Assembly: GCF_000799735.1 (NCBI RefSeq)
Contig: NZ_JUHH01000001.1
Coordinates: forward strand, 744,001-808,000
Origin: Methylotenera sp. G11
Lineage (GTDB): Bacteria > Pseudomonadota > Gammaproteobacteria > Burkholderiales > Methylophilaceae
Length of the DNA: 64,000 nucleotides
Reading direction: 5' to 3'
Shown here: piece by piece, positions 1-64,000 of the stretch
How the letters are laid out: every line of letters begins with the position of its first letter
Position numbering within the stretch: position 1 is the stretch's first letter
Made by a program: the position numbers and the translations under genes
The notes under the pieces: generated by a model
Databases searched by the model: none
What the model was told of the DNA's origin: nothing
Seen by the model: the letters and a program-made list of their open reading frames with translations, nothing else

Positions 1-1374
1 ATAGTCTGCGAACGCAATAGCCAACGCGCCCTGCTTTTTCCATTGCAAGTCTTTCAGCACGATAGATCGCGAGGCTGTTTTAGCAAAAAAATCTGCATAG
101 GCACTGGACAAACCTCGTTTGCCGCCGCTTTCATCGGAGCGTACCTGCTCGTCAAATATCTGCATAAAGGCATTGATATCTCCATTTGCATAATTATTCA
201 TGAAGCTGGCAATAAGATCATGCAACTCACGATCAGTTGGCGCATCTGCAACCTTGACCAGTTCTGCTCTTTCGCTAGCCTCCGGCAACCGCGCGGCATC
301 AGGAGCCGTCAATGCATTTTTCTTATTGACCTGAGGCACAACCGTGCTTGGCAAACTGTTGCCCGGCGGCGCAGCTACGGCGACAGGCTGCACAACTGCT
401 GCTTTGTTGTCAGGTTTGGCATCGGCATATTTAATATCGGCAGGCTTGGCTTTCTTTTCCGCAACGACAGTGGCCTGCGCCGCCTTCACCATATGTTTTT
501 TTACCAGGGGTGGAGTTTCCAAATTAACAGGCTTAACCTCGACAGGCAGCTGTTCCGGCGCTGCTGCTTCCACCTCCACAGGGGTCGGCATAACTTCAAC
601 AGGAATATCTTTAACAATCTCGTCAGGCAGCGGTGGCGGCTCAGATGCAGCCACCCCTGGGCCAGGCGTGAAGCGATCAGCAGGCATCATTGCCAATGGC
701 TCCTCAACCGTACTCGCACCCCATGGTTGCATACGCATTTTCTGTGGAAAAGACAGGTAGATAATCAACCCAGCCAGCAACGCCATGCCAAACAGAACCC
801 TGGCTGGCGTTAACCCCGATGCCCAGCGTAAGGAATCGCTGCCGTTATTTTCAATACCGACAGGCTTTGCAAACCTGCGCGGCATCACTGCAGGCTGCGC
901 ACGATAACCTGCATTTGAGTGTTTTGGCAGATCAATACTGCTGTCGGTTACCTGCTGTTTCAGCAAGGCATAGGCCTGATTGATCCTTGCAGAATAGGCT
1001 TCTGCAACTTTGCCATCTACCTGCCCGCGGTCAGGATGAAAGATACGGATCAGCAAGCGATAATGTTCTTTCACGGCATCCGTATTTGCCCATGGGTTCA
1101 ACCCAAGCACACTGAATGGGTCAGCGTCCTTACCAAAACAGATACGCTCAATAAAAGCGACACAACTCACGCGCAACTCTTCTGCCGCGGCACTGGTAGA
1201 GCTGGTTGCCCAAGCCATTAATTCAGCGTCGCCATTGGCAAGGCGCAGCAGCAGCAATATATCGTCTGTGTATCCGGCATCCGGGATGTCGACCAGCCGT
1301 TTGCGGTGCAGGGAAAGTATCAGGTGCAGCAGCTTGACGCCGTTTGCACGGTTAAAATCCTGGCTAGACGACAT
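1..1374 (-). CDS. Membrane-anchored DnaJ-domain protein (3' end outside window)
   Basis: 458 codons are visible, open to the window edge. A J-domain covers about residues 80-140, with the HPD tripeptide at 113-115 (FHPDRG) that stimulates Hsp70 ATPase. One transmembrane helix follows at about 180-200 (VLFGMALLAGLIIYL), then a long Pro/Ala/Val/Lys-rich linker, then a region resembling an NTF2/SnoaL-like fold (LHDLIASFMNNYANGD). That order puts the J-domain in the cytoplasm and the C-terminal domain in the periplasm. The ATG follows the wzc stop by one base (TGATATG), so it is probably translationally coupled to wzc and part of the exopolysaccharide operon. A role in assembly or control of the export machinery is my inference; the J-domain and helix are seen directly. 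Confidence 0.8.
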   Translation of the reverse strand, partial: MSSSQDFNRANGVKLLHLILSLHRKRLVDIPDAGYTDDILLLLRLANGDAELMAWATSSTSAAAEELRVSCVAFIERICFGKDADPFSVLGLNPWANTDAVKEHYRLLIRIFHPDRGQVDGKVAEAYSARINQAYALLKQQVTDSSIDLPKHSNAGYRAQPAVMPRRFAKPVGIENNGSDSLRWASGLTPARVLFGMALLAGLIIYLSFPQKMRMQPWGASTVEEPLAMMPADRFTPGPGVAASEPPPLPDEIVKDIPVEVMPTPVEVEAAAPEQLPVEVKPVNLETPPLVKKHMVKAAQATVVAEKKAKPADIKYADAKPDNKAAVVQPVAVAAPPGNSLPSTVVPQVNKKNALTAPDAARLPEASERAELVKVADAPTDRELHDLIASFMNNYANGDINAFMQIFDEQVRSDESGGKRGLSSAYADFFAKTASRSIVLKDLQWKKQGALAIAFADY

Positions 1375-1375
1375 A

Positions 1376-3676
1376 TCAGGTAGTTAATTGATTAGCGGTT
1401 GACTGCGGCTTAACCCCATAGCCTTCACCGTAATAATATTCATAACCATAACCATGTGCCTGCCCGCTCATTTTTGTGAGCAGGCAACCTAGCGGTTTAG
1501 CGCGCACACTTAGCAAGCGCTTAATGCTGGCTTGCGCTGCTGCGCGCCTGGTTTTGCCTGACTCCACCACTACCAGCATGCCTTCGACCAGGTTCGCTAT
1601 CACCAATGCATCCGCCAGACCCAATATTGGCGGACTGTCAATGATGATATGGTCAAAACGCTCCGCCGCCAGTTCCAGCAGCATCTGCATTTTCTTGCCT
1701 GACAGCAATTCGGCAGGATTCGGAGGCAATGGCCCTGTAGTGATCGCAAACAGGTTATTCACCGTTGTGTTAAGCGTCACTTCAAACGGCTGCAATTTCC
1801 CGGCCAGGCAATTTGACAGCCCCTGGGTATTTTCAGCACCCAATACGCGATGCAATGATGGGTTACGCAAGTCGGCGTCGATCAGCAATACGCGCTGCCC
1901 GGACTGCGCAAACTGAATTGCGATACTGAGCGCACTGGTACTTTTACCCTCACCCATATTGGTGCTGGTCACACCCATCAACTTCGGTGCCCCATGCGCA
2001 GTGGCAAACTGCAGTGCGGTACGCACAGACCGGTATGCTTCTGCAAGTGCAGAACGTCCGTCTTCCACCATGAGTTGTACCACATTCGTCTTATTGTTCA
2101 ATTCGGCCGATTCCGGGATCAAACCCAGCACCGGTATACCCAGCAGGCGCTCCACTTCAGAAGCCTGCTTGAAGGTATCATCCAGATACTCGAAGAACAA
2201 GGCAAGACCAATGCCGCCAACCAGCCCAAGAATAACTGCAATCGCCAGATTCAGCTTGAGCACCGGCTTGAACATTTTGTTGGGCACCTGCGCATGATCG
2301 ACTACAGAGATATTATTAGTACCGACGCCACCGGCAACGCTCACTTCTTTAAGCCTTTGCAGCAGCCCGTCGTACAGCTGGCGATTGGTGTCTGCTTCAC
2401 GCTTGATAATGTTGTACTGGATGCTGCGTGTCTGCAAATCCAGCATTTCATTCTTGCTGCTGGCCAGCATTTCTTTCAGCAGATTCTCCTGCACCTTAGC
2501 CGCTTCATAGGTTGCAATGACTGAATTACGCGCATTCTCGGTTTCCGTTGCAACCTGCATCTTTACTTCAGCGATCTGCGCCGCCAGCTCCTGCATTTTG
2601 GGGTAACCGGGTTTAAACTGCTTCAGATTATTCTGATACTCTGCTTCCAGCTTGGCTTTGTTTTCTTTTAACTGCTGAATGAGCTCATTTTCCAGCCCCT
2701 GCGGCAACTGGCCCGACTTGCTGGCCTGGATCTGGCGATAAGCAGACTCCGACTTGATTCGCTCTTGCTGTGCTTTGGATAATGCAGCGTTGAATTCCTG
2801 CAGGTTCTGTGCGCTGGTCGTGCCGCCATCTTTATCCGTAGTAAAAATTTCCTTATCGCGCGCAAACTCGACTTGGGCACGTTCGGTTTCCTCAAGTTTG
2901 GACTTGACCTGTTTAATACGCTGTTCCAAAAAGTTTTTGGCATAAGCGTTCGCATCAAAGCGACGCTCCAGGTTCACTGCAATAAAATTTTCCGTCACTG
3001 CATTAGTGACATCCGCTGCCAGGGTCGCACTTGGGCTATCGAAGCTGAGTTTGACCAGCCGCGAGTTGCGTATCGGCTCTACCGTCAGGCCATTCATCAC
3101 CACAGTAACCAACTGGCGCTTGACTCTTTCCTCTTGCTTCAGCAGTTCGGCCTGCTGCTGGTCAATCCTTGACTGTTTCCCGCTTGCACCAGCACTGCCG
3201 CTTTCTTTTGCCAGGGTCAAATCTTCTGAATACTCACGTTCCAGCGCGGGGCGCATTTTTTCGACGACACGTTCTGCCAGCGTGCGACTTTTGAGCAGCT
3301 CATATTGCGTCTGATAGAAATCACGGTCGCCGGCAGTCTCGGTTTGCGCAGCATCCTTGAACTCGACAACCTTGGCCGCCTCACGCTCGATCTGCAGCAC
3401 ACTGGTTGCACGGTATATCGGCGTCATCAGCAGGGTTGCCGTTGCAACGGCAACCAGCACAATGATAAAAAAGCCTATGACAGTCCATTTACGCTTGACG
3501 ATAATGCGCCAGTATTCGCGCAAGTCCAGCGTATCATCATCTTCATCCTCGACAGCGGCGGCAGGCGCTGGCTGTAACACATGCGTACTGAGCATGCGAT
3601 GTACAGTTTGCTCAATCAATGCGCGATGGCTGGATTCCGGGTCGGACGGGATAGGATGAATATCTGAAGATGCCAT
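1376..3676 (-). CDS. Wzc-like polysaccharide co-polymerase / BY-type tyrosine autokinase
   Basis: 766 aa inner-membrane protein that controls chain length and export of Wzy-dependent polysaccharide. A Wzz domain lies between TM1 (about 64-84) and TM2 (about 474-495), with a long coiled coil at about 250-440. The cytoplasmic BY-kinase has Walker A at 568-580 (TSTNMGEGKST), Walker A' at 596-606 (VLLIDADLRNP) and Walker B near 676 (HIIIDSPP). The C-terminus has a tyrosine cluster at 743-754 (YGYEYYYGEGY), the expected autophosphorylation site. The gene follows the wza-like gene by 50 bp, and most of that spacer is a 16-bp tandem duplication, so no good Shine-Dalgarno is visible before the ATG. 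The PHP phosphatase two genes upstream is the likely partner that removes the phosphates. Confidence 0.93.
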   Translation of the reverse strand: MASSDIHPIPSDPESSHRALIEQTVHRMLSTHVLQPAPAAAVEDEDDDTLDLREYWRIIVKRKWTVIGFFIIVLVAVATATLLMTPIYRATSVLQIEREAAKVVEFKDAAQTETAGDRDFYQTQYELLKSRTLAERVVEKMRPALEREYSEDLTLAKESGSAGASGKQSRIDQQQAELLKQEERVKRQLVTVVMNGLTVEPIRNSRLVKLSFDSPSATLAADVTNAVTENFIAVNLERRFDANAYAKNFLEQRIKQVKSKLEETERAQVEFARDKEIFTTDKDGGTTSAQNLQEFNAALSKAQQERIKSESAYRQIQASKSGQLPQGLENELIQQLKENKAKLEAEYQNNLKQFKPGYPKMQELAAQIAEVKMQVATETENARNSVIATYEAAKVQENLLKEMLASSKNEMLDLQTRSIQYNIIKREADTNRQLYDGLLQRLKEVSVAGGVGTNNISVVDHAQVPNKMFKPVLKLNLAIAVILGLVGGIGLALFFEYLDDTFKQASEVERLLGIPVLGLIPESAELNNKTNVVQLMVEDGRSALAEAYRSVRTALQFATAHGAPKLMGVTSTNMGEGKSTSALSIAIQFAQSGQRVLLIDADLRNPSLHRVLGAENTQGLSNCLAGKLQPFEVTLNTTVNNLFAITTGPLPPNPAELLSGKKMQMLLELAAERFDHIIIDSPPILGLADALVIANLVEGMLVVVESGKTRRAAAQASIKRLLSVRAKPLGCLLTKMSGQAHGYGYEYYYGEGYGVKPQSTANQLTT

Positions 3677-3677
3677 A

Positions 3678-3709
3678 ATTTAATATCTACGTTATTTAAT
3701 ATCTACGTT
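3678..3709. repeat. Perfect 16-bp tandem duplication before wzc start
   Basis: The unit atttaatatctacgtt occurs twice head to tail (3678-3693 and 3694-3709). It ends one base before the wzc initiation codon (ATG at 3676-3674, minus strand) and takes up most of the wza-wzc spacer. Confidence 0.9.
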
Positions 3710-3726
3710 GAGTAAAAGAAACGCGC

Positions 3727-4716
3727 TTAGCGACTACCCCAGGGGTTACCGAAACCGATAAACCCGCGTAAAGTTCTGGTGACATTTTCTACCAGAGACT
3801 TGCCGGCAGAACGCTCGACCACGACCACGTCGCCTGCATGCAGCATGGGATCAACCATTTTGCCGTCACGAATTTTTTCCAGGTCGTACTCCAGCGCTGC
3901 ATTCTTGTTGTTTTTCTGTGTGCTGAACACTTTAATTGTCGAGGGGTCAGCCAAATCGTGCAGGCCACCAGCCTGTGAAATCACCTGCATCAGCGAGGTG
4001 TTACCGCTCAGGTAGAACATACCGGCCTTGACCACCGCGCCCTCCACCGTTATCGGCTCAGCTTCTTCCACCACTACCACATCACCGCCCTTCAGAATCG
4101 GGTTTGGTGCATTGTTTTTGCGAATTGCCAGCAGATCGTATACAACGGTCTCCGTCTTGTTGCCAGGCAACTGGCGGATCACCTTAACAGCCCGCTCATC
4201 TGCTTTAACATCCAGGCCACCGCCCATAGAAATGGCTTGCAGCAGCGTGGCCTGCCCCTGAAAATCATAAAGGCCGGCTTTCTTTACAACCCCCTGTACC
4301 GTCACACGCTGGCTGGTAAACTCTTTGATAAAAACACTGACTTGTGGATTCTGCAGGTAATCTGCCTCCAGCTTTGCGGCGATCAGCTGCTCGGCCTCAT
4401 AAGCGCTGAGCCCGGCTACATGCACGACATTGATCAGCGGCATTGAGATATTGCCGCGCGCATCTACCCGTACTGAACGCGACAGATTGACATCCTGCAG
4501 CACTTTAATCTCCAGCAGATCAAGCACGCCGATCTTGTATTCGTTGCTTTCAAGCACTTCTTCAGCGGCATTCACTTCAGCCGCATTGCTCACTGTCGCC
4601 GGCATAGCCACCTTGGCTGAACCTGCACTCTCGGCGTAAACGGTTTGAGATAGCGTGACCATGCCCGCCAGAAGCAACCTGGCACCTACCCTATAAAAAT
4701 TCTGCATATTGCCCAT
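3727..4716 (-). CDS. Wza-like outer-membrane polysaccharide export protein
   Basis: 329 aa. The N-terminus has a signal peptide (LLLAGMVTLSQTVYA, then Glu). Next come a poly_export (PES) domain starting near YKIGVLDLLEIKVLQD and two or more SLBB ligand-binding domains (VTVQGVVKKAGLYDFQG and ITVEGAVVKAGMFYLSG). It would form the periplasm-to-outside channel with the Wzc-like protein encoded just downstream. There is no lipobox cysteine, unlike classical Wza lipoproteins. Two starts are possible. ATG 4716 has AAAGGA abutting it, whereas ATG 4707 has the same AAGGA nine bases upstream, so 4707 (326 aa) may be the real start. Confidence 0.92.
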   Translation of the reverse strand: MGNMQNFYRVGARLLLAGMVTLSQTVYAESAGSAKVAMPATVSNAAEVNAAEEVLESNEYKIGVLDLLEIKVLQDVNLSRSVRVDARGNISMPLINVVHVAGLSAYEAEQLIAAKLEADYLQNPQVSVFIKEFTSQRVTVQGVVKKAGLYDFQGQATLLQAISMGGGLDVKADERAVKVIRQLPGNKTETVVYDLLAIRKNNAPNPILKGGDVVVVEEAEPITVEGAVVKAGMFYLSGNTSLMQVISQAGGLHDLADPSTIKVFSTQKNNKNAALEYDLEKIRDGKMVDPMLHAGDVVVVERSAGKSLVENVTRTLRGFIGFGNPWGSR

Positions 4717-4781
4717 TCCTTTTAAAAATACATCACATTGGCCTAGTGCCTTGCCGCATAACCATCATGATGTCTCCATAC

Positions 4782-5594
4782 TCAGTGAGAAATTCCCACC
4801 CAACGTTTGATCTTGTTTAACAAATTATTCTGTTGTGAGCTGCCTGCTGCCGATAACGCCAGCATGGGCGCTACATGCGCCGGATCAACGTTCGCCAGCA
4901 CAGCAGCCGGACGCTCCGACACCATGCGCTGCGCTTCTTCCTGCCCCACCCATTTCGCTGCCGCAACCATGCCCTCGGCCAGCAGCGGTGGGCGCCTTGT
5001 TACACCGTGCGAATCAGTCGCCAGTATCTGCACTATGCCTTCATCCAGCATGCGCTCACCCCAGTAACGGGCGCCATTACCAAAACGCCCCGTCAGGCTC
5101 CCAGAAGTCAACTGCATCCACGCCCCTTTATGTGCCAGGCGCTGGAAAACCGTATAGTCCTGCTCAATCCAGCTCAGCCGTTCCGGATGCGTGACAATAG
5201 GCACATAGCCGGCAGCCAGCAACCGAAACACGAAATCTTCGAAATTCGGCGGCGCTACATGATGCGGCGGCTCGAGCAAAAAATATCGACCGCCGTTAAA
5301 GGTGGGAGATGTGCCGTTTTGCAGTTTTTCAACCAGGTTCGGCACCACATGGGTATCCGACGCATAGGTGAGTTTCAGCGGTATGCCGGCATCCTGCAAT
5401 GCCAGCTTTAACGCCTCGGTTGCCTGTGCAATGCCGGAGGCTGTGTTCTCGTACATGCCGGGATAAATGTGCGGCGTACAGGCAACCGTATGGATGCCAT
5501 CCGCTACGGCGATACGTGCCATCTCAAGCGATGTCGCCATATCCGGCGCGCCGTCATCGATTCCTGGCAGCATATGACAATGCAAGTCAATCAT
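4782..5594 (-). CDS. PHP-family protein-tyrosine phosphatase (CpsB/YwqE type)
   Basis: 270 aa, cytoplasmic. The N-terminal metal-binding motif MIDLHCHMLPGIDDG supplies the HxH (H5, H7) of the PHP fold. Later metal ligands are suggested by ACTPHIYPG, VTHPERL and ATDSHGV. Proteins of this family dephosphorylate the tyrosine cluster of the partner BY-kinase, encoded two genes downstream. It lies between the initiating transferase (24 bp spacing) and the wza-like gene (65 bp spacing), an arrangement typical of Wzx/Wzy exopolysaccharide operons. An alternative metal-dependent phosphoesterase role cannot be excluded, but the context strongly favours the phosphatase. Confidence 0.88.
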   Translation of the reverse strand: MIDLHCHMLPGIDDGAPDMATSLEMARIAVADGIHTVACTPHIYPGMYENTASGIAQATEALKLALQDAGIPLKLTYASDTHVVPNLVEKLQNGTSPTFNGGRYFLLEPPHHVAPPNFEDFVFRLLAAGYVPIVTHPERLSWIEQDYTVFQRLAHKGAWMQLTSGSLTGRFGNGARYWGERMLDEGIVQILATDSHGVTRRPPLLAEGMVAAAKWVGQEEAQRMVSERPAAVLANVDPAHVAPMLALSAAGSSQQNNLLNKIKRWVGISH

Positions 5595-5618
5595 TCAGGT
5601 TTTCCCATGGTTATAGGG

Positions 5619-7028
5619 CTAATAGGCATGCTTGCTGTTAAACCCCCTGATTACGGTAAGCACGACAATCCGGATATCCAGCCACACGGTCCAGTTGCGG
5701 ATATACTCCAGATCGCACCTGACGCGGTTCTGCATCTTGTCCAGCGTGTCGGTTTCACCGCGATATCCCTTGATCTGTGCCAGTCCTGTAATGCCCGGCT
5801 TGACCTTATGGCGCAACATATAGCCATGCACCAGCTTACGATATTCCTCATTATGCGATATGGCATGCGGCCTTGGCCCCACTACCGACATTGTCCCTTG
5901 CAGCACATTAATGAACTGGGGCAACTCATCCAGCGAAGTCCGCCGCAAAAAGGCACCCAGGCGCGTCACTCGTGCATCACCGGGCTTTGCCTGCGGCACA
6001 ACATCGCCGTCTTCACAAACCCGCATCGTGCGAAACTTCCATACTTCTACCACATGACTGTTAAGACCGTAACGACGCTGTTTAAAAATAACCGGCCCCG
6101 GCGAACTCAGCTTTACCGCAAGCGCGATCAGCAGCATCGGCAACGCTACCGCCAACAGAATCAGCGATGAGAGCACAACATCTTCGGCACGCTTGAGCCA
6201 GCCATCTACGCCATTGAATGGCGACTCATAAACACTCACCACCGGCACGCCGCTCATGTTGTACCAACGCGCATGCATCAACTCGAATGTCAGCATGTCG
6301 GGCACGATATAAACGGTAGCGGTCGTGTCGGCAAGCTCATTCACGCAGAACTCAAGCTCCACGGTTTTATGTTGCGGCAACGCCAGGTAAATCTGGTCAA
6401 CCCCGCCCAGCTTGACTTCCTGCACCATGTCTTCCAGGCTGCCCAGCACTTTTAATTCCGGATAGTCCGGCAATGGCACAAAACCAATAGGATGGCTGTA
6501 ATCATAGAAACCCAACACATCCAGCCCCAGCCACTTAGACTCCAGAGCAACCAGCGCCATGCTCTGCGCCGCAGCGCCGGTGCCTGCAATCACCAGATTG
6601 CGGCTATTCATGCCCTGACGGCGCGCATAGCGCAGCGCCTGGCGCAACAGTATCCGGTAACCAATCAGCAACCCCCAGCTTATCAGCGCATGGGCGACAA
6701 TGACGACCCTTGAATAGTTACTTGAAGTTTTAGTCAGAAATGCCAGCGTTACCATCACGACCAGCGCCAGAACCCATGCAATCGTAACGCTGCGAATCTC
6801 CGGCCACAGCTGCGAGATACGCCACGAACCATAGACCCGGTTTGCACTGGCAAACAATAGATAAATCAATATCGCACGAATGGCAGCATTGATATATTGC
6901 CCATCGAAGGTGACATTATGCAGTCCGGTGCTGATGACCATTGCCAGCATGATGACCAGACTATCGACAAATTTATGAGCTACGGAAAACTTGGTTTGAT
7001 GGGGACGAATCATTCCACCTTGCGGCAT
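5619..7028 (-). CDS. Undecaprenyl-phosphate sugar phosphotransferase (WcaJ-like)
   Basis: 469 aa initiating enzyme: it transfers a sugar-1-phosphate, probably glucose, to undecaprenyl phosphate. Four or five N-terminal TM helices precede a Rossmann-like CoA-binding-type domain ([19 protein letters not shown]). One further TM segment (about 285-305) leads into the catalytic bacterial sugar transferase domain, which has VIFKQRRYGLN, VWKFRTM, LPQFINVLQG and MSVVGPRPH. The length and domain order match WcaJ/EpsE-type long PGTs. It starts a sub-block PGT-PHP-wza-wzc-dnaJ, separated from the preceding gene by 305 bp that hold a candidate promoter and an 18-bp tandem repeat. In this position glucose-1-phosphate is the best guess for substrate. 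Confidence 0.92.
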   Translation of the reverse strand: MPQGGMIRPHQTKFSVAHKFVDSLVIMLAMVISTGLHNVTFDGQYINAAIRAILIYLLFASANRVYGSWRISQLWPEIRSVTIAWVLALVVMVTLAFLTKTSSNYSRVVIVAHALISWGLLIGYRILLRQALRYARRQGMNSRNLVIAGTGAAAQSMALVALESKWLGLDVLGFYDYSHPIGFVPLPDYPELKVLGSLEDMVQEVKLGGVDQIYLALPQHKTVELEFCVNELADTTATVYIVPDMLTFELMHARWYNMSGVPVVSVYESPFNGVDGWLKRAEDVVLSSLILLAVALPMLLIALAVKLSSPGPVIFKQRRYGLNSHVVEVWKFRTMRVCEDGDVVPQAKPGDARVTRLGAFLRRTSLDELPQFINVLQGTMSVVGPRPHAISHNEEYRKLVHGYMLRHKVKPGITGLAQIKGYRGETDTLDKMQNRVRCDLEYIRNWTVWLDIRIVVLTVIRGFNSKHAY

Positions 7029-7333
7029 GCAGTTTACACTTTCTTATTAGTTATTTTTAGCTTATTAGTTATTTCCAGGAGATGTCTGCGCATCACCTGA
7101 AATTATTTAAACTCGCCATTAGAGGCGGTTTTGGTCATGGTTTATTATAGTCGAAATCCGGTGATTAAGTAGCAGTATTCTGTTACAGGCATAACACCGG
7201 TACAGATGGCTTTACGCGTGCTGTCAGCAATCACTGCCAAGCAGCAACTACCTATGTTTTAAGGAATAAAACGCGCCTGAACGGAATATTCACAGCGTTG
7301 TGCAGGCAACGCCGGGCTGCCATGCACAACGAC
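7029..7333 (-). promoter_or_regulatory. Leader and candidate promoter of the PGT-PHP-wza-wzc sub-operon
   Basis: This 305-bp non-coding stretch has a consensus -10 hexamer TATAAT at 7149-7144 (minus strand), but its -35 region is poor. The deduced leader is about 110 nt. It includes a small CGCC/GGCG stem near 7115-7130 and an AT-rich 18-bp tandem repeat just before the start codon. I saw no ops element here, so the sub-operon could be read both from this promoter and by readthrough. Confidence 0.45.
7043..7078. repeat. 18-bp near-perfect tandem duplication before PGT start
   Basis: The copies at 7043-7060 and 7061-7078 share cttattagttattt and match at 16 of 18 positions. They end 15 bp from the initiation codon at 7028 on the minus strand. 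The second gene of this operon with such a repeat is wzc (3678-3709). Confidence 0.85.
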
Positions 7334-9481
7334 CTATTGGCGCTGAGGTCTACCCTGGTCTTGTTGTCTACCCTGGTCCTGCCTGCCTTGAAAAGCCCTG
7401 CCCGGGTTCTGCATTTCCGGCACTGCCCTTCCCTGCTCCGGCCGGCCAAAATCAGAACGCCCCGGGTTCACATCTCGATAGACCCGATTGGCAGGCATGC
7501 CCGGCAATTCTGCACGCCCGCCGCGTGGCTGCTCTACCTGTGGCACTGACTCAAAACGCTGCTGGCGCTGGGGCATTTCTGCCGGCACCTGCGGCAAACG
7601 CTCTTGCGGCGCAATGCGTATCTGCGCAGGCACATCGCCATCGCGACCTCCCCGCGATGGCTGCCTCAGGTTCGGCTCACCTTGCGGCATCGGCTGCTGA
7701 CGTGCTGCCGGTTCACGCCATCTGTAAGGCTCTGTGATCTCGCGTGATTCAAATCGGTTCGGCCTGGACTCAACCGCACTGCCAGTATCCGGTTTGGCAA
7801 CATTGCCGTTACCCGGCTCAACAACCGTGCCGGCACTTGAACTATTGCGGTTAGCGCCAGCCGGCCTGTTGACACTGCTATTGCCAGGTTCACGCATTTT
7901 GGGCGACGCTGCAGGAGCGGGCTGCGGCCGCCAATCTTCATAGCGTGACGGCAGAGGCGGGCGAACGCGCTCGGGACCTAGCTGGGTGCCGGGTTCAGGG
8001 CGACGCAGCTCCGTAACGCCAGACTTCGGCGGTTGCAGATAGCGCGGCTCATCATTGCCCGTTGACCGCGCTTCAGGCTGCCATGGCAGCTTGGTTTCCT
8101 GCGGCCGTTTATTAACCACGACCGGCCTTGATATTATCTGCTCCGGCGGACGCGAAGCCCTGGGGGCATCAGCCACCAGGTTCGCGGCTCCCGGTTTCAT
8201 CGGCAGCGCACCCTGCATCGGTTTTAATTCTTTAGTCTGTGCAGGCAGGCGCTGTGCGGTTTCCTGCATACGGTGCCTGCCAAAGTTCTCGGCAGAGGTT
8301 GCGATAATGGCATCTTTCACGCGACTGTTGCTGTACTGGATGCTGTTGATATTGATCGCCCTTCTGGGATCCACATGTTTATGGTTCACCAGGCGCGGCC
8401 CACCCCAGTTACCCCACCACGGCTTGCCGACAAATCCGCGATATCCCCACCACGGCACACAGGGCTCACCCCAGCCCAGGGCAACCCAGCCAAACCCCGG
8501 GCTGCCGAACGATACCCCGAAAAACGCCACCAATGCCGGTGCATACACCGGGCGCACGGTAACAACGGGGCCGGGAGTCCAGGCCCAGTAACCGGCGTAA
8601 TGCACCCAGCGTCCGTAGTGAAATGGCACCCAACCCCAGGGCGCATCATCAATCCAGGTCCACTGGTAATAAGGATCCCACACCCAGCGTCCGGTACTGT
8701 AAGGAGCCCAGTTGCCTGGCATGGCATCCGGCACCCATATCGGGCCATATTCAACGGTAGTACGCCAATTGCCGTAATAATCGAGATCACGCGCCCCTGC
8801 GATGCCCGGCGTAATATAGCGCTCGCTGTACGCATCCGCCAGGTCATTGCTGCGCTCATCATTCCAGCGGTCCCAGGAATTGGGCTCCGGAGCCACATAG
8901 GTCTCTGCGCGGCCATCCTCACTCACCACGATTTCTTCAGAGGGCAGAATAACCAGCGCCTGCCCCTTGGCCTGCGTCATCGTAGCTGCACCGCCGCGTC
9001 GCGTAATGAAATGCACGTTCCCGTTTACATCCACGCGGTAATAACCGATACGGTCGATCGTAAACACAGCATGCGGGGTCGCGATTTCAATGTTATAACC
9101 CGCGACAGGCAAGGTACGGATATCCAGGGAAACGCGCCCGCTGGCTACCTTGATTTGCAGAAAATCCGGTGTCTGGCTGACTACGGACACTTCCGTCCTG
9201 TCATCGGCGCGAATGAACATACGTCCCTCGCCTTGCAGCTCCAGCACGGAATCAGGGCTGGTGTATAAGGCATCACCGCTGATGATCGGTGTATTGAGGC
9301 GAGCGTCGACCCAGTCTTCTGCGCCATTGCGCCAGAAAGACACATTGCCGGTGGTATAACTAAGCCGTAGCGGGTTGACTGCGGATCGCTGCGGATCAGT
9401 TTGCGCAAGCACATTAGCGCTGGCAAAGGCTAAAAGCAGCCACAGCATTAATGAGCTAGTGAATCGGGAAAAGGTAAGCAT
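7334..9481 (-). CDS. Secreted FecR / DUF6600-type protein with Pro/Arg/Gln-rich tail
   Basis: About 715 aa from the preferred start ATG 9481, which follows AGGTG by 5 bases; longer in-frame starts exist up to 9544. A signal peptide (FTSSLMLWLLLAFASANVLAQ) is followed by a FecR-like domain (about 35-180). Then comes a Trp/Tyr/Gly/Pro-rich DUF6600-type region (WVPFHYGRWVHYAGYWAW and similar). The last 300 residues are disordered and rich in P, R, E and Q, ending in repeats of DQGR. It is secreted to the periplasm or beyond. Function is unknown. FecR domains bind surface signals or polysaccharide in other systems, and its place inside the exopolysaccharide operon suggests a structural or matrix-binding role, which is inference. 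Confidence 0.8.
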   Translation of the reverse strand: MLTFSRFTSSLMLWLLLAFASANVLAQTDPQRSAVNPLRLSYTTGNVSFWRNGAEDWVDARLNTPIISGDALYTSPDSVLELQGEGRMFIRADDRTEVSVVSQTPDFLQIKVASGRVSLDIRTLPVAGYNIEIATPHAVFTIDRIGYYRVDVNGNVHFITRRGGAATMTQAKGQALVILPSEEIVVSEDGRAETYVAPEPNSWDRWNDERSNDLADAYSERYITPGIAGARDLDYYGNWRTTVEYGPIWVPDAMPGNWAPYSTGRWVWDPYYQWTWIDDAPWGWVPFHYGRWVHYAGYWAWTPGPVVTVRPVYAPALVAFFGVSFGSPGFGWVALGWGEPCVPWWGYRGFVGKPWWGNWGGPRLVNHKHVDPRRAININSIQYSNSRVKDAIIATSAENFGRHRMQETAQRLPAQTKELKPMQGALPMKPGAANLVADAPRASRPPEQIISRPVVVNKRPQETKLPWQPEARSTGNDEPRYLQPPKSGVTELRRPEPGTQLGPERVRPPLPSRYEDWRPQPAPAASPKMREPGNSSVNRPAGANRNSSSAGTVVEPGNGNVAKPDTGSAVESRPNRFESREITEPYRWREPAARQQPMPQGEPNLRQPSRGGRDGDVPAQIRIAPQERLPQVPAEMPQRQQRFESVPQVEQPRGGRAELPGMPANRVYRDVNPGRSDFGRPEQGRAVPEMQNPGRAFQGRQDQGRQQDQGRPQRQ

Positions 9482-9604
9482 TTGGGCACCTGCTTTATTC
9501 ATGACGGATCGTGTCTGCATCCCCCGCGATTTGCGGGATGACAATAACTGGTTAACGTATCTTCATGGTTGCAGTTGACACCCCATCAAGCATACAAACA
9601 CGGC

Positions 9605-9635
9605 AAAAAAATCCATCACCGGCAATCACATTGCC
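9605..9635 (-). terminator. Possible weak rho-independent terminator after the VanZ gene
   Basis: On the minus strand, stem GGCAAT-GTG-ATTGCC (9635-9621) is followed after nine bases by seven T (9611-9605). The gap between stem and T-run is longer than ideal. It sits between the VanZ stop and the FecR gene start and could be a partial terminator that RfaH-modified polymerase reads through. Confidence 0.35.
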
Positions 9636-9650
9636 CGTAGCGCAAAAGTA

Positions 9651-10016
9651 TTATTTGCGTTTAAAAATGAGCCCGGCAAACGCCAGCGCCAGTGCGACAC
9701 CTATGCTGTCAGCCAGAAAGTCATCCCAGTCGGCGGTTCTGCCCGGTAAATAAGTCTGGTGAATTTCATCAGCCATACCAAGCGCTAAAGAGACTGCAAC
9801 GACCAGGACCACCGGCAATCCAACAAATCGATACAAAAGCAAAGTGAGCACAAAAAAGTACCCGGCATGCACGAGCTTATCCCAAGGCGGGTGGAACAAA
9901 CTGCCTGCGCCTGGCTGTGCGCCGCCTATGAACAATGAAGCAACCATGAACACAACCACTACCAATCCTAACAGGCGCATAAATTTACCAACCAAATCAC
10001 TCTCACTTTTGGGCAT
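9651..10016 (-). CDS. VanZ-like membrane protein
   Basis: 121 aa with about four TM helices. The VanZ signature region DEIHQTYLPGRTADWDDFLAD is clear, with the conserved Asp/Glu/His residues in it. VanZ-fold proteins recur in exopolysaccharide operons, but their biochemical role is unsettled. The ATG lies inside the end of the upstream glycosyltransferase gene (14-bp overlap), so it is cotranscribed and probably coupled. A candidate terminator and the FecR-family gene follow. Confidence 0.85.
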   Translation of the reverse strand: MPKSESDLVGKFMRLLGLVVVVFMVASLFIGGAQPGAGSLFHPPWDKLVHAGYFFVLTLLLYRFVGLPVVLVVAVSLALGMADEIHQTYLPGRTADWDDFLADSIGVALALAFAGLIFKRK

Positions 10017-11289
10017 TGATCAGCTGCTTGATATTTAACTCAAACTGGCTCAATACTGCACCTTTATCCAGAAAATCCTCTGCATATTTACGCCCGGCAG
10101 CACCTAAGCCAGCGCGTAAACCTGCATCGTTCACCAATCTTTTAATCGCATCTGCGAACAGCATCGGGGTCGCCGGGGGCACTACAAGCCCACATCCGGC
10201 AACTACTTTTGCTAACTCGGTGCCCTCAATTGCAGTTGCCACAACCGGGCGGCCACTCGCCAGCATACCCGTAAGCTTGGATGGCATCACCAAGTCGGCC
10301 GCATCAGCACGCTGTGGCAGCAAGTGAATATCCGCCATGCTTAGCAGCTCGCCTAACCGCTCTAATGGCTGCAAATCGAGGAATCTAACATTTTCAAGGC
10401 CTGAGCATTCGCGCTCCAGCATGGGTCGCTCGGCTCCATTGCCACAAAATACAAAAACAATACCCGTTAAATCACCAAGCAGCACTGTCGCCTGCGCCAA
10501 AATCTCCAGCCCCTGCTTACCGCCCATATTGCCAGAATACAGCGCTACAACTGCATTTGCATCTATACCCAATTCATGCCTGTAACTTAAGGCATTTGCC
10601 CGTGAGGCATTCAATCCGGCAGCTTGCGGGCTGGGCACAATAGCGCTCACGTCTACCCAGTTTGGAAAAAACACACACTGATCAGCTACAACACCTTTAA
10701 GCAGAAGCCGATCCAGCATGCGCTGCGAAATCGTAGAAACCTTATGAAAGCGCGACAACAGCCAACGCTCTGCGGCGGCAACAAAGCTGCGCAAACGCGC
10801 ACCTTTAATCAGCCCCAGATCAAACGCTGCATCCACCTCAAAATCCTGAACATGCAGCCAGGCCCTGGCGCCTGATAACCTTGCCACCAGCAACGCCTGT
10901 GGCGCACAGAACAAAGGCGGCTCAACCACAAACACAATATGAGGCCGCCAGAAAACCTGGCGCAGCATCACCGGTAAACTTGTTAAAGCAAAGCTGGCCA
11001 AATGCAACAGCCGCTTCAACCCGGATGGCTTAGCCGGCACCCATAACGGGCAGCGATACACCAATAGACCACCGCCACTTGCCGGCAAACGCTTTGCAAG
11101 ATTAACTGATTGTTTATGCCACCAATTTGCATAGCCATCCGCTATTTTCCACTGCGGATAATAAGGCGGCGCAGTGACAACCCGCACCTCATGGCCTTGC
11201 AAGGCAAGCCACTCAGCCAGTTCACCGGAATATTTGCCTATGCCGGTGAGTTCGGGTGAAAAATTAATACCGTGGATCAAAATGCGCAC
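10003..11289 (-). CDS. WcaI-like glycosyltransferase (GT4)
   Basis: 428 aa. GTG start (GTGCGCATTTTG). The N-terminus MRILIHGINFSPELTGIGKY and the length fit the WcaI colanic-acid fucosyltransferase family. The C-terminal Rossmann domain has the donor-binding region LPQRADAADLVMPSKLTGML, followed by ASGRPVVA. It lacks obvious TM helices but has a hydrophobic patch near residues 95-130 typical of membrane-associated GT-B enzymes. GDP-fucose is made by gmd and fcl in the same operon, so a fucosyl donor is plausible but not proven. It follows the GT2 gene by 7 bp and overlaps the VanZ gene. Confidence 0.87.
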   Translation of the reverse strand: MRILIHGINFSPELTGIGKYSGELAEWLALQGHEVRVVTAPPYYPQWKIADGYANWWHKQSVNLAKRLPASGGGLLVYRCPLWVPAKPSGLKRLLHLASFALTSLPVMLRQVFWRPHIVFVVEPPLFCAPQALLVARLSGARAWLHVQDFEVDAAFDLGLIKGARLRSFVAAAERWLLSRFHKVSTISQRMLDRLLLKGVVADQCVFFPNWVDVSAIVPSPQAAGLNASRANALSYRHELGIDANAVVALYSGNMGGKQGLEILAQATVLLGDLTGIVFVFCGNGAERPMLERECSGLENVRFLDLQPLERLGELLSMADIHLLPQRADAADLVMPSKLTGMLASGRPVVATAIEGTELAKVVAGCGLVVPPATPMLFADAIKRLVNDAGLRAGLGAAGRKYAEDFLDKGAVLSQFELNIKQLINAQK

Positions 11290-11296
11290 AACACAC

Positions 11297-12145
11297 TCAC
11301 TGTTTTTTCTTATTGGTTTCTAGCTCGCGAGTTTTTAAGACAATAAAATACTCATAAATGGATTGCAGCATTGCATAGGTAAACCCTGCCCGACCATCCA
11401 AAAAACCGCGTTTGCCAACATACAAGATTAAAAACTTGATAAACGGGCGGAACGGCAGCCGATAAAACAACTCTTTTTGATGAAAGCGGCGCTCGTTAAA
11501 ATCTTTAGCCATGAAGGCTTTTTTTAAACTGAACGTTGCCTGATTTGCTCTGTTTTCAACAATCTGCTGCGCCTCAAAGCGGCTGTAAGCATTGTGCCGA
11601 TCCACCCAATGACCAATGCCCTTGCTGAACGGAAAGTGATCCAGGTAACCTGCGATGTCACCTATAGGGCCATCAACGATAGTTACCGTATTGATCACTC
11701 GCTCGTGGTGTATTTTTTCCGGCTTAAATAAGCGAATGTAAAACGGCGATGTTTGCACATGCTTTAGCCATGTATCCATAAAAAAGTCACGCCGCTGAAT
11801 ACGGAACGCCACATAAACATTCGGCTCGTTCACCGCAGCATTCATGGCGGCCAACAGACCAGGGGTAACACGTTCATCAGCATCTATCACAAAAACCCAA
11901 GGGTATTTGAAAGGGAGATTGCTTAAACCCCAATTTCGATGCGCCGATTCATCACCTCCAAAAGCAAGCTTACTCTCACCGTAACCACGCTGAGTAACCT
12001 TTGCACCAAAACGCTCTGCAATGGCAACCGTATCATCCGTACTCATAGAATCATAAACGTGAACATCATCTGACCACGCAACACTCTCGAGGCAGCCTGG
12101 CAGATCTTGCTGTTCGTTTTTGGTAAGAATTAATACTGAAATCAT
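11297..12145 (-). CDS. GT2 glycosyltransferase (WaaE/LgtF-like)
   Basis: 282 aa GT-A enzyme. MISVLILTKNEQQDLPGCL opens the fold, VYDSMSTDDT is the nucleotide-binding loop, and VFVIDADERVTPGLL carries the DxD that binds the metal-sugar nucleotide. The C-terminal part (FYRLPFRPFIKFLILYVGKRGFLDG) is typical of the WaaE/KdtX-like subfamily of beta-glycosyltransferases. It overlaps the acetyltransferase stop by 4 bp. It would extend the lipid-linked repeat unit in the cytoplasm; donor and linkage cannot be read from sequence. Confidence 0.87.
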   Translation of the reverse strand: MISVLILTKNEQQDLPGCLESVAWSDDVHVYDSMSTDDTVAIAERFGAKVTQRGYGESKLAFGGDESAHRNWGLSNLPFKYPWVFVIDADERVTPGLLAAMNAAVNEPNVYVAFRIQRRDFFMDTWLKHVQTSPFYIRLFKPEKIHHERVINTVTIVDGPIGDIAGYLDHFPFSKGIGHWVDRHNAYSRFEAQQIVENRANQATFSLKKAFMAKDFNERRFHQKELFYRLPFRPFIKFLILYVGKRGFLDGRAGFTYAMLQSIYEYFIVLKTRELETNKKKQ

Positions 12146-12711
12146 TTTTGATTTAAAACCCGCTGCTTATCACGAACGCCAACCTGCTTTACGGGCACAC
12201 CCGCCCAAACCAGCCAAGGCTCATTTATGGTTTTAGATACCACGCTACGCGCAGCCACCACAGAACCATCTGCAATTGAAACACCAGGCCCAACAAAAGA
12301 CTCTGCACACAACCACACACGGCTACCTATGGCAATTGGTGAAGTAATCAACTGAAAGTTACTGGAATTGTAATCATGGCTACCCGTGCATAAATGCGCA
12401 CCTTGTGAAATAACGGCAAAATCACCGACATTGATTTTATCCATAGAATACAAGTTCACACCGTTAGCCACACCAACATGATCACCCAAAACCAGATTCC
12501 ATGGCGCCCAAATTTTCACCGCAGGGTAAACATGGCAGCCTGAACCCACTTTTGCACCAAACAACCTGAGCAAAAAACTACGCCATGCATGCAAAGGACG
12601 TGGGCTCGATCTAAACAGCATTAGATACACCACACCCCAAACCACGCGCATTAAGCGATTGCCCAGTGAAAATGATGCCCCGCGATAAGGGTCATTGCCT
12701 TGCAGAATCAT
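12142..12711 (-). CDS. WcaF-like hexapeptide-repeat acetyltransferase
   Basis: 189 aa from ATG 12711. I chose this start because it overlaps the upstream stop as ATGA and follows GGGAG by 6 bases; a longer frame to 12780 lies inside the upstream gene. The left-handed beta-helix repeats (VGSGCHVYPAVKIWAPWNL, ISQGAHLCTGSHDY, VGPGVSIADGSVVAARSVV) form the body. The histidine in CTGSHDYN is the likely catalytic base. The closest familiar relative is colanic-acid WcaF, which O-acetylates a fucose residue using acetyl-CoA. With gmd, fcl and a WcaI-like gene in the same operon, an acetylated fucose is a reasonable prediction. Confidence 0.88.
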   Translation of the reverse strand: MILQGNDPYRGASFSLGNRLMRVVWGVVYLMLFRSSPRPLHAWRSFLLRLFGAKVGSGCHVYPAVKIWAPWNLVLGDHVGVANGVNLYSMDKINVGDFAVISQGAHLCTGSHDYNSSNFQLITSPIAIGSRVWLCAESFVGPGVSIADGSVVAARSVVSKTINEPWLVWAGVPVKQVGVRDKQRVLNQK

Positions 12712-13898
12712 TGACTCTCCCGAATGATTTCCAGCAGCCGCCCTGCCGCACGCTGTACATGGAAACGGCTCATGAAACAAAGCTGTGTTTTTGCTTTCAT
12801 TGCATTAAACTCATTTGAGGTCATGTTCAACCAGCGTTCAAGGTTATATAGCGTTCCGCTTAAGTTATCTGCTGCAACCAGCCCCGCGCCATCGGCCTCT
12901 ATCTCGCGCCAGATATTCACCTTGTTGCTGATTAACACTGGTTTACCGCAGGCCAAGGCTTCTGCAACCACAATGCCAAAATTCTCCTGGTGCGAAGGCA
13001 AACAGAACACCTCGGCTGCATAGAATGCACCCCATTTCATATCACCTTGCAGCATGCCCGGCCAACTAATGCGGTGTGCAATACCCAATGCTTCCGCCTG
13101 CGCTTTTAATTTAGCGACCCAGCCTGTTTGATCTGGCCCGGCCATGACTAAATGCAGGCTTTCATCTCGCTGCGCCACTTTGGCAAAAGCCTCTACTAAA
13201 AGGTCGCAGCCTTTTTTTTCATGAATGCGGCTGAGATATAAAGCAATGCGCTTACCCTGCAACTGGGGGTGCTGCGCAAAAAACTTTGAAACCAGATCAT
13301 CAGAATCGGCAGGTGGATTGGCTACACCGTAAGCAGTGACGGCTTCTTTAGCTTTATATAGCCAGAAAGATTCCCTGGCTAACAAGCGCTCATCTTCACA
13401 GGTAAAAATCACCCTGCGTGCATCACGCAACACCCTATATTCTGCCCAAGGCCAATAGAGCCATTTTTTTAGATGCTTTAACGGATAAGTGTTTTTAAAC
13501 CAAGGATCTAACATGCCATGGGTGAACACATAATAAGGCGTTGCGGTGCCCTTCAAAGCTCGCCATACGGCAAAACTATGGTACTGCCATATGCCATTCA
13601 CAATCACGGCATCATACGCATGCGCATGCGCCCGCAGCCAGGGGATTAATCTGGGGGTATAGCCATAACCAAAATAAGAAGGCCCCAAGGCAATAACATT
13701 CGTGCCAGGGATACCTACCGCAGTGTTACTGGCCGCCAAAGCCTGGATTTCAGCTATATATGCAGCGCTATCGTTATCACCACAAACTATGTCAACCTGA
13801 ACACCTAAGCCACGCACAGGGAGGTTAAGCTGCTTAATACCTTCAATTGGGCCGCCACCTTTAGGGTCGACTGAAGAAATTACGTGGAGGATTTTCAA
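12708..13898 (-). CDS. GT4 glycosyltransferase
   Basis: 396 aa GT-B enzyme. The N-terminus MKILHVISSVDPKGGGPIEG has the acceptor-domain glycine loop. The C-terminal domain holds ALYLSRIHEKKGCDLLVEAF and the EX7E donor motif in HQENFGIVVAEALACGKPV. It belongs to the group annotated as WcaL/WbaZ-like or mannosyl/galactosyl transferases in exopolysaccharide operons. It overlaps both neighbours by 4 bp, so translation is coupled along the operon. The donor sugar cannot be assigned. Confidence 0.86.
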   Translation of the reverse strand: MKILHVISSVDPKGGGPIEGIKQLNLPVRGLGVQVDIVCGDNDSAAYIAEIQALAASNTAVGIPGTNVIALGPSYFGYGYTPRLIPWLRAHAHAYDAVIVNGIWQYHSFAVWRALKGTATPYYVFTHGMLDPWFKNTYPLKHLKKWLYWPWAEYRVLRDARRVIFTCEDERLLARESFWLYKAKEAVTAYGVANPPADSDDLVSKFFAQHPQLQGKRIALYLSRIHEKKGCDLLVEAFAKVAQRDESLHLVMAGPDQTGWVAKLKAQAEALGIAHRISWPGMLQGDMKWGAFYAAEVFCLPSHQENFGIVVAEALACGKPVLISNKVNIWREIEADGAGLVAADNLSGTLYNLERWLNMTSNEFNAMKAKTQLCFMSRFHVQRAAGRLLEIIRESQ

Positions 13899-15052
13899 TT
13901 AACAGCCTTTATTTCATAAAATGGTGCAGGCCTCGCTGCCAGTAGAAATCGCCATTCAATTATGTCCAGGAAATATCGAGCACCACTTTCTGCACTCAAA
14001 CACTGCCTTGCTAAAATAGCACGTTGTATACGCATATCTTCAGAGTAAGCATCTTGGGATTGGAGTTCAATTATTGCTTGGGCAATGCTATCAGGTGATT
14101 TTGCAGGAACACATTTTCCAAATGATGACTTACTCAACACAATTGAGGCACCAACAAATGGTGTAGCAATTACAGCGGTGCCAGTCATGAGTGCCTCACT
14201 AACGACAACACCCCAACCGTCTTTTGATGTAGAAGCTAATACCAATACATCTAACTTATTCATAAAGCTACTTACTTCTTGAATTGGCATTACACCTAAA
14301 AAGTTTGCATCTAAGTGCAGTTCTTGACATTTAGTTCTCAGCGCTTGCTCTTCTGACCCTGAACCAACAATACTTAACTGAACAACTGAACCAAGCTTAG
14401 CAACAGCATTTATAAGATCAAAAACACCCTTCATCTTAACTAAGCGACCTACATAGCCAACATGAATAAGAAGATTAGAATCACGTAATTTATGGCTCAA
14501 AGAATCAAGTTGTTTAGGTGGATCAATAAAATAAGCAAACGGGAAAATTTTATTCTCAGGATACCCTACAGACTTAAACCACGAAGGCCCATTGCCACCT
14601 TGAGCCAGAACAAACTGAGAGTTTTTACGCAACCAACCTTCTGTCAACCAAGAGTGTAAAAATCTCAACTCACCTTTCCACCCCTCTCGTACTCGAGGCT
14701 CAGACATAATGGCAAATTTGGCTCGATTACGTTTTACTGATTTAAGACCAGCGATAATACTTGGCACCCAGCGGATACCTGAAAAAACATGCAAAGTAGT
14801 GTCTAAATACTCAGTTACAAGCTGATCTATTTGAGCTTGATTAGGTGACAAAATTGTTTGAAATTTATCAGAAGTTTTAATACGCCACCCTTGCGATTGA
14901 CGCTCACTTGATAGATTGCTGTTTGCGCAGCAGATAACTTCTATATCAGGCTTTATATTTTTGATAGCAGAAAAGAAGTCTTCTTTATGCGGTGATATAC
15001 AAGGTTCCCAGAAAACAATACGCTTTATCTGCAACAAACTTCTATTATTCAT
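13895..15052 (-). CDS. GT4 glycosyltransferase in an AT-rich block
   Basis: 385 aa. The N-terminal domain begins IKRIVFWEPCISPHKEDFF. The donor domain has HVGYVGRLVKMKGVFDLI and the EX7E region STSKDGWGVVVSEALMTGT. Base and codon use shift to visibly more A+T here than in the neighbours on either side. This marks the start of a block running through the flippase gene (about 13.9-18.7 kb) that probably arrived by horizontal transfer. It overlaps the preceding GT4 gene by 4 bp and lies 8 bp from the GT2 gene. Substrate unknown. Confidence 0.83.
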   Translation of the reverse strand: MNNRSLLQIKRIVFWEPCISPHKEDFFSAIKNIKPDIEVICCANSNLSSERQSQGWRIKTSDKFQTILSPNQAQIDQLVTEYLDTTLHVFSGIRWVPSIIAGLKSVKRNRAKFAIMSEPRVREGWKGELRFLHSWLTEGWLRKNSQFVLAQGGNGPSWFKSVGYPENKIFPFAYFIDPPKQLDSLSHKLRDSNLLIHVGYVGRLVKMKGVFDLINAVAKLGSVVQLSIVGSGSEEQALRTKCQELHLDANFLGVMPIQEVSSFMNKLDVLVLASTSKDGWGVVVSEALMTGTAVIATPFVGASIVLSKSSFGKCVPAKSPDSIAQAIIELQSQDAYSEDMRIQRAILARQCLSAESGARYFLDIIEWRFLLAARPAPFYEIKAVN

Positions 15053-15060
15053 TATTTAAT

Positions 15061-15849
15061 TTAGCTAAAAAATGTTGAAATACGCCTGAAGTAATATGCA
15101 GGATCAACAATTCCTTTAACTATTCTCGCTAACGTATCCTGAATGCTATCAAAGGCATTTCTTTGTCGACCAGTCCCTTTGACAAATAATCGCATCGTGT
15201 CTTTTTTGTATTGTTCTTCTAAACGGCCACTTCCGGTTATTCCACCATCATGCAAACAAAAATGCGCTAAATCATCACCTATGGTCGCAAACTTTGCACC
15301 GGCTAGGCTCATATCAAGAAACAACTCACCATCCCAACAAGTTTTATTTTCAACATTAAACCCTCTGACCTTATTGAAATAGTTTGCACGGAAAAATGTT
15401 CCTTGCTGAAAAACTGAAACACCGCCATGCACATAAAGCCATGAGGTTAGTTTAGATGGCACGATACGACGCAGCCGTTTACCTTCAGCATTGGTAAAGT
15501 ATCCGCAACCAGAGACTGCATCCACCGTTGGGTTAGCAGTTAAAAATTTAACAATCTTATTAAAGGCATCTGGCAACAGTTCGTCATCCGAGTTTAAAAA
15601 GTAAAAAATATCACCAGTTGCATATGCAAAACCTTTATTAAGACCATCTGCAGCTCCAGCATCTTTCTCAAAGACTACTTTTGAAATCTTATTTCGATAT
15701 TTTTCAATAATCTCTCTACTGCCATCTGTAGAGCCAGGATCAACTACAATATATTCAATATTAGAATACTTCTGATTAATCACAGAAAGAATTGCCCGTT
15801 CAAGGAACTGAGCTTGGTTGTATGAAATAGTTACGATGGATATTTTCAT
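15061..15849 (-). CDS. GT2 glycosyltransferase
   Basis: 262 aa GT-A fold. MKISIVTISYNQAQFLERAI and the VVDPGSTDGSREII loop bind nucleotide, and YFLNSDDELLPDAF contains the DxD-like acidic motif. The middle section (GVSVFQQGTFFRANYF) matches WcaA-like bacterial transferases. It overlaps the polymerase gene by 4 bp. It is AT-rich like its neighbours and would add one sugar to the repeat unit. Confidence 0.86.
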   Translation of the reverse strand: MKISIVTISYNQAQFLERAILSVINQKYSNIEYIVVDPGSTDGSREIIEKYRNKISKVVFEKDAGAADGLNKGFAYATGDIFYFLNSDDELLPDAFNKIVKFLTANPTVDAVSGCGYFTNAEGKRLRRIVPSKLTSWLYVHGGVSVFQQGTFFRANYFNKVRGFNVENKTCWDGELFLDMSLAGAKFATIGDDLAHFCLHDGGITGSGRLEEQYKKDTMRLFVKGTGRQRNAFDSIQDTLARIVKGIVDPAYYFRRISTFFS

Positions 15850-17105
15850 TTAATAACGCCTTTTACTTTACCATTGTGCTCAAATATTTTGGATTTCAAC
15901 ACCGTACTCCCAATAAATATGACCACTAAAACTATAGCCCATGAGATGCGTGCATTGGCTCCGAATGGGGAAAACAACAAATTCCAAATTGCAGAAATAC
16001 CGCTAAAAATAACCAAGGGTTGTAGTGCATATGATGATGTAAATGATGCGAAGGTAATACGCATGATGAAGCGTAAAATGAACAACCAAAATACAGCGCC
16101 CAGCAAACCAGCCCACACCCATGCCTGCATGATCGCTGAATGCGTTGGAATCAAATCGCTGGATTCAACGCTGTATTTCATATAGGCCTCGTCAACGTCT
16201 AACCCTAACTTGGCTACTGCATCATATCGCATGTACGTATACTTTGAATCTTCTGCCCATGAGCCATGCCCGATAATGGGCGAATCAATCACAGCTTGCG
16301 AAGATATTAATATCTCAGGGCGACCGCCGGCAATCAGCCCCAATAATCCGGCATCTTTAGTTTTGCCCATTTGATATTTCTCAGCCACTTTCTCTGGCAA
16401 GTAACCTGATTCAGCAACCCATTGATATATATAAAGAATACAAAAAACAGCCATCAACACCGCTGCTGCCATTCCAGCTAATTTGGCCGGATTACTACGC
16501 TGCGTTGCATAACTTCTAAAACCGGGTTGCTTACCTAGATAAAGAATCGCAGCGGTCAATATCGTCATCCCACCCAAAGATCGGGCATTCAAATAAACAC
16601 TTAACATACCCAGCATCACCAATATCAAAAGCCCAGCTGTAGATTTAAACTTGTTCCCAGTCGATAAATACAAGAGCACCAGCATCGTCACAGGAAAACC
16701 ATAGCCAAACTTCCATGGCTCGATTTCTGAATAGTCGGTCGGCAAAGCCAACACAGCGAATATCGCCCCTAATGAGCTTCCAAGAATCAATACTCGCAAC
16801 ACACCAGGCTTACGTCGCACCATGATGTAAACCGCGCAAAAATCGATCAGGAAGAAAATAATTGCCGCCCAACCACGCAGATAATTTTCAGATGGTGTGT
16901 CCCGTATCATGTCTGTCGCAATCTGCGATAACAACCACAAACCACCAAGCAGGAGAATATTACGCGGCAACGGCTCAGATAATAGGCGGTATCTATTGAT
17001 CGAAATAAAAAGATAAGCAGCAAACAGTAGCTCTGTGATGTAAAGCTCACCACCCACGCTGATATGTGCAAAGGAAAGAAATGAAGCAAAAAAAGCAAAA
17101 ATCAT
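15846..17105 (-). CDS. Wzy-like exopolysaccharide polymerase
   Basis: 419 aa with about ten to twelve hydrophobic segments and little recognisable motif content, as is usual for Wzy. A long extracytoplasmic loop (about residues 245-330, around AGGRPEILISSQAVIDSPI and GHGSWAEDSKYTY) resembles the catalytic loop of O-antigen polymerase/ligase-type proteins, which often carry such a GHG(S/N) stretch. It lies directly after the flippase gene (3 bp), which supports the polymerase assignment. An O-antigen ligase-type activity is the main alternative. Confidence 0.8.
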   Translation of the reverse strand: MIFAFFASFLSFAHISVGGELYITELLFAAYLFISINRYRLLSEPLPRNILLLGGLWLLSQIATDMIRDTPSENYLRGWAAIIFFLIDFCAVYIMVRRKPGVLRVLILGSSLGAIFAVLALPTDYSEIEPWKFGYGFPVTMLVLLYLSTGNKFKSTAGLLILVMLGMLSVYLNARSLGGMTILTAAILYLGKQPGFRSYATQRSNPAKLAGMAAAVLMAVFCILYIYQWVAESGYLPEKVAEKYQMGKTKDAGLLGLIAGGRPEILISSQAVIDSPIIGHGSWAEDSKYTYMRYDAVAKLGLDVDEAYMKYSVESSDLIPTHSAIMQAWVWAGLLGAVFWLFILRFIMRITFASFTSSYALQPLVIFSGISAIWNLLFSPFGANARISWAIVLVVIFIGSTVLKSKIFEHNGKVKGVIK

Positions 17106-17108
17106 TTC

Positions 17109-18599
17109 TTAAACACGCTTCTTAAAACGCTGGAGCAACAACGTCCTATATGGATGAACCCACATTACAGCACCAATACTTACTAAGTAGACACTCACAT
17201 TAATAACACCCGAAATAACAATACTTTGATTCAAGAGATACATTGAATTTATCCATATAGATATTAAAATGTACCCAAAAATTACTATCAATAACATATA
17301 GTGTTCATGTGGAACAATTGTTTTGAATGAAATTTTGTATCGTTTGTGCAGTGTATAAATAACAAATCCACTCCCTACAACCAATGCTGCCATTGAACTA
17401 ATCGCTACACCTATCCCACCATACATAGAACCTAATAACAAACCTAACAACACATTCAAAATCGCCGTTAAAACATGTGAAATCGAGTTCCATTTCAGAT
17501 CACCAGTACCCAGATTGATGAAATAAGCAGGACCATTTAATGTATTTAATCCCCAGCCTACTATCAAAACGGTTCCATAGATTATAAATTGCGCTTCACT
17601 ATAGCCTATCCATAGCATCGAGACCGCTGGCAGCGTAATTAAAATGGCGACATAAAAAGGGATCACCACGAAGAATAACAATCGGTATGCCTTTAGATAA
17701 ACATCTCTTACCTTATCAGGTGAGATTTCGTACAACTCAGCTACTGCTGGCACAAGCGCCTGATTTGCTGCAATAATTAAGGCTCGCAGCTTTAGTACTA
17801 ATTGACTGGCCATTTCATAATATGCTGCACTCGAAAGCCCTCCGTATCGACTCATTAATAATTTAGTAAGTGGGTCAAACAGCATTATTGCAATAGAGTT
17901 GATTTGGAAATTAACAGCATAACTAAACATCTCTTTAAATTTCTCTTTGTGCCAAAATATGGGTAGCCAAGGCAATGTTTTAAGTTGCCTTCGAAGGACA
18001 AGCCAGCTTGCCAGCATAAGTAATATAACTTGCAAGGTCTGCCCAATCGCCAGACCAACCAAACCAAAACTAGGTACCGCCCAAACTGCTGCTACGAGAA
18101 AAAATATATTGCCAAAAATCATCAGTATGTTGCGTATATCCATGCGCTGACAACCATCCAAGCCTGATTGGAATACACCGGCTATACTGCTTAGCCATAA
18201 AGAAAAGACTGCCCACGGCAAAATGCTCATTGCTTGCGGCATTGATGCAGAAGGAATAGCCAACACCAACAAGTTATCTAATAACGGGTAAGCTGCTAGA
18301 CACAAAAATCCCATTATAAATGCGATGCTAATAGCGGCTGTCTGCACAATTTCTGCCGCCTGTTTATTATCTTTAAGTGCATAGTAGCGCGCTACAAACT
18401 TAACAACACTTCCTGTTAATCCCATTTCGCTAAGACGTGCAATTGATGTGCTCGCCAGTACTACAGACCATAAACCTAATTGCTCAGAACCAAGGTGATC
18501 AATAAGATATCGGTAAAGAACAAATAAAATCAAACTCGATATTACAGTCTGAGCAACAGATACTGAGGCATTGCTGATAAAGCGGCGAGTATTAATCAT
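17109..18599 (-). CDS. Wzx-type polysaccharide flippase
   Basis: 496 aa with about twelve to fourteen TM helices in the MATE/MVF-like polysaccharide transporter fold (N-terminal RRFISNASVSVAQTVISS, LGLWSVVLASTSIARLSEMG). It would flip the undecaprenyl-linked repeat unit to the periplasm for the adjacent Wzy-like polymerase. The ATG is preceded by an A/T stretch without a visible Shine-Dalgarno. A 101-bp AT-rich gap separates it from ugd upstream. The gene is clearly AT-richer than manC-gmd-fcl-ugd, which suggests a different origin for the repeat-unit-specific part of the locus. Confidence 0.9.
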   Translation of the reverse strand: MINTRRFISNASVSVAQTVISSLILFVLYRYLIDHLGSEQLGLWSVVLASTSIARLSEMGLTGSVVKFVARYYALKDNKQAAEIVQTAAISIAFIMGFLCLAAYPLLDNLLVLAIPSASMPQAMSILPWAVFSLWLSSIAGVFQSGLDGCQRMDIRNILMIFGNIFFLVAAVWAVPSFGLVGLAIGQTLQVILLMLASWLVLRRQLKTLPWLPIFWHKEKFKEMFSYAVNFQINSIAIMLFDPLTKLLMSRYGGLSSAAYYEMASQLVLKLRALIIAANQALVPAVAELYEISPDKVRDVYLKAYRLLFFVVIPFYVAILITLPAVSMLWIGYSEAQFIIYGTVLIVGWGLNTLNGPAYFINLGTGDLKWNSISHVLTAILNVLLGLLLGSMYGGIGVAISSMAALVVGSGFVIYTLHKRYKISFKTIVPHEHYMLLIVIFGYILISIWINSMYLLNQSIVISGVINVSVYLVSIGAVMWVHPYRTLLLQRFKKRV

Positions 18600-18700
18600 A
18601 AAAAATTAAATTTTTGATACTGTAAGCATTTGTTGAAATTCAGAAAAAGTACACTTTGCCAAATTAATTAGAGCTTTAAAAACTCAAACACTTAACTAAC

Positions 18701-19867
18701 TTAATCTTTACCAAACAAATCACGGCTATAGATTTTGCCAGGCATGTCGCTAATCTCATCGCTAATGCGGTTCGCCACAATCACATCTGCCATCTGCTTA
18801 AACTGTTGCAGATCTTTAATGACTTTTGAATTAAAGAACAATGGCTCGGCAAAGGCGGGCTCATACACCACGACCTCTATGCCTTTTGCCTTGATGCGTT
18901 TCATGACGCCCTGAATGCTGGAATCTCGAAAATTATCGGAGCCTGCTTTCATCACCAGCCGGTAGATGCCAACCACTTTGGGGTTACGCTTGAGGATTTC
19001 ATTAGCAATAAAGTCTTTACGGGTGGTGTTGGTTTCTACAATTGCATGAATCAGGTTTTGCGGCACTTCATTGTAATTGGCCAATAGCTGTTTGGTGTCT
19101 TTTGGCAGGCAGTAGCCGCCATAGCCGAATGAAGGGTTGTTGTAGTGGTCGCCTATACGTGGGTCCAGGCTCACCCCCTGAATGATCTGTTTTGTATCCA
19201 GGCCATGGGTGCTCGCATAGGTATCAAGCTCATTAAAATAGGCTACCCGCATTGCCAGGTAGGTGTTGGCGAACAGTTTGATCGCTTCAGCCTCGGTGCT
19301 GCCGGTAAACAGCACCTCGATATTTTGCTTCACTGCGCCCTGCTTCAGCAAATTGGCAAAAACCTCGGCACGTGGTGAGCGCTCGCCGATAATGATGCGT
19401 GACGGGTACAGGTTGTCATAAAGGGCTTTGCCTTCACGCAGGAACTCCGGCGAAAAAACGATGTTGTTGCAATTAAACTGCTGGCGTATCTTTTCGGTAT
19501 ACCCGACAGGTACCGTGGATTTGATCACCATGACCGCATGCGGGTTGATGTCAATCACATCGCGTATCACCGATTCAATACTTTGGGTATTGAAGTAGTT
19601 GGTGTTCGGGTTGTAGTCGGTAGGCGTCGCTATGACAACGAAATCCGCACCGGTATACGCTTCATTACGATTCAGCGTGGCTTTAAAGTTAAGCGGTTTG
19701 TTCGCCAGGTAATCCTGTATCTCTGCATCTTCAATCGGTGATTGCTTGCGATTGAGCATGGCGACTTTTTCTGGCAAAACATCAAGGGCAACAACTTCAT
19801 GATGTTGCGCCAGTAGAATCCCGTTTGATAACCCGACATAGCCGGTGCCGGCAATTGCTATTTTCAT
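18701..19867 (-). CDS. ugd: UDP-glucose 6-dehydrogenase, copy 1
   Basis: 388 aa, cytoplasmic. It oxidises UDP-glucose to UDP-glucuronate with two NAD+. The N-terminal Rossmann motif [10 protein letters not shown] is at 7-16, [11 protein letters not shown] is near 114-124, and the catalytic cysteine is C253 in [14 protein letters not shown]. The length equals the enterobacterial enzyme. The ATG overlaps the fcl stop by 4 bp. It is highly similar along its whole length to the second ugd at 34,317-35,483. Here it most likely supplies glucuronate for a colanic-acid-like polymer. Confidence 0.95.
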
Positions 19868-20826
19868 GATGGCAAACTTTCCAGATAATCTTTATAAGAG
19901 AGGGCGATACCAGCTTCCAGATCCGTTTTCGGCTGCCAGCCCAACGCTTTGATTCTGGATACATCCATAATTTTGCGCATGGTGCCATCAGGTTTGCTGG
20001 TGTCCTGCACAAAGCCGCCCTGATAACCGACGACTTTGGCCACGGTTTCAGCAAGGGCGCGTATCGTGAGGTCTTCACCGGAGCCAACATTGATGAGCGG
20101 GCAACGTGTCGGCTCAACCAAGGTGTCATAACGGGCAGCATCAAGCGTAGCCAGAAACACAAGGGCATTCGCCAGGTCATCCACATACAGGAATTCACGC
20201 TTGGGCGTGCCGCTACCCCACAGCACAACCTCTTTGGCATTGGCCTGCCTGGCTTCGTGCATCTTGCGAATCAATGCCGGCAGCACATGCGAGTTGTTCA
20301 GGTCGTAACTATCACCCGGGCCATACAGGTTGGTCGGCATGGCAGCCAGCCACTTGGTGCCATACTGGCGATTATAAGACCAGCACATTTCAATGCCGGC
20401 GATCTTTGCCAGCGCATAGGCACGGTTAGTCGGCTCCAGCGGGCCGGTCAGCAGGTATTCTTCTTTAATTGGCTGCGGGCAGTCACGCGGATAGATGCAG
20501 GAACTGCCGAGAAAGATCACGCGCTCAACCTTGGTGGCAAAAGCAGCCTTGCATACGCTGTTCTCTATTTGCAGGTTATTCATCAGAAAATCTACCGGAT
20601 AGGTATTATTCGCATGAATGCCGCCTACCTTGGCCGCCGCCAGAAATACAATAGCCGGCCGCTCCTGTTCAAAAAAAGCGCGTGTCGCTGCGGCATCTTC
20701 CAGATCCAGCTCGGCATGGGTGCGCGTAACGATATTGGTGTAGCCTTCACGTTGCAGTGCGCGCAGTATGGCGCCGCCAGCCAGGCCGCGGTGACCGGCA
20801 ATGTAGATTTTTGTGTGCTTATCCAT
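19864..20826 (-). CDS. fcl: GDP-L-fucose synthase
   Basis: 320 aa SDR enzyme: epimerase/reductase that converts GDP-4-keto-6-deoxymannose to GDP-L-fucose. The NADP-binding loop is [10 protein letters not shown] near residue 11. The catalytic Ser and Tyr-Lys are in LGSSCIYP and YALAKIAG. The length and the [19 protein letters not shown] segment are typical of Fcl/WcaG. It lies 62 bp after gmd, which makes its substrate, and overlaps ugd by 4 bp. Confidence 0.95.
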
Positions 20827-20888
20827 AAGTTTGATGAATGTTTTTTATAATGACATTGGAATGAAAAGGCTGCTGATAAATAGCACGA

Positions 20889-21998
20889 TTACTCGTGGTA
20901 ATCCATGGCCTGATAGCCATGAAGCTTCACCAGCTCGTCACGCTGTGCGCTCTTCAAATCTTCACGCACCATCTCGGCCACCAGTTCATCGAAAGTGATC
21001 TTGGGCGACCAGCCCAGTTTTTGTTTGGCTTTACTTGGGTCGCCTAATAAGGTTTCCACTTCCGTTGGGCGGAAATAGCGCGGGTCAACCTGCACAATGC
21101 ATTTGCCGGTAGCGGCATCGTAGCCTTTTTCATCAACGCCTGTGCCTTCCCAACGTACGCTGATACCAAGCTCTTTGGCTGCGGCATTGACGAAATCGCG
21201 CACGCTGTATTGTACGCCGGTGGCAATCACAAAGTCGTCTGGCTGGTCTTGCTGCAGCATTAGCCATTGCATCTCGACGTAATCTTTGGCATGGCCCCAG
21301 TCACGCAGTGAGTCAAGGTTACCCAGATACAGGCAGTCTTGCAGCTCAAGCTTGATGCGGGCAAGTGCGCGCGTGATCTTGCGCGTCACAAAGGTTTCTC
21401 CGCGGATCGGGCTTTCATGGTTGAACAGGATGCCGTTGCAGGCGTAAATACCGTAGGCTTCACGGTAATTAACCGTAATCCAGTACGCATACATTTTGGC
21501 AACCGCATATGGGCTGCGCGGGTAAAATGGGGTGGTTTCTTTCTGCGGAGTTTCCTGCACCAGGCCATACAGTTCTGAAGTTGAGGCCTGATAGAATTTT
21601 GTTTTTTTCTCAAAACCTAAAATACGAATGGCTTCGAGAATGCGCAGAGTACCAATGCCGTCGGCATTAGCGGTATATTCCGGGGTTTCAAAGCTGACAG
21701 CGACATGGCTCATGGCAGCCAGGTTGTAAATCTCGTCCGGCTGCGTCTGCTGAATGATGCGGATCAGGTTGGTGGAGTCCGTGAGGTCGCCATAGTGCAG
21801 GATGAAATTTTTGTTATCTACATGTGGATCCTGGTAGAGGTGGTCGATGCGGTCAGTATTAAACAGGGATGCACGGCGCTTTACGCCATGCACAATATAT
21901 CCTTTGCTTAGCAGCAGTTCTGCCAGGTAAGCCCCATCCTGGCCGGTAACACCGGTAATGAGGGCGACTTTTTGTTGATGCGAGGTCTGTGTGGTCAT
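20889..21998 (-). CDS. gmd: GDP-mannose 4,6-dehydratase
   Basis: 369 aa SDR enzyme that makes GDP-4-keto-6-deoxy-D-mannose, the precursor of GDP-L-fucose. The motifs are [17 protein letters not shown] (NADP loop), STSELYG (catalytic Ser/Thr and Glu) and [11 protein letters not shown] (Tyr-Lys). The ATG is preceded by a 14-bp imperfect tandem repeat at 22,006-22,033. It sits between manC and fcl, giving the complete path GDP-mannose to GDP-fucose. Confidence 0.96.
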
Positions 21999-22005
21999 AG
22001 TTTTT

Positions 22006-22033
22006 AGTTCTTGTTTGTGAGTTCTTATTTGAA
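22006..22033. repeat. 14-bp imperfect tandem repeat before gmd start
   Basis: The copies agttcttgtttgtg (22,006-22,019) and agttcttatttgaa (22,020-22,033) match at 11 of 14 positions. The repeat begins 7 bp upstream of the gmd start (minus strand), like the repeats before wzc and the PGT gene. Confidence 0.6.
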
Positions 22034-22081
22034 TGATTGGATTGCAATTGCTTAATAGCTTTGATGTAAAACGGATCCGGC

Positions 22082-23536
22082 TTAACGGCCGTAATGGTCT
22101 TCAAAACGTACGATGTCATCCTCACCCAGGTAAGTGCCGGACTGCACCTCGATGATCTGCAGGGGCACCTTGCCTGGATTGCTCAGGCGATGTGTTGACC
22201 CTTGCGGAATATAGGTGGACTGGTTCTCGGTAAGCATGAATGTCTTGCCGTCACAGGTCACTTCAGCCGTGCCTGTCACCACGATCCAGTGTTCGGTGCG
22301 GTGGTGGTGTTTCTGCAGGCTGAGGCTGGCGCCGGGTTTGACATGAATACGCTTTACCTTAAAACGGTCGCCGTCATCAGTGCTGTCATACCAGCCCCAG
22401 GGACGGTGCACTTTTCTGGGGAGAACATGTTCGTTACGGCGCAATGATTCCAGCTGCGTGACCAGTTTTTTCACATGCTGGCTCTGGCTGCGGTCTGCAA
22501 CCAGCACCGCATCCGCGGTTTCCACCACAATCAGGTTATCTACCCCCACCGTAGCGACCAGGCGGCTGCCTGCATAGATAAAACTGTTTGCGGTATCTGC
22601 CAGCAGCGTATCGCCCAGCTTCACGTTGCCGGATTTATCCTGCTCGCCCACCTGCCATACGGCATCCCAGGCGCCAAGGTCATTCCAGCCGGCGGCCAGC
22701 GGCAGCATATGAATTTGAAATTCCGAATCCGGGCAGCGTTCCAGTACGGCGTAGTCCACAGAATCAGCCGGGATTCTGGCAAAAGCATCTGCATCCGGGC
22801 GCTCAAACTGTGCATCACGGCTTTTACTGCTGAATGCCAGCATAGTAGCGGCCACCATCTGCGGCTGGAAGTGTTGCAGCGCTTTCAGCCAGGTGCTGGC
22901 ACGCAATACGAACATGCCGCTGTTCCAGGTGTAGTCACCGCTTTCAACGTAAGCCTGTGCGGTTGCCGCATCCGGCTTTTCGGTAAACTGGGCGACGCGG
23001 TAGGCACCATGGGCATTTTGCTCGCCGGTGTGTTTGATATAGCCATAACCGGTGACCGGAGCATCCGGCGTGACTCCAAGGATAACAATAGCGCCATCTG
23101 CCGCATCGCGGATGCTGGCTTGCAGCGTTTCGGTAAACGCGGCACTGCTCTGCACGGTCTGGTCGGCCGGGGTCACGACCAGAATCGGGTCGTCACCCTG
23201 CTCTATTGCCTTTAGCGCAGCCAGCGTAAGTGCCGGTGCTGTATTGCGTCCCACAGGTTCCAGCAGCAGCGTGGTGGCAACCTGCGGCAGCTCGCGCAAT
23301 TGGTCCAGCGCCAGAAAACGATGCTCTTCATTCGTCACCACCAGCGTTTCACCGATACTGATATCGTCTGCCGCCAGCGCATTCACGCGTGCCACCGCCT
23401 GCTGAAACAGGCTGGTCGCTCCCGATAGCACCAGAAACTGCTTAGGGAATCCAGAACGCGATAAAGGCCACAAGCGGGTACCGGAGCCGCCGCACAGAAT
23501 GACTGGAACAATGTTCAAATGAGGAGGTTTATGCAT
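22082..23536 (-). CDS. manC: Mannose-1-phosphate guanylyltransferase / mannose-6-phosphate isomerase
   Basis: 484 aa bifunctional type II enzyme. The N-terminal guanylyltransferase has [16 protein letters not shown] (about 12-27), FTEKPD and NSGMFV. The C-terminal cupin isomerase has RPWGWYDS, the metal-binding [11 protein letters not shown] and ending [16 protein letters not shown]. It makes GDP-mannose from mannose-1-phosphate; a phosphomannomutase is not present in this window. It is the first gene of the long minus-strand exopolysaccharide run, about 250 bp downstream of the ops element. The ATG has no clear Shine-Dalgarno. Confidence 0.95.
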
Positions 23537-23785
23537 GGGTGAAATAGAAAAGAATTGTACGTGTCATAATTTTTTTATTGATGTTGCAATGCGCCGATAC
23601 GCGACCTGATAAAGCAATGTTCAAGCCTATCAGAATCAGTTTTCAGAAAAAAGACAGCCTCTCAAATCCATCACTTCAAACTGAAAGGATTGTGCGCGGC
23701 GAGCAGGTTTCAAGCACATCACACATTGGCTCCGGTTATCAGATTGTGGCTGGCTGCATCTGCCTCTATTTCAGTATGCGTCAGG

Positions 23786-23797
23786 CACGCTACCGCC
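23786..23797 (-). promoter_or_regulatory. ops element (RfaH recruitment site)
   Basis: The minus strand reads GGCGGTAGCGTG, an exact match to the 12-nt ops core. It lies about 30-40 nt after the predicted transcription start and in the direction of manC. The gene for an RfaH-like factor begins about 140 bp away on the other strand. Confidence 0.88.
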
Positions 23798-23832
23798 ATA
23801 CTGTAACCACGATCAGCATACGCAAGCCAGCG

Positions 23833-23861
23833 ACTATACAGTATTGAAACCATGCGCTCAA
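23833..23861 (-). promoter_or_regulatory. Predicted sigma-70 promoter of the exopolysaccharide operon
   Basis: -35 TTGAGC (23,861-23,856), a 17-bp spacer, then -10 TATAGT (23,838-23,833). Start is predicted near 23,826. The ops element follows at the distance seen in other RfaH-controlled operons. Confidence 0.7.
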
Positions 23862-23938
23862 GCAAGCGCCCGGCTGATGAACATTAAATTTGCACCAAAA
23901 TCGTGCTTAAAAGATGGCATGCAGGTTAAAATGCAGCC

Positions 23939-24484
23939 ATGCCGAATGACCTGCCTGCACCCGCCGTTCCCAAAGCAACAAAACCTGAAGATGCAGTAGA
24001 CAGTGCCCACTGGTACCTGATTTACACCAAACCGCGTCAGGAGTACCGCGCGCTGGAAAACCTGCAACAGCAGGCGTTTGAAGTTTACCTGCCGCTGCAC
24101 CAGACAGAGCGCTTGCTGCGCGGCAAGCTCCGTTTAGTAGAAGAACCTTTGTTCAAGCGCTACCTGTTTGTCCGCTTCGATGCTCACCGCAGCCCCTGGC
24201 ATACGATTCGCAATACATTGGGTGTCAGTGAACTGGTGCGTACCGGCGGCCAACCGGCCATAGTACCGGCTGCGCTGGTGCAGGCGCTGAAGCAATTGCA
24301 GCCCGGGCCACAGGCGCTATATCAGCCTGGCGAGGCGCTGCAGATCACAGCCGGCCCGTTTCGGGACCTGCTGGCCGTATTTGAAATGCAAGAGGGAGAT
24401 AGCCGCGCCATTGTGCTCATTGAACTGCTTAATAAAATGCAGAAAATCTCCATCAACCTGAATGCGTTAAGCAAACTGGCTTAA
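23939..24484 (+). CDS. rfaH: RfaH-type NusG-paralogue antiterminator
   Basis: 181 aa. An NGN domain (about 22-125) starts at HWYLIYTKPRQEYRALENL, with PLFKRYLFVRF as the conserved strand. A short KOW-type C-terminal domain (about 130-175; ITAGPFRDLLAVFEM) follows. Unlike housekeeping NusG, the gene is not next to secE or ribosomal genes but stands divergent to a 22-kb exopolysaccharide operon whose leader holds an exact ops site. RfaH family members bind ops on the non-template strand of paused RNA polymerase, suppress termination and recruit ribosomes. The second role fits manC, which lacks a clear Shine-Dalgarno. The first 20 residues are a Pro/Ala/Lys-rich extension. Confidence 0.9.
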   Translation: MPNDLPAPAVPKATKPEDAVDSAHWYLIYTKPRQEYRALENLQQQAFEVYLPLHQTERLLRGKLRLVEEPLFKRYLFVRFDAHRSPWHTIRNTLGVSELVRTGGQPAIVPAALVQALKQLQPGPQALYQPGEALQITAGPFRDLLAVFEMQEGDSRAIVLIELLNKMQKISINLNALSKLA

Positions 24485-24653
24485 ACAATTCGCCGCGACT
24501 GTCACCGTCGATATGCATTCAAGCTGAATTTAATACACCAGCCGTGTCACTGACCCGGATTTGTGTGACAATCAACATAACTGATCAACAACCATACCCG
24601 GCTGAATGGCTGGGCTCGGGCAAATTACCTTTCTTAGAGACTCAAGACGCCGC

Positions 24654-25433
24654 ATGAAACATCCTTTTTTTGAACACTTAGGTGAACATTATCCTACTCA
24701 GCTTGAAGAAAGCTTTGATCGCATCCTGAGCAAGATAGAGGCACTATGGGATAAACCCGAGATTGATGATTATTTCAGCGAACTGATCATCGACCGGCGC
24801 GGCGGGCGCCAAGGATTCTCTGAAGGCGTCATGCGAGACATCATGTTCCTGCGTGAGTACCGCGAACTGGAGCGGCTGCGCCATGCCGAGCGCGAGGTGG
24901 ATGCCATACGCGAACTGGAACGGCGCGGTGTAAACCTGGACAAAAAAGGGTTTATAGATGCTATCTCTGAAGGCAATATCGAGCTGGTTGACCTGTTTGT
25001 GCGTGCCAATTTCAACATCCATACTGAAGATGACCAGGGAACACCCGCAGTCATCATCGCCCTGAAAAAAGGCTATACCATCATCGCGCGCCTGCTGATC
25101 AACGCCGGTGCCGACATCAACGCCAGGGACCGCATCGGCATGACCCCGCTGCTGCTGACCTGCGGCAAATTAAGCAGCGGCAACAAAGAACTGGCTGAGC
25201 TGCTCATCCACAAAGGTGCCAACATCAATGTGCGCGACCTGGTTGGCTTTACACCGCTGATACTTTCCGTCACCGGTGGGGTTTCGGGCGTCGCCGAGCT
25301 GCTGATCGAAAAAGGCGCCAACCTGCTTGCAGCCACCAAAACCGGCAAAAGCGCATTGTCTATCGCAGAAATGACCGGCAACACCAGGATTGCCGAGCTG
25401 ATACGCCGCAAAATACAAGAGCAGCGCAAATAG
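24654..25433 (+). CDS. Ankyrin-repeat protein
   Basis: About 259 aa from ATG 24654; an in-frame ATG 48 bp upstream (24,606) has no better ribosome site. The first 95 residues (MKHPFFEHLGEHYP, SFDRILSKIEALWDKPEI, RQGFSEGVMRDIMFLREY) form a helical domain rich in Arg/Glu that I do not recognise by function. Four or five ankyrin repeats follow (INARDRIGMTPLLLTCGKL, INVRDLVGFTPLILSV and others). No signal peptide or TM helix, so it is cytoplasmic. It is convergent with the dioxygenase gene 22 bp downstream. It probably binds a protein partner, with no evidence which. Confidence 0.8.
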   Translation: MKHPFFEHLGEHYPTQLEESFDRILSKIEALWDKPEIDDYFSELIIDRRGGRQGFSEGVMRDIMFLREYRELERLRHAEREVDAIRELERRGVNLDKKGFIDAISEGNIELVDLFVRANFNIHTEDDQGTPAVIIALKKGYTIIARLLINAGADINARDRIGMTPLLLTCGKLSSGNKELAELLIHKGANINVRDLVGFTPLILSVTGGVSGVAELLIEKGANLLAATKTGKSALSIAEMTGNTRIAELIRRKIQEQRK

Positions 25434-25455
25434 AGCGCTGCACCAATCGCCAAGC

Positions 25456-26202
25456 CTATGAATATTGATTGATCCAGGCCATCAGCCGGTGAAAATTCCC
25501 GACTTCCATTGCATTGGTCAGCGGGTAATCCACGCCGCCAAAAACCGTAGAAACCAGGATCTTGGGATTATCAGCCAAAGACAAAGACTGCATCTCGGCT
25601 TCTGTGGAGCCGCGGTGAATCAGCCGGAGATCGATGATGACGACATCGCCGCCATTAACATGCACATGGGTAATGCTGTCAGGATCCTTGGGAATGACGC
25701 ATTGATCATCTTCCAGTGATATTCTGCGCAGGTGTGACCCCGGCACCGTAGCCAGGGTCCTGCCCGGCTGCAGGTAAAGCAGCGCTTTATAAACGCCACC
25801 GCCACGCGGCCCCCAGCATACATCGTCACTCAGGTAAGTGCTGAATCGCCCCCTTAGCAAATCACAATGCCACTCTTGCGACCTGTTAACGGTGATATCG
25901 CTCAACCCTATCGTTACGATCTCCATATCATCCAGCGCGCCCCTGATAAAAGCACAGACACCAGGATTGCTTGCCAGCATGGCATGCAGGTCTTCAAATT
26001 GCGGATGGCGGTGAAAACCTGCCAGATGCCGTGAAGAAACGGTTGGCCTGGTGTTCTTTAACAAATGCATATTGTCCAGCACGGTTTTTCTGGCGTATGC
26101 AATCTGCTCCGGATTGAACAGCCTGGGCAATACAGCAAAACCATGTTTTTTCAGATTATCTGACTGGCCCATATTTTCAACAACCTGGCTATTTGACAGC
26201 AT
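25456..26202 (-). CDS. Phytanoyl-CoA dioxygenase-like Fe(II)/2-oxoglutarate oxygenase
   Basis: About 248 aa. The iron facial triad is visible as HxD in QEWHCDLL (about residue 112-114) and the distal His with the 2-oxoglutarate-binding Arg in LIHRGSTE (about 196-197). TVPGSHLRR is the typical PhyH segment before it. Start is ATG 26202 (TGATG overlap with the GT32-like stop) or GTG 26205 (GTGA overlap), so the two genes are translationally coupled. Such enzymes hydroxylate small molecules or lipid/sugar chains. Coupling to a glycosyltransferase suggests a hydroxylated glycan or its acceptor as substrate, which is inference. Confidence 0.8.
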   Translation of the reverse strand: MLSNSQVVENMGQSDNLKKHGFAVLPRLFNPEQIAYARKTVLDNMHLLKNTRPTVSSRHLAGFHRHPQFEDLHAMLASNPGVCAFIRGALDDMEIVTIGLSDITVNRSQEWHCDLLRGRFSTYLSDDVCWGPRGGGVYKALLYLQPGRTLATVPGSHLRRISLEDDQCVIPKDPDSITHVHVNGGDVVIIDLRLIHRGSTEAEMQSLSLADNPKILVSTVFGGVDYPLTNAMEVGNFHRLMAWINQYS

Positions 26203-27011
26203 CACTTTATCCGACCCCTGAACCCCGATGACGGGATTCCGATAACAGGCCTGATCATTTGTATCAGCGAATCCAGAATGCCTTTTTCAGCCCAGACTTG
26301 TCCCTGGTTCCACATTTCCGCGTAATTGTTCGCGCCTTTGATGCCATAATCAGCGATCTGCCCGCCTTCTTTTTTATTCCTGAATGCGATTAAATCGCCA
26401 CCGGGAAGCATCTTGTATATGTTTCTGTTTTCAGCGCGGTTAGGCGTTAACTCACGTGAATCCCCAAATACAATATCCCGGTAATTATTCACCGAGGCCA
26501 AAGCCCTGCCGAACAGATAAGGCCCCGTCACATCCAGGCATGAATCACCGTAATAATTCCCGGCGGCGTGGCCTACTATCATATCGATCGCATGTTTAAG
26601 CTCTTTTCTGCCCGGCTCGGAATAGATCACCGCATTGCTGACTGCCCACGATGGATGACCGGAAATATCGCGGAACACAATCATTCCGGTATTTTCATCA
26701 GGCTGGAGCGGCGTGAGATGCAGGTGTGACAGGTCAGAATAAAGGCCGCCATGGATATACAGCAGGCAATACCTTGCCAGATCCGCTTTAAAGGCATAAG
26801 GCTTCAGCCTGTGATAGGTTTCAACGACTTCGGTATCGAAATTGTCTGACAGGAACTGTCTTAAATCTGAATCCTGATACAGACGATAATCAGCATCAGG
26901 ATAATTGTTTTTAAAGGATTCAACGTTCATTTTGAATCCTGGCGACCACGCCTCCATGCGGACCGGTTCCGCAGCAATCGCGATCTGGAATATTTTCTGG
27001 ATTTTTCTCAT
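26202..27011 (-). CDS. GT32-like (OCH1/capsule-type) glycosyltransferase
   Basis: 269 aa. The start MRKIQKIFQIAIAAEPVRME resembles the KIPKIIHQ opening of this family. The core KADLARYCLLYIHGGLYSDL (about 94-113) is the diagnostic sugar-transferase segment. The expected DxD reads DLS here, so the second acidic residue is missing or displaced. TGPYLFGRAL fits the family's C-terminal substrate region. No TM helix is visible. It is the first gene of a two-gene unit with the dioxygenase and divergent from the small gene at 27,231. Activity is uncertain because of the altered acidic motif. Confidence 0.75.
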   Translation of the reverse strand: MRKIQKIFQIAIAAEPVRMEAWSPGFKMNVESFKNNYPDADYRLYQDSDLRQFLSDNFDTEVVETYHRLKPYAFKADLARYCLLYIHGGLYSDLSHLHLTPLQPDENTGMIVFRDISGHPSWAVSNAVIYSEPGRKELKHAIDMIVGHAAGNYYGDSCLDVTGPYLFGRALASVNNYRDIVFGDSRELTPNRAENRNIYKMLPGGDLIAFRNKKEGGQIADYGIKGANNYAEMWNQGQVWAEKGILDSLIQMIRPVIGIPSSGFRGRIK

Positions 27012-27230
27012 TATATGAAGGCTATCTGTATCCCCAACGCCTTTAGCTTATCATTTAAATCAAAAACTATCACGCCTAAGGCAGCCATTTGACGTTACAT
27101 GCTAGACTAGCTCGCATTAATGGGCATGCAGCGTGGCGCGTCAACAATCATTTCCGCTTAATTGTTTTATGATGTCGCATGCATTCATGTAAAAATAACT
27201 AAAAAATAAAACTTCCAAGGAATCCAAAAT

Positions 27231-27527
27231 ATGTTTTTTGATTGGTTCAATACAAAAGAAGTGACGCTTCTTGCCATCAAGCTTGCCAACGATTTATCAG
27301 CAGAATTGGAAAAGAATAATAAAAACCCAAAAAAGGCCAATGAACACAACGCCAGAAGCATGCAAAAAATCTGCAGGGAGCTGAATCAATACCAACAGAA
27401 GAATAAACTTAATTTCTTAAAGAAATCAAAACTGGCCAACGAGTTCAGATGGAGACTCACCGAAATCGGGCACCAGAAGGATTTTGTTGACAGCACGACC
27501 CAAGAACTCCTGATGCATATGAATTAA
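27231..27527 (+). CDS. Small hypothetical protein
   Basis: 98 aa, Lys/Asn/Glu-rich and mostly helical (LANDLSAELEKNNKN, MQKICRELNQYQQKNKLN). A good Shine-Dalgarno AAGGA precedes the ATG by 9 bases. No signal peptide, TM helix or cysteine pair motif. It starts with MFFDWFNTKEV, a pattern I associate with small conserved betaproteobacterial proteins of unknown role, but I cannot name a family. It is followed after 21 bp by the TPR glycosyltransferase gene, so the two are probably cotranscribed. Confidence 0.75.
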   Translation: MFFDWFNTKEVTLLAIKLANDLSAELEKNNKNPKKANEHNARSMQKICRELNQYQQKNKLNFLKKSKLANEFRWRLTEIGHQKDFVDSTTQELLMHMN

Positions 27528-27548
27528 TAAGTTTAGAAATTTAAAAAC

Positions 27549-30065
27549 ATGTTAAAAAAATTAGTGCGGCTCTTTTCACAAGACAAATCACCCGATCATC
27601 CGATCAATGACGCCAAGGATGGGATACAGCACCAGGCTCCCGGGCAGGATCTGTCTCTCACTGCCGCAGAACTGAAAGATGCAGGGGACCAGGCTTTTAG
27701 AGCAGGCAATTTAAGCCAGGCTGAGGTCTTTTATACGCAATCACTTGGCATTGATGCCAATCAGCCTGCCACATACAACAATCGCGGCATTGCGCTTTAT
27801 TACCTGAACCGGTTTGAAGAAGCATTGGCAAGTTATCAGCATGCCATATCACTCAAACCGGATTATGCACAGGCATACAATAACCAGGGCATTGTGCTGA
27901 ATGACATGCAGCGTCCGGATGAAGCCCTGGCAAGCTATGAGCGCGCCATCACACTCAAGCCGGACTACGCCGAGGCTTACTATAACCGGGGCATTGCACA
28001 CAACAAACTGGAGCAGCCGGATGAAACACTGGCAAGTTATGACCGCGCCATCGCCCTCAAGCCGGATTATGCCGAAGCTTATTACAACCGGGGGCTGCTG
28101 CTTAACCATCTGAAACGTTTCGATGAAGCATTGGCCGATTATGACCGGGCAATCGCACTGCGGCCTGACCACGCTGAAACCCACAACAACCGGGGCGTTG
28201 TGCTGGATAGCATGAAACGGTTTGCCGAAGCGCTGGTGAGTTACGACCATGCCCTTACCCTCAGGCCTGACCATGCTGAAACATACAACAACCGGGGTAC
28301 GGCACTCAGCAATCTCAAGCGGCTTGATGAGGCAGTCGCCAGTTATGACCGCGCCATCGCACTCAAGCCGGATTATGCCGAAGCCTACAATAATCTTGGG
28401 CTTGCACTTTATGACCTTCAGCGCTGGGATAAGGCGCTGGCCAATTATGACCGTGCCATTGCAATTAATCCTGATTATGCAGAGGCCTATTACAACAAGG
28501 GCATTGTACTGAATGTCCTCAAACGCCTGGACGAAGCGCTGGCGAGTTATGACCGTGCCACCGTGCTTGACCCTGACTATGCAGATGCCCATTACAACCG
28601 CGGAATGATCCTGAATGACCTCAACCGCCCGGATGAAGCGCTGGCGAGTTATGACCGTGCCTTTGCATTGATGCCGGATCATGATTTTTTATATGGTTAC
28701 TGGATACACAGCAGAATGCAGCTTTGCAACTGGAGCAATTATGACAATCAAATGAAGCTGCTTGCCGACAAAATCGAGCAGAATGAAAAAACGACACCGC
28801 CATTTGTGGTACTCGCGCAATCCAGCTCCCGCAGCCTGCAGAAAAAAGCGGCAGAAATTTATGTGCAAAGCCTGCAAACATCCAATGACACGCCCCCTGC
28901 GGCTGGCAAGCATGACAGGCACCAGAAAATACGCATCGGCTATTTCTCGGCAGACTTCCGTAATCACCCACTCGCTTTCCTGACCGCAGAATTATTTGAA
29001 ACGCATGACAGATCCAGGTTCGAACTGATTGCATTTTATTTTGGCCCTGAGACAAAAGACGACATGAGGTCTCGTGTTGAAGCGGCATTCGATCAGTTCA
29101 TTGATGTCCGCCAACTCTCGGATATGGAAATAAGCGCAATGGCGAGAAAGCTGGAAATTGATATCGCAGTAGACTTAGGGGGCTTCACCGCAAAAAGCAG
29201 GACTGGTGTATTCGCTTTAAGGGCTGCACCGCTTCAAGTGAGCTATTTAGGCTATCTGGGCACGCTGGGCGCAGGTTACATGGATTATTTAATCGCAGAT
29301 GCAACGATGGTCCCGCCGGAGCACCGCAAAGACTATACCGAAAAGATCATCTATCTACCCAGTTACCAGGTGAATGACAGCAAGCGCCGCATTTCGGAGA
29401 AAGTATTTACACGGGAAGAGTTGGGGTTACCCGCTACAGGCTTTGTGTTCTGCTGTTTTAACAACAATTATAAAATCACGCCGCATACATTTGATTGCTG
29501 GATGCGGATATTGCAGCAAGTCGCACACAGCGTACTATGGCTGGTCGGCGACAACGCTACCACCGAAAACAACCTTCGGGCAGAAGCCACGCACAGGGGC
29601 ATTGATGCACGGCGCCTGGTTTTTGCCAAGCGCCTGCCCTTGCCTGAATACCTGGCCAGGTTTCGCGTCGCTGATCTATTCCTGGATACGACACCCTACA
29701 ATGCCGGCGCTACCGCCAGTGATGCGCTTTGGGCTGGCTTGCCTGTATTGACTTATCTCGGCGAAACTTTTGCAGGCAGGATGGCGGCTAGCCTGCTTAA
29801 TGCAATCCACTTGCCAGAACTGATCACGGCAACACCGCAAGAGTACGAGGCGGAAGCCATCGCCCTCGCCACACAGCCCGGCAAGCTATCGGAAATAAAA
29901 CAGAAACTGGCAGAGAACCGGCTAACGACGCCATTGTTCGATACCCAGCATTTCTGCAATCATATTGAAGCCGCCTACACGCAAATTTATGAGCGCTATC
30001 AGGCAGGCCTGATGCCCGATCATATCATTGCAACAGTAAACGATCATGAGCGGATATCGCCATAA
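27549..30065 (+). CDS. TPR O-GlcNAc-transferase-like protein (GT41, SPINDLY type)
   Basis: 838 aa. Residues about 40-380 hold ten TPR repeats of 34 aa (pattern YNNRGIAL...EALASYDRAI...KPDYAEA). The C-terminal GT41 catalytic region begins RIGYFSADFRNHPLAFL, whose His matches the catalytic-site His of OGT. It continues with CCFNNNYKITP (the conserved Lys that contacts UDP) and FLDTTPYNAGATASDALWAG (the Asp and Thr-rich nucleotide loop). It is soluble and cytoplasmic. In bacteria such proteins glycosylate proteins (OGT or O-fucosyltransferase activity) or take part in glycan synthesis. This one sits between a GT32/dioxygenase pair and an ABC glycan exporter. Confidence 0.9.
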   Translation: MLKKLVRLFSQDKSPDHPINDAKDGIQHQAPGQDLSLTAAELKDAGDQAFRAGNLSQAEVFYTQSLGIDANQPATYNNRGIALYYLNRFEEALASYQHAISLKPDYAQAYNNQGIVLNDMQRPDEALASYERAITLKPDYAEAYYNRGIAHNKLEQPDETLASYDRAIALKPDYAEAYYNRGLLLNHLKRFDEALADYDRAIALRPDHAETHNNRGVVLDSMKRFAEALVSYDHALTLRPDHAETYNNRGTALSNLKRLDEAVASYDRAIALKPDYAEAYNNLGLALYDLQRWDKALANYDRAIAINPDYAEAYYNKGIVLNVLKRLDEALASYDRATVLDPDYADAHYNRGMILNDLNRPDEALASYDRAFALMPDHDFLYGYWIHSRMQLCNWSNYDNQMKLLADKIEQNEKTTPPFVVLAQSSSRSLQKKAAEIYVQSLQTSNDTPPAAGKHDRHQKIRIGYFSADFRNHPLAFLTAELFETHDRSRFELIAFYFGPETKDDMRSRVEAAFDQFIDVRQLSDMEISAMARKLEIDIAVDLGGFTAKSRTGVFALRAAPLQVSYLGYLGTLGAGYMDYLIADATMVPPEHRKDYTEKIIYLPSYQVNDSKRRISEKVFTREELGLPATGFVFCCFNNNYKITPHTFDCWMRILQQVAHSVLWLVGDNATTENNLRAEATHRGIDARRLVFAKRLPLPEYLARFRVADLFLDTTPYNAGATASDALWAGLPVLTYLGETFAGRMAASLLNAIHLPELITATPQEYEAEAIALATQPGKLSEIKQKLAENRLTTPLFDTQHFCNHIEAAYTQIYERYQAGLMPDHIIATVNDHERISP
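27750..28680 (+). repeat. Tandem 102-bp coding repeats (TPR array)
   Basis: About nine consecutive 102-bp units encode the TPRs. Adjacent units are similar at the DNA level (for example recurring gcgagttatgaccg). This favours recombination-driven copy-number change and also produces a long antisense open frame, which is an artefact. Confidence 0.8.
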
Positions 30066-30198
30066 TGTGCAATTGGCTTACATGCATGACAGGGTCAACG
30101 GCGAACCATTTCAACTGAAGCAGGCACATCCGCCCCACGCATAGCATATGCAAGCTGCCGCAAATGATAAATAAATATTAGCCGTTACGATTAGGCAT

Positions 30199-30204
30199 TA
30201 TAAT
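30199..30204 (+). promoter_or_regulatory. Candidate -10 box for wzm-wzt
   Basis: TATAAT in ggcatTATAATctgc. The -35 position is poor. A start near 30,211 would give a leader of about 114 nt containing both hairpins described next. Confidence 0.45.
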
Positions 30205-30216
30205 CTGCAACGCGTA

Positions 30217-30250
30217 CATAGCCTGGTTGACACCGCTCAATCAGGCTATG
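30217..30250 (+). other. Inverted repeat in wzm leader
   Basis: CATAGCCTG (30,217-30,225) and CAGGCTATG (30,242-30,250) form a perfect 9-bp stem around a 16-nt loop. It has no T-run of its own. It could be an RNA anti-terminator element or an operator. Confidence 0.6.
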
Positions 30251-30274
30251 CGTTATTTAGACCAATGATTTCCA

Positions 30275-30298
30275 TCACTGGTGCTCCAGTGACTTTTT
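30275..30298 (+). terminator. Terminator-like hairpin just before wzm
   Basis: TCACTGG-TGCT-CCAGTGA (7-bp stem, 4-nt loop) is followed by C and five T. It ends 26 bp before the wzm ATG and after the only visible promoter. It therefore acts either as the terminator of the TPR glycosyltransferase transcript or as an attenuator inside the wzm leader. Confidence 0.6.
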
Positions 30299-30324
30299 CA
30301 TCCTCACGGATATTACTGTAACGA

Positions 30325-31125
30325 ATGCAAAACAACTCTTTCGGCATTGCATGCCAGGACCTGGCCGCAGCGGTTAAGCGGCACGCGCTGATCACCCTGC
30401 TGGCCTGGCAGGATATACGCCAGCGCTACAGGCGTTCAGCATTGGGTCCATTCTGGCTGACATTGAGCATGAGTGTGATGATAGGTGCCATCGGCCTTGT
30501 GTTCAGCCAGGTTTTTAAAGCCCCTGTGCAGGATTTCCTGCCGTTCATTGCAATCGGCATCATCTTGTGGACGTTTATCTCCAATATCATCATTGAAGGC
30601 TGCACCGGCTTTATCGCAGCTGAAAACATCATCAAGCAGCTGCCGATCCCATTGTTTGTGCATATATTGCGCATGGTCTGGCGCAATGTATTGATCCTGG
30701 CACACAACATCGTGATATTCCCTGTCGTGCTGATCATTGTCGGCAAACCGCTGGGGCAGGTTGCGTTGTTGAGCATTCCGGGATTTATCCTGGCAACGAT
30801 CAACCTGACCTGGGTCGCACTGATACTGGCCACCATCTGCACCCGCTACCGTGACATGCCGCAAATGGTGGCGAGCCTGATCCAGGTCACGTTCTACCTG
30901 ACACCGATCATCTGGATGCCGAAAACCATCTCCGCCCATGTCAGCGGCTATTTGCTGGACCTGAACCCCGTTTTCCATCTTATCGAGATTATGCGTGCGC
31001 CGCTGCTGGGAACCATGCCAACCGCAACCAACTGGCTGGTTTCAATTGCAATGGCCATCATAGGCTCGGTGCTGGCACTCGCCTTCTACGGCAGTTACAG
31101 ACGCCGCATCCCCTATTGGCTTTGA
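30325..31125 (+). CDS. wzm: ABC transporter permease for polysaccharide export
   Basis: 266 aa ABC-2 type permease with six TM helices. The N-terminal amphipathic part ends in WQDIRQRYRRSALGPFWLTL, the hallmark of Wzm/TagG/KpsM-like proteins. Later segments include YRDMPQMVASLIQVTFYLTPIIW. With the ATPase 15 bp downstream it forms an exporter that moves a finished undecaprenyl-linked glycan across the inner membrane. This is a second export route beside Wzx/Wzy in the same region. Confidence 0.93.
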   Translation: MQNNSFGIACQDLAAAVKRHALITLLAWQDIRQRYRRSALGPFWLTLSMSVMIGAIGLVFSQVFKAPVQDFLPFIAIGIILWTFISNIIIEGCTGFIAAENIIKQLPIPLFVHILRMVWRNVLILAHNIVIFPVVLIIVGKPLGQVALLSIPGFILATINLTWVALILATICTRYRDMPQMVASLIQVTFYLTPIIWMPKTISAHVSGYLLDLNPVFHLIEIMRAPLLGTMPTATNWLVSIAMAIIGSVLALAFYGSYRRRIPYWL

Positions 31126-31140
31126 TTCAGAGGATACATA

Positions 31141-31890
31141 GTGGCCAGAATTGAGTTTAATAACGTCAGTGTTGATTTCCCGATCTATAACGCCAATAGC
31201 CGTTCATTAAAGAACCACCTGATCAAAGTGGCGACCGGCGGCCAGCTGAATACCGACCAACAGGGACGCGTGCTGGTTCGGGCGCTTGAGAACCTGACGT
31301 TCACATTGCAGGATGGCGATCGTGTCGGCATTATCGGCCACAATGGCGCGGGTAAAAGCACGCTGCTGCGCCTGCTTTCCGGCGTTTACTTTCCATCCGA
31401 AGGCAACGTGAGGATTAACGGTGAGATCGGTTCATTGATCGACATATCACTCGGCATCGACCACGAAGCCACCGGCAGGGAAAACATCTACATCCGCGGC
31501 AGCCTGCTTGGCCTGAGCAAAGCCGTGATCAATAAAAACATTGATGAGATCATCGAATTTTCCGAGCTGGGCGGCTTTGCAGACATGCCGGTACGCACCT
31601 ACTCCTCCGGCATGCATCTGCGCCTGGCATTCGCGGTATCAACCATCGTCCACCCGCAGATCCTGCTCATGGATGAATGGCTATCGGTCGGTGATGAGGG
31701 TTTCAAGGAAAAAGCCAGGGCACGCATGCAAGCACTGGTGGATAAAACCAGCATTCTGGTAATTGCAAGCCACTCTAAAGAACAGCTGCTGCAGGTCTGC
31801 AACCGTATCATCTGGCTGGAACATGGCAGAATCCTGATGGATGGCGACGCAAGCCAGGTTGCAGAGATGTATTTCAGCAAAAAGCCCTGA
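31141..31890 (+). CDS. wzt: ABC transporter ATPase for polysaccharide export
   Basis: 249 aa from a GTG start with AGAGGA upstream. Walker A is GHNGAGKST, the signature is YSSGMHLRLAFA, and Walker B is ILLMDEWLSVGDEGF. The protein ends shortly after the ATPase fold, so it lacks the C-terminal carbohydrate-binding domain found in Wzt proteins that recognise a modified chain end. This suggests export coupled to synthesis, as in Klebsiella O2a-type systems, rather than chain-end recognition. It converges on the GT4 gene 50 bp away. Confidence 0.93.
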   Translation: MARIEFNNVSVDFPIYNANSRSLKNHLIKVATGGQLNTDQQGRVLVRALENLTFTLQDGDRVGIIGHNGAGKSTLLRLLSGVYFPSEGNVRINGEIGSLIDISLGIDHEATGRENIYIRGSLLGLSKAVINKNIDEIIEFSELGGFADMPVRTYSSGMHLRLAFAVSTIVHPQILLMDEWLSVGDEGFKEKARARMQALVDKTSILVIASHSKEQLLQVCNRIIWLEHGRILMDGDASQVAEMYFSKKP

Positions 31891-31940
31891 TCTTAAAAGC
31901 CATCGGCCTGTCTTTTACGGCCATTGGCTGCGGATGGCAT

Positions 31941-33050
31941 TCAAACCATCTCCTGATAAAGCCGGGTATAAGCATCAGCCATCTTATCAGCCGTAAAGTA
32001 ATGCCAGTAGCGTTCTTCGGCTTGGGCGCCCATCTCTGCCGCCTGCTGCGGGTGCTCCCATAAATGCCGCATGGCTTGCCTGAGCGCCGCCGGGTCGCTG
32101 GGCGGCACAACCAGGCCTGTCTCACCCGCAATATTGATATAGGTGGTACCGGTACCAATTTCACTTGAAATCATAGGCTTGCCGAACATGGCGCCTTCCA
32201 GCAATGAAATGCCGAAAGCTTCGGAACGCAGGTGGGAAGGAAAAAGGACGCCGTAGCACAATGCGAGTAAGGCAACCTTGTCTTCGTCAGGCAGCAGCCC
32301 AAGAAAATGCATATTCTTCAACCCTAATCCGGCAGCCTGCGCCTTTAACTCGGCCTCGATAGGCCCGGCACCTACAATCACAACCGGGTAATCATTCCCT
32401 TTTGCCGCTTCGATCAGGATATGCAGCCCTTTGTAATAGCGTAATACACCGACAAATAAGTAAAACCGGCCTGTAAACTGCGTCTGCCAATACTGCAGGC
32501 GCTCCGCTGAAGGCTGCGGGTATGAGGCTTTATCAAGACCTATCGGGATCACGCTGACTTTATGCCTGAATTCTGACAGCACATCACTGGTCGCAAAATA
32601 ATTAGGTGAAGTAGCGACGATACGGTCTACGCTGGATAAAAATCTGCGTTGCAGCGGCCTGTAGAGCCTGAGCAGGTTTTTCTGGCGAATGATATCCGAG
32701 TGATATGAAACCACGCTTGGTTTTTTGACGCGACTGGCAAAATGCACCAGATCCATGAACGGCCATGGAAAATGGTAGTGAATGATGTCGGCCTCGGCAG
32801 CCAGCGCTGCAAATTTACGGAAGCAGGAAACCGAGAACGGCGTAGATGCAAGCTGAAAATCAGTTTTGGCACGACAGGCCAGATGCCCGTCCATCTGCAT
32901 GACATGATCATCCGCATGCTCGCTTAAGGAAAGCACCACACTCTCTATGCCGTTGCGATGGCAGCCACGCGCCAGTTGAAAAATGAACTGCTCGACACCG
33001 CCCATGGTGTCGGGGTAATAAGTCTTGAAAAAATGCAGAACTTTTATCAA
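31941..33050 (-). CDS. GT4 glycosyltransferase
   Basis: About 369 aa from the chosen TTG start at 33,050, which overlaps the previous stop as TTGA and follows AGGGA by 8 bases; a longer frame to 33,104 lies inside the upstream gene. IKVLHFFKTYYPDTMGGVEQ is the GT-B N-terminal glycine loop. The donor domain has FLFVGVLRYYKGLHILIEA-like sequence and the EX7E region HLRSEAFGISLLEGAMFGKP. It resembles WbaZ/PimB-type mannosyl or related transferases. It probably works with the adjacent GT4 on the ABC-exported glycan. Confidence 0.85.
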   Translation of the reverse strand: MIKVLHFFKTYYPDTMGGVEQFIFQLARGCHRNGIESVVLSLSEHADDHVMQMDGHLACRAKTDFQLASTPFSVSCFRKFAALAAEADIIHYHFPWPFMDLVHFASRVKKPSVVSYHSDIIRQKNLLRLYRPLQRRFLSSVDRIVATSPNYFATSDVLSEFRHKVSVIPIGLDKASYPQPSAERLQYWQTQFTGRFYLFVGVLRYYKGLHILIEAAKGNDYPVVIVGAGPIEAELKAQAAGLGLKNMHFLGLLPDEDKVALLALCYGVLFPSHLRSEAFGISLLEGAMFGKPMISSEIGTGTTYINIAGETGLVVPPSDPAALRQAMRHLWEHPQQAAEMGAQAEERYWHYFTADKMADAYTRLYQEMV

Positions 33051-34231
33051 GCCCGATTCCCTGCAGCAAGCTCGCGATAGACCTGCATGGTCTGATCTGC
33101 ACATCTATCCCAGCTGAATCCAGCCGCTCGCCGCAAGCCTTTGATGATGGCATCGGCTCTCCAGCCTTCATCTTCCAGGCCCCTGGCGATCAATTGCCGC
33201 AACGTCGCCACATCGTCATGATCACAGGTGAGCGCGGCCTCCCCCACCACTTCAGGCAGTGAGGATACGTTCGAGCAGACCACCGGCACGCCGCTCGCCA
33301 TTGACTCAAGCACCGGCAAGCCGAAGCCCTCGTAATGCGAGGGGAACACGAACAATCGCGCACCCGCATACAGATACGGCAGCTCCTCATTCGTGACATA
33401 GCCCAGGTAATGTACCCAGCCGGCATCTGCCGCAGCCTTGATGCGCGCATGCAATTTTTCGCTCTGCCACCCATGAAAACCGGCGATCACGAGCGGCCAT
33501 CTCTGCCGTATGGCTTGCGGCAATGCGGAATAGGCATCGAGCAGGCCGTCAATATTCTTGCGCGGCTCCACCGTGCCTGTAAACAATGTATAGCCGCCAT
33601 ATTTCAGGCCGTGGCGTTCCAGTACCGGACTGGCTTCCAATTCACTCCTGGGATGAAAATCAGCCGAACAGGCAAGCGGAATGGCGCGGATCTTATCCAG
33701 CGGGTAAGCAAAGTATGATGCAATTTCCGCCCGGGCAGATGCGGACACCGTAATCAACATCGATGCGCGTTCCATCGCCAGCTTCATCTGGCGCTGCATG
33801 AACCTGACACGCTCCGGTGGATGGTACTGGGCAAAAGTAAATACTGAAATATCATGGAAGGTCGCCACGCTGGGGCCGTCGAACCTGGTTAAATAGAAAT
33901 TAGGGCCATGAAATACCGCATCTTTATGTTTATTCAGCGCATGACGGCTGATAGCATCTTTAATCGCCTTCGCGGCCTCTACCGCAATATAACTCTTGCG
34001 CAAACGCTGGTAGAGCCAGCTTTTCATCACCGGCAGCGTTGGTCTATGCAGCGTGGCATTGGCAGCAGCAGCAGCTGCATGCGACGGCAACTCAGACACA
34101 AACCTGTCATTGGACAAAAGCAGCAGTTCCAGCGCATCGCGGGTCTGCAGCCTGCTGGCAAGCTCGTAGGTATAACGGCCGATCCCTGTAAGCGGATATT
34201 TCACCGGGTCGACGGATAGAATCACTTTCAT
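33047..34231 (-). CDS. GT4 glycosyltransferase (mannosyltransferase-like)
   Basis: 394 aa. MKVILSVDPVKYPLTGIGRY gives the N-terminal glycine loop. The donor domain has LFTGTVEPRKNIDGLLDAY and the EX7E motif in HYEGFGLPVLESMASGVPV, a pattern common in WbdA/MtfB-like mannosyltransferases. It overlaps the next GT4 gene by 4 bp. GDP-mannose is available from manC. The donor assignment is inference from family resemblance. Confidence 0.87.
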   Translation of the reverse strand: MKVILSVDPVKYPLTGIGRYTYELASRLQTRDALELLLLSNDRFVSELPSHAAAAAANATLHRPTLPVMKSWLYQRLRKSYIAVEAAKAIKDAISRHALNKHKDAVFHGPNFYLTRFDGPSVATFHDISVFTFAQYHPPERVRFMQRQMKLAMERASMLITVSASARAEIASYFAYPLDKIRAIPLACSADFHPRSELEASPVLERHGLKYGGYTLFTGTVEPRKNIDGLLDAYSALPQAIRQRWPLVIAGFHGWQSEKLHARIKAAADAGWVHYLGYVTNEELPYLYAGARLFVFPSHYEGFGLPVLESMASGVPVVCSNVSSLPEVVGEAALTCDHDDVATLRQLIARGLEDEGWRADAIIKGLRRAAGFSWDRCADQTMQVYRELAAGNRA

Positions 34232-34316
34232 ATTATGCTGCCGGCATCCCCGTGAATGCCTGTTTTAACCACTGCATGTCTGACTTTCAATAAAAATATA
34301 ACGGCTGCATATTGCC

Positions 34317-35483
34317 TTAATCACTGCCGAACAGATCACGCGTGAATACCTTTTCGCTCACGTCGGCAAGGTCTTCTGACAGGCGATTGGTCACAATGAT
34401 GTCAGCCTTGGCTTTGAACTCATGCAGGTCATTCACCACCTTTGAGTGGAAAAACTCTTTCTCCTCAAGCGCAGGTTCGTAGATGATCACTTCTATGCCT
34501 TTTGCCTTGATGCGTTTCATGATGCCCTGGATGCTGGAGGCGCGGAAATTATCAGACCCCGCCTTCATGATAAGCCGGTAGATACCAACAACCTGCGGCT
34601 TGCGCTTGATGATGGCTTCGGCAATAAAATCCTTGCGCGTGGTATTGGAGCTCACAATCGCGCGGATCAGGTTCTGCGGCACATTACTGTAATTAGCCAG
34701 CAGCTGCTTGGTATCTTTAGGCAGGCAGTAGCCGCCATAGCCAAAAGACGGGTTATTGTAATGGCTGCCGATGCGGGGATCGAGGCAGACACCGTTAATG
34801 ATCTGCTTGGTATCAAGCCCGTGCGAAAGTGCGTAGCTATCGAGCTCATTGAAATACGATACCCGCATGGCAAGATAGGTATTAGCGAAGAGTTTAATGG
34901 CTTCGGCTTCTGTCGGATCAGTGAAAAGCACCTCAACATCCTGCTTGATTGCGCCTTCCCTGAGCAGTTCGGCAAAGATTTCCGCACGCCTGGAGCGTTC
35001 GCCAATCACGATACGCGAAGGGTGCAGATTATCATAAAGCGCCCTTCCCTCACGCAGGAACTCTGGCGAGAAGATCAGCTTGTCACAGCCAAGGGCCTGT
35101 TTGGTCGCCAGCGTATAACCAACCGGAACCGTGGACTTTATCACCATGACGGCATCAGGATTGATCGCCATCACATCGCGAATGACCGCCTCAATGCTGC
35201 GGGTATTGAAATAATTGGTTTCAGGGTCGTAATCAGTCGGCGTGGCGATAATCACGTAATCTGCCCCTGCGTAAGCATCCTGCTTATCCAGGGTGGCACG
35301 GAAATTAAGCGGCTTGTTTTTAAGGTAGTCTTCAAGCTCGGGATCAACAATAGGCGACTGCTTGCGATTGATCATGGCCACTTTTTCAGGAATGATGTCG
35401 AGCGCCACCACTTCATGGTTCTGTGACAACAATACACCATTAGACATGCCGACATACCCGGTTCCTGCTATCGCTATTTTCAT
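34317..35483 (-). CDS. ugd: UDP-glucose 6-dehydrogenase, copy 2
   Basis: 388 aa from ATG 35,483, which has GGA just upstream; an in-frame TTG at 35,501 would add six residues. Motifs are [21 protein letters not shown] and the catalytic Cys in [14 protein letters not shown]. It is the same length as copy 1 (18,701) and clearly similar throughout, so it is a duplicate or a second acquisition. Its neighbour UDP-glucuronate decarboxylase (39,699) would use its product to make UDP-xylose, so this copy probably serves the second glycan. Confidence 0.95.
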
Positions 35484-35563
35484 ACTTCCAATTTCCCCCA
35501 ACTAAAAATAAGAACTGTATACCACTCGAATATCTGCTGTTGACGGCTACAGATGCCGAATAT

Positions 35564-37633
35564 CTATTCTGCCACCCAATCAAGCTCCAGGGGGCGTATG
35601 CCAATATCATGCCCCCAGAATACGAACTCCTGGACTACGGATATTTGTAACTTGCGCCCTCGCCCGGCCAGCTCTGCATGAACCGGTATCTTTACATTGA
35701 CGCTGCCATTGGCGGGTATGTCATAAGGCAGGCTTTTACGCGTATCCCAGCCTGATAATGGCTTGCCATCGGCGCCAATCACCCGCCATGACAAACGTAC
35801 CGGCTTATTCACTGCAGAAGCCGCACATATGCTGTGTTGACCGCTATTTTTAATCGTGACATGCACATAAGGTTTACCTGCCGATGCACCTCGCCTCGCA
35901 TATTCCAAAGACAGCCGGCTGAGTTCATCCGCACTGTATGCACGGCTGGCAACCGTATAAGGCCGATCCGCAAGCCAATCCGCATCGCAGCCGGTAAAGC
36001 CGACCGGCACAATACGATGCATTAAATCCTGATACGCCTTTTTATTATCAAGCTGCCCGGTAAAACCCAGGTACTGCCGGATGCGCAGCGGCAACTCAGC
36101 ACAGTCATTACCGAACTCTACAGAATAACCGGGCGGATATAAACCACTATATCCATTCAGCGTTGGCAAGCCATGATTCAAAGCCACCCACATCGCATCG
36201 ATTTCATCCGCATAGAAAATATCGCCGGCCTGTGCGTAAAACAATATGGCGCCTGGCGGCAAGCCAGTCGGCATGGCTTGTTCGCGGGCTTCCAGCCGGT
36301 GACGCCACTCCGCTTTGGAAGACACGACTGGCGCAGTGGCTGCAAACTCAAACACCAGCAGCGGCACCATAACAAACAATGCCATGCGCCGCCAGACCGG
36401 CTTTGTTATTAACCGTGCTTTTAGCCTGTCTATTGCAACCGCTCCCAGGAAAGCCACCGGAAACAGGAACACCAGAATGATGCGCGTCATGGCACGAATG
36501 GCTGAGGCTAACGGCAGCTTACTGAAAACATACCATAAACTCACGCCGCCGATAGAGAGCGTCAGCACCAGCAGCAAAGCCAGCGAGCCGCTCAGCAGCG
36601 GAAACGCCAAACCAGTGTTTTGCCTGCGGCCCAGCAGGTAGCCGCCGATCGCCAGCAGCATAGGCACTGCGCCCACAAACATCTGGTGCTCATGGCGCAT
36701 GGGGAGGCTGGCAAAGATTCCGGATTGCGATGCCCATAGTGTAGAGTAGTCATCCAGGAAATAGCTTTGCAGCCTGGGCATCATGCTCGATATTTCATGC
36801 CAGTGCCGCCTGGCGTCATATAGCAGGCTGACCCGCAGATATGGGTAAAACAGCACTGCCGTAAAAAACAGCAGCGCTGCAAAAATTACGGCCAGCCTGA
36901 TTCGCTCGGCATCAGGCAGTCTACTGAACCGATCCGCAAACATAGTGCTGATCGCTTTAATACCGCCGCTGCTGTCTTTTAATGACCTGAATACATAGAC
37001 ACAAGCCATGGCAGCCAGCATGAGCAATAGAAAAAAACCGATATATATCGTGCAATAAAACTGCCACACCAGCCATGCGGCGGCAGCTGCAAAATATCGC
37101 CAGTCTTTTCTTTCCAGGAAATGAATGAACGCTGAAATCGCCAACGGAACACCGAACCTGTAATGCAGCTGGGCATGGCCGGAGTGCGCGGTGACCGGCA
37201 ATGCAAACGCAAAAATCAAAGCGCCGGCAGCAGCGGCAAATGCACTTATGTCCAGCTTGCGAAGCGCATAGTAAGCAGCCAGGTAGTTAGCAAAATAGCC
37301 GAACAGATACCATATCTGGAACGCTGTATCTGCCTGGCCAGTGATCGCCCGCGGAAGCAGGTAGGCCGGTGAGGAGCCGAAGTGGTTGTCACTGAAACCC
37401 AGGACATAGGGAAAAGGATAAAAGAAACTTAAATGCACCAGTGAAGGCGATTTTCCCTGAATATACCGGTAAATATTTTCCAGGAAATAATTGTTCAGCC
37501 GGCCATCGCCTATATCGCCCGGCATCAGCAGCATATGGTCGAGCTCGGCGTAAGGCACGGCAAGGAACGCAAGCGCAAAAAAACCCCAGAAAAAGGCTGA
37601 TTTCCTGATTAATTGCACATGATTAGCCGGCAT
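35564..37633 (-). CDS. Polytopic membrane protein, GT-C glycosyltransferase-like
   Basis: 689 aa with about twelve TM helices in the first 430 residues and a soluble, probably periplasmic, C-terminal part of about 240 residues. An acidic pair lies after the first TM (MPGDIGDGRLNNYFLENIY, about 37-55), where GT-C enzymes carry their catalytic Asp. FYPFPYVLGFSDNHFGSSP is another polar periplasmic loop. GT-C proteins use polyprenyl-phosphate sugars, and the GT2/GtrA pair in the same operon could supply them. I cannot assign a specific family, and YfhO-like transferases are an alternative. Confidence 0.65.
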   Translation of the reverse strand: MPANHVQLIRKSAFFWGFFALAFLAVPYAELDHMLLMPGDIGDGRLNNYFLENIYRYIQGKSPSLVHLSFFYPFPYVLGFSDNHFGSSPAYLLPRAITGQADTAFQIWYLFGYFANYLAAYYALRKLDISAFAAAAGALIFAFALPVTAHSGHAQLHYRFGVPLAISAFIHFLERKDWRYFAAAAAWLVWQFYCTIYIGFFLLLMLAAMACVYVFRSLKDSSGGIKAISTMFADRFSRLPDAERIRLAVIFAALLFFTAVLFYPYLRVSLLYDARRHWHEISSMMPRLQSYFLDDYSTLWASQSGIFASLPMRHEHQMFVGAVPMLLAIGGYLLGRRQNTGLAFPLLSGSLALLLVLTLSIGGVSLWYVFSKLPLASAIRAMTRIILVFLFPVAFLGAVAIDRLKARLITKPVWRRMALFVMVPLLVFEFAATAPVVSSKAEWRHRLEAREQAMPTGLPPGAILFYAQAGDIFYADEIDAMWVALNHGLPTLNGYSGLYPPGYSVEFGNDCAELPLRIRQYLGFTGQLDNKKAYQDLMHRIVPVGFTGCDADWLADRPYTVASRAYSADELSRLSLEYARRGASAGKPYVHVTIKNSGQHSICAASAVNKPVRLSWRVIGADGKPLSGWDTRKSLPYDIPANGSVNVKIPVHAELAGRGRKLQISVVQEFVFWGHDIGIRPLELDWVAE

Positions 37634-37691
37634 GCTTCCAATGCTTTTTCAATAGGTCATATTGTGGATTCATATCGTGAATTTCGCTCAT

Positions 37692-37717
37692 CCGGGGTTC
37701 ATGCTGATGAAGCCCGG
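37692..37717. other. Hairpin between membrane-protein genes
   Basis: CCGGGGTTCAT-GCTG-ATGAAGCCCGG has an 11-bp stem with a single mismatch and a 4-nt loop. There is no T-run on either strand, so it is more likely an mRNA-stabilising or processing element than a terminator. Confidence 0.55.
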
Positions 37718-37760
37718 GCAACCCCTGTAAAACCTGGACTCCACCTTGCTGCCTGCCGGC

Positions 37761-38357
37761 CTATCGGCATGCGTAATCAGTTTCCGGTACGCTGTTCTTA
37801 AATGGATTGGTCAGGTCATCCGTATATTGCCCCATCAGTAAGCGCTGCTTTGGCAGCAGGTTCTGGCGGAATGCCCGGCTGAACGATGCGATCTTTTTAC
37901 CTTTTTCAGTCAGCGTTACGCACCCATGTTCGATCCGGATCGTACCCGAGGCCAACTGTTCAGTCAGCCTCACATCCACCAGACGGTGCTCTTTGACATA
38001 CTCTTTGGTAAAAACCTGCTCAAAGCTGTCAAGCCTGATCCCGCCGCCCCGCTGCTGCAGTTTCTCCAGTATATAAAACGACAGCGAACGGTCAATGACC
38101 GTAGGTACCGAAATAGCAAACGCGTAACCTGCAAGCAACCAGATAATCACCAGCTGCGTTTTCTCAAAATGGTTGAATCGCTGAAAACCGCTGGCGGTGA
38201 ACAGGATGACGCCGGCAAGCAACGCTGCCAGCAAGGCGTCAGCGATTGCCGCATAGAAAACGACATCGACACTGAAATAGCGGATGTGTACGTAGTAAAT
38301 GAGCAGCAGCAAGGTGATAAACACAAGCGTTGCCATAGCGGCATGTATCAGTTTCAT
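37761..38357 (-). CDS. Unknown 3-TM protein with C-terminal winged-helix-like part
   Basis: 198 aa from ATG 38,357, chosen because it overlaps the gtrA stop as ATGA; a longer frame to 38,462 lies inside gtrA. Three TM helices lie at about residues 5-25, 30-52 and 65-85. A cytoplasmic domain with SGTIRIEHGCVTLTEKGKKI has the strand-turn-strand (wing) look of a small winged helix, followed by SRAFRQNLLPKQRLL. I do not know a functional name. It is coupled to gtrA and a GT2 transferase, so a role in polyprenyl-phosphate sugar handling is likely. Confidence 0.7.
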   Translation of the reverse strand: MKLIHAAMATLVFITLLLLIYYVHIRYFSVDVVFYAAIADALLAALLAGVILFTASGFQRFNHFEKTQLVIIWLLAGYAFAISVPTVIDRSLSFYILEKLQQRGGGIRLDSFEQVFTKEYVKEHRLVDVRLTEQLASGTIRIEHGCVTLTEKGKKIASFSRAFRQNLLPKQRLLMGQYTDDLTNPFKNSVPETDYACR

Positions 38358-38740
38358 ACGTTGAATACCAGTTTTTTGTTGCCGAAATAGCTCAGCGACA
38401 CCTGAAAGGCCGTGGCAATCAGGAACCCTGCCCGGTAGTCGAATCCCAGCCAGTCTGTCCACACCAGCAGCACAGACCCATGCACGAGGGCGATTGCCGC
38501 ATACAGGCTGCTGAATTTCAATGCCTGGGGCAACATGGCTTCATCGGTGCGGTTAAAGACAAAATAACGGCTGCCGAGAAAAGACGCTGCAATGCCAACC
38601 ATTGCCGCAGCCAGGTTGGCCGCGCCGGCAGACTGCATGCCAAGCGCATGCAGGTTATACGAAAGTGCGCCATAATGCACCGCAGTTGCGACAAGGCCGT
38701 TGATGGCATAACGCATCAATTCTTTAGCGTGACTGTTCAT
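38354..38740 (-). CDS. GtrA-like membrane protein
   Basis: 128 aa with four TM helices. The start AKELMRYAINGLVATAVHYG and the segment SFLGSRYFVFNR are typical of the GtrA family. GtrA is thought to flip an undecaprenyl-phosphate-linked sugar across the membrane. The GT2 gene just upstream overlaps it by 4 bp and would make that lipid-linked sugar. The 3-TM gene downstream is also overlapped, giving a tight three-gene unit. Confidence 0.88.
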   Translation of the reverse strand: MNSHAKELMRYAINGLVATAVHYGALSYNLHALGMQSAGAANLAAAMVGIAASFLGSRYFVFNRTDEAMLPQALKFSSLYAAIALVHGSVLLVWTDWLGFDYRAGFLIATAFQVSLSYFGNKKLVFNV

Positions 38741-39702
38741 GCCTGATGCACACCATTATCTGTTTCGGTAACGCTCGCAATAAAATCCTGATAGGCCAGC
38801 GCCGTCGTGACGGTGCCGCTGCGGATCACACCGGTCAGCATCAATGTCATCAGCGCCAGCGCGCCGGTTTGCAGCAGCATTAAAACCAGTATGCCAAGGG
38901 CTACTGAGAACCAGCCCGGTGTTGAGAACCCAAGCAGTTTGAGTATGATCGCAGCAACAGCGCCAATCACGGAAAACGCGGCAATCACGGCACAGGCGAT
39001 GCCCACGCGCACAAGCACATCCTCCGCAAACACCATCAAGCCTTTGAATCCATGCAGCACCAGGCCGACAAAGTTCATTTTCGATTGCCCGGCATAACGC
39101 TCCCCGCGATCCAGCGGGCAAACTGCGGTACGCAGTTTTGAGGCCAGCACGGCGCCTGCAATATGAATCGACAGTTCCTGCATCGCCACCAGCCGCTTCA
39201 CGGAACTGGCTTTAAGCGCCATAAAGTTACCGAAGCTGATGGCGCGGCCGGTCATCATGCTGAAAAACACCTTATACACCGCATAAAAAGCTTTGAAACG
39301 GAAAGTTTCCACGCGGCTTTTGCGTTGCGCCACCACCAGGTCAATGTCATCGGCTTCAAGCTGCTCAAGCAAACTGGTGATGGTGGCAGGTACGTCTTCA
39401 CCATCCGAATCCATGACCACCACACGCTGCCCGGGCTGTATATACTCCGAAACATAACCGAGACCGATCGCAATTGCGCGCTGGTGGCCTACATTACGCC
39501 GCAGTTTCAGCACCACGCCATCAACACCCGACTGCTCGAGGCTGGCGATATCCAAAGGCTGCTTCACCGAACCATCATCCACCGCCACGACGAAAACATC
39601 GCCCTTGAACTGAACCGACAGCTCCCTGAACAAGCGGCTGCTGGCTTCAACATCTTCATAAACAGGCGTCACGACTATCAGGTTATGCCGGGTCAGTTTC
39701 AT
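38737..39702 (-). CDS. GT2 polyprenyl-phosphate sugar transferase (DPMS/GtrB-like)
   Basis: 321 aa from ATG 39,702, which overlaps the upstream stop as ATGA; an in-frame ATG at 39,714 has poorer spacing. The GT-A core has [34 protein letters not shown] and [11 protein letters not shown] (DxD). Two TM helices lie near the C-terminus, as in GtrB/DPM1-type enzymes that transfer a sugar to undecaprenyl phosphate. The product would be handed to the GtrA-like protein encoded next. Confidence 0.88.
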
Positions 39703-40652
39703 CGTGTCAGGCATTCCCTGAAATAAGCGATTGTTTTCTGCAAGCCTTCCTCAAGCGCGACTTGCGGCTCCCAGGCCAGGGTATTCCTGGCAACGGTAAT
39801 ATCAGGCTGACGCTGTTTCGGGTCATCCTGCGGCAATGGTTTCAATATCAGGCTGGACTGTCCGCCGACCATTTTCAGTATGGTTTCTGCAAGCTGCCTG
39901 ATCGTGAATTCCTTGGGGTTGCCTATGTTGATCGGCCCGGTCACTTCATGGTCGCTCGCCATCATGCGCAAAAAGCCTTCAATCAGGTCATCTACATAAC
40001 AGAAACTGCGGGTCTGCGATCCATCGCCGTAAATCGTAATATCTTCACCGCGCAAAGCCTGCACGATAAAGTTGCTGACCACGCGGCCATCATTCGGATG
40101 CATGCGCGGGCCATAGGTATTAAAAATCCGCACCACTTTGATATCCAGGTCATGCTGCCGGTAGTAATCAAAGAACAGCGTTTCGGCGCAGCGCTTGCCT
40201 TCATCATAGCAGGAGCGGATCCCTATCGGGTTCACATGCCCCCAGTAATCCTCTTTCTGCGGATGCACTTCAGGATCGCCATAAACTTCGCTGGTCGATG
40301 CCTGGAGGATTTTAGCCTTGGTTCTCTTAGCGAGCCCAAGCATATTGATGGCCCCGAGTACGCTGGTTTTAGTCGTCTGCACCGGATCCCACTGGTAATG
40401 CACCGGCGATGCCGGACATGCCAGGTTATAAATCTCGTCTATCTCGATATAAAGCGGAAATGTCACATCATGGCGCATCAACTCGAAATGCGGATTCCCG
40501 AGCAGGTGTACTATGTTGTCTTTGGTGCCGCTATAAAAGTTGTCGACACAGAGCACATCGTTACCCTCTTTCAGCAGGCGCTCACACAGATGCGAGCCCA
40601 GAAACCCAGCCCCCCCGGTGACCATCACTCTTTTTCGGTTAGAAACACGCAT
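39699..40652 (-). CDS. UDP-glucuronate decarboxylase (UDP-xylose synthase)
   Basis: 317 aa SDR enzyme. NAD loop [17 protein letters not shown], catalytic [14 protein letters not shown] and Tyr-Lys in [14 protein letters not shown] are those of the UXS/RfbB-like decarboxylases. YWGHVNPIG preceding the Tyr is diagnostic for UXS rather than dTDP-glucose dehydratase. It converts UDP-glucuronate (from ugd) to UDP-xylose. AGGGG 6 bases before the ATG is a good ribosome site. Confidence 0.93.
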
Positions 40653-40745
40653 TCAATACCCCTATAAAATTAACCTGGTTTTCCCACGCATCATGCAAGA
40701 CCGTTATTGGCTTTGAAGCCCATTGTTCCTACCATACCAGTATAG

Positions 40746-41594
40746 CTAAAGCAGCTCGCTTACCAGAAGCGTAGCGACTGTAAGGTCGGCACTGGTACCC
40801 GGATTAATGCCGCGCTGTTTGAGCGACGCATCCCAGTCCAGCAGTTTTTTCTGCACCAGCTTAGGGTTTTCAGCGGCAAGATGCAACTGCTCAAACACCG
40901 AAGCTTCCTGCATCAGGCTTTCCGCAAAGGCGGCACCGTATTTACGCACGACATGCGTATCGGGGTAATGCGCCAGAAAAGACAGATACAAAGCCGTGGC
41001 CGACCATGCCGGATTGCCCCACTTGATCAGCGCATCGGTATAACGTGTTATGCCGAACGCCATGATATCCTGAAAACTGTTGGCATATTGCCATGAAATA
41101 CGGTCCCGATCCTGGGCAGAGCGCATCATTTCCAGCAGGCTGACATGCGGTTTTTCATGCACATCATGCTGGTCAGCCGTACCTAGCCCCGCCGGGCTGG
41201 CCAGCACAATCGCTTTTGACACGTATTCCGCATCGCTGACCGTCAGCGCAGACAATGCCTGGTTCAGGCACTGTGCCAGCGATTGGCTGGCGGATACATG
41301 CATGGCTGCCTCGATGATCGGCGCACACAGCAGCAGCACGCCCAGGTTGGTGTTCTGGCCTACCGCCTTTTTTGTGGCTTCTGCCGCAAGAAATATACGC
41401 TCACCAGGGGTCAAACCGGCACGCGTGATAATTTCAGCCGTCACATCGGCACTCAGGATAAAATCCTGTACCGTCATGCCGTGTCCATCGGCAAACGCAT
41501 GGACATTACCGGGTTTAAGCGCCTGCAGCTCCCCCATGCAGGCGGCTTTGTAAGCGGCAGCTAATTGTAATGGGGTGAATTTTCCTGATTCCAC
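40746..41594 (-). CDS. CitG-like protein of the H4MPT cluster
   Basis: 282 aa, GTG start with GGAAG upstream. The CitG/MdcB triphosphoribosyl-dephospho-CoA synthase fold is shown by LKPGNVHAFADGHG, TPGERIFLAAEATKKAVGQN and TNLGVLLLCAPI. In methylotrophs a protein of this family is encoded with the H4MPT-linked C1 genes (one of the so-called orf genes) and is needed for cofactor biosynthesis or function. Citrate-lyase or malonate-decarboxylase genes, the usual partners of true CitG, are absent here. It is the last gene of the H4MPT block. Confidence 0.85.
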   Translation of the reverse strand: MESGKFTPLQLAAAYKAACMGELQALKPGNVHAFADGHGMTVQDFILSADVTAEIITRAGLTPGERIFLAAEATKKAVGQNTNLGVLLLCAPIIEAAMHVSASQSLAQCLNQALSALTVSDAEYVSKAIVLASPAGLGTADQHDVHEKPHVSLLEMMRSAQDRDRISWQYANSFQDIMAFGITRYTDALIKWGNPAWSATALYLSFLAHYPDTHVVRKYGAAFAESLMQEASVFEQLHLAAENPKLVQKKLLDWDASLKQRGINPGTSADLTVATLLVSELL

Positions 41595-41619
41595 GAGTCT
41601 TCCTTATTGCCACACGCAT

Positions 41620-42507
41620 CTACTTGCCGTAAATGCCGGATTGATGTAAAAAATCATCGGCAAGCACTTCGGCAATATTGAAATCCGTCACACCCTGCAA
41701 GCCACGCCAGGCTGGGATACTGTTCACTTCAAGTACTTGATAGCTGCCATCTGCGGCCTGGATGACATCCACGCCGCAGTAATCGATATCCAGCGCCTGT
41801 GCCGCTTTTAAAGCCAGCTCCTGCATCTGGTGATCAGGCTGTATCGACTCGCAGCGCCCGCCGGAGGCCACATTGTTCACCCAGCTTTCACCCAGGCGCT
41901 TCATCGCGGCAATCGCCTTGCCGCCCACTACAAATACGCGATAGTCGTGCGGCTTATCTGTCGTTTCTATGAATTGCTGCAGATAATAAACGCCATCCAC
42001 ATATTGCTGCATAGGAACCGGCAGCGGTTCATCAGCCAGCAGTTTACGCACCCCCTGCCCCTGCGAGCCGAACAAGGGTTTGAGCACCAGCGGCTGCTGT
42101 CCCGTCATCTGCCGGACAGCAGCTATCTGCGCCCTGGATTCACACACCCAGGTAGCAGGGGTTGCCACGCCATGCATACGCAGCAGGAAACTGGTCATCG
42201 CCTTATCCACAGTACGCTCGATGGCCTGTGGATGGTTATACACGCGCACGCCCAGCCTGCTCAGCATATGCAGCACATTCAGGCGCGTAATCACCTGCTG
42301 CATGGTACCGCCCGCAACGCCGCGCACAAAAGCGGCCTTGGGCAGCGTATCCAGGCCGGGGATAGTAATTTGCGGTACAGGCTGCGACAGGTCAATGATG
42401 CAGTCTTGCAATGAAACAAACACGGTTTCAATGCCACGCCCGGCAAACGCCTGCTTCAGCTGCGCACCTTGCCAGCCGGGCTCATCGGTAAAAATCGGGA
42501 TTTTCAA
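41620..42507 (-). CDS. RimK-like ATP-grasp ligase (MptN-type, H4MPT cluster)
   Basis: 295 aa with a TTG start (MKIPIFTDEPG). ATP-grasp features are QPLVLKPLFGSQGQGV, DYRVFVVGGKAIAAM and ending VLEVNSIPAWRGLQG with the metal-binding Glu/Asn. In archaea MptN adds glutamate to H4MPT, and bacterial H4MPT clusters carry a related gene, so a role in tailoring dephospho-H4MPT is likely. It is separated from mch by 136 bp filled with a palindromic repeat. Confidence 0.85.
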   Translation of the reverse strand: MKIPIFTDEPGWQGAQLKQAFAGRGIETVFVSLQDCIIDLSQPVPQITIPGLDTLPKAAFVRGVAGGTMQQVITRLNVLHMLSRLGVRVYNHPQAIERTVDKAMTSFLLRMHGVATPATWVCESRAQIAAVRQMTGQQPLVLKPLFGSQGQGVRKLLADEPLPVPMQQYVDGVYYLQQFIETTDKPHDYRVFVVGGKAIAAMKRLGESWVNNVASGGRCESIQPDHQMQELALKAAQALDIDYCGVDVIQAADGSYQVLEVNSIPAWRGLQGVTDFNIAEVLADDFLHQSGIYGK

Positions 42508-42528
42508 TCAATCGATCCTAAAACCAGA

Positions 42529-42627
42529 TAGCCGCAGATGAATGCAGATGCACGGGTAAAAACATTAAGGTTGCCCCTGTGAATTTCAGCAAAATCATCT
42601 GTGTTTATCTGCGTGCATCTGCGGCTA
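42529..42627. repeat. Palindromic interspersed repeat between mch and rimK-like gene
   Basis: The outer arms TAGCCGCAGATG (42,529-42,540) and CATCTGCGGCTA (42,616-42,627) are perfect 12-bp inverted copies. The next bases are also partly complementary (a shared GCAGAT/ATCTGC). The sequence type (GCCGCAGATGAACGCAGAT-like) recurs in unrelated bacterial genomes. It would fold into a long hairpin in the mch-rimK transcript. Confidence 0.8.
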
Positions 42628-42643
42628 AAATTGTGCTTAAAGC

Positions 42644-43624
42644 TCAAGAGAACGACAGGTTAATCAAATCGGCATTCAGGTAGCCGCCTTCAAACGCATT
42701 GCCGGTATCGATGTTGGTAACGGTCACTTTAGCGGGGCTGAACAGCATCGGGTCAATTTTATAGAAATCCATTTCATAAAACTTGAACACTTCGGCAAAA
42801 GTCTTGCCGTAATCTTTTGAAGCACTGCTCGGCAGGTCTGCTGCCAGCCTGGCCGCAGATACATCATCGCCGCGCACTTGCAGATGCACATCCCCACCGA
42901 ACAGGATCGCATCATTGGTACGTCCCATCGCGGTCATGAAATCTTTGGCGACTGGCGGCAGGACGGCCAGCCCGGTGCCGCTGACAATATTTTCCAGCGG
43001 GAAATGCAAGGTATGCGCTTTATGCAACGCGACTTCCAGCACACGGCCGACAATCTGGACCACACCGGCAATACTGGTAGTTGGCGTTAAGATCACGGTC
43101 AGGTTTTCAGCAGCGACCTTGGTGTCGCGCACGATCTTTTCAATCACCTGCACTGGCGGCACTTTATCGGTTTCGAGCACGATACAGGTGCTGGCGGCGC
43201 TATCCGCATAAGCCAGTTCTTTGAACAGATCCTCGCGCTGCGCCAAGGCACGCGCCGGCCCTGAGCCCAGTGAAAAGAATTTTTCATGGCTAAGCGCCCA
43301 GCCGGCATACTGGCTGGCAAGGCAGGCCAGCACAGGCTCAGCCGAAGTTACGGCGATGGCTTCGTTCCAGCCTGCAAAACGATGGTCTGCCTGCAAGGCC
43401 ACGCTACCCAGGCCGCCCATGCATATTTCAGCGATCAGCCTGCCCGCTTCGGCGCTGCCTGCATGCTGAATACCGGCATCCACTATGGTGCAGCCTGTTT
43501 CATGCCTGGAAATGCCAAGCTGCAATGTATCCGCCTGCTGCAATAACCGGTTAACCAAAGGCACGGCAAGCTGGTTCACGCTTGCCTGTTTTATTGATGA
43601 TGGTGATGCCTGTGTGTTCTGCAC
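42644..43624 (-). CDS. mch: Methenyl-H4MPT cyclohydrolase
   Basis: 326 aa, GTG start with AAGGA six bases upstream. It hydrolyses methenyl-H4MPT to formyl-H4MPT in formaldehyde oxidation. The N-terminus (KQASVNQLAVPLVNRLL), AAENLTVILTPTTSIAGVVQ and the glycine-rich GTGLAVLPPVAKDFMTAMGR are characteristic of Mch. The next step (Fhc) is not encoded in this window. Neighbour mtdB makes its substrate. Confidence 0.96.
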   Translation of the reverse strand: MQNTQASPSSIKQASVNQLAVPLVNRLLQQADTLQLGISRHETGCTIVDAGIQHAGSAEAGRLIAEICMGGLGSVALQADHRFAGWNEAIAVTSAEPVLACLASQYAGWALSHEKFFSLGSGPARALAQREDLFKELAYADSAASTCIVLETDKVPPVQVIEKIVRDTKVAAENLTVILTPTTSIAGVVQIVGRVLEVALHKAHTLHFPLENIVSGTGLAVLPPVAKDFMTAMGRTNDAILFGGDVHLQVRGDDVSAARLAADLPSSASKDYGKTFAEVFKFYEMDFYKIDPMLFSPAKVTVTNIDTGNAFEGGYLNADLINLSFS

Positions 43625-43718
43625 GATTTATCCTTTTTTACTGCCAAATGATTGGATTGAGAAATATGATTTAAAAAAAACCGTCTTAGAGATCATTATT
43701 TTAGAAACATTCGTTAAA

Positions 43719-44969
43719 TTAAAGGCCTTGCGCTGAGGTGCACCTGAAACCATTCGCACCGGCAGTTCCATTAAGTGATTGTAATAAACTTTGCATCGTT
43801 TCTACCCTAGCCTGCACTAATTTTTTCGCCGCATCAGCGCTGCCGGCACTGGCAAGCACCGTACATACAGGCTCACCGGCAGGTACGGACAGGCGTTTTT
43901 CATGGCATGCCGGTATATCCGTCACCCAATCCGGCCATGACACCGGCGCAGCAAGCTCCAGCGCCGCCGCCGCATACACAATGGCATGCGCGTTATGCTG
44001 CCGGGCGGGCTGATGCATCTGGGGCTGATGCATCTGGGGCTGGTCATATGGATTCTGGTCATACGAACGCCGACCATGCAGGTTCGGGCTATGCGTTTTC
44101 AGGCATGCCTGCACATGCCACGCAAACAGCCTGCTCGCAGCAGCGCTGTATAAATCCACGGTTGCGCTTAAGCGGGGGTTGATCTCGAGTACAAACACCG
44201 GGCTGTCAGCCGTTGCGGCAGCATCTACGTTGGCAGTTGGCGCAATCGCATCAAGGCTGTTGAGGCCTGTTAAACCAAATTCACGCGCCAGCATCTCCGC
44301 AGCATGCATCAGCTGCTCCCGGACACCGGGCGCCAATACCGGATTGCTGACCGCGCCGCCGTAACGATACGGGGCATGAACTGCCGGGCTCAGCCACTGC
44401 TCGTTAAAACCGATGATTTCCACACCATGCGGATTGGCTAAGAACAATAGCGATACCGATTGACCGTCAATCCTGCGCTGGTAGTAATCATTGTCAGCCA
44501 GCACAGGCCGCAACCGGCTGACAACGCGGATGTGCGTGCCGCCACAGTCGCCGCCGGACTTTATCAGGTAATCATGCGGGCACGGTTCGGGCAGTGAATG
44601 ACACACGTCGGGGTGCCGGATACCGAGCCGCTTTAATGCCGCAAAAAAAGTAGCCGGGTGCTTGACTGCGGCCACCGCATCGGGCGAGTTACCGATCAGC
44701 GGCAGCTTTTCGGATAATCTTGCCAGCAGCTGCGGCTGCCCCTCAAAACCACTGCCGTAGGCAAAACCGATATAGCGGCTTAAATCCAGGCCATCAACCG
44801 CCGCCATCAGCGCTTCGGCATCAAAACCATGACGGCCATACGCAACCGCTACCGATTTTTCGGCCAGTGCGGCAGTCTGCATGTCGGCAAAAGCGTCAAT
44901 TGCCGTAACGGCATAACCAGACCTTGCGGCAGCCTCTGCGAATGGACGCGCTGACAGCGCTATGATCAG
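43719..44969 (-). CDS. ATP-grasp protein of the H4MPT cluster, probable non-standard start
   Basis: 387 aa from the first ATG (44,882). The reading frame continues upstream and encodes a proper Rossmann-type beginning (VLIIALSARPFAEAAARSGY and AVTAIDAFAD), so the true start is about 29-35 codons earlier. No ATG, GTG or TTG lies in frame before the stop at 45,020. Candidates are CTG 44,969, which overlaps the mtdB stop as CTGA, and ATT 44,987. ATP-grasp residues include DYLIKSGGDCGGTHIR and VFVLEINPRLSATVDLY. A His/Gln/Pro repeat interrupts the C-terminal third. Proteins of this kind (OrfY in methylotrophs) accompany mtdB and mch; the reaction is unknown. Confidence 0.8.
   Translation of the reverse strand: MIIALSARPFAEAAARSGYAVTAIDAFADMQTAALAEKSVAVAYGRHGFDAEALMAAVDGLDLSRYIGFAYGSGFEGQPQLLARLSEKLPLIGNSPDAVAAVKHPATFFAALKRLGIRHPDVCHSLPEPCPHDYLIKSGGDCGGTHIRVVSRLRPVLADNDYYQRRIDGQSVSLLFLANPHGVEIIGFNEQWLSPAVHAPYRYGGAVSNPVLAPGVREQLMHAAEMLAREFGLTGLNSLDAIAPTANVDAAATADSPVFVLEINPRLSATVDLYSAAASRLFAWHVQACLKTHSPNLHGRRSYDQNPYDQPQMHQPQMHQPARQHNAHAIVYAAAALELAAPVSWPDWVTDIPACHEKRLSVPAGEPVCTVLASAGSADAAKKLVQARVETMQSLLQSLNGTAGANGFRCTSAQGL
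44007..44042. repeat. 15-bp tandem repeat inside the ATP-grasp gene
   Basis: gggctgatgcatctg occurs twice in full plus six further bases. It is in frame and encodes the PQMHQPQMHQP stretch, so length change would not break the protein. Confidence 0.85.
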
Positions 44970-45883
44970 GACTGATTGTTTGATAATTCTCGTGCCAGGT
45001 TGAATGCCGCCATGAACTCAAGATACTTGATCCTCTCCTGGGTCTGATCCTGCGGCAGCATTTGTTTTAATAACGCATGCTGTGTTGCATATTTAAGCTG
45101 GCCGATCGCCAGTGCGCCAATGCCGAAAATACCGGTACCGGCAAGCTGGATACCATCATGGCTCACATCCACGCCCTCCACCCCGCTAGGTGGCACAGCG
45201 TTCACATCCGCCGCGATTTTAAGGCGCCTGGATTGTGTCAGCTGCTGCAGGCTAAGCACCTGCACTCCAGCCGCCGCCGCGCTGATTACGATATCTGCCT
45301 GCGCCACGATACCGGCTTTCTTTTCATCGCTGCTGCCATCAACCACTTGCAGGCTGATCTGGTATTCGCTGTTCCAGGCCTGGGCTTTTGCTTCTACTCT
45401 TGCGACCGAGTTATGCGCAACCAGCTGCACATTCGCGCCCTGTTTCGCCGCTATGATGGCGGCACAGCCGCCTACCGGACCAGTGGCACCGAACACGCTC
45501 AGTGTTTTACCGCTCAGGTCTTCGCCGAATTTGGCTTTCAGGTGCGTTTCAACCTTGGCGATCATCGCTGCGGCAGTTGTGAATGCGCCGGATGGGTCAG
45601 CAAACACCGAGCAGGCAAACGGAGAAAACATCGCGTTTTTGGCTGCTTTCAGCATCTGCATGGCAAGATCGATGTCCCGCCCGCCAATAAAAATACCTTC
45701 ACGTTTCACACCTGACGGGCTGCGCGAGAAAATCGCATCCTGTGTCAGCCCGGCGACTTCGGCCAGCTCAACGCTGGTATAGGGCATGATTTTGTCAAAA
45801 CCAGCGTCAAAGGCCATATTGACATCAAATGGGCTGGCATTTTTAGCTGCCGTGAACAAATGCAAAATGCTGGGTTTTTCCAT
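44966..45883 (-). CDS. mtdB: NAD(P)-dependent methylene-H4MPT dehydrogenase
   Basis: 305 aa, close to the usual 290-300. It oxidises methylene-H4MPT to methenyl-H4MPT. Family features are ILHLFTAAKNASPFDVNMA, the pterin-site region GGRDIDLAMQML and the Rossmann loop VFGATGPVGGCAAIIAA. AAGG lies eight bases before the ATG. MtdB acts after formaldehyde condenses with H4MPT (Fae, not in this window) and before Mch. Confidence 0.95.
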   Translation of the reverse strand: MEKPSILHLFTAAKNASPFDVNMAFDAGFDKIMPYTSVELAEVAGLTQDAIFSRSPSGVKREGIFIGGRDIDLAMQMLKAAKNAMFSPFACSVFADPSGAFTTAAAMIAKVETHLKAKFGEDLSGKTLSVFGATGPVGGCAAIIAAKQGANVQLVAHNSVARVEAKAQAWNSEYQISLQVVDGSSDEKKAGIVAQADIVISAAAAGVQVLSLQQLTQSRRLKIAADVNAVPPSGVEGVDVSHDGIQLAGTGIFGIGALAIGQLKYATQHALLKQMLPQDQTQERIKYLEFMAAFNLARELSNNQS

Positions 45884-45967
45884 GGTAACAACCTTAAAAT
45901 TGAGTTAATTAAACACCTGCCCGGCTTAACGCTTGAATATTAAGCCCGGCCATTGAAGCCAATCCTT

Positions 45968-46972
45968 TTAAACCTGAAACGTCAAATCCGCTCCCCGGTT
46001 ATTGGCTTTACAGAGTTTCCAGGACAAGGCCTGGTCAGTAAACTTTGCCTGCAGCTGCTGCGCAAACACCTCAGCAGTCGCGCTGTTCTCAAACACGGCA
46101 AAACCGGTTGGCCCCCATGAGCTCTGGCCAAAACAGGCCACACCGGCTTGCTGCAGGTAATGCAGCACGCCGGCCACCAGTGGGCTGGCGTAGCGGCCAC
46201 CCTGTACCGGAGCGAAGTAATCGCCCACATGCTGCTGTAATACCTGTATGGCATGGCCGAATGCGGCCAGGTCACGCTCGACAATCGCCGGCATGGCCTG
46301 CATCAGCACATGCCTGCATAGATGTGCCGCCAGGTTCTCGGGGAAAACCGGCAGCTGGTTGAAGCCAAGCTTTTCCTGCTCCCCATGGATACCAGGCTGT
46401 GTCGCATCAAAGACCAGTAATATTGTCCAGTCTTCAGGGAACAGGTATCTTGCCAATAAAGGTGGCACAGGATTGGCGTCTGGGGCAAGGCTGCGCCCAC
46501 CATCGATCAGCAATCCGCCATGATCGAAAGCGGCGATGCCGATACCGGAGCGCCTGCCGCGCCCCGCAAGCGCTGCGATTTGCCTTGCATTCAGGTCAAG
46601 CTGGTATAAATGGCTGATCGCCGCCCCGACGGCAAGCGCTATCTGCGTCCCGGAACCCAGGCCCGCGTGCTCAGGTATATGCTGGCTGACATGCAGATCA
46701 ACACTGCCGGCCAGGTCAAGCCGGTTAAGCAGCTGCTGCGCAACTGCCGATGCTTTTGCAAGCACGGTTCCCGGCACCGCCGGCGCGCCGGTTACATTCA
46801 GGCGTTCGGCCGCACCCGCCTCAATTGCCAGGGACGGTTCATCCAGGCTTAAGCCTATACTGCCGAACTTGCGGCCTATGCCGCCATGCAGGTCAAAAAA
46901 TCCCATGTGCAGACGTCCGCTGCACTGCACCTTCATTCGCGCAGTCAACTGCATCCCCATTCTCACAGTCAT
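45968..46972 (-). CDS. mptG: Beta-ribofuranosylaminobenzene 5'-phosphate synthase (MptG)
   Basis: About 334 aa from ATG 46,972, chosen for GGA six bases upstream; an in-frame GTG at 46,990 adds six residues. It is a GHMP-superfamily protein with CSGRLHMGFFDLHGGIGRKF at the start and the phosphate loop PEHAGLGSGTQIALAVG. RFAP synthase joins p-aminobenzoate to PRPP with loss of CO2, the first committed step of methanopterin synthesis. It is the first gene of the H4MPT block. Confidence 0.93.
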   Translation of the reverse strand: MTVRMGMQLTARMKVQCSGRLHMGFFDLHGGIGRKFGSIGLSLDEPSLAIEAGAAERLNVTGAPAVPGTVLAKASAVAQQLLNRLDLAGSVDLHVSQHIPEHAGLGSGTQIALAVGAAISHLYQLDLNARQIAALAGRGRRSGIGIAAFDHGGLLIDGGRSLAPDANPVPPLLARYLFPEDWTILLVFDATQPGIHGEQEKLGFNQLPVFPENLAAHLCRHVLMQAMPAIVERDLAAFGHAIQVLQQHVGDYFAPVQGGRYASPLVAGVLHYLQQAGVACFGQSSWGPTGFAVFENSATAEVFAQQLQAKFTDQALSWKLCKANNRGADLTFQV

Positions 46973-46990
46973 CGTTTTTCCAATTGCCAC

Positions 46991-47345
46991 CGGTGCCGGA
47001 CAGGCGTGTTATGTAATTTAAAATGTTGCATTATATTTAGTATTATTTCATGTTATGCACCTGCATTTTAGCTGACAGTCATTTATTTTCATATATCACA
47101 AACGGTCAGCGCAAAATGAATCAGATTCAGCGATTCCAGCCATTTGCTTTGCAAAAGATTTATTCAATCTGAGCATTATCAGGTGACAACATCGGCATAA
47201 TTAGGCAAAATAAGACCTATACAACAAAAACTACTATTTAATCACCCTTTTCAAACGCAAATTTCACAGATTTTCTGCGATATGTTTTAAAAGCGGACTA
47301 TAAAGAATTAACCAAATTACTCGTTTGAACATCTAAGGAACTATC
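46991..47345. promoter_or_regulatory. Divergent promoter region between mptG and ppsA
   Basis: 355 bp, AT-rich and without a gene. A TATAAT box for the H4MPT block lies at 47,035-47,030 (minus). A TATAAA box for ppsA lies near 47,298 (plus). The -35 sequences are weak on both sides, which may mean activator dependence. I found no terminator or obvious riboswitch. Confidence 0.4.
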
Positions 47346-49718
47346 ATGTCAGCCCACGTTATTCCATTTGAAAATCTACGCAATATAGATGTACCTTCTG
47401 TCGGAGGTAAAAATGCTTCCTTAGGCGAAATGATTTCACAATTATCCGCAAAAGGTGTGCGCGTCCCTACCGGATTCGCGACTACAGCAGACGCATATCG
47501 TGAATTCCTGGCTCAGAATAACCTTGATGACAAAATCAACGCCGAGCTGGATAACCTGAACATCGATGACACGCAAGCATTGGCTATCTGCGGTAAAAAG
47601 GTTCGCGAGTGGATTATGGAAGCACCGTTTCCGGCTGCACTTGAAAAAGCAATCAAGGAAAACTACGAGATACTGATCGAAAAATCAGGCAAAGACGCCA
47701 CATTTGCAGTACGTTCATCCGCTACCGCTGAAGACTTGCCTGACGCCTCATTTGCCGGCCAGCAGGAGTCTTTCCTGAACATTCACGGTTTGGACAACAT
47801 CCTGCATGCCATCAAGGAAGTATTCGCTTCACTTTATAACGACCGCGCAATCTCATACCGTGTACACAAGGGCTTTGTACACGCGGATGTAGCGCTTTCA
47901 GCAGGCGTACAGCAAATGGTGCGCAGCGATATAGGCTGTGCCGGCGTGATGTTCACGATCGATACGGAATCAGGCTTCAAAGACGTGGTATTCATCACAT
48001 CATCATATGGTTTAGGTGAAACCGTGGTGCAAGGTGCGGTAAACCCGGATGAGTTCTACGTTCACAAACCAACACTGGCGCAAGGCAAACCTTCAATCGT
48101 GCGCCGCACCATGGGTTCCAAACTCATCAAAATGATTTTCAGCGACGCCACGCGCGCTGGCAAAAGTACGCATACCGTTGATGTTGACCCTGCCGAGAGC
48201 GACCGTTATTCACTGTCCGACGAAGACGTGCTGGAACTGGCACGTTACGCCACGCAGATCGAAGCCCATTACGGCTGTCCGATGGATATCGAGTGGGGCA
48301 AAAACGGTATCGACAACAAGCTCTACATCCTGCAGGCACGTCCGGAAACAGTCAAATCACAACAGGCTGCAAACAACGTGACTGAAACATTCAAGCTCAA
48401 CAAACACAGCGAGAAACCATTAGCGGTGGGTCGCGCCGTCACCCAGAAAGTGGGTGTGGGCCCGGTGCGTATCGTGCTGGATCCGGCTGAAATGCACCTG
48501 GTGCAGCCTGGCGATGTGCTCGTGGCAGACATGACCGACCCGAACTGGGAACCGGTCATGAAGCGTGCCAGCGCCCTGGTAACCAACCGCGGCGGCCGTA
48601 CCTGCCATGCAGCGATTATCGCGCGTGAATTGGGTATCCCGGCGATTGTAGGCGCAGTCAATGCAACCGATGTGTTGCGTGAAGGCGAAATCGTTACCGT
48701 ATCCTGCGCTGAAGGCGAATCCGGTTTTGTCTACCACGGCGCGATCGAATACGAGGTATCGACACAGGCAACCGCAGCGCTCACTAAACCACCCTGCAAG
48801 ATCATGATGAACGTCGGCAACCCGGATATGGCGTTCAGCTTTGCGCAGACACCAAATGACGGTGTTGGCCTGGCTCGCCTGGAATTCGTGATCAACAACA
48901 TGGTCGGCATTCACCCGAAAGCGATTTTGAATGTAGATGCGATGCCGGCTGCCGTTCAGACCATCGTTAAAAACCGTGCGCGCGGCTATGCTTCACCAAA
49001 ACAATTCTATATCGACAAAGTCGCTGAAGGCGTTGCCACCATTGCTGCTGCGTTCTATCCGAAACCAGTGATCGTCCGTACTTCAGACTTCAAGTCCAAC
49101 GAGTACAAAAAACTGGTTGGCGGTGAAATCTACGAGCCAGACGAGGAAAACCCGATGATCGGTTTCCGCGGTGCGGCGCGCTACATGGCGGAAGACTTTA
49201 AAGAGTGCTTTGCCATGGAATGCGCAGCCATGAAAAAAGTACGCGATGAAATGGGTCTGGTTAACGTTGAGTTGATGCTGCCTTTCGTACGTACATTGGA
49301 CGAAGCTAAGGCCGTGACCGAAATCATGGCTGCTAACGGCCTCAAACGCGGCGACAATGGCTTGCGCCTGATCATGATGTGCGAGATCCCATCTAACGCA
49401 TTGCTGGCTGAACAGTTCCTGGAATATTTCGATGGCTTCTCAATCGGTTCCAACGACCTGACACAGCTGACATTGGGTATGGACCGTGACTCAGGTATTC
49501 TGGCTGACGGCTTTGATGAGCGTAACGATGCCGTGAAAGTGCTGCTCAAAATGGCAATCAGCACCTGTAACCGTTTAGGCAAATATGTCGGCATCTGCGG
49601 CCAGGGCCCATCAGACCATCCTGACTTTGCAGAATGGCTGGTTGCTGAAGGCATTCAATCCGTGTCATTGAACCCTGACACCGTGGTTGCCACATGGCAG
49701 AGACTGACCAAAAAATAA
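47346..49718 (+). CDS. ppsA: Phosphoenolpyruvate synthase
   Basis: 790 aa, full length. It converts pyruvate and ATP to PEP, AMP and phosphate. The ATP-binding domain begins [11 protein letters not shown]. The swivelling phosphohistidine domain has [19 protein letters not shown] with the catalytic His. The PEP-binding TIM barrel holds [18 protein letters not shown] and the active-site Cys in [17 protein letters not shown] seven bases before the ATG is the ribosome site. It is followed by its regulator ppsR after 48 bp. Confidence 0.97.
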
Positions 49719-49766
49719 GCTTTCGCTGCACATCACCCGGATAATTCAGGAATTGGATAACAGAGC

Positions 49767-50594
49767 ATGATAAACCGCACCGCTTTCTTTATTTCTGACG
49801 GTACCGGCATTACGGCAGGCTCTTTGGGTAAGTTGCTGGAACATTTTCCGCATACGCACTTTACCCAGGAGCGCCTGCCGTTCACCAATACACCGGAAAG
49901 AATCAAACTGGCGCAGGATGCGATACTGCGCGCTGAGCAGACGGACGGTGGACGCCCTGTCGTGATCATGTCATTAGGTGACCTGAACCTTCGCAACATG
50001 ATCAAGCAGTCCAATGCCTACTTTATCGACCTGTTCACCACCTTCATCGATCCGCTCGGCGTAGAGCTTGAGCAGCCGCCGCTGACAGGCGCCGGGATTG
50101 CGCACAGCGTCATGGGCAGCAGTTATAACGACCGTATGGAAGCCGTGAATTTCACGCTGAACCACGACGATGGCATGACCAACAACGGGCTGGAGCAGGC
50201 TGAGGTCATTCTGATTGGTGTTTCACGCTGCGGCAAAACCCCGACCAGCGTTTACCTGGCCATGCAATTCGGCGTTAAAGCGGCCAACTATCCGCTGATC
50301 CCTGAAGATTTTGAACGTGGTCATCTGCCGGAAATACTCAACAAGCACGTAGACAAAATATTCGGCTTGACCATCAAGCCTGAACGCCTGCACGCCGTGC
50401 GCAATGAACGCAGGTCCGGCAGTTTTTACGCTTCACTGGATAACTGCCGCAAAGAGATCGCCACGGCAGAAACCCTCATGCGCAATGCCGGCATCACATG
50501 GGCAGACTCCACCAGCCGTTCGGTTGAAGAGCTTTCAGCAATTATTATCGAAAAAATCCGGCGCCCCGAGAAAAAATTAAAAGCGGCAGGCTAA
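49767..50594 (+). CDS. ppsR: PEP synthase regulatory protein (kinase/pyrophosphorylase)
   Basis: 275 aa DUF299 protein. FFISDGTGITAGSLGKLLEHF opens it, and the P-loop is GVSRCGKTPTSVYLA. PpsR uses ADP to phosphorylate and inactivate PpsA and Pi to reverse this. Its position next to ppsA confirms the partner. It is terminated by the strong hairpin at 50,632-50,666. Confidence 0.95.
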   Translation: MINRTAFFISDGTGITAGSLGKLLEHFPHTHFTQERLPFTNTPERIKLAQDAILRAEQTDGGRPVVIMSLGDLNLRNMIKQSNAYFIDLFTTFIDPLGVELEQPPLTGAGIAHSVMGSSYNDRMEAVNFTLNHDDGMTNNGLEQAEVILIGVSRCGKTPTSVYLAMQFGVKAANYPLIPEDFERGHLPEILNKHVDKIFGLTIKPERLHAVRNERRSGSFYASLDNCRKEIATAETLMRNAGITWADSTSRSVEELSAIIIEKIRRPEKKLKAAG

Positions 50595-50631
50595 GCGCCC
50601 TCCGGCCAGGCCAATACACCGATGCTGCAAA

Positions 50632-50666
50632 CAAAAAAAGGAACTTGGATTCAAGTTCCTTTTTTT
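50632..50666. terminator. Bidirectional rho-independent terminator
   Basis: Stem GGAACTTG-GATT-CAAGTTCC (50,641-50,660) is flanked by seven A on the left and six T on the right, so it can serve ppsR (+) and gpx (-), which converge on it. Confidence 0.92.
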
Positions 50667-50705
50667 ATAATTAAAGCTTTATGACCAAAAGTCGGGGAAA
50701 CCGCC

Positions 50706-51287
50706 TTATTTCAATGCAGGTTTGATCTTCCCTACAATCTCGGGCGCATCGGGTTTCACGTCACTGCTGTAAGCATAGACCTCCTTACCGCCGGGCAGAA
50801 TCACATATTTAAAGAAATTCCAGCTGGGCGCCTGGCCCGTTCTCGCCTTGAGCTGCTTATAAAAAGGATTGGCATTAACACCGCTCACAACCGTTTTGGT
50901 GATCATGGGGAATTTAACCGCATAGGTCTGTTTGCAGAAATCGCCGATCTGTTTATCATCACTCAGCTCCTGCCTGAAATCATTCGATGGAAAGCCCACC
51001 ACCAGCAAGCCCCTATCCTTATACTTGCCGTATAACCCTTCCAGTGACTCGAACTGCGGCGTAAAGCCGCATTTGCTTGCCGTATTCACGACCAGGATCG
51101 GTTTATCCTGGTAATCACACAGGTTGATTCTGTCACCCTGCAAAGTTGTAAACTGATGGTTATAGAGTTCTGTACACGCAGCATTTGCCATATGTGTCAC
51201 CGTTAATAAGAGAGTAGATAACACGATCTTCTGACCGTGCTTTAGTACATGTTGAAATCGGTTCATATTGATTCGCTCAAGTTTCAT
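50706..51287 (-). CDS. Periplasmic glutathione peroxidase-family protein
   Basis: 193 aa, or 186 aa from the second Met (51,266). A signal peptide (KIVLSTLLLTVTHMANA) is followed by a GPx fold. The peroxidatic Cys is in NTASKCGFTPQF and the conserved Trp and Asn are in PSWNFFKYVI. The usual CNQFG motif reads FPSNDFRQE, so the resolving Cys and catalytic Gln of classical members are absent; many proteobacterial proteins share this variant. It probably uses thioredoxin-like partners rather than glutathione, which is inference. It is a single gene convergent with ppsR. Confidence 0.85.
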   Translation of the reverse strand: MKLERINMNRFQHVLKHGQKIVLSTLLLTVTHMANAACTELYNHQFTTLQGDRINLCDYQDKPILVVNTASKCGFTPQFESLEGLYGKYKDRGLLVVGFPSNDFRQELSDDKQIGDFCKQTYAVKFPMITKTVVSGVNANPFYKQLKARTGQAPSWNFFKYVILPGGKEVYAYSSDVKPDAPEIVGKIKPALK

Positions 51288-51339
51288 TGCATACAGCTAC
51301 TAGACTGAAAATATGCAATAAAATTCCGGTGCATAGCAC

Positions 51340-51735
51340 CTAATGTTTTAAATACTGAATAAAAGCGACCCCTGCCGCTGCCATCAGCAACGCGCCAAAT
51401 ACATGGCCGCAGGTATGCAGCAGCGCCAATGCATATTCCTGCTTGTGCAGCAGTGCCAGGCTCTCGCCGGTAAACGCCGAGAATGTAGTCAGCCCGCCCA
51501 GAAACCCGGTCGTGACAAACAGCCGCAGGCTGGCGCCATCCAGGCTGCCGACGCCGATCAAGCCCATCGCCACGCCCATCAGCAGGCCCCCTATTAAATT
51601 TGCGGCGAGCGTGCCCAACGGCAGGTCAGGCAATATATTATTCAGGGCTAGCCCCAACCCCCATCTTGACCAGGCCCCCAAGGCAGCACCGGCACCGATT
51701 GCCAACATATTAGTAAAACTGATCACTGGATTCAT
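51340..51735 (-). CDS. crcB: Fluoride exporter CrcB/Fluc
   Basis: 131 aa with four TM helices. GAALGAWSRWGLGLALNN, GTLAANLIGGLLMG and TGFLGGLTTFSAFTGE are the Fluc signature segments, the latter two lining the fluoride pore. The proteins work as antiparallel dimers. Only 88 bp separate it from the divergent glgA gene, and no fluoride riboswitch is visible there. Confidence 0.95.
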   Translation of the reverse strand: MNPVISFTNMLAIGAGAALGAWSRWGLGLALNNILPDLPLGTLAANLIGGLLMGVAMGLIGVGSLDGASLRLFVTTGFLGGLTTFSAFTGESLALLHKQEYALALLHTCGHVFGALLMAAAGVAFIQYLKH

Positions 51736-51823
51736 CTTCTGGCCGCACCGTTATGTTTCGTATAGTAGAATTACAGACGCCAGCAGGCGTTGCAAGTATT
51801 CACAGAACTTTAACGAGAAAATC

Positions 51824-53281
51824 ATGCCAATGAAAGTATTATTTGTCAGCTCAGAAGTTTTCCCCCTGATTAAAACCGGAGGCCTGGCTGATGTCAGCGG
51901 TTCATTACCGAATGCACTGCAAAGGTTAGGGGTTGATGTCCGCATACTGATGCCTGGCTACCCACCCGTCCTGAATCAGCTGGCCGACCTGCACACCATT
52001 GGCGCTCTGCATCATTTACCGCACGTTGACCATGTTGAGCTTCTGCTCGGCACCATCCAGGATACCGGCGTCAAAGTCATGGTGATCAAGTCAGAGTCGC
52101 TGTACGAACGCAATGGCGGGCCATATGCAGACCAGAATGGGCTGGAATGGCAGGACAACCCGGTGCGTTTCGGCGTGCTGTCCAAAGTCGCTTCGATACT
52201 GGCCAGCGGGCACTCCCCGATCCAAGGCTGGCAGCCCGATATCGTGCATTGCAACGACTGGCAGACAGGCCTGGCGCCCGCCTACATGAAACTGACGGAG
52301 CATAGCACGGCTAAATCCGTTATCAGCCTGCACAACATGGCCTTCCAGGGCTGCTACACCCCTAACTGGGTAACGTCACTGGGCTTGCCTAGTGCCGGAT
52401 TTTCGATCGAGGGATTTGAATATCATGGCCAGCTCTCATTCCTGAAAGCAGGCATTTTTTATGCTGATGCCATCACCACAGTCAGCCCCCGTTATGCAAA
52501 AGAAATACAGACCGCCGCTTTTGGCTTTGGCCTGGAAGGCCTGCTGTCAAAACGCAGCGATGAGATCAGGGGCATACTCAACGGGATTGAAACCGAAGAA
52601 TGGAATCCCGCACATGATAAATACCTGGTCAGCAATTACAGCAGCCACCATTTAGCCGGCAAGCAGGAGGTCAAGGCAGCACTGCAGAACAGCCTTGGGC
52701 TCGATGCCGATGCACATGCACCATTACTGGGCGTCGTCAGCCGGCTGACGCATCAGAAAGGCCTGGACATGCTGGTGCCGAATTTGCAGTCATTAATAGA
52801 CCAGGGCTGCCAGTTTGTACTGCTCGGCGGCGGTGAAATGGGCCTGGAAGCGTCTTTCAGGAACATTGCCGCACATAACCCCGGTCGTGCCAGCGTCACC
52901 ATAGGCTACAACGAACCGCTGTCACACCAGATCATGGCGGGCTGTGATATGTTCATCATGCCTTCGCGCTTTGAGCCATGCGGCCTTAACCAGCTTTACG
53001 GCCTGGCTTACGGCACACCGCCTATCGTCAATGCAACCGGCGGACTGGCTGACTCGATTATCGACAGCAGCCATACCCATATTGCAAACAGGACTGCGAA
53101 TGGCTTTGTCATGGTGGAGGCAAGCGCAGACGGCCTGATCGCCTGTATCAGGCGTGCGGTAGAGATGTACCGGCATGACAAGGACACCTGGCTGCAGATC
53201 CAGAAAACTGGTATGTCGCAGAATTTAAGCTGGGATAAAAGCGCTCAGGAATACCTCGCCGTGTACCGTGAGCTGACCTGA
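51824..53281 (+). CDS. glgA: Glycogen synthase (ADP-glucose)
   Basis: 485 aa from ATG 51,824, with GAG six bases upstream; the open frame runs further upstream but overlaps crcB antisense. The GT5 hallmark KTGGLADVSGSLP lies at the N-terminus for ADP-glucose binding. The C-terminal donor site has FEPCGLNQLYGLAYGTPPIV. No glgB or glgC is present here, so the gene is an isolated member of the glycogen pathway. Confidence 0.95.
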   Translation: MPMKVLFVSSEVFPLIKTGGLADVSGSLPNALQRLGVDVRILMPGYPPVLNQLADLHTIGALHHLPHVDHVELLLGTIQDTGVKVMVIKSESLYERNGGPYADQNGLEWQDNPVRFGVLSKVASILASGHSPIQGWQPDIVHCNDWQTGLAPAYMKLTEHSTAKSVISLHNMAFQGCYTPNWVTSLGLPSAGFSIEGFEYHGQLSFLKAGIFYADAITTVSPRYAKEIQTAAFGFGLEGLLSKRSDEIRGILNGIETEEWNPAHDKYLVSNYSSHHLAGKQEVKAALQNSLGLDADAHAPLLGVVSRLTHQKGLDMLVPNLQSLIDQGCQFVLLGGGEMGLEASFRNIAAHNPGRASVTIGYNEPLSHQIMAGCDMFIMPSRFEPCGLNQLYGLAYGTPPIVNATGGLADSIIDSSHTHIANRTANGFVMVEASADGLIACIRRAVEMYRHDKDTWLQIQKTGMSQNLSWDKSAQEYLAVYRELT

Positions 53282-53410
53282 AGCGGCACAAAAGGATTCA
53301 TCGTTAAAAAATCGGGAGATACGCAATATCCGGAATATGCAGCTTGGCATGGTTAATGCTTTAATAAACCTGAGCCTCGTGCTTCTCCAAAATTATTGCT
53401 TTTCTCCCTA

Positions 53411-53445
53411 CGGGCGTCTACTGACATGGGCGCCCTCTTTTTTTG
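53411..53445 (+). terminator. Rho-independent terminator after glgA
   Basis: GGGCGT...GCGCCC (53,412-53,417 and 53,430-53,435) with a 12-nt loop is followed by TC and seven T. It lies 130 bp after glgA, leaving room for a separate small transcript. Confidence 0.8.
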
Positions 53446-53483
53446 TCTTGGCACTCACTTCGGAGCGGCATCAACAGTGTTCG

Positions 53484-54044
53484 CTATTTAACGATAAAGT
53501 GTTCACGGTAATATTTAAGCTCATCGATTGATTCATAGATATCAGCCAGCGCTTCATGTTTACTCGCTTTTTTGAAGCCGGAATAGATTTCAGGTTTCCA
53601 GCGGCGCGCCAGTTCTTTGAACACGCTTACATCCAGGTTCCGGTAATGGAAATAACTTTCCAGCTGCGGCATATAACGCGCCATGAATCGCCTGTCCTGG
53701 CAGATGGAATTGCCGCACATCGGTGACTTGCCGGCTGGCACGTACTGCTTCAGGAACTCTATCATCTGTGCCGATGCATCGTCCTCAGTCAATGTGGAAG
53801 CCTTCACTTTATCGATCAGGCCGGAGCGGCCATGCGCCCCTTTGTTCCAGGCATCCATGCCGTCAAGCACAGCATCACTTTGATGCACGACCAGAACCGG
53901 CGACTCGCCCAGCACATTGAGTTCGGCATCAGTCACCACTGCCGCCAGCTCCAGAATACGGTCAGAATCAGGTAGCAAACCACTCATTTCCATATCAAGC
54001 CAAATTAAATTATTCTGATTCGTTCCATTGTTTGATGCTGTCAT
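53484..54044 (-). CDS. orn: Oligoribonuclease
   Basis: 186 aa from ATG 54,044, where GGA sits seven bases upstream; neighbouring ATGs at 54,047 and 54,056 are possible. It is a DEDDh 3'-5' exonuclease for short oligoribonucleotides such as pGp[32 protein letters not shown] and SKHEALADI carry the catalytic residues. It stands alone and divergent to the M48 protease gene. Confidence 0.95.
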
Positions 54045-54144
54045 CATGATTTCCATTAAAATTAGCGTTATAAAGCAAACTGCGTGAACCATTATCTACA
54101 AAATGCTTCACAATACATAATATTAACTTAAAAGAAACCTTTAC

Positions 54145-54204
54145 ATGAACGTCCGTGCCTGTGAATACTGCACAACCTGCCCATGCCAAGGTTTCACAAA
54201 CTGA
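54145..54204 (+). CDS. Possible Cys-rich 19-aa leader ORF before the M48 protease
   Basis: The frame ATG to TGA encodes MNVRACEYCTTCPCQGFTN, with Cys spaced as CxxCxxCxC. It ends 22 bp before the protease ATG. The Shine-Dalgarno is weak and the frame is very short, so this may be chance. Confidence 0.25.
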   Translation: MNVRACEYCTTCPCQGFTN

Positions 54205-54226
54205 ATTTTAAAGAACCAGATTAACA

Positions 54227-55477
54227 ATGGCTTATACACTTACCTTCACTTTTATCACCCTGCTGCTGCTTACAACCGGCATTCGCGTCTGGCTTGGCAA
54301 TCGCCATATTGCACATGTGCAGTCGCACCGCAGTGAAGTGCCGGCTGCGTTCAGCGGCAGCATTTCCCTCGAAGCACATCAGAAAGCCGCTGACTATTCC
54401 AATGCAAAAACAAAACTCGTCATTACCGAAGCCACAGCCCAGGCAGCACTGCTGGCACTGCTTACCGTAGGCGGTGGCCTGCAGCTGATCGATGAAATCT
54501 GGCGCAGTCTGCTGCCGGCTCATGAAATTGCACGCGGCGCGCTGGTGATCTGCAGTGCCATGATCGTCAGCAGCCTGATTGACATCCCTTTCGATTACTA
54601 CAAAACATTCACCGTGGATGAGAAATTCGGCTTTAACAAAATGACACGCCGCATGTTCTACAGCGATCTCATTAAACATACGATCGTAGGCGTGCTGCTT
54701 GGCGCCCCTATCCTGTTTGCCGCCTTATGGCTGATGCAGGGCGCAGGCAGCTACTGGTGGCTGTACCTGTGGGTGGTGTGGAGCGTATTCAATCTCCTGA
54801 TGCTCGCGGTGTACCCGACGTTTATTGCCCCTTTCTTCAACAAATTCACGCCATTGGCAGATGCAGCGCTGAAACAGAGAATTGAAACCCTGCTTACAAA
54901 ATGCGGTTTCAAATCACAAGGCCTGTTCGTGATGGATGGTTCCGCACGCAGCAGCCACGGCAATGCTTATTTCACCGGGTTTGGCGCCTCCAAGCGCGTG
55001 GTGTTCTTTGACACGCTGCTGGAAAGGCTCAATGCCGACGAAATTGAATCCGTACTCGCTCACGAGCTTGGCCACTTCCGGCACCACCATGTCATCAAAC
55101 GTATTGCGCTGATGTTTTTTATAAGCTTCATCGGCCTGGCCCTGCTGGGCTGGCTCATGAACCAGGATTGGTTCTATGCCGGCCTGGGCATTGAACAGGC
55201 AAGCAACTACATGGCTTTGTTGCTGTTCCTGCTCGTATCACCGGTATTCCTGTTCCTGCTGCGCCCGATCATGGCGAGCTACTCGCGCAAAAACGAGTTT
55301 GAGGCTGACGATTACGCCGCAAAACATGCAAGTGCCAAGAGCCTGGTTGAAGCACTGGTGAAACTTTACCGTGATAACGCCTCAACATTGACACCGGACC
55401 CGCTGCATTCTGCATTTTATGACTCGCATCCGCCAGCGAGTATTAGAATTTCAAAATTAGCGGCGTATACTAGCTGA
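54227..55477 (+). CDS. M48-family CAAX-type membrane metalloprotease
   Basis: 416 aa with about seven TM helices. The zinc motif HELGHFRHHH is at about residue 281, with the third ligand in NEFEADDYAAKHA. The size and TM plan match Ste24-type M48A proteases of proteobacteria. Its substrate is not known; in bacteria such proteases act in membrane protein quality control. The cytochrome gene starts 24 bp downstream. Confidence 0.92.
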   Translation: MAYTLTFTFITLLLLTTGIRVWLGNRHIAHVQSHRSEVPAAFSGSISLEAHQKAADYSNAKTKLVITEATAQAALLALLTVGGGLQLIDEIWRSLLPAHEIARGALVICSAMIVSSLIDIPFDYYKTFTVDEKFGFNKMTRRMFYSDLIKHTIVGVLLGAPILFAALWLMQGAGSYWWLYLWVVWSVFNLLMLAVYPTFIAPFFNKFTPLADAALKQRIETLLTKCGFKSQGLFVMDGSARSSHGNAYFTGFGASKRVVFFDTLLERLNADEIESVLAHELGHFRHHHVIKRIALMFFISFIGLALLGWLMNQDWFYAGLGIEQASNYMALLLFLLVSPVFLFLLRPIMASYSRKNEFEADDYAAKHASAKSLVEALVKLYRDNASTLTPDPLHSAFYDSHPPASIRISKLAAYTS

Positions 55478-55501
55478 ACTACTGCTTAAAAGGCGTTGTA
55501 T

Positions 55502-55813
55502 ATGAAATCACTATGCTTAATCACTGGCTTGCTGCTCGTAAATGGCTATGCCCAGGCAGAACCCTTCAAGGCTGCCGATGCGAACGCAGGTAAAGCGCTG
55601 GTTGAAAAACACTGTATCAGCTGCCATGCTTCAAGCTATGGCGGCGATGGCTCGGCAATTTACACGCGTGATTACCACAAGGTGCAGACTGCCAAAGGGC
55701 TGGTGGCACAGATCCGCAACTGCAATACCATGCTGGGTTTGAAATGGTTTGAAGACGAAGAACTGAACGTTGCCAAATACCTCAACCAGACCTATTACAA
55801 ATTTACCGAATAA
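55502..55813 (+). CDS. Small periplasmic c-type cytochrome
   Basis: 103 aa from ATG 55,502, with AAAGG eight bases upstream. A signal peptide (SLCLITGLLLVNGYAQA) precedes a single haem site KHCISCHAS (CxxCH). The likely axial Met is in NTMLGLKWF. It is a monohaem electron carrier of unknown partner. The downstream rsgA gene starts within 8 bp. Confidence 0.9.
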   Translation: MKSLCLITGLLLVNGYAQAEPFKAADANAGKALVEKHCISCHASSYGGDGSAIYTRDYHKVQTAKGLVAQIRNCNTMLGLKWFEDEELNVAKYLNQTYYKFTE

Positions 55814-55820
55814 TTCACCA

Positions 55821-56720
55821 GTGCAATCTCCCGACAACACGCAAGCGCACAGCGACTTGCAAGGCACAGTAGTGGCAGCTTACGGAAAACGCTACCAAGT
55901 TGAACTCAACGAAACCAGCCAGCGCATCAGCTGCGTGACCCGCGGCAAGAAAACCGATGTTGCCTGCGGCGACTGCGTGACGGTAAAGCTTACTGACAAG
56001 CATGAAGGTGTGATCGAAAACATCGTGCCGCGCACGACCCTGCTGTACCGCAGCAACGCATTCAAAAGCAAAATGCTGGCAGCCAATGTCACGCAAATCA
56101 TCATCGTGCTCGCGACACAGCCCAGTTTTTATGAAGCGCTGCTGAACCGCTGCCTGATCGCGGCGGAAGCCGCCGGAATCAAAGCATTGATCGTGCTGAA
56201 TAAATGTGATTTAGCCGACAACGATAATGCAAAACAAAAGCTGGCGCTGTACACAGGCCTGGGCTATCGGGTATTACCGCTATCGGCCAAGCAGGATATT
56301 TCTGCACTCAGGCCATATCTGCAGGGTGAGGTCAGCATTCTGGTAGGCCAGTCCGGCATGGGCAAGTCCACCATGATCAACGCGCTGCTGCCGCATGCGT
56401 CCGTGCGCACGCAGGAAGTCAGCACGGTGCTCGATAGCGGCAAACATACGACGACAGCCGCCCATCTGTACCGCCTTGATACTGAAAGCATCCTGATCGA
56501 CTCGCCCGGCCTGCAGGAGTTCGGCCTGCACCATTTGAGCACTGATGAGCTCGAACATGCATTCATCGAATTCAGGCCATTTCTGGGTAAATGCCGCTTC
56601 AACAACTGCAAACACTTGCAGGAGCCGGATTGCGCCATTACCGCAGCCACAGCCGCCGGCAACATTTCAGCGGAGAGGCTGGCAATTTATAAAATGCTGC
56701 GTACAGAAATCTCCCGCTAA
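55821..56720 (+). CDS. rsgA: Ribosome small-subunit GTPase RsgA
   Basis: 299 aa from GTG 55,821. An OB-fold N-terminus leads to a circularly permuted GTPase (G4 LNKCD before G1 GQSGMGKSTMINAL, then G3 IDSPG). The C-terminal zinc site is CRFNNCKHLQEPDCAI. It helps late 30S maturation. The longer open frame starting at 55,770 overlaps the cytochrome gene and is unlikely. Confidence 0.95.
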   Translation: MQSPDNTQAHSDLQGTVVAAYGKRYQVELNETSQRISCVTRGKKTDVACGDCVTVKLTDKHEGVIENIVPRTTLLYRSNAFKSKMLAANVTQIIIVLATQPSFYEALLNRCLIAAEAAGIKALIVLNKCDLADNDNAKQKLALYTGLGYRVLPLSAKQDISALRPYLQGEVSILVGQSGMGKSTMINALLPHASVRTQEVSTVLDSGKHTTTAAHLYRLDTESILIDSPGLQEFGLHHLSTDELEHAFIEFRPFLGKCRFNNCKHLQEPDCAITAATAAGNISAERLAIYKMLRTEISR

Positions 56721-56726
56721 ACCATC

Positions 56727-57647
56727 ATGAAAACTGCATTCATCTCGCACCCGGATACCTTGCTGCATGTGATGGATGGCAACCACCCCGAATCGCCCGC
56801 CAGGATCAATGCAATCAAAAATGCCCTGATCAGGAACGGCATTTACCAGAAACTCGATATTTACGAAGCCCCCCTTGCCACGGACAGGGAGCTGCAGCGC
56901 GTACACAGCAGCGCCTATATCCAGAAAATACGCACCCTGTCACCCAGAGCAGGCCTGGTAAGGCTGGATGCGGACACCGCAATGGGGCCGATGAGCCTGT
57001 CGGCGGCGGCCCACGCAAGCGGCGCCGTCATCTTTGCGACCGACCTGGTCATGCGCAATATGGCGGACAATGCCTTTTGCTGCACCAGGCCGCCCGGACA
57101 CCATGCCGGCCGCGCCAACAGCGCCGGATTCTGCATCTTCAACCATGTGGCAGCGGGGGTGGCGCATGCATTTGAAAAATACGGCATCAGGCGTGCCGCG
57201 ATCATTGATTTTGACGTACATCACGGCGACGGTACGGAAGATATCTTCAGGAACGACCCGCGCGTCATGCTGTGCTCAACCTTTCAGCACCCGTTTTACC
57301 CGCATCGCGGCGCAGAAACGCGCAGCGACAGGATGCTGAATATCCCGCTGCCGGCAAAGTCAGGTCGCAGAGAATTCCAGCAGGCCTTTGAGCAGGAATT
57401 CCTGCCCGCTTTGGATCAGTTCAAGCCGGAAATCATTTACGTTTCAGCCGGCTTTGACGCACATGCCGATGACCCGCTGGCGGATATGGGACTGACAGAT
57501 GCCGACTATGGCTGGATGACGCAATTCATCAGGCAAGTTGCAGCGCGGCATGCGCAAGACCGGGTCATTTCATCACTGGAAGGCGGCTATAACCTCGGCA
57601 CTCTGGGCGGTGCGGTTTGCAGCCATGTCGAGGCACTTCTAAGCTGA
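56727..57647 (+). CDS. Histone-deacetylase-family amidohydrolase
   Basis: 306 aa. Zinc and catalytic residues are visible in TRPPGHHAGR (His pair), IIDFDVHHGDG (Asp, His) and SAGFDAHADDPLA (Asp). Bacterial relatives include acetylpolyamine amidohydrolases and AcuC-like protein deacetylases, and this length fits the shorter class IIb-like members. Substrate cannot be read from sequence. The ATG follows rsgA by 6 bp. Confidence 0.9.
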   Translation: MKTAFISHPDTLLHVMDGNHPESPARINAIKNALIRNGIYQKLDIYEAPLATDRELQRVHSSAYIQKIRTLSPRAGLVRLDADTAMGPMSLSAAAHASGAVIFATDLVMRNMADNAFCCTRPPGHHAGRANSAGFCIFNHVAAGVAHAFEKYGIRRAAIIDFDVHHGDGTEDIFRNDPRVMLCSTFQHPFYPHRGAETRSDRMLNIPLPAKSGRREFQQAFEQEFLPALDQFKPEIIYVSAGFDAHADDPLADMGLTDADYGWMTQFIRQVAARHAQDRVISSLEGGYNLGTLGGAVCSHVEALLS

Positions 57648-57695
57648 TGCCGCTACTCATATTCACTCTATACAAAAAAGCCAGCCCACTCAGCG

Positions 57696-57701
57696 TATAA
57701 T
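57696..57701 (+). promoter_or_regulatory. Candidate -10 box for queD
   Basis: TATAAT in cagcgTATAATgcac, 40 bp before the queD start. The -35 is weak. There is no preQ1 riboswitch-like sequence in the short leader. Confidence 0.45.
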
Positions 57702-57740
57702 GCACATATTCCAATTTTAGTATCTGAAGCGACTGCACTC

Positions 57741-58181
57741 ATGCAAATTACCACCCGTCTTGAGTTTGATTCCGGACACCGTATTCCCAACCATAAAAGC
57801 CAATGCAGAAACCTGCATGGGCACCGCTATGTGCTGGAAATCACACTATCCGGCGACATCATCAAGCAGGAAAACGCCTCTGAAAACGGCATGGTCATGG
57901 ATTTTTCCGATGTGAAAGCGATTGCCAAAGAATCTGTAGTCAACGTCTGGGATCACGCATTCCTGGTATACAAAAATGATACGGAAGTGCTGAATTTCCT
58001 CAACTCCCTGCCGGATCACAAAACAGTGGTATTCCCTACCGTGCCTACCGCTGAAAATATGGCGCTAGAAGCATTCCGGATACTCAAGTCGAAATACCAT
58101 GATACTTATGGCAACCACCTGAAACTGGAAAAAGTACGCCTGTACGAGACGCCGAACAGCTGGGCGGATGCACTGGGCTAA
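57741..58181 (+). CDS. queD: 6-carboxytetrahydropterin synthase
   Basis: 146 aa, pterin synthase fold. FDSGHRI and LHGHRYVLEI give the zinc His residues, with the active-site Cys in SQCRNLHGH. VPTAENMALEAF is the conserved Thr/Glu region that binds pterin. It acts in queuosine (preQ0) synthesis. A 6-pyruvoyl-tetrahydropterin synthase activity is the alternative. It converges on rfbD. Confidence 0.92.
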   Translation: MQITTRLEFDSGHRIPNHKSQCRNLHGHRYVLEITLSGDIIKQENASENGMVMDFSDVKAIAKESVVNVWDHAFLVYKNDTEVLNFLNSLPDHKTVVFPTVPTAENMALEAFRILKSKYHDTYGNHLKLEKVRLYETPNSWADALG

Positions 58182-58186
58182 ATTGA

Positions 58187-58210
58187 CCAGGCCGAGGCAA
58201 ACAGGCCTGG
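58187..58210. terminator. Hairpin between convergent queD and rfbD
   Basis: CCAGGCC (58,187-58,193) and GGCCTGG (58,204-58,210) form a 7-bp GC stem with a 10-nt loop. There is no T-run on either side, so termination here would be weak or Rho-linked. Confidence 0.4.
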
Positions 58211-58239
58211 CAGGTACTGAAGCTGGCCGGTCGAACTCT

Positions 58240-59148
58240 TTACTGGCTCAAAGCTTCTAGCTCTGGTATCAAGGCGTTTCGCCAATCCGGCAATGTCACT
58301 GAAAAATCCCTGGCCAGCTTGCTGCAGTCCAGGCATGAATTTGCAGGCCGCACCGCAGGGGTCGGGTATTCCTGCGTGCTGATTGCATGAATATGATCCA
58401 GGCTGGCTTTCAATAACGGCAGACCGCGGGACACCTGAAGCCGGTTGTATTCTTCTACGATCGCCATGGCAAAACCGTGCCATGACGTCTGCCCGGCGTT
58501 CACCATATGATAAGTACCCGAAACATCACCCCGCCATTGATGCATGACGGCAGATAGCGCATCTGCAATACTGCGGCTGCTGGTAGGCGCCCCAACCTGA
58601 TCAGCCACGATGCGTAGCGCATCCCGCTCTGCCGCCAGGCGCAGGATCGTTTTCAGGAAGTTCTTGCCGTAAGCACCATAAACCCATGAGGTGCGGAAAA
58701 TAAGGTGCGGCAGACCGGTTGCCCTGATGGCATCTTCGCCCGTGAGTTTGCTTTTGCCGTATACGCTCAACGGCTGCGTCGGGTCTTCTTCAACATAAGC
58801 GCCAGCTTTACTGCCGGCATAGACATAATCCGTAGAAAAATGGATCAGCCTGGCACCTGCTCTTGCGGCTTCTTCAGCGAGAATTTGCGGCGCCGTCGCA
58901 TTAATGGCATAAGCCAGTTCAGGTTCTGACTCGGCTTTATCAACCGCCGTATAAGCTGCGGGATTAACGATCAGGTCCGGCTTGATGGCCTGCACAACGC
59001 GACGGATTGCATCCTGGTCTGCCAAATCCAGCTGGCTGCGGTCAAGGCTGACAACGTCAGCCGATAAAGCTCCCTGGTTCAGCAGCGTCTGCTGCAAGGC
59101 ATGGCCAACCTGCCCATTGACGCCGGTAAGTAGGATTTTTTTATACAC
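58240..59148 (-). CDS. rfbD: dTDP-4-dehydrorhamnose reductase
   Basis: 302 aa SDR enzyme, last step to dTDP-L-rhamnose. LLTGVNGQVGHALQQTLL is the NADPH loop, FSTDYVYAG the catalytic Thr, and YGKSKLTGE the Tyr-Lys. It is the last gene of the rfb operon, 5 bp after rfbC. Confidence 0.95.
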   Translation of the reverse strand: MYKKILLTGVNGQVGHALQQTLLNQGALSADVVSLDRSQLDLADQDAIRRVVQAIKPDLIVNPAAYTAVDKAESEPELAYAINATAPQILAEEAARAGARLIHFSTDYVYAGSKAGAYVEEDPTQPLSVYGKSKLTGEDAIRATGLPHLIFRTSWVYGAYGKNFLKTILRLAAERDALRIVADQVGAPTSSRSIADALSAVMHQWRGDVSGTYHMVNAGQTSWHGFAMAIVEEYNRLQVSRGLPLLKASLDHIHAISTQEYPTPAVRPANSCLDCSKLARDFSVTLPDWRNALIPELEALSQ

Positions 59149-59153
59149 GGTAT

Positions 59154-59702
59154 TTACGCTTCAAAAACATCGGCTTCGGCAAGGCCTGTACCTGACTGAT
59201 CTTTAACAGACAAAACCGGCTCACTAGCCAGCGGCCATTCAATACCGATCTCCGGCTCATTCCAGCGGATGCAGCGCTCATGCTGCGGTGCATAGTAGTC
59301 TGTCGTTTTATATAAGAACTCGGTGCTTTCTTTCAACACCAGGAAGCCGTGCGCAAACCCGGGCGGAACCCAGAGCTGACGCTTATTTTCGGCAGAAAGC
59401 ACCACCCCAACCCATTTGCCGAAAGTGGCAGACTGGCGGCGCAGGTCAACCGCCACATCAAATACCTCGCCGGCCACTACCCGCACCAGCTTGCCTTGCG
59501 GCTGCTGGATCTGGTAATGCAGGCCGCGCAATACGTTCACGGCTGAGCGGGAGTGGTTATCCTGCACAAAATCAGTTTTCACCCCTGTCAGCGCCTCGAA
59601 TTTCTGCTGATTGAAACTCTCGAAAAAGAAACCGCGTTCATCACCGTAAACCTGGGGTTCAATGATCAACACTTCCGGAATTGCTGTCTGGACAACTTGC
59701 AT
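59154..59702 (-). CDS. rfbC: dTDP-4-dehydrorhamnose 3,5-epimerase
   Basis: 182 aa cupin-fold enzyme. The catalytic His is in VLRGLHYQIQ, with the conserved Lys/Arg segments GKLVRVVAGEV and VPPGFAHGFLVL. The start is ATG 59,702, which overlaps the rfbA stop as TGATG. Confidence 0.95.
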   Translation of the reverse strand: MQVVQTAIPEVLIIEPQVYGDERGFFFESFNQQKFEALTGVKTDFVQDNHSRSAVNVLRGLHYQIQQPQGKLVRVVAGEVFDVAVDLRRQSATFGKWVGVVLSAENKRQLWVPPGFAHGFLVLKESTEFLYKTTDYYAPQHERCIRWNEPEIGIEWPLASEPVLSVKDQSGTGLAEADVFEA

Positions 59703-60577
59703 CAATACACCTGCTCACTTAATACCAGTTTCAGGTACTGGCCATAACCATTTTTAATATATTTATCCGCCAATGCATCCAAGGCATCGGCATCAATGTA
59801 ATGCATGCGGTACGCAACCTCTTCCGGACATGCAATTTTGAGACCCTGCCGTTTCTCGATGGTCTGAATAAACATCGAGGCATCCAGCAGGGAGTCATGC
59901 GTACCGGTATCCAGCCAGGCGATACCACGCCCCATGACTTCAACCTGCAAATCCCCGGCTTGCAGGTAGATCCAGTTCACATCCGTGATTTCCAGCTCGC
60001 CGCGCGGTGAAGGTTTTAACTGTGCCGCAATATCGACTACCCGATTATCATAAAAATATAAACCGGTGACTGCGTACCTGGATTTTGGTACTTTAGGTTT
60101 TTCTTCCAGGCTCACAGCCTGACCCCGGCTATTGAACTCAACCACGCCATAGCGCTCAGGGTCGCTGACTGGATAGGCAAATACGGTCGCGCCCTGCGTC
60201 AGTCTGGCGGCCTGCTGCGTCATGACCGCCAGCTCATGGCCATAAAAGATATTGTCGCCCAGTACCAGCGCACAGCTATCCTGCCCGATGAAGTCTTTGC
60301 CGATAATGAATGCCTGCGCAAGGCCATCTGGCGAAGGCTGCACCGCATACTGGATGGACAGCCCCCATTGGCTGCCATCACCCAGCAACTGCTGAAACCT
60401 TGGCGTGTCTTCAGGGGTAGAAATCACCAGGATTTCACGGATGCCCGCCAGCATCAAAGTCGTCAGCGGGTAATAAATCATAGGTTTATCGTATACCGGC
60501 AGCAACTGCTTGGAAACCACCTGGGTTACCGGATGCAGGCGCGTGCCGGAACCGCCGGCCAGAATGATGCCTTTCAC
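59702..60577 (-). CDS. rfbA: Glucose-1-phosphate thymidylyltransferase
   Basis: 291 aa. The nucleotide-binding loop is [32 protein letters not shown] and [10 protein letters not shown] follow, as in RmlA. GTG start overlapping the rfbB stop as GTGA. It makes dTDP-glucose for RfbB. Confidence 0.96.
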
Positions 60578-61659
60578 GCCATCTCCTCGCCACGCTCTGT
60601 ATAGTGCGTCTGCACCCAGTTACGATACTCGCCGCTGGTGACGTTATTCACCCAGTCCTGATTCTGCAGGAACCAATCCACGGTTTTTTCAATGCCGGTT
60701 TCAAAAGTCTCCACAGGTTTCCAACCCAGTTCTCTGGATATTTTGGTGGCATCAATCGCATAGCGCTGGTCATGCCCCAGCCGGTCTTCGACAAACGTGA
60801 TCTGTTCTGCATAAGAATGGCCATCTGCGCGTGGTTTTTTCCTGTCCAGCAACCTGCAAAGTGTGCGTACCACTTCGATATTCGGTTTTTCGTTCCAGCC
60901 ACCTATGTTGTAAACCTCGCCTGCCTTGCCAGCCTCCAGCACGCGGCGGATCGCTGCACAGTGATCTTCGACATACAGCCAGTCGCGTATCTGCTGGCCG
61001 TTACCGTAAATCGGCAATGGCTTGCCGTTCAATGCGTTGTGAATGACCAATGGGATCAGCTTTTCCGGAAAATGGTGCGGCCCATAATTGTTGGAGCAAT
61101 TAGTGGTCAATGTCGGCAAGCCATAGGTGTGGTGATAGGCGCGCACCAGATGGTCTGATGCCGCTTTGGAAGCGGAATACGGACTGTTGGGCGCATACTG
61201 CGTCGTCTCGGTGAACGCTGGGTCGTCTTTTGCCAAGGAGCCGTAGACTTCATCCGTTGACACATGCAGGAAACGGAAGGTTTTCTTGTGTTCCGTATCA
61301 AGCCCGTTCCAGTATCCACGCACGGCCTCAAGCAGGTGAAAGGTACCGACAACATTGGTCTGGATAAAATCTTGAGGGCCGTGAATCGAACGGTCCACAT
61401 GGCTTTCTGCGGCAAAATTCACGACAGCGTATGGCTGGTGTTCCGCCAGAAGCTTATCGAGCAGATGACGGTCGCCGATGTCGCCATGCACAAATACATG
61501 GCGCGCATCACGGCCTAATGACACCAGGTTATCGAGGTTGCCGGCATAGGTCAGCTTATCGAGGTTGATGACATTTCCCAAGCCCTGTTTTACCCAGGCC
61601 AGCACAAAATTAGAGCCGATGAAACCGGCACCGCCAGTCACTAGTATTGTCTTGTTCAT
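60574..61659 (-). CDS. rfbB: dTDP-glucose 4,6-dehydratase
   Basis: 361 aa SDR enzyme. NAD loop [14 protein letters not shown], catalytic [11 protein letters not shown] and [13 protein letters not shown]. It is the first gene of rfbBACD, which makes dTDP-L-rhamnose. The operon lies over 20 kb from the other glycan genes but could serve either polymer. Confidence 0.96.
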
Positions 61660-61732
61660 TTTCCGCTTTCTTAAACTTTAAAATACAGCAGGCATTCCAT
61701 ATCCGGCCATTCCTACCCCAAGTGCTCCCAAC

Positions 61733-62416
61733 CTAGCCATTCCAGATACAGTTGCCCGATTTGGCAAGTGCCGCCAGGTATTCTTCATGAGCCGCCAGCT
61801 CATCCGCATTTGCAGGCTTAACCAGTAGAGGTGCATGACTGCCGGGCACAACATCCACATCTGCCTGCTCCGGCTTATCCAATGCCATCATCAGGCTTTC
61901 CTGGCCGCGTGTCATCGCCATATACACATCGGCCAGAAGTTCGGCATCCAGCAACGCACCGTGTAAAGTCCGTTTGGAGTTGTCAATACCGAAATGCCGG
62001 CACAATGCATCCAGGTTATTACGCTGCCCGGGTCGCATCTCTTTGGCAATCTTCAACGTATCGGTCACTTTTGCCGTAATTTCCTCTACGGTCTTCAAAC
62101 CCAGCAAGCCAAATTCACTGTTCAGAAAACCCACGTCGAACGGTGCATTGTGCATAATCAGTTCAGAATCGGCAATAAATGCGATCAGGTCATCGGCAAT
62201 GTCGGCAAAACGCGGTTTGTCCTGCAAGAATTCCAGGGATATTCCATGCACTTCCTGTGCTCCCTGATCGATCTCACGATCAGGATTCAGGTAAAAGTGA
62301 AAATGGTTCTTGGTCAGGCGGCGGTTAACGACCTCAACCGCCGCGACCTCGATCACACGGTGCCCCTGTGCCGGGTACAAGCCGGTAGTTTCAGTATCCA
62401 GAAAAATCTGCCTCAT
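61733..62416 (-). CDS. dnaQ: DNA polymerase III epsilon subunit (proofreading exonuclease)
   Basis: 227 aa DEDDh exonuclease. [12 protein letters not shown] (Asp, Glu), [12 protein letters not shown] (Asp) and [15 protein letters not shown] (Asp) form the active site. The ATG overlaps the rnhA stop as ATGA, the common rnhA-dnaQ pairing. Its C-terminus is the clamp/alpha-binding tail. Confidence 0.95.
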
Positions 62417-62889
62417 GAGGCCACCCCTCCTTGCATAAGCTGCTCCACCCCTTTGTTTGCGAGCATATCGGCGCGTTCGTTGCCGGCATTACCCGCATGC
62501 CCCTTGACCCACACCCACTCAACTGTATGCTGTTGTGCCAAACCATCCAGCAAACGCCACAGGTCGTCGTTCTTTACCGGCTTTTTGTCTGAGGTACGCC
62601 AGTTGCGCGCTTTCCAGCCGCTGATCCACTCGGTCATGCCCTTCTGCACATAAACCGAGTCGGTAAACACACGGGCATGACACGATCTTTTCAACGCTTC
62701 CAGTGCACGGATTACCGCAGTAAGCTCCATACGGTTATTGGTCGTATCCATCTCGCCCCCGAACAGCTCTTTTTCATGGCCGTCATAGTGTATCCATGCG
62801 CCCCAACCACCAGGGCCAGGGTTGCCTTTACAGGCGCCATCTGCATAAATCTCGACGGTACGCTGCCGGCTAGAATCTATTTTTGTCAT
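62413..62889 (-). CDS. rnhA: Ribonuclease HI
   Basis: 158 aa. The DEDD active site is in [17 protein letters not shown] (Asp), [14 protein letters not shown] (Glu), [11 protein letters not shown] (Asp) and [11 protein letters not shown] (Asp). It removes RNA from RNA-DNA hybrids. It is coupled to dnaQ. Confidence 0.96.
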
Positions 62890-63009
62890 GAATGATCTGG
62901 TCTCGCTATTTGTACTTTCTGAATGACCCGATTATAAGACATTCAGCCGCCAATTTAAGGCTTTGTCGTACAGATAAGCACACATCAGTGATCACCGCAG
63001 GTACTACTC

Positions 63010-63041
63010 AAAAAAAATGCACCTGGATACCAGATGCATTT
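63010..63041 (-). terminator. Strong rho-independent terminator after argG
   Basis: On the minus strand, AAATGCATCTGG-TAT-CCAGGTGCATTT forms a 12-bp stem with one G-U pair, and the T-run reaches eight (63,017-63,010). It lies about 44 bp after the argG stop. Confidence 0.92.
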
Positions 63042-63084
63042 CTGTCAATCACGCCAGTGAATATGAGCGCCTGGCCATCAACAC

Positions 63085-64000
63085 TTATTTTTTATTTCTC
63101 AGGTTTGCAGCGATACGCATCCTGAGGGCATTGAGTTTAATGAAACCGCCCGCGTCCTTGTGGTCATACGCGCCTTTATCATCTTCAAAGGTAGCAATGT
63201 TAGGATCAAACAGCGAATTAGTTTTGCTGTCGCGCCCGCTGACGATGACATTGCCTTTATACAGTTTCACGCGCACCCAGCCATTCACTGAAGCCTGTGT
63301 ATGGTCAATCAAGGCCTGCAAGGCCATGCGCTCAGGGCTCCACCAGTAACCGTTGTAGATCATACTTGCATAACGCGGCATCAAATCATCTTTGAGATGC
63401 GCCACTTCACGATCCAGTGTTATGGACTCAATGGCACGGTGCGCTTTCAGCATGATGGTGCCACCAGGGGTTTCATAGCAACCGCGTGATTTCATGCCCA
63501 CGTAACGGTTCTCAACCAGGTCCAGACGACCGATGCCATGTTTGCCGCCAATCACATTCAGGTGTGCCAGCAGTTCGTGCGGTTTCATTGCCACGCCGTT
63601 CAGGCTGACCGGGTCACCGTTCACATATTCGATATCCAGGTACTCAGGGGCATCCGGCGCTTTCTCCGGGCTCACGCTCCAGCGCCACATTGATTCTTCA
63701 GCTTCTGCAGCCGGGTTTTCAAGATGGCGGCCTTCATAAGAAATATGCAGCAGATTGGCATCCATGCTGTATGGGCTGCCGCCTTGCTTGTGTTTCATAT
63801 CCACCGGAATGCCATGTTTTTCTGCGTAAGCCATCAATTTTTCACGGCTTAGCAGATCCCACTCGCGCCATGGGGCGATGATCTGGATGTTCGGATTCAG
63901 CGCGTAAGCGCCCAGCTCGAAACGCACCTGGTCGTTGCCCTTGCCGGTCGCGCCGTGTGAGATGGCATCGGCATTGGTCTGGCGCGCCACTTCAATCAGG
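63085..64000 (-). CDS. argG: Argininosuccinate synthase (5' end outside window)
   Basis: About 304 C-terminal residues of roughly 400 are visible; the start lies beyond the window. It joins citrulline and aspartate in arginine synthesis. [16 protein letters not shown] is the conserved citrulline/aspartate-binding segment, and [22 protein letters not shown] and YNGYWWSPE are typical of ArgG. It ends in ANLRNKK. The strong terminator follows. Confidence 0.96.

Follow-up and report, generated by a model that had tools for sequence, protein, structure and literature searches.

A divergent rfaH gene facing an exact ops element and a JUMPstart-type stem-loop: a probable betaproteobacterial variant of the RfaH regulatory unit at an exopolysaccharide operon of Methylotenera sp. 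G11

The locus described here raises the question of whether a methylotrophic betaproteobacterium reads a long polysaccharide operon with its own form of the RfaH system. RfaH and ops are themselves already known; in the excerpts of PMC7593976 cited here, RfaH is called ubiquitous in Proteobacteria, and the E. coli protein is described as the sole member of the family with a recruitment process understood in detail. We analyzed 64,000 nucleotides of Methylotenera sp. G11 (contig NZ_JUHH01000001.1, positions 744,001 to 808,000), referred to below as the window, whose numbering is used throughout. Our findings suggest, with a probability of about 85%, that the locus is a complete and working RfaH-ops-JUMPstart regulatory unit in a betaproteobacterial variant. 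At the sequence level, this reading draws on membership of the protein in the RfaH family, an exact and single ops, a stem-loop in the JUMPstart register, and conservation of the pair in relatives; pausing, recruitment, antitermination, and ribosome loading are proposed by analogy with work on E. coli.

The host genome encodes three PQQ alcohol dehydrogenases over the cut-off, which fits methylotrophy. Within the window, rfaH (23939-24484, plus strand, 181 aa) is divergent to an exopolysaccharide operon of colanic-acid type and approximately 22 kb (1376-23536, minus strand), whose first gene, manC (22082-23536, minus strand), encodes a GDP-mannose pyrophosphorylase/PMI (TIGR01479, 623 bits, cut-off 373). 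The operon was annotated from profile matches, and several names come from models whose curated cut-off is not reached. Judged by these matches, the gene set is colanic-acid-like: it comprises manC, gmd, fcl-like and ugd-like genes, a wzx-like flippase gene, glycosyltransferase genes, WcaF-like and WcaI-like genes, VanZ and DUF6600 genes, and genes for WcaJ, a Cps4B-like protein, an export-protein-like product, and a Wzc-like kinase. The gap between rfaH and manC measures 402 bp and contains ops, with 141 bp between ops and the rfaH ATG. The earlier note had placed an RfaH-type gene divergently within about 150 bp of ops and manC behind ops on the minus strand, and both placements hold. Two neighboring genes were also recorded. 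A 736-aa open reading frame with a DUF6600 domain and a TTG start lies within the polysaccharide operon (7334-9544, minus strand) and has no match to a further Pfam family (E≤0.001) or to any NCBIfam family (E≤1e-10), and an ankyrin-repeat protein gene (24606-25433, plus strand) lies directly 3' of rfaH on the same strand.

The product of rfaH belongs to the RfaH family proper. It scores 163 bits against TIGR01955, above the NCBIfam cut-off of 144.5, and stays below the cut-offs of related families (UpxY, 74.2 bits with a cut-off of 100; NusG, 50.5 with 135.7; LoaP, 33.9 with 125); the NusG N-terminal domain PF02357 is present. For comparison among relatives, we aligned this protein with 57 of 80 named proteins, 11 of the 80 being left out by the start rule, 1 by an over-strict filter, and 11 for being more than 85% alike. 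The residues that face RNA polymerase (W4, F51, Y54, and F56 in E. coli) are all kept in the 58 rows. Among the residues that contact or matter for ops in E. coli according to the excerpts of PMC5995543 and PMC2871177, the Methylotenera protein keeps K10, R16, Q24, and T72 and differs from E. coli at H20, which is N41, and at R73, which is L94. Across the alignment, K10, Q24, and T72 are invariant, R16 is kept in 36 of 58 rows and R73 in 9 of 58, H20 is replaced by N in 53, and N70 is replaced by R in all 58. Alanine at H20 or R73 is reported to cripple recruitment of E. coli RfaH (PMC5995543, excerpt), and the near-uniform exchanges at H20 and N70 probably represent a changed readout of the same ops word.

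The ops element itself, GGCGGTAGCGTG, occupies 23786-23797 on the minus strand, in the leader of this long operon, and is identical over its 12 bases to the ops of the E. coli rfb and waa leaders, as the earlier note had claimed; the next base is C, so the 13-mer GGCGGTAGCGTGC is also complete. By arithmetic, an exact 12-mer would be expected in both strands of the 402-bp gap approximately 5e-5 times (804/4^12). The genome-wide scan proposed earlier finds no second exact copy in 2,545,099 bases and 16 further places with one mismatch. One of these, GGCGGTAGCGTT, lies on the operon strand inside the WcaJ gene (6142-6153, minus strand) and is possibly a second RfaH contact within the operon, or else a chance match.

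Upstream of ops, a promoter-like site (23833-23861, minus strand) consists of the -35 hexamer TTGAGC (23856-23861), a 17-nt spacer, and the -10 hexamer TATAGT (23833-23838), with 9 of 12 consensus matches. The hexamers are where the earlier note had described a good promoter; their quality is at the level of chance, since 0.7 matches as good are expected in the 801 bp scanned, and the match is therefore weak on its own. Its one other support is its position just 5' of the JUMPstart element. Between 3600 and 23540, both strands of the operon contain 18 promoter-like matches, against a mean of 25.3 in shuffled sequences. In agreement with the earlier claim, no second promoter stands out within the operon, a scan result that is not proof of absence. 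Downstream of ops, an untranslated leader of 249 nt (23537-23785, minus strand) extends to manC, whose ATG is preceded by no Shine-Dalgarno sequence (anti-SD duplex +2.6 kcal/mol); several other genes of the operon likewise lack one.

Beyond the ops 12-mer, the loading signal appears to include a JUMPstart-type RNA hairpin, which the earlier note had overlooked and which stands directly in front of ops. This stem-loop, AUGCUG-AUCGUGGUUA-CAGUAU (23798-23819, minus strand), contains a loop of 10 nt and folds only weakly (-3.1 kcal/mol, z +0.54). The same arrangement occurs in the E. coli leaders of rfb and waa, which are Rfam JUMPstart RNAs at 60 and 55 bits. In the Methylotenera site, RF01707 scores 16.9 bits, compared with a gathering score of 35, and at the gathering threshold Rfam has no match within the window; the stem-loop is thus regarded as the same kind of element and is not filed as a member of RF01707. 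Rfam likewise reports no JUMPstart RNA in seven further rfaH loci, each of which has an exact ops.

Comparison of sites indicates that the stem-loop is kept in place despite sequence change. A group of sites shares GCGCTTGCYGATCGTGANACRGCAN 5' of ops and the remaining sites are unrelated to it in sequence; either kind is able to fold into a small stem-loop with a 3' arm that ends 1 or 2 bases before ops. In an alignment of 22 rows (this site, two from E. coli, and 19 others, chosen from 39 sites for a recognizable hairpin), the inner five pairs are kept in 99.1% of cells, none of 500 shuffles is as good, and slid partners pair in at most 58% of cells. The choice listed 24 sites, of which L133 and L177 were left out, and 15 other sites were unused. 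Two-sided changes in this alignment amount to ten cells, all from the two E. coli rows; among the remaining 20 rows, the fourth pair varies between UG, CG, and UA, with both bases exchanged between the CG and UA forms. In 27 sites that are less than 70% alike (out of 47, with L197, whose ops lies 5' of rfaH, left out), the probability of being a 3' partner peaks at positions -5 and -4 (0.92 and 0.91; 0.49 in shuffles; z 6) and is depleted from -14 to -22, as for a loop. Over positions -6 to -2, single sites range from 0.39 to 0.99, and the Methylotenera site has 0.68. Furthermore, a contiguous stem ending exactly at -2/-1 occurs in 15 of 39 sites, compared with 2.5 in mononucleotide shuffles (largest 7).

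Folding stability presents a different picture. The main group has a mean z of +0.44 (19 sites), which does not reveal the stem-loop, and 17 other sites have a mean z of -1.87 (-0.44 for the same sites at -60 to -33, and 0.00 downstream). As stability alone fails in the main group and at the Methylotenera site, the case is built on pairing and position. Two further structures were noted. An outer stem between GCGCU of the 5' flank and AGCGU of ops pairs in 96% of cells with no two-sided change and is off register at the Methylotenera site; we set it aside as unproven. Additionally, once ops is fully transcribed, GUAUGCU can pair with AGCGUGC of ops (23784-23828, minus strand; -15.8 kcal/mol, z -1.18).

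The earlier note presented a factor and its target standing together as a local pair in this organism. Their proximity is confirmed; as a local curiosity, the pair does not stand, since it is common in the order and present elsewhere in the class. A first set of loci was compiled by searching 399 genomes of the order for rfaH at E≤1e-30 (37 genomes, 40 places) and adding two places from the genus, with flanks of up to about 10 kb per side where contigs allow and the Methylotenera sp. G11 place taken from the window. After two of these 42 places were dropped for duplication or overlap (G422b and G123b), an unbiased k-mer count over the 2-kb flanks of 40 loci (148,900 bases) returned ops as the most widespread 12-mer, in 16 of 40 loci, with approximately 0.02 loci expected by arithmetic; the runner-up, in 12 loci, overlaps ops. 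In a second set of 80 named loci, 21 have an exact ops at most 2 kb from rfaH, two of which (L116 and L156) repeat the first set, which gives 35 distinct loci, this one included. Exact ops is absent within 2 kb in 24 of the 40 and 59 of the 80 loci, in some because contigs end. In a wider draw from the class, 58 of 274 genomes matched, and 9 of the 29 loci read besides this one have an exact ops within 1.5 kb, all on the same strand as rfaH, eight of them 3' and one 5' of the gene. The RfaH-ops pair is thus widespread, though an exact ops was absent near the majority of the rfaH loci read.

What is unusual about the Methylotenera sp. G11 locus is its divergent order. Of the 35 distinct loci, 34 have ops on the rfaH strand and 3' of the gene, at 70-200 bp in 24 of them, and this locus is the exception. 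Methylotenera oryzisoli (L099), the best match of the RfaH scan, whose RfaH is the sister of this protein in the tree (99/86), carries the element on the strand opposite rfaH in the same divergent order; its ops, GGCGGTAGTGTG, has one change, there is no spacer base, and a stem pair has changed in a compensatory manner from G-C to A-U. RfaH exceeds the cut-off in only 4 of 61 relatives; within the genus, where some genomes are incomplete, the count is just 3 of 37. This patchy distribution indicates that the gene has probably been gained or lost several times.

Genes that follow ops point in the same functional direction in most rows inspected. In 36 rows with a near ops, the first open reading frame of at least 100 aa behind it was named by eye: 25 are genes for polysaccharide or export functions or for MarR_EPS-like regulators, 6 look like chance frames, and 5 are other genes; the one MarR_EPS-like regulator that was scanned matches TIGR04176 at 152 bits. 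In L137, L171, L177, and G358 (L084), the place of a polysaccharide gene after ops is taken by toxin-antitoxin-type genes (small nucleotidyltransferase-, HEPN-, or MazF-like), also identified by eye. Four contigs titled Bacteroidetes, Sphingomonadales, or Rhodospirillum (L154, L120, L129, and L175) carry betaproteobacterial-like RfaH genes and are probably mislabeled or mixed bins; L154 and L175 were placed in the tree. Two RfaH clades have no exact ops near the gene. One of them (G266, G078, G434, and G123c) may use another signal, and in the other (G054, G145, G341, and G397) far ops/JUMPstart sites were detected on other contigs, at 57 bits in G054 and, more weakly, at 27.5 bits in G145.

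To follow the element beyond the vicinity of rfaH, we built our own covariance model of the ops/JUMPstart element, R1. In the Methylotenera sp. G11 genome, it reports one site at 49 bits, which is a training row, and the next place reaches 16.5 bits. At E≤0.01, R1 matches 19 of 37 rfaH-bearing genomes (TIGR01955 at E≤1e-30) and 8 of the 362 other genomes of the order (Fisher 1.9e-16; n=399). With the nine genomes of training sites removed, the counts are 10 of 28 and 8 of 362 (2e-8), and at 40 bits or more they are 5 of 28 and 1 of 362. Among the 80 named loci, R1 matches 25 at E≤0.01; 11 of these, as well as L156, supplied training rows, and L099 did not. Some sites are distant from rfaH: in one genome the distance is 514 kb, and elsewhere the two are on different contigs. 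In the far-site loci L184-L187 and L189, as well as in L188, MarR_EPS-like regulators or polysaccharide/export genes come next, as judged by eye. No RfaH match at E≤1e-30 was obtained in genome G099, where a 52-bit element precedes an ABC-exporter-like gene (L188); this represents either an orphan site or a missed factor.

The C-terminal domain of the protein is predicted to depart from the E. coli model. Based on the 58-row alignment, AlphaFold predicts with high confidence (mean pLDDT 91.3) a NusG-like beta-barrel, in contrast to the autoinhibited alpha hairpin of E. coli RfaH, and the top hit of a fold search with this model is 8phk, RfaH fully recruited at ops (TM 0.72/0.79). As a control, the enterobacterial RfaH L192 (96% identical to that of E. 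coli) was modeled without templates from 59 rows of nearly the same alignment, and yielded a low-confidence C-domain (block means 33-59) with a helix at 135-147. This control comprises one protein; it indicates only that not every RfaH is pushed into a confident barrel by these rows. The counterparts of E48, R138, and L142, residues that matter for autoinhibition in E. coli, are kept as E69, R156, and L160, which suggests that fold switching may still be possible in the modeled protein.

In the mechanism that we propose, RNA polymerase would start approximately 30 nt before ops, as the promoter-like match suggests, make the short stem-loop, and then pause at ops. RfaH from the adjoining gene would read the non-template strand at ops and bind the polymerase, and it must act in trans, since rfaH and ops are divergent. 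It would then keep NusG and Rho away and assist ribosome loading on a leader that lacks a Shine-Dalgarno sequence, so that the 22-kb polysaccharide operon would be transcribed to its end. The divergent layout also means that nascent RfaH cannot be loaded onto the polymerase that is transcribing rfaH, and ops would consequently be required to direct the factor with or without autoinhibition. These steps follow E. coli, where polymerase pauses at U11 of ops and RfaH attaches to the non-template strand extruded there, shuts out NusG, and aids ribosome loading on leaders without a Shine-Dalgarno sequence (excerpts of PMC5995543, PMC11001881, and PMC7819879).

The position of the stem-loop relative to this pause deserves attention. 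When polymerase stands at U11, the stem, counted from its last paired base, is 11 or 12 nt behind the RNA end. Hairpin-stabilized pauses such as his have about the same hairpin spacing. The RNA-DNA hybrid is described as growing to 11 bp upon RfaH binding (PMC11001881, excerpt); such a hybrid would cover ops 1-11, and the stem-loop would stand directly behind it. The same excerpt calls the ops-paused complex biochemically distinct from hairpin-stabilized ones. The word JUMPstart is absent from the texts of PMC5995543 and PMC11001881, and the template of the former, in the part cited, is a T7A1 promoter construct. The end of the stem-loop falls at the expected start of the hybrid in the ops-paused complex, which turns the role of the stem-loop in pausing into a direct question.

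Other readings of the locus were weighed against this one. A chance match of the 12-mer beside rfaH, with RfaH serving other targets, might be entertained given that by arithmetic the 12-mer is expected approximately 0.3 times per genome of this size on both strands, and that the 13-mer occurs somewhere in 65 of the 362 order genomes without rfaH. The match falls, however, in the one gap predicted, 34 further distinct loci show the pairing, the stem-loop beside ops is conserved, and the next best place in the genome stands at only 16.5 bits; we reject this explanation as extremely improbable. The element could also be chiefly an RNA structure bound by a factor other than RfaH, such as a NusA- or ribosome-linked leader, with ops as a part of it. 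The loop and 5' flank GCGCTTGCYGATCGTGANAC are indeed nearly invariant in 17 sites, a group picked by likeness, but outside that group loop and stem are unrelated and ops is exact (exact ops being the rule of selection), and the element tracks rfaH across genomes, so that this reading appears highly unlikely.

Two further possibilities concern the barrel. RfaH might be a monomorphic NusG-like factor recruited locally without ops, co-translationally or through local concentration, with ops as a relic. The confident barrel, set against the low-confidence, helix-bearing C-domain of L192, would accord with this, as would the proposal of cis recruitment for monomorphic RfaH genes adjoining operons (PMC13015549, excerpt). 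We consider it unlikely, since RfaH cannot be loaded from its own transcript in a divergent layout, the ops of this locus is exact, and the element in M. oryzisoli is kept with one ops change and a compensated stem pair. A tentative reading, less likely than not, is that RfaH is non-metamorphic, with a permanent NusG-like barrel as its C-domain, and is nevertheless aimed by ops, which it would read through a changed pocket (N20 and R70 in place of H20 and R73), with the polymerase kept in place by a pause hairpin in the nascent RNA that ends 11-12 nt behind the ops pause. If this were true, the divergent order would separate ops reading from both fold switching and cis loading, and ops reading would predate autoinhibition in the evolution of RfaH.

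The RfaH-ops-JUMPstart unit that we favor can be placed among known systems. With E. coli RfaH and the ops/JUMPstart leaders of rfb and waa, it shares the identical 12-mer, the register of the stem-loop (5 pairs, a 9-nt loop, and a 1-nt spacer in E. coli; a 10-nt loop here), a long surface-polysaccharide operon, and the RfaH family. It differs in that E. coli rfaH lies between tatD and ubiD, whereas here the gene adjoins its target divergently, and in that MG1655 has 16 ops sites (PMC7819879, excerpt) compared with one in this genome. The likeness to RF01707 consists of a stem-loop directly 5' of GCGGUAGCGUG; the JUMPstart stem-loop reported in PMC2864571 is listed, in the excerpt cited, for gamma-Proteobacteria, and stem and loop sequences have diverged in Methylotenera sp. 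G11. Similarly, the operon-linked NusG paralogs UpxY, LoaP, and TaA are encoded with the operon that they are thought to serve. This protein scores below the cut-offs of UpxY and LoaP. In contrast to the paralogs, its gene is divergent and not inside the operon, and the locus has an exact ops, whereas recruitment of paralogs encoded inside operons is called unknown in the excerpt of PMC7593976. Putative monomorphic RfaH orthologs (PMC13015549, 2026; excerpt) share the predicted beta-barrel C-domain and the neighboring polysaccharide operon; co-translational cis loading as described there cannot apply to the present locus, which has an exact ops/JUMPstart and a divergent order.

Regarding earlier work, the open-licence literature was searched through titles and the starts of abstracts. 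Among the matches listed, no paper has ops or RfaH in betaproteobacteria or Burkholderiales as its subject, and only PMC2864571 is on the subject of a JUMPstart stem-loop or a hairpin at the ops pause. As far as these matches indicate, what is new is the occurrence of ops/JUMPstart beside betaproteobacterial rfaH genes, the divergent form, and the clash with cis-recruitment models. Dozens of related loci pair the factor with an exact ops, and most add a stem-loop that is kept in place despite unrelated sequence; such loci represent ready test systems outside enteric bacteria.
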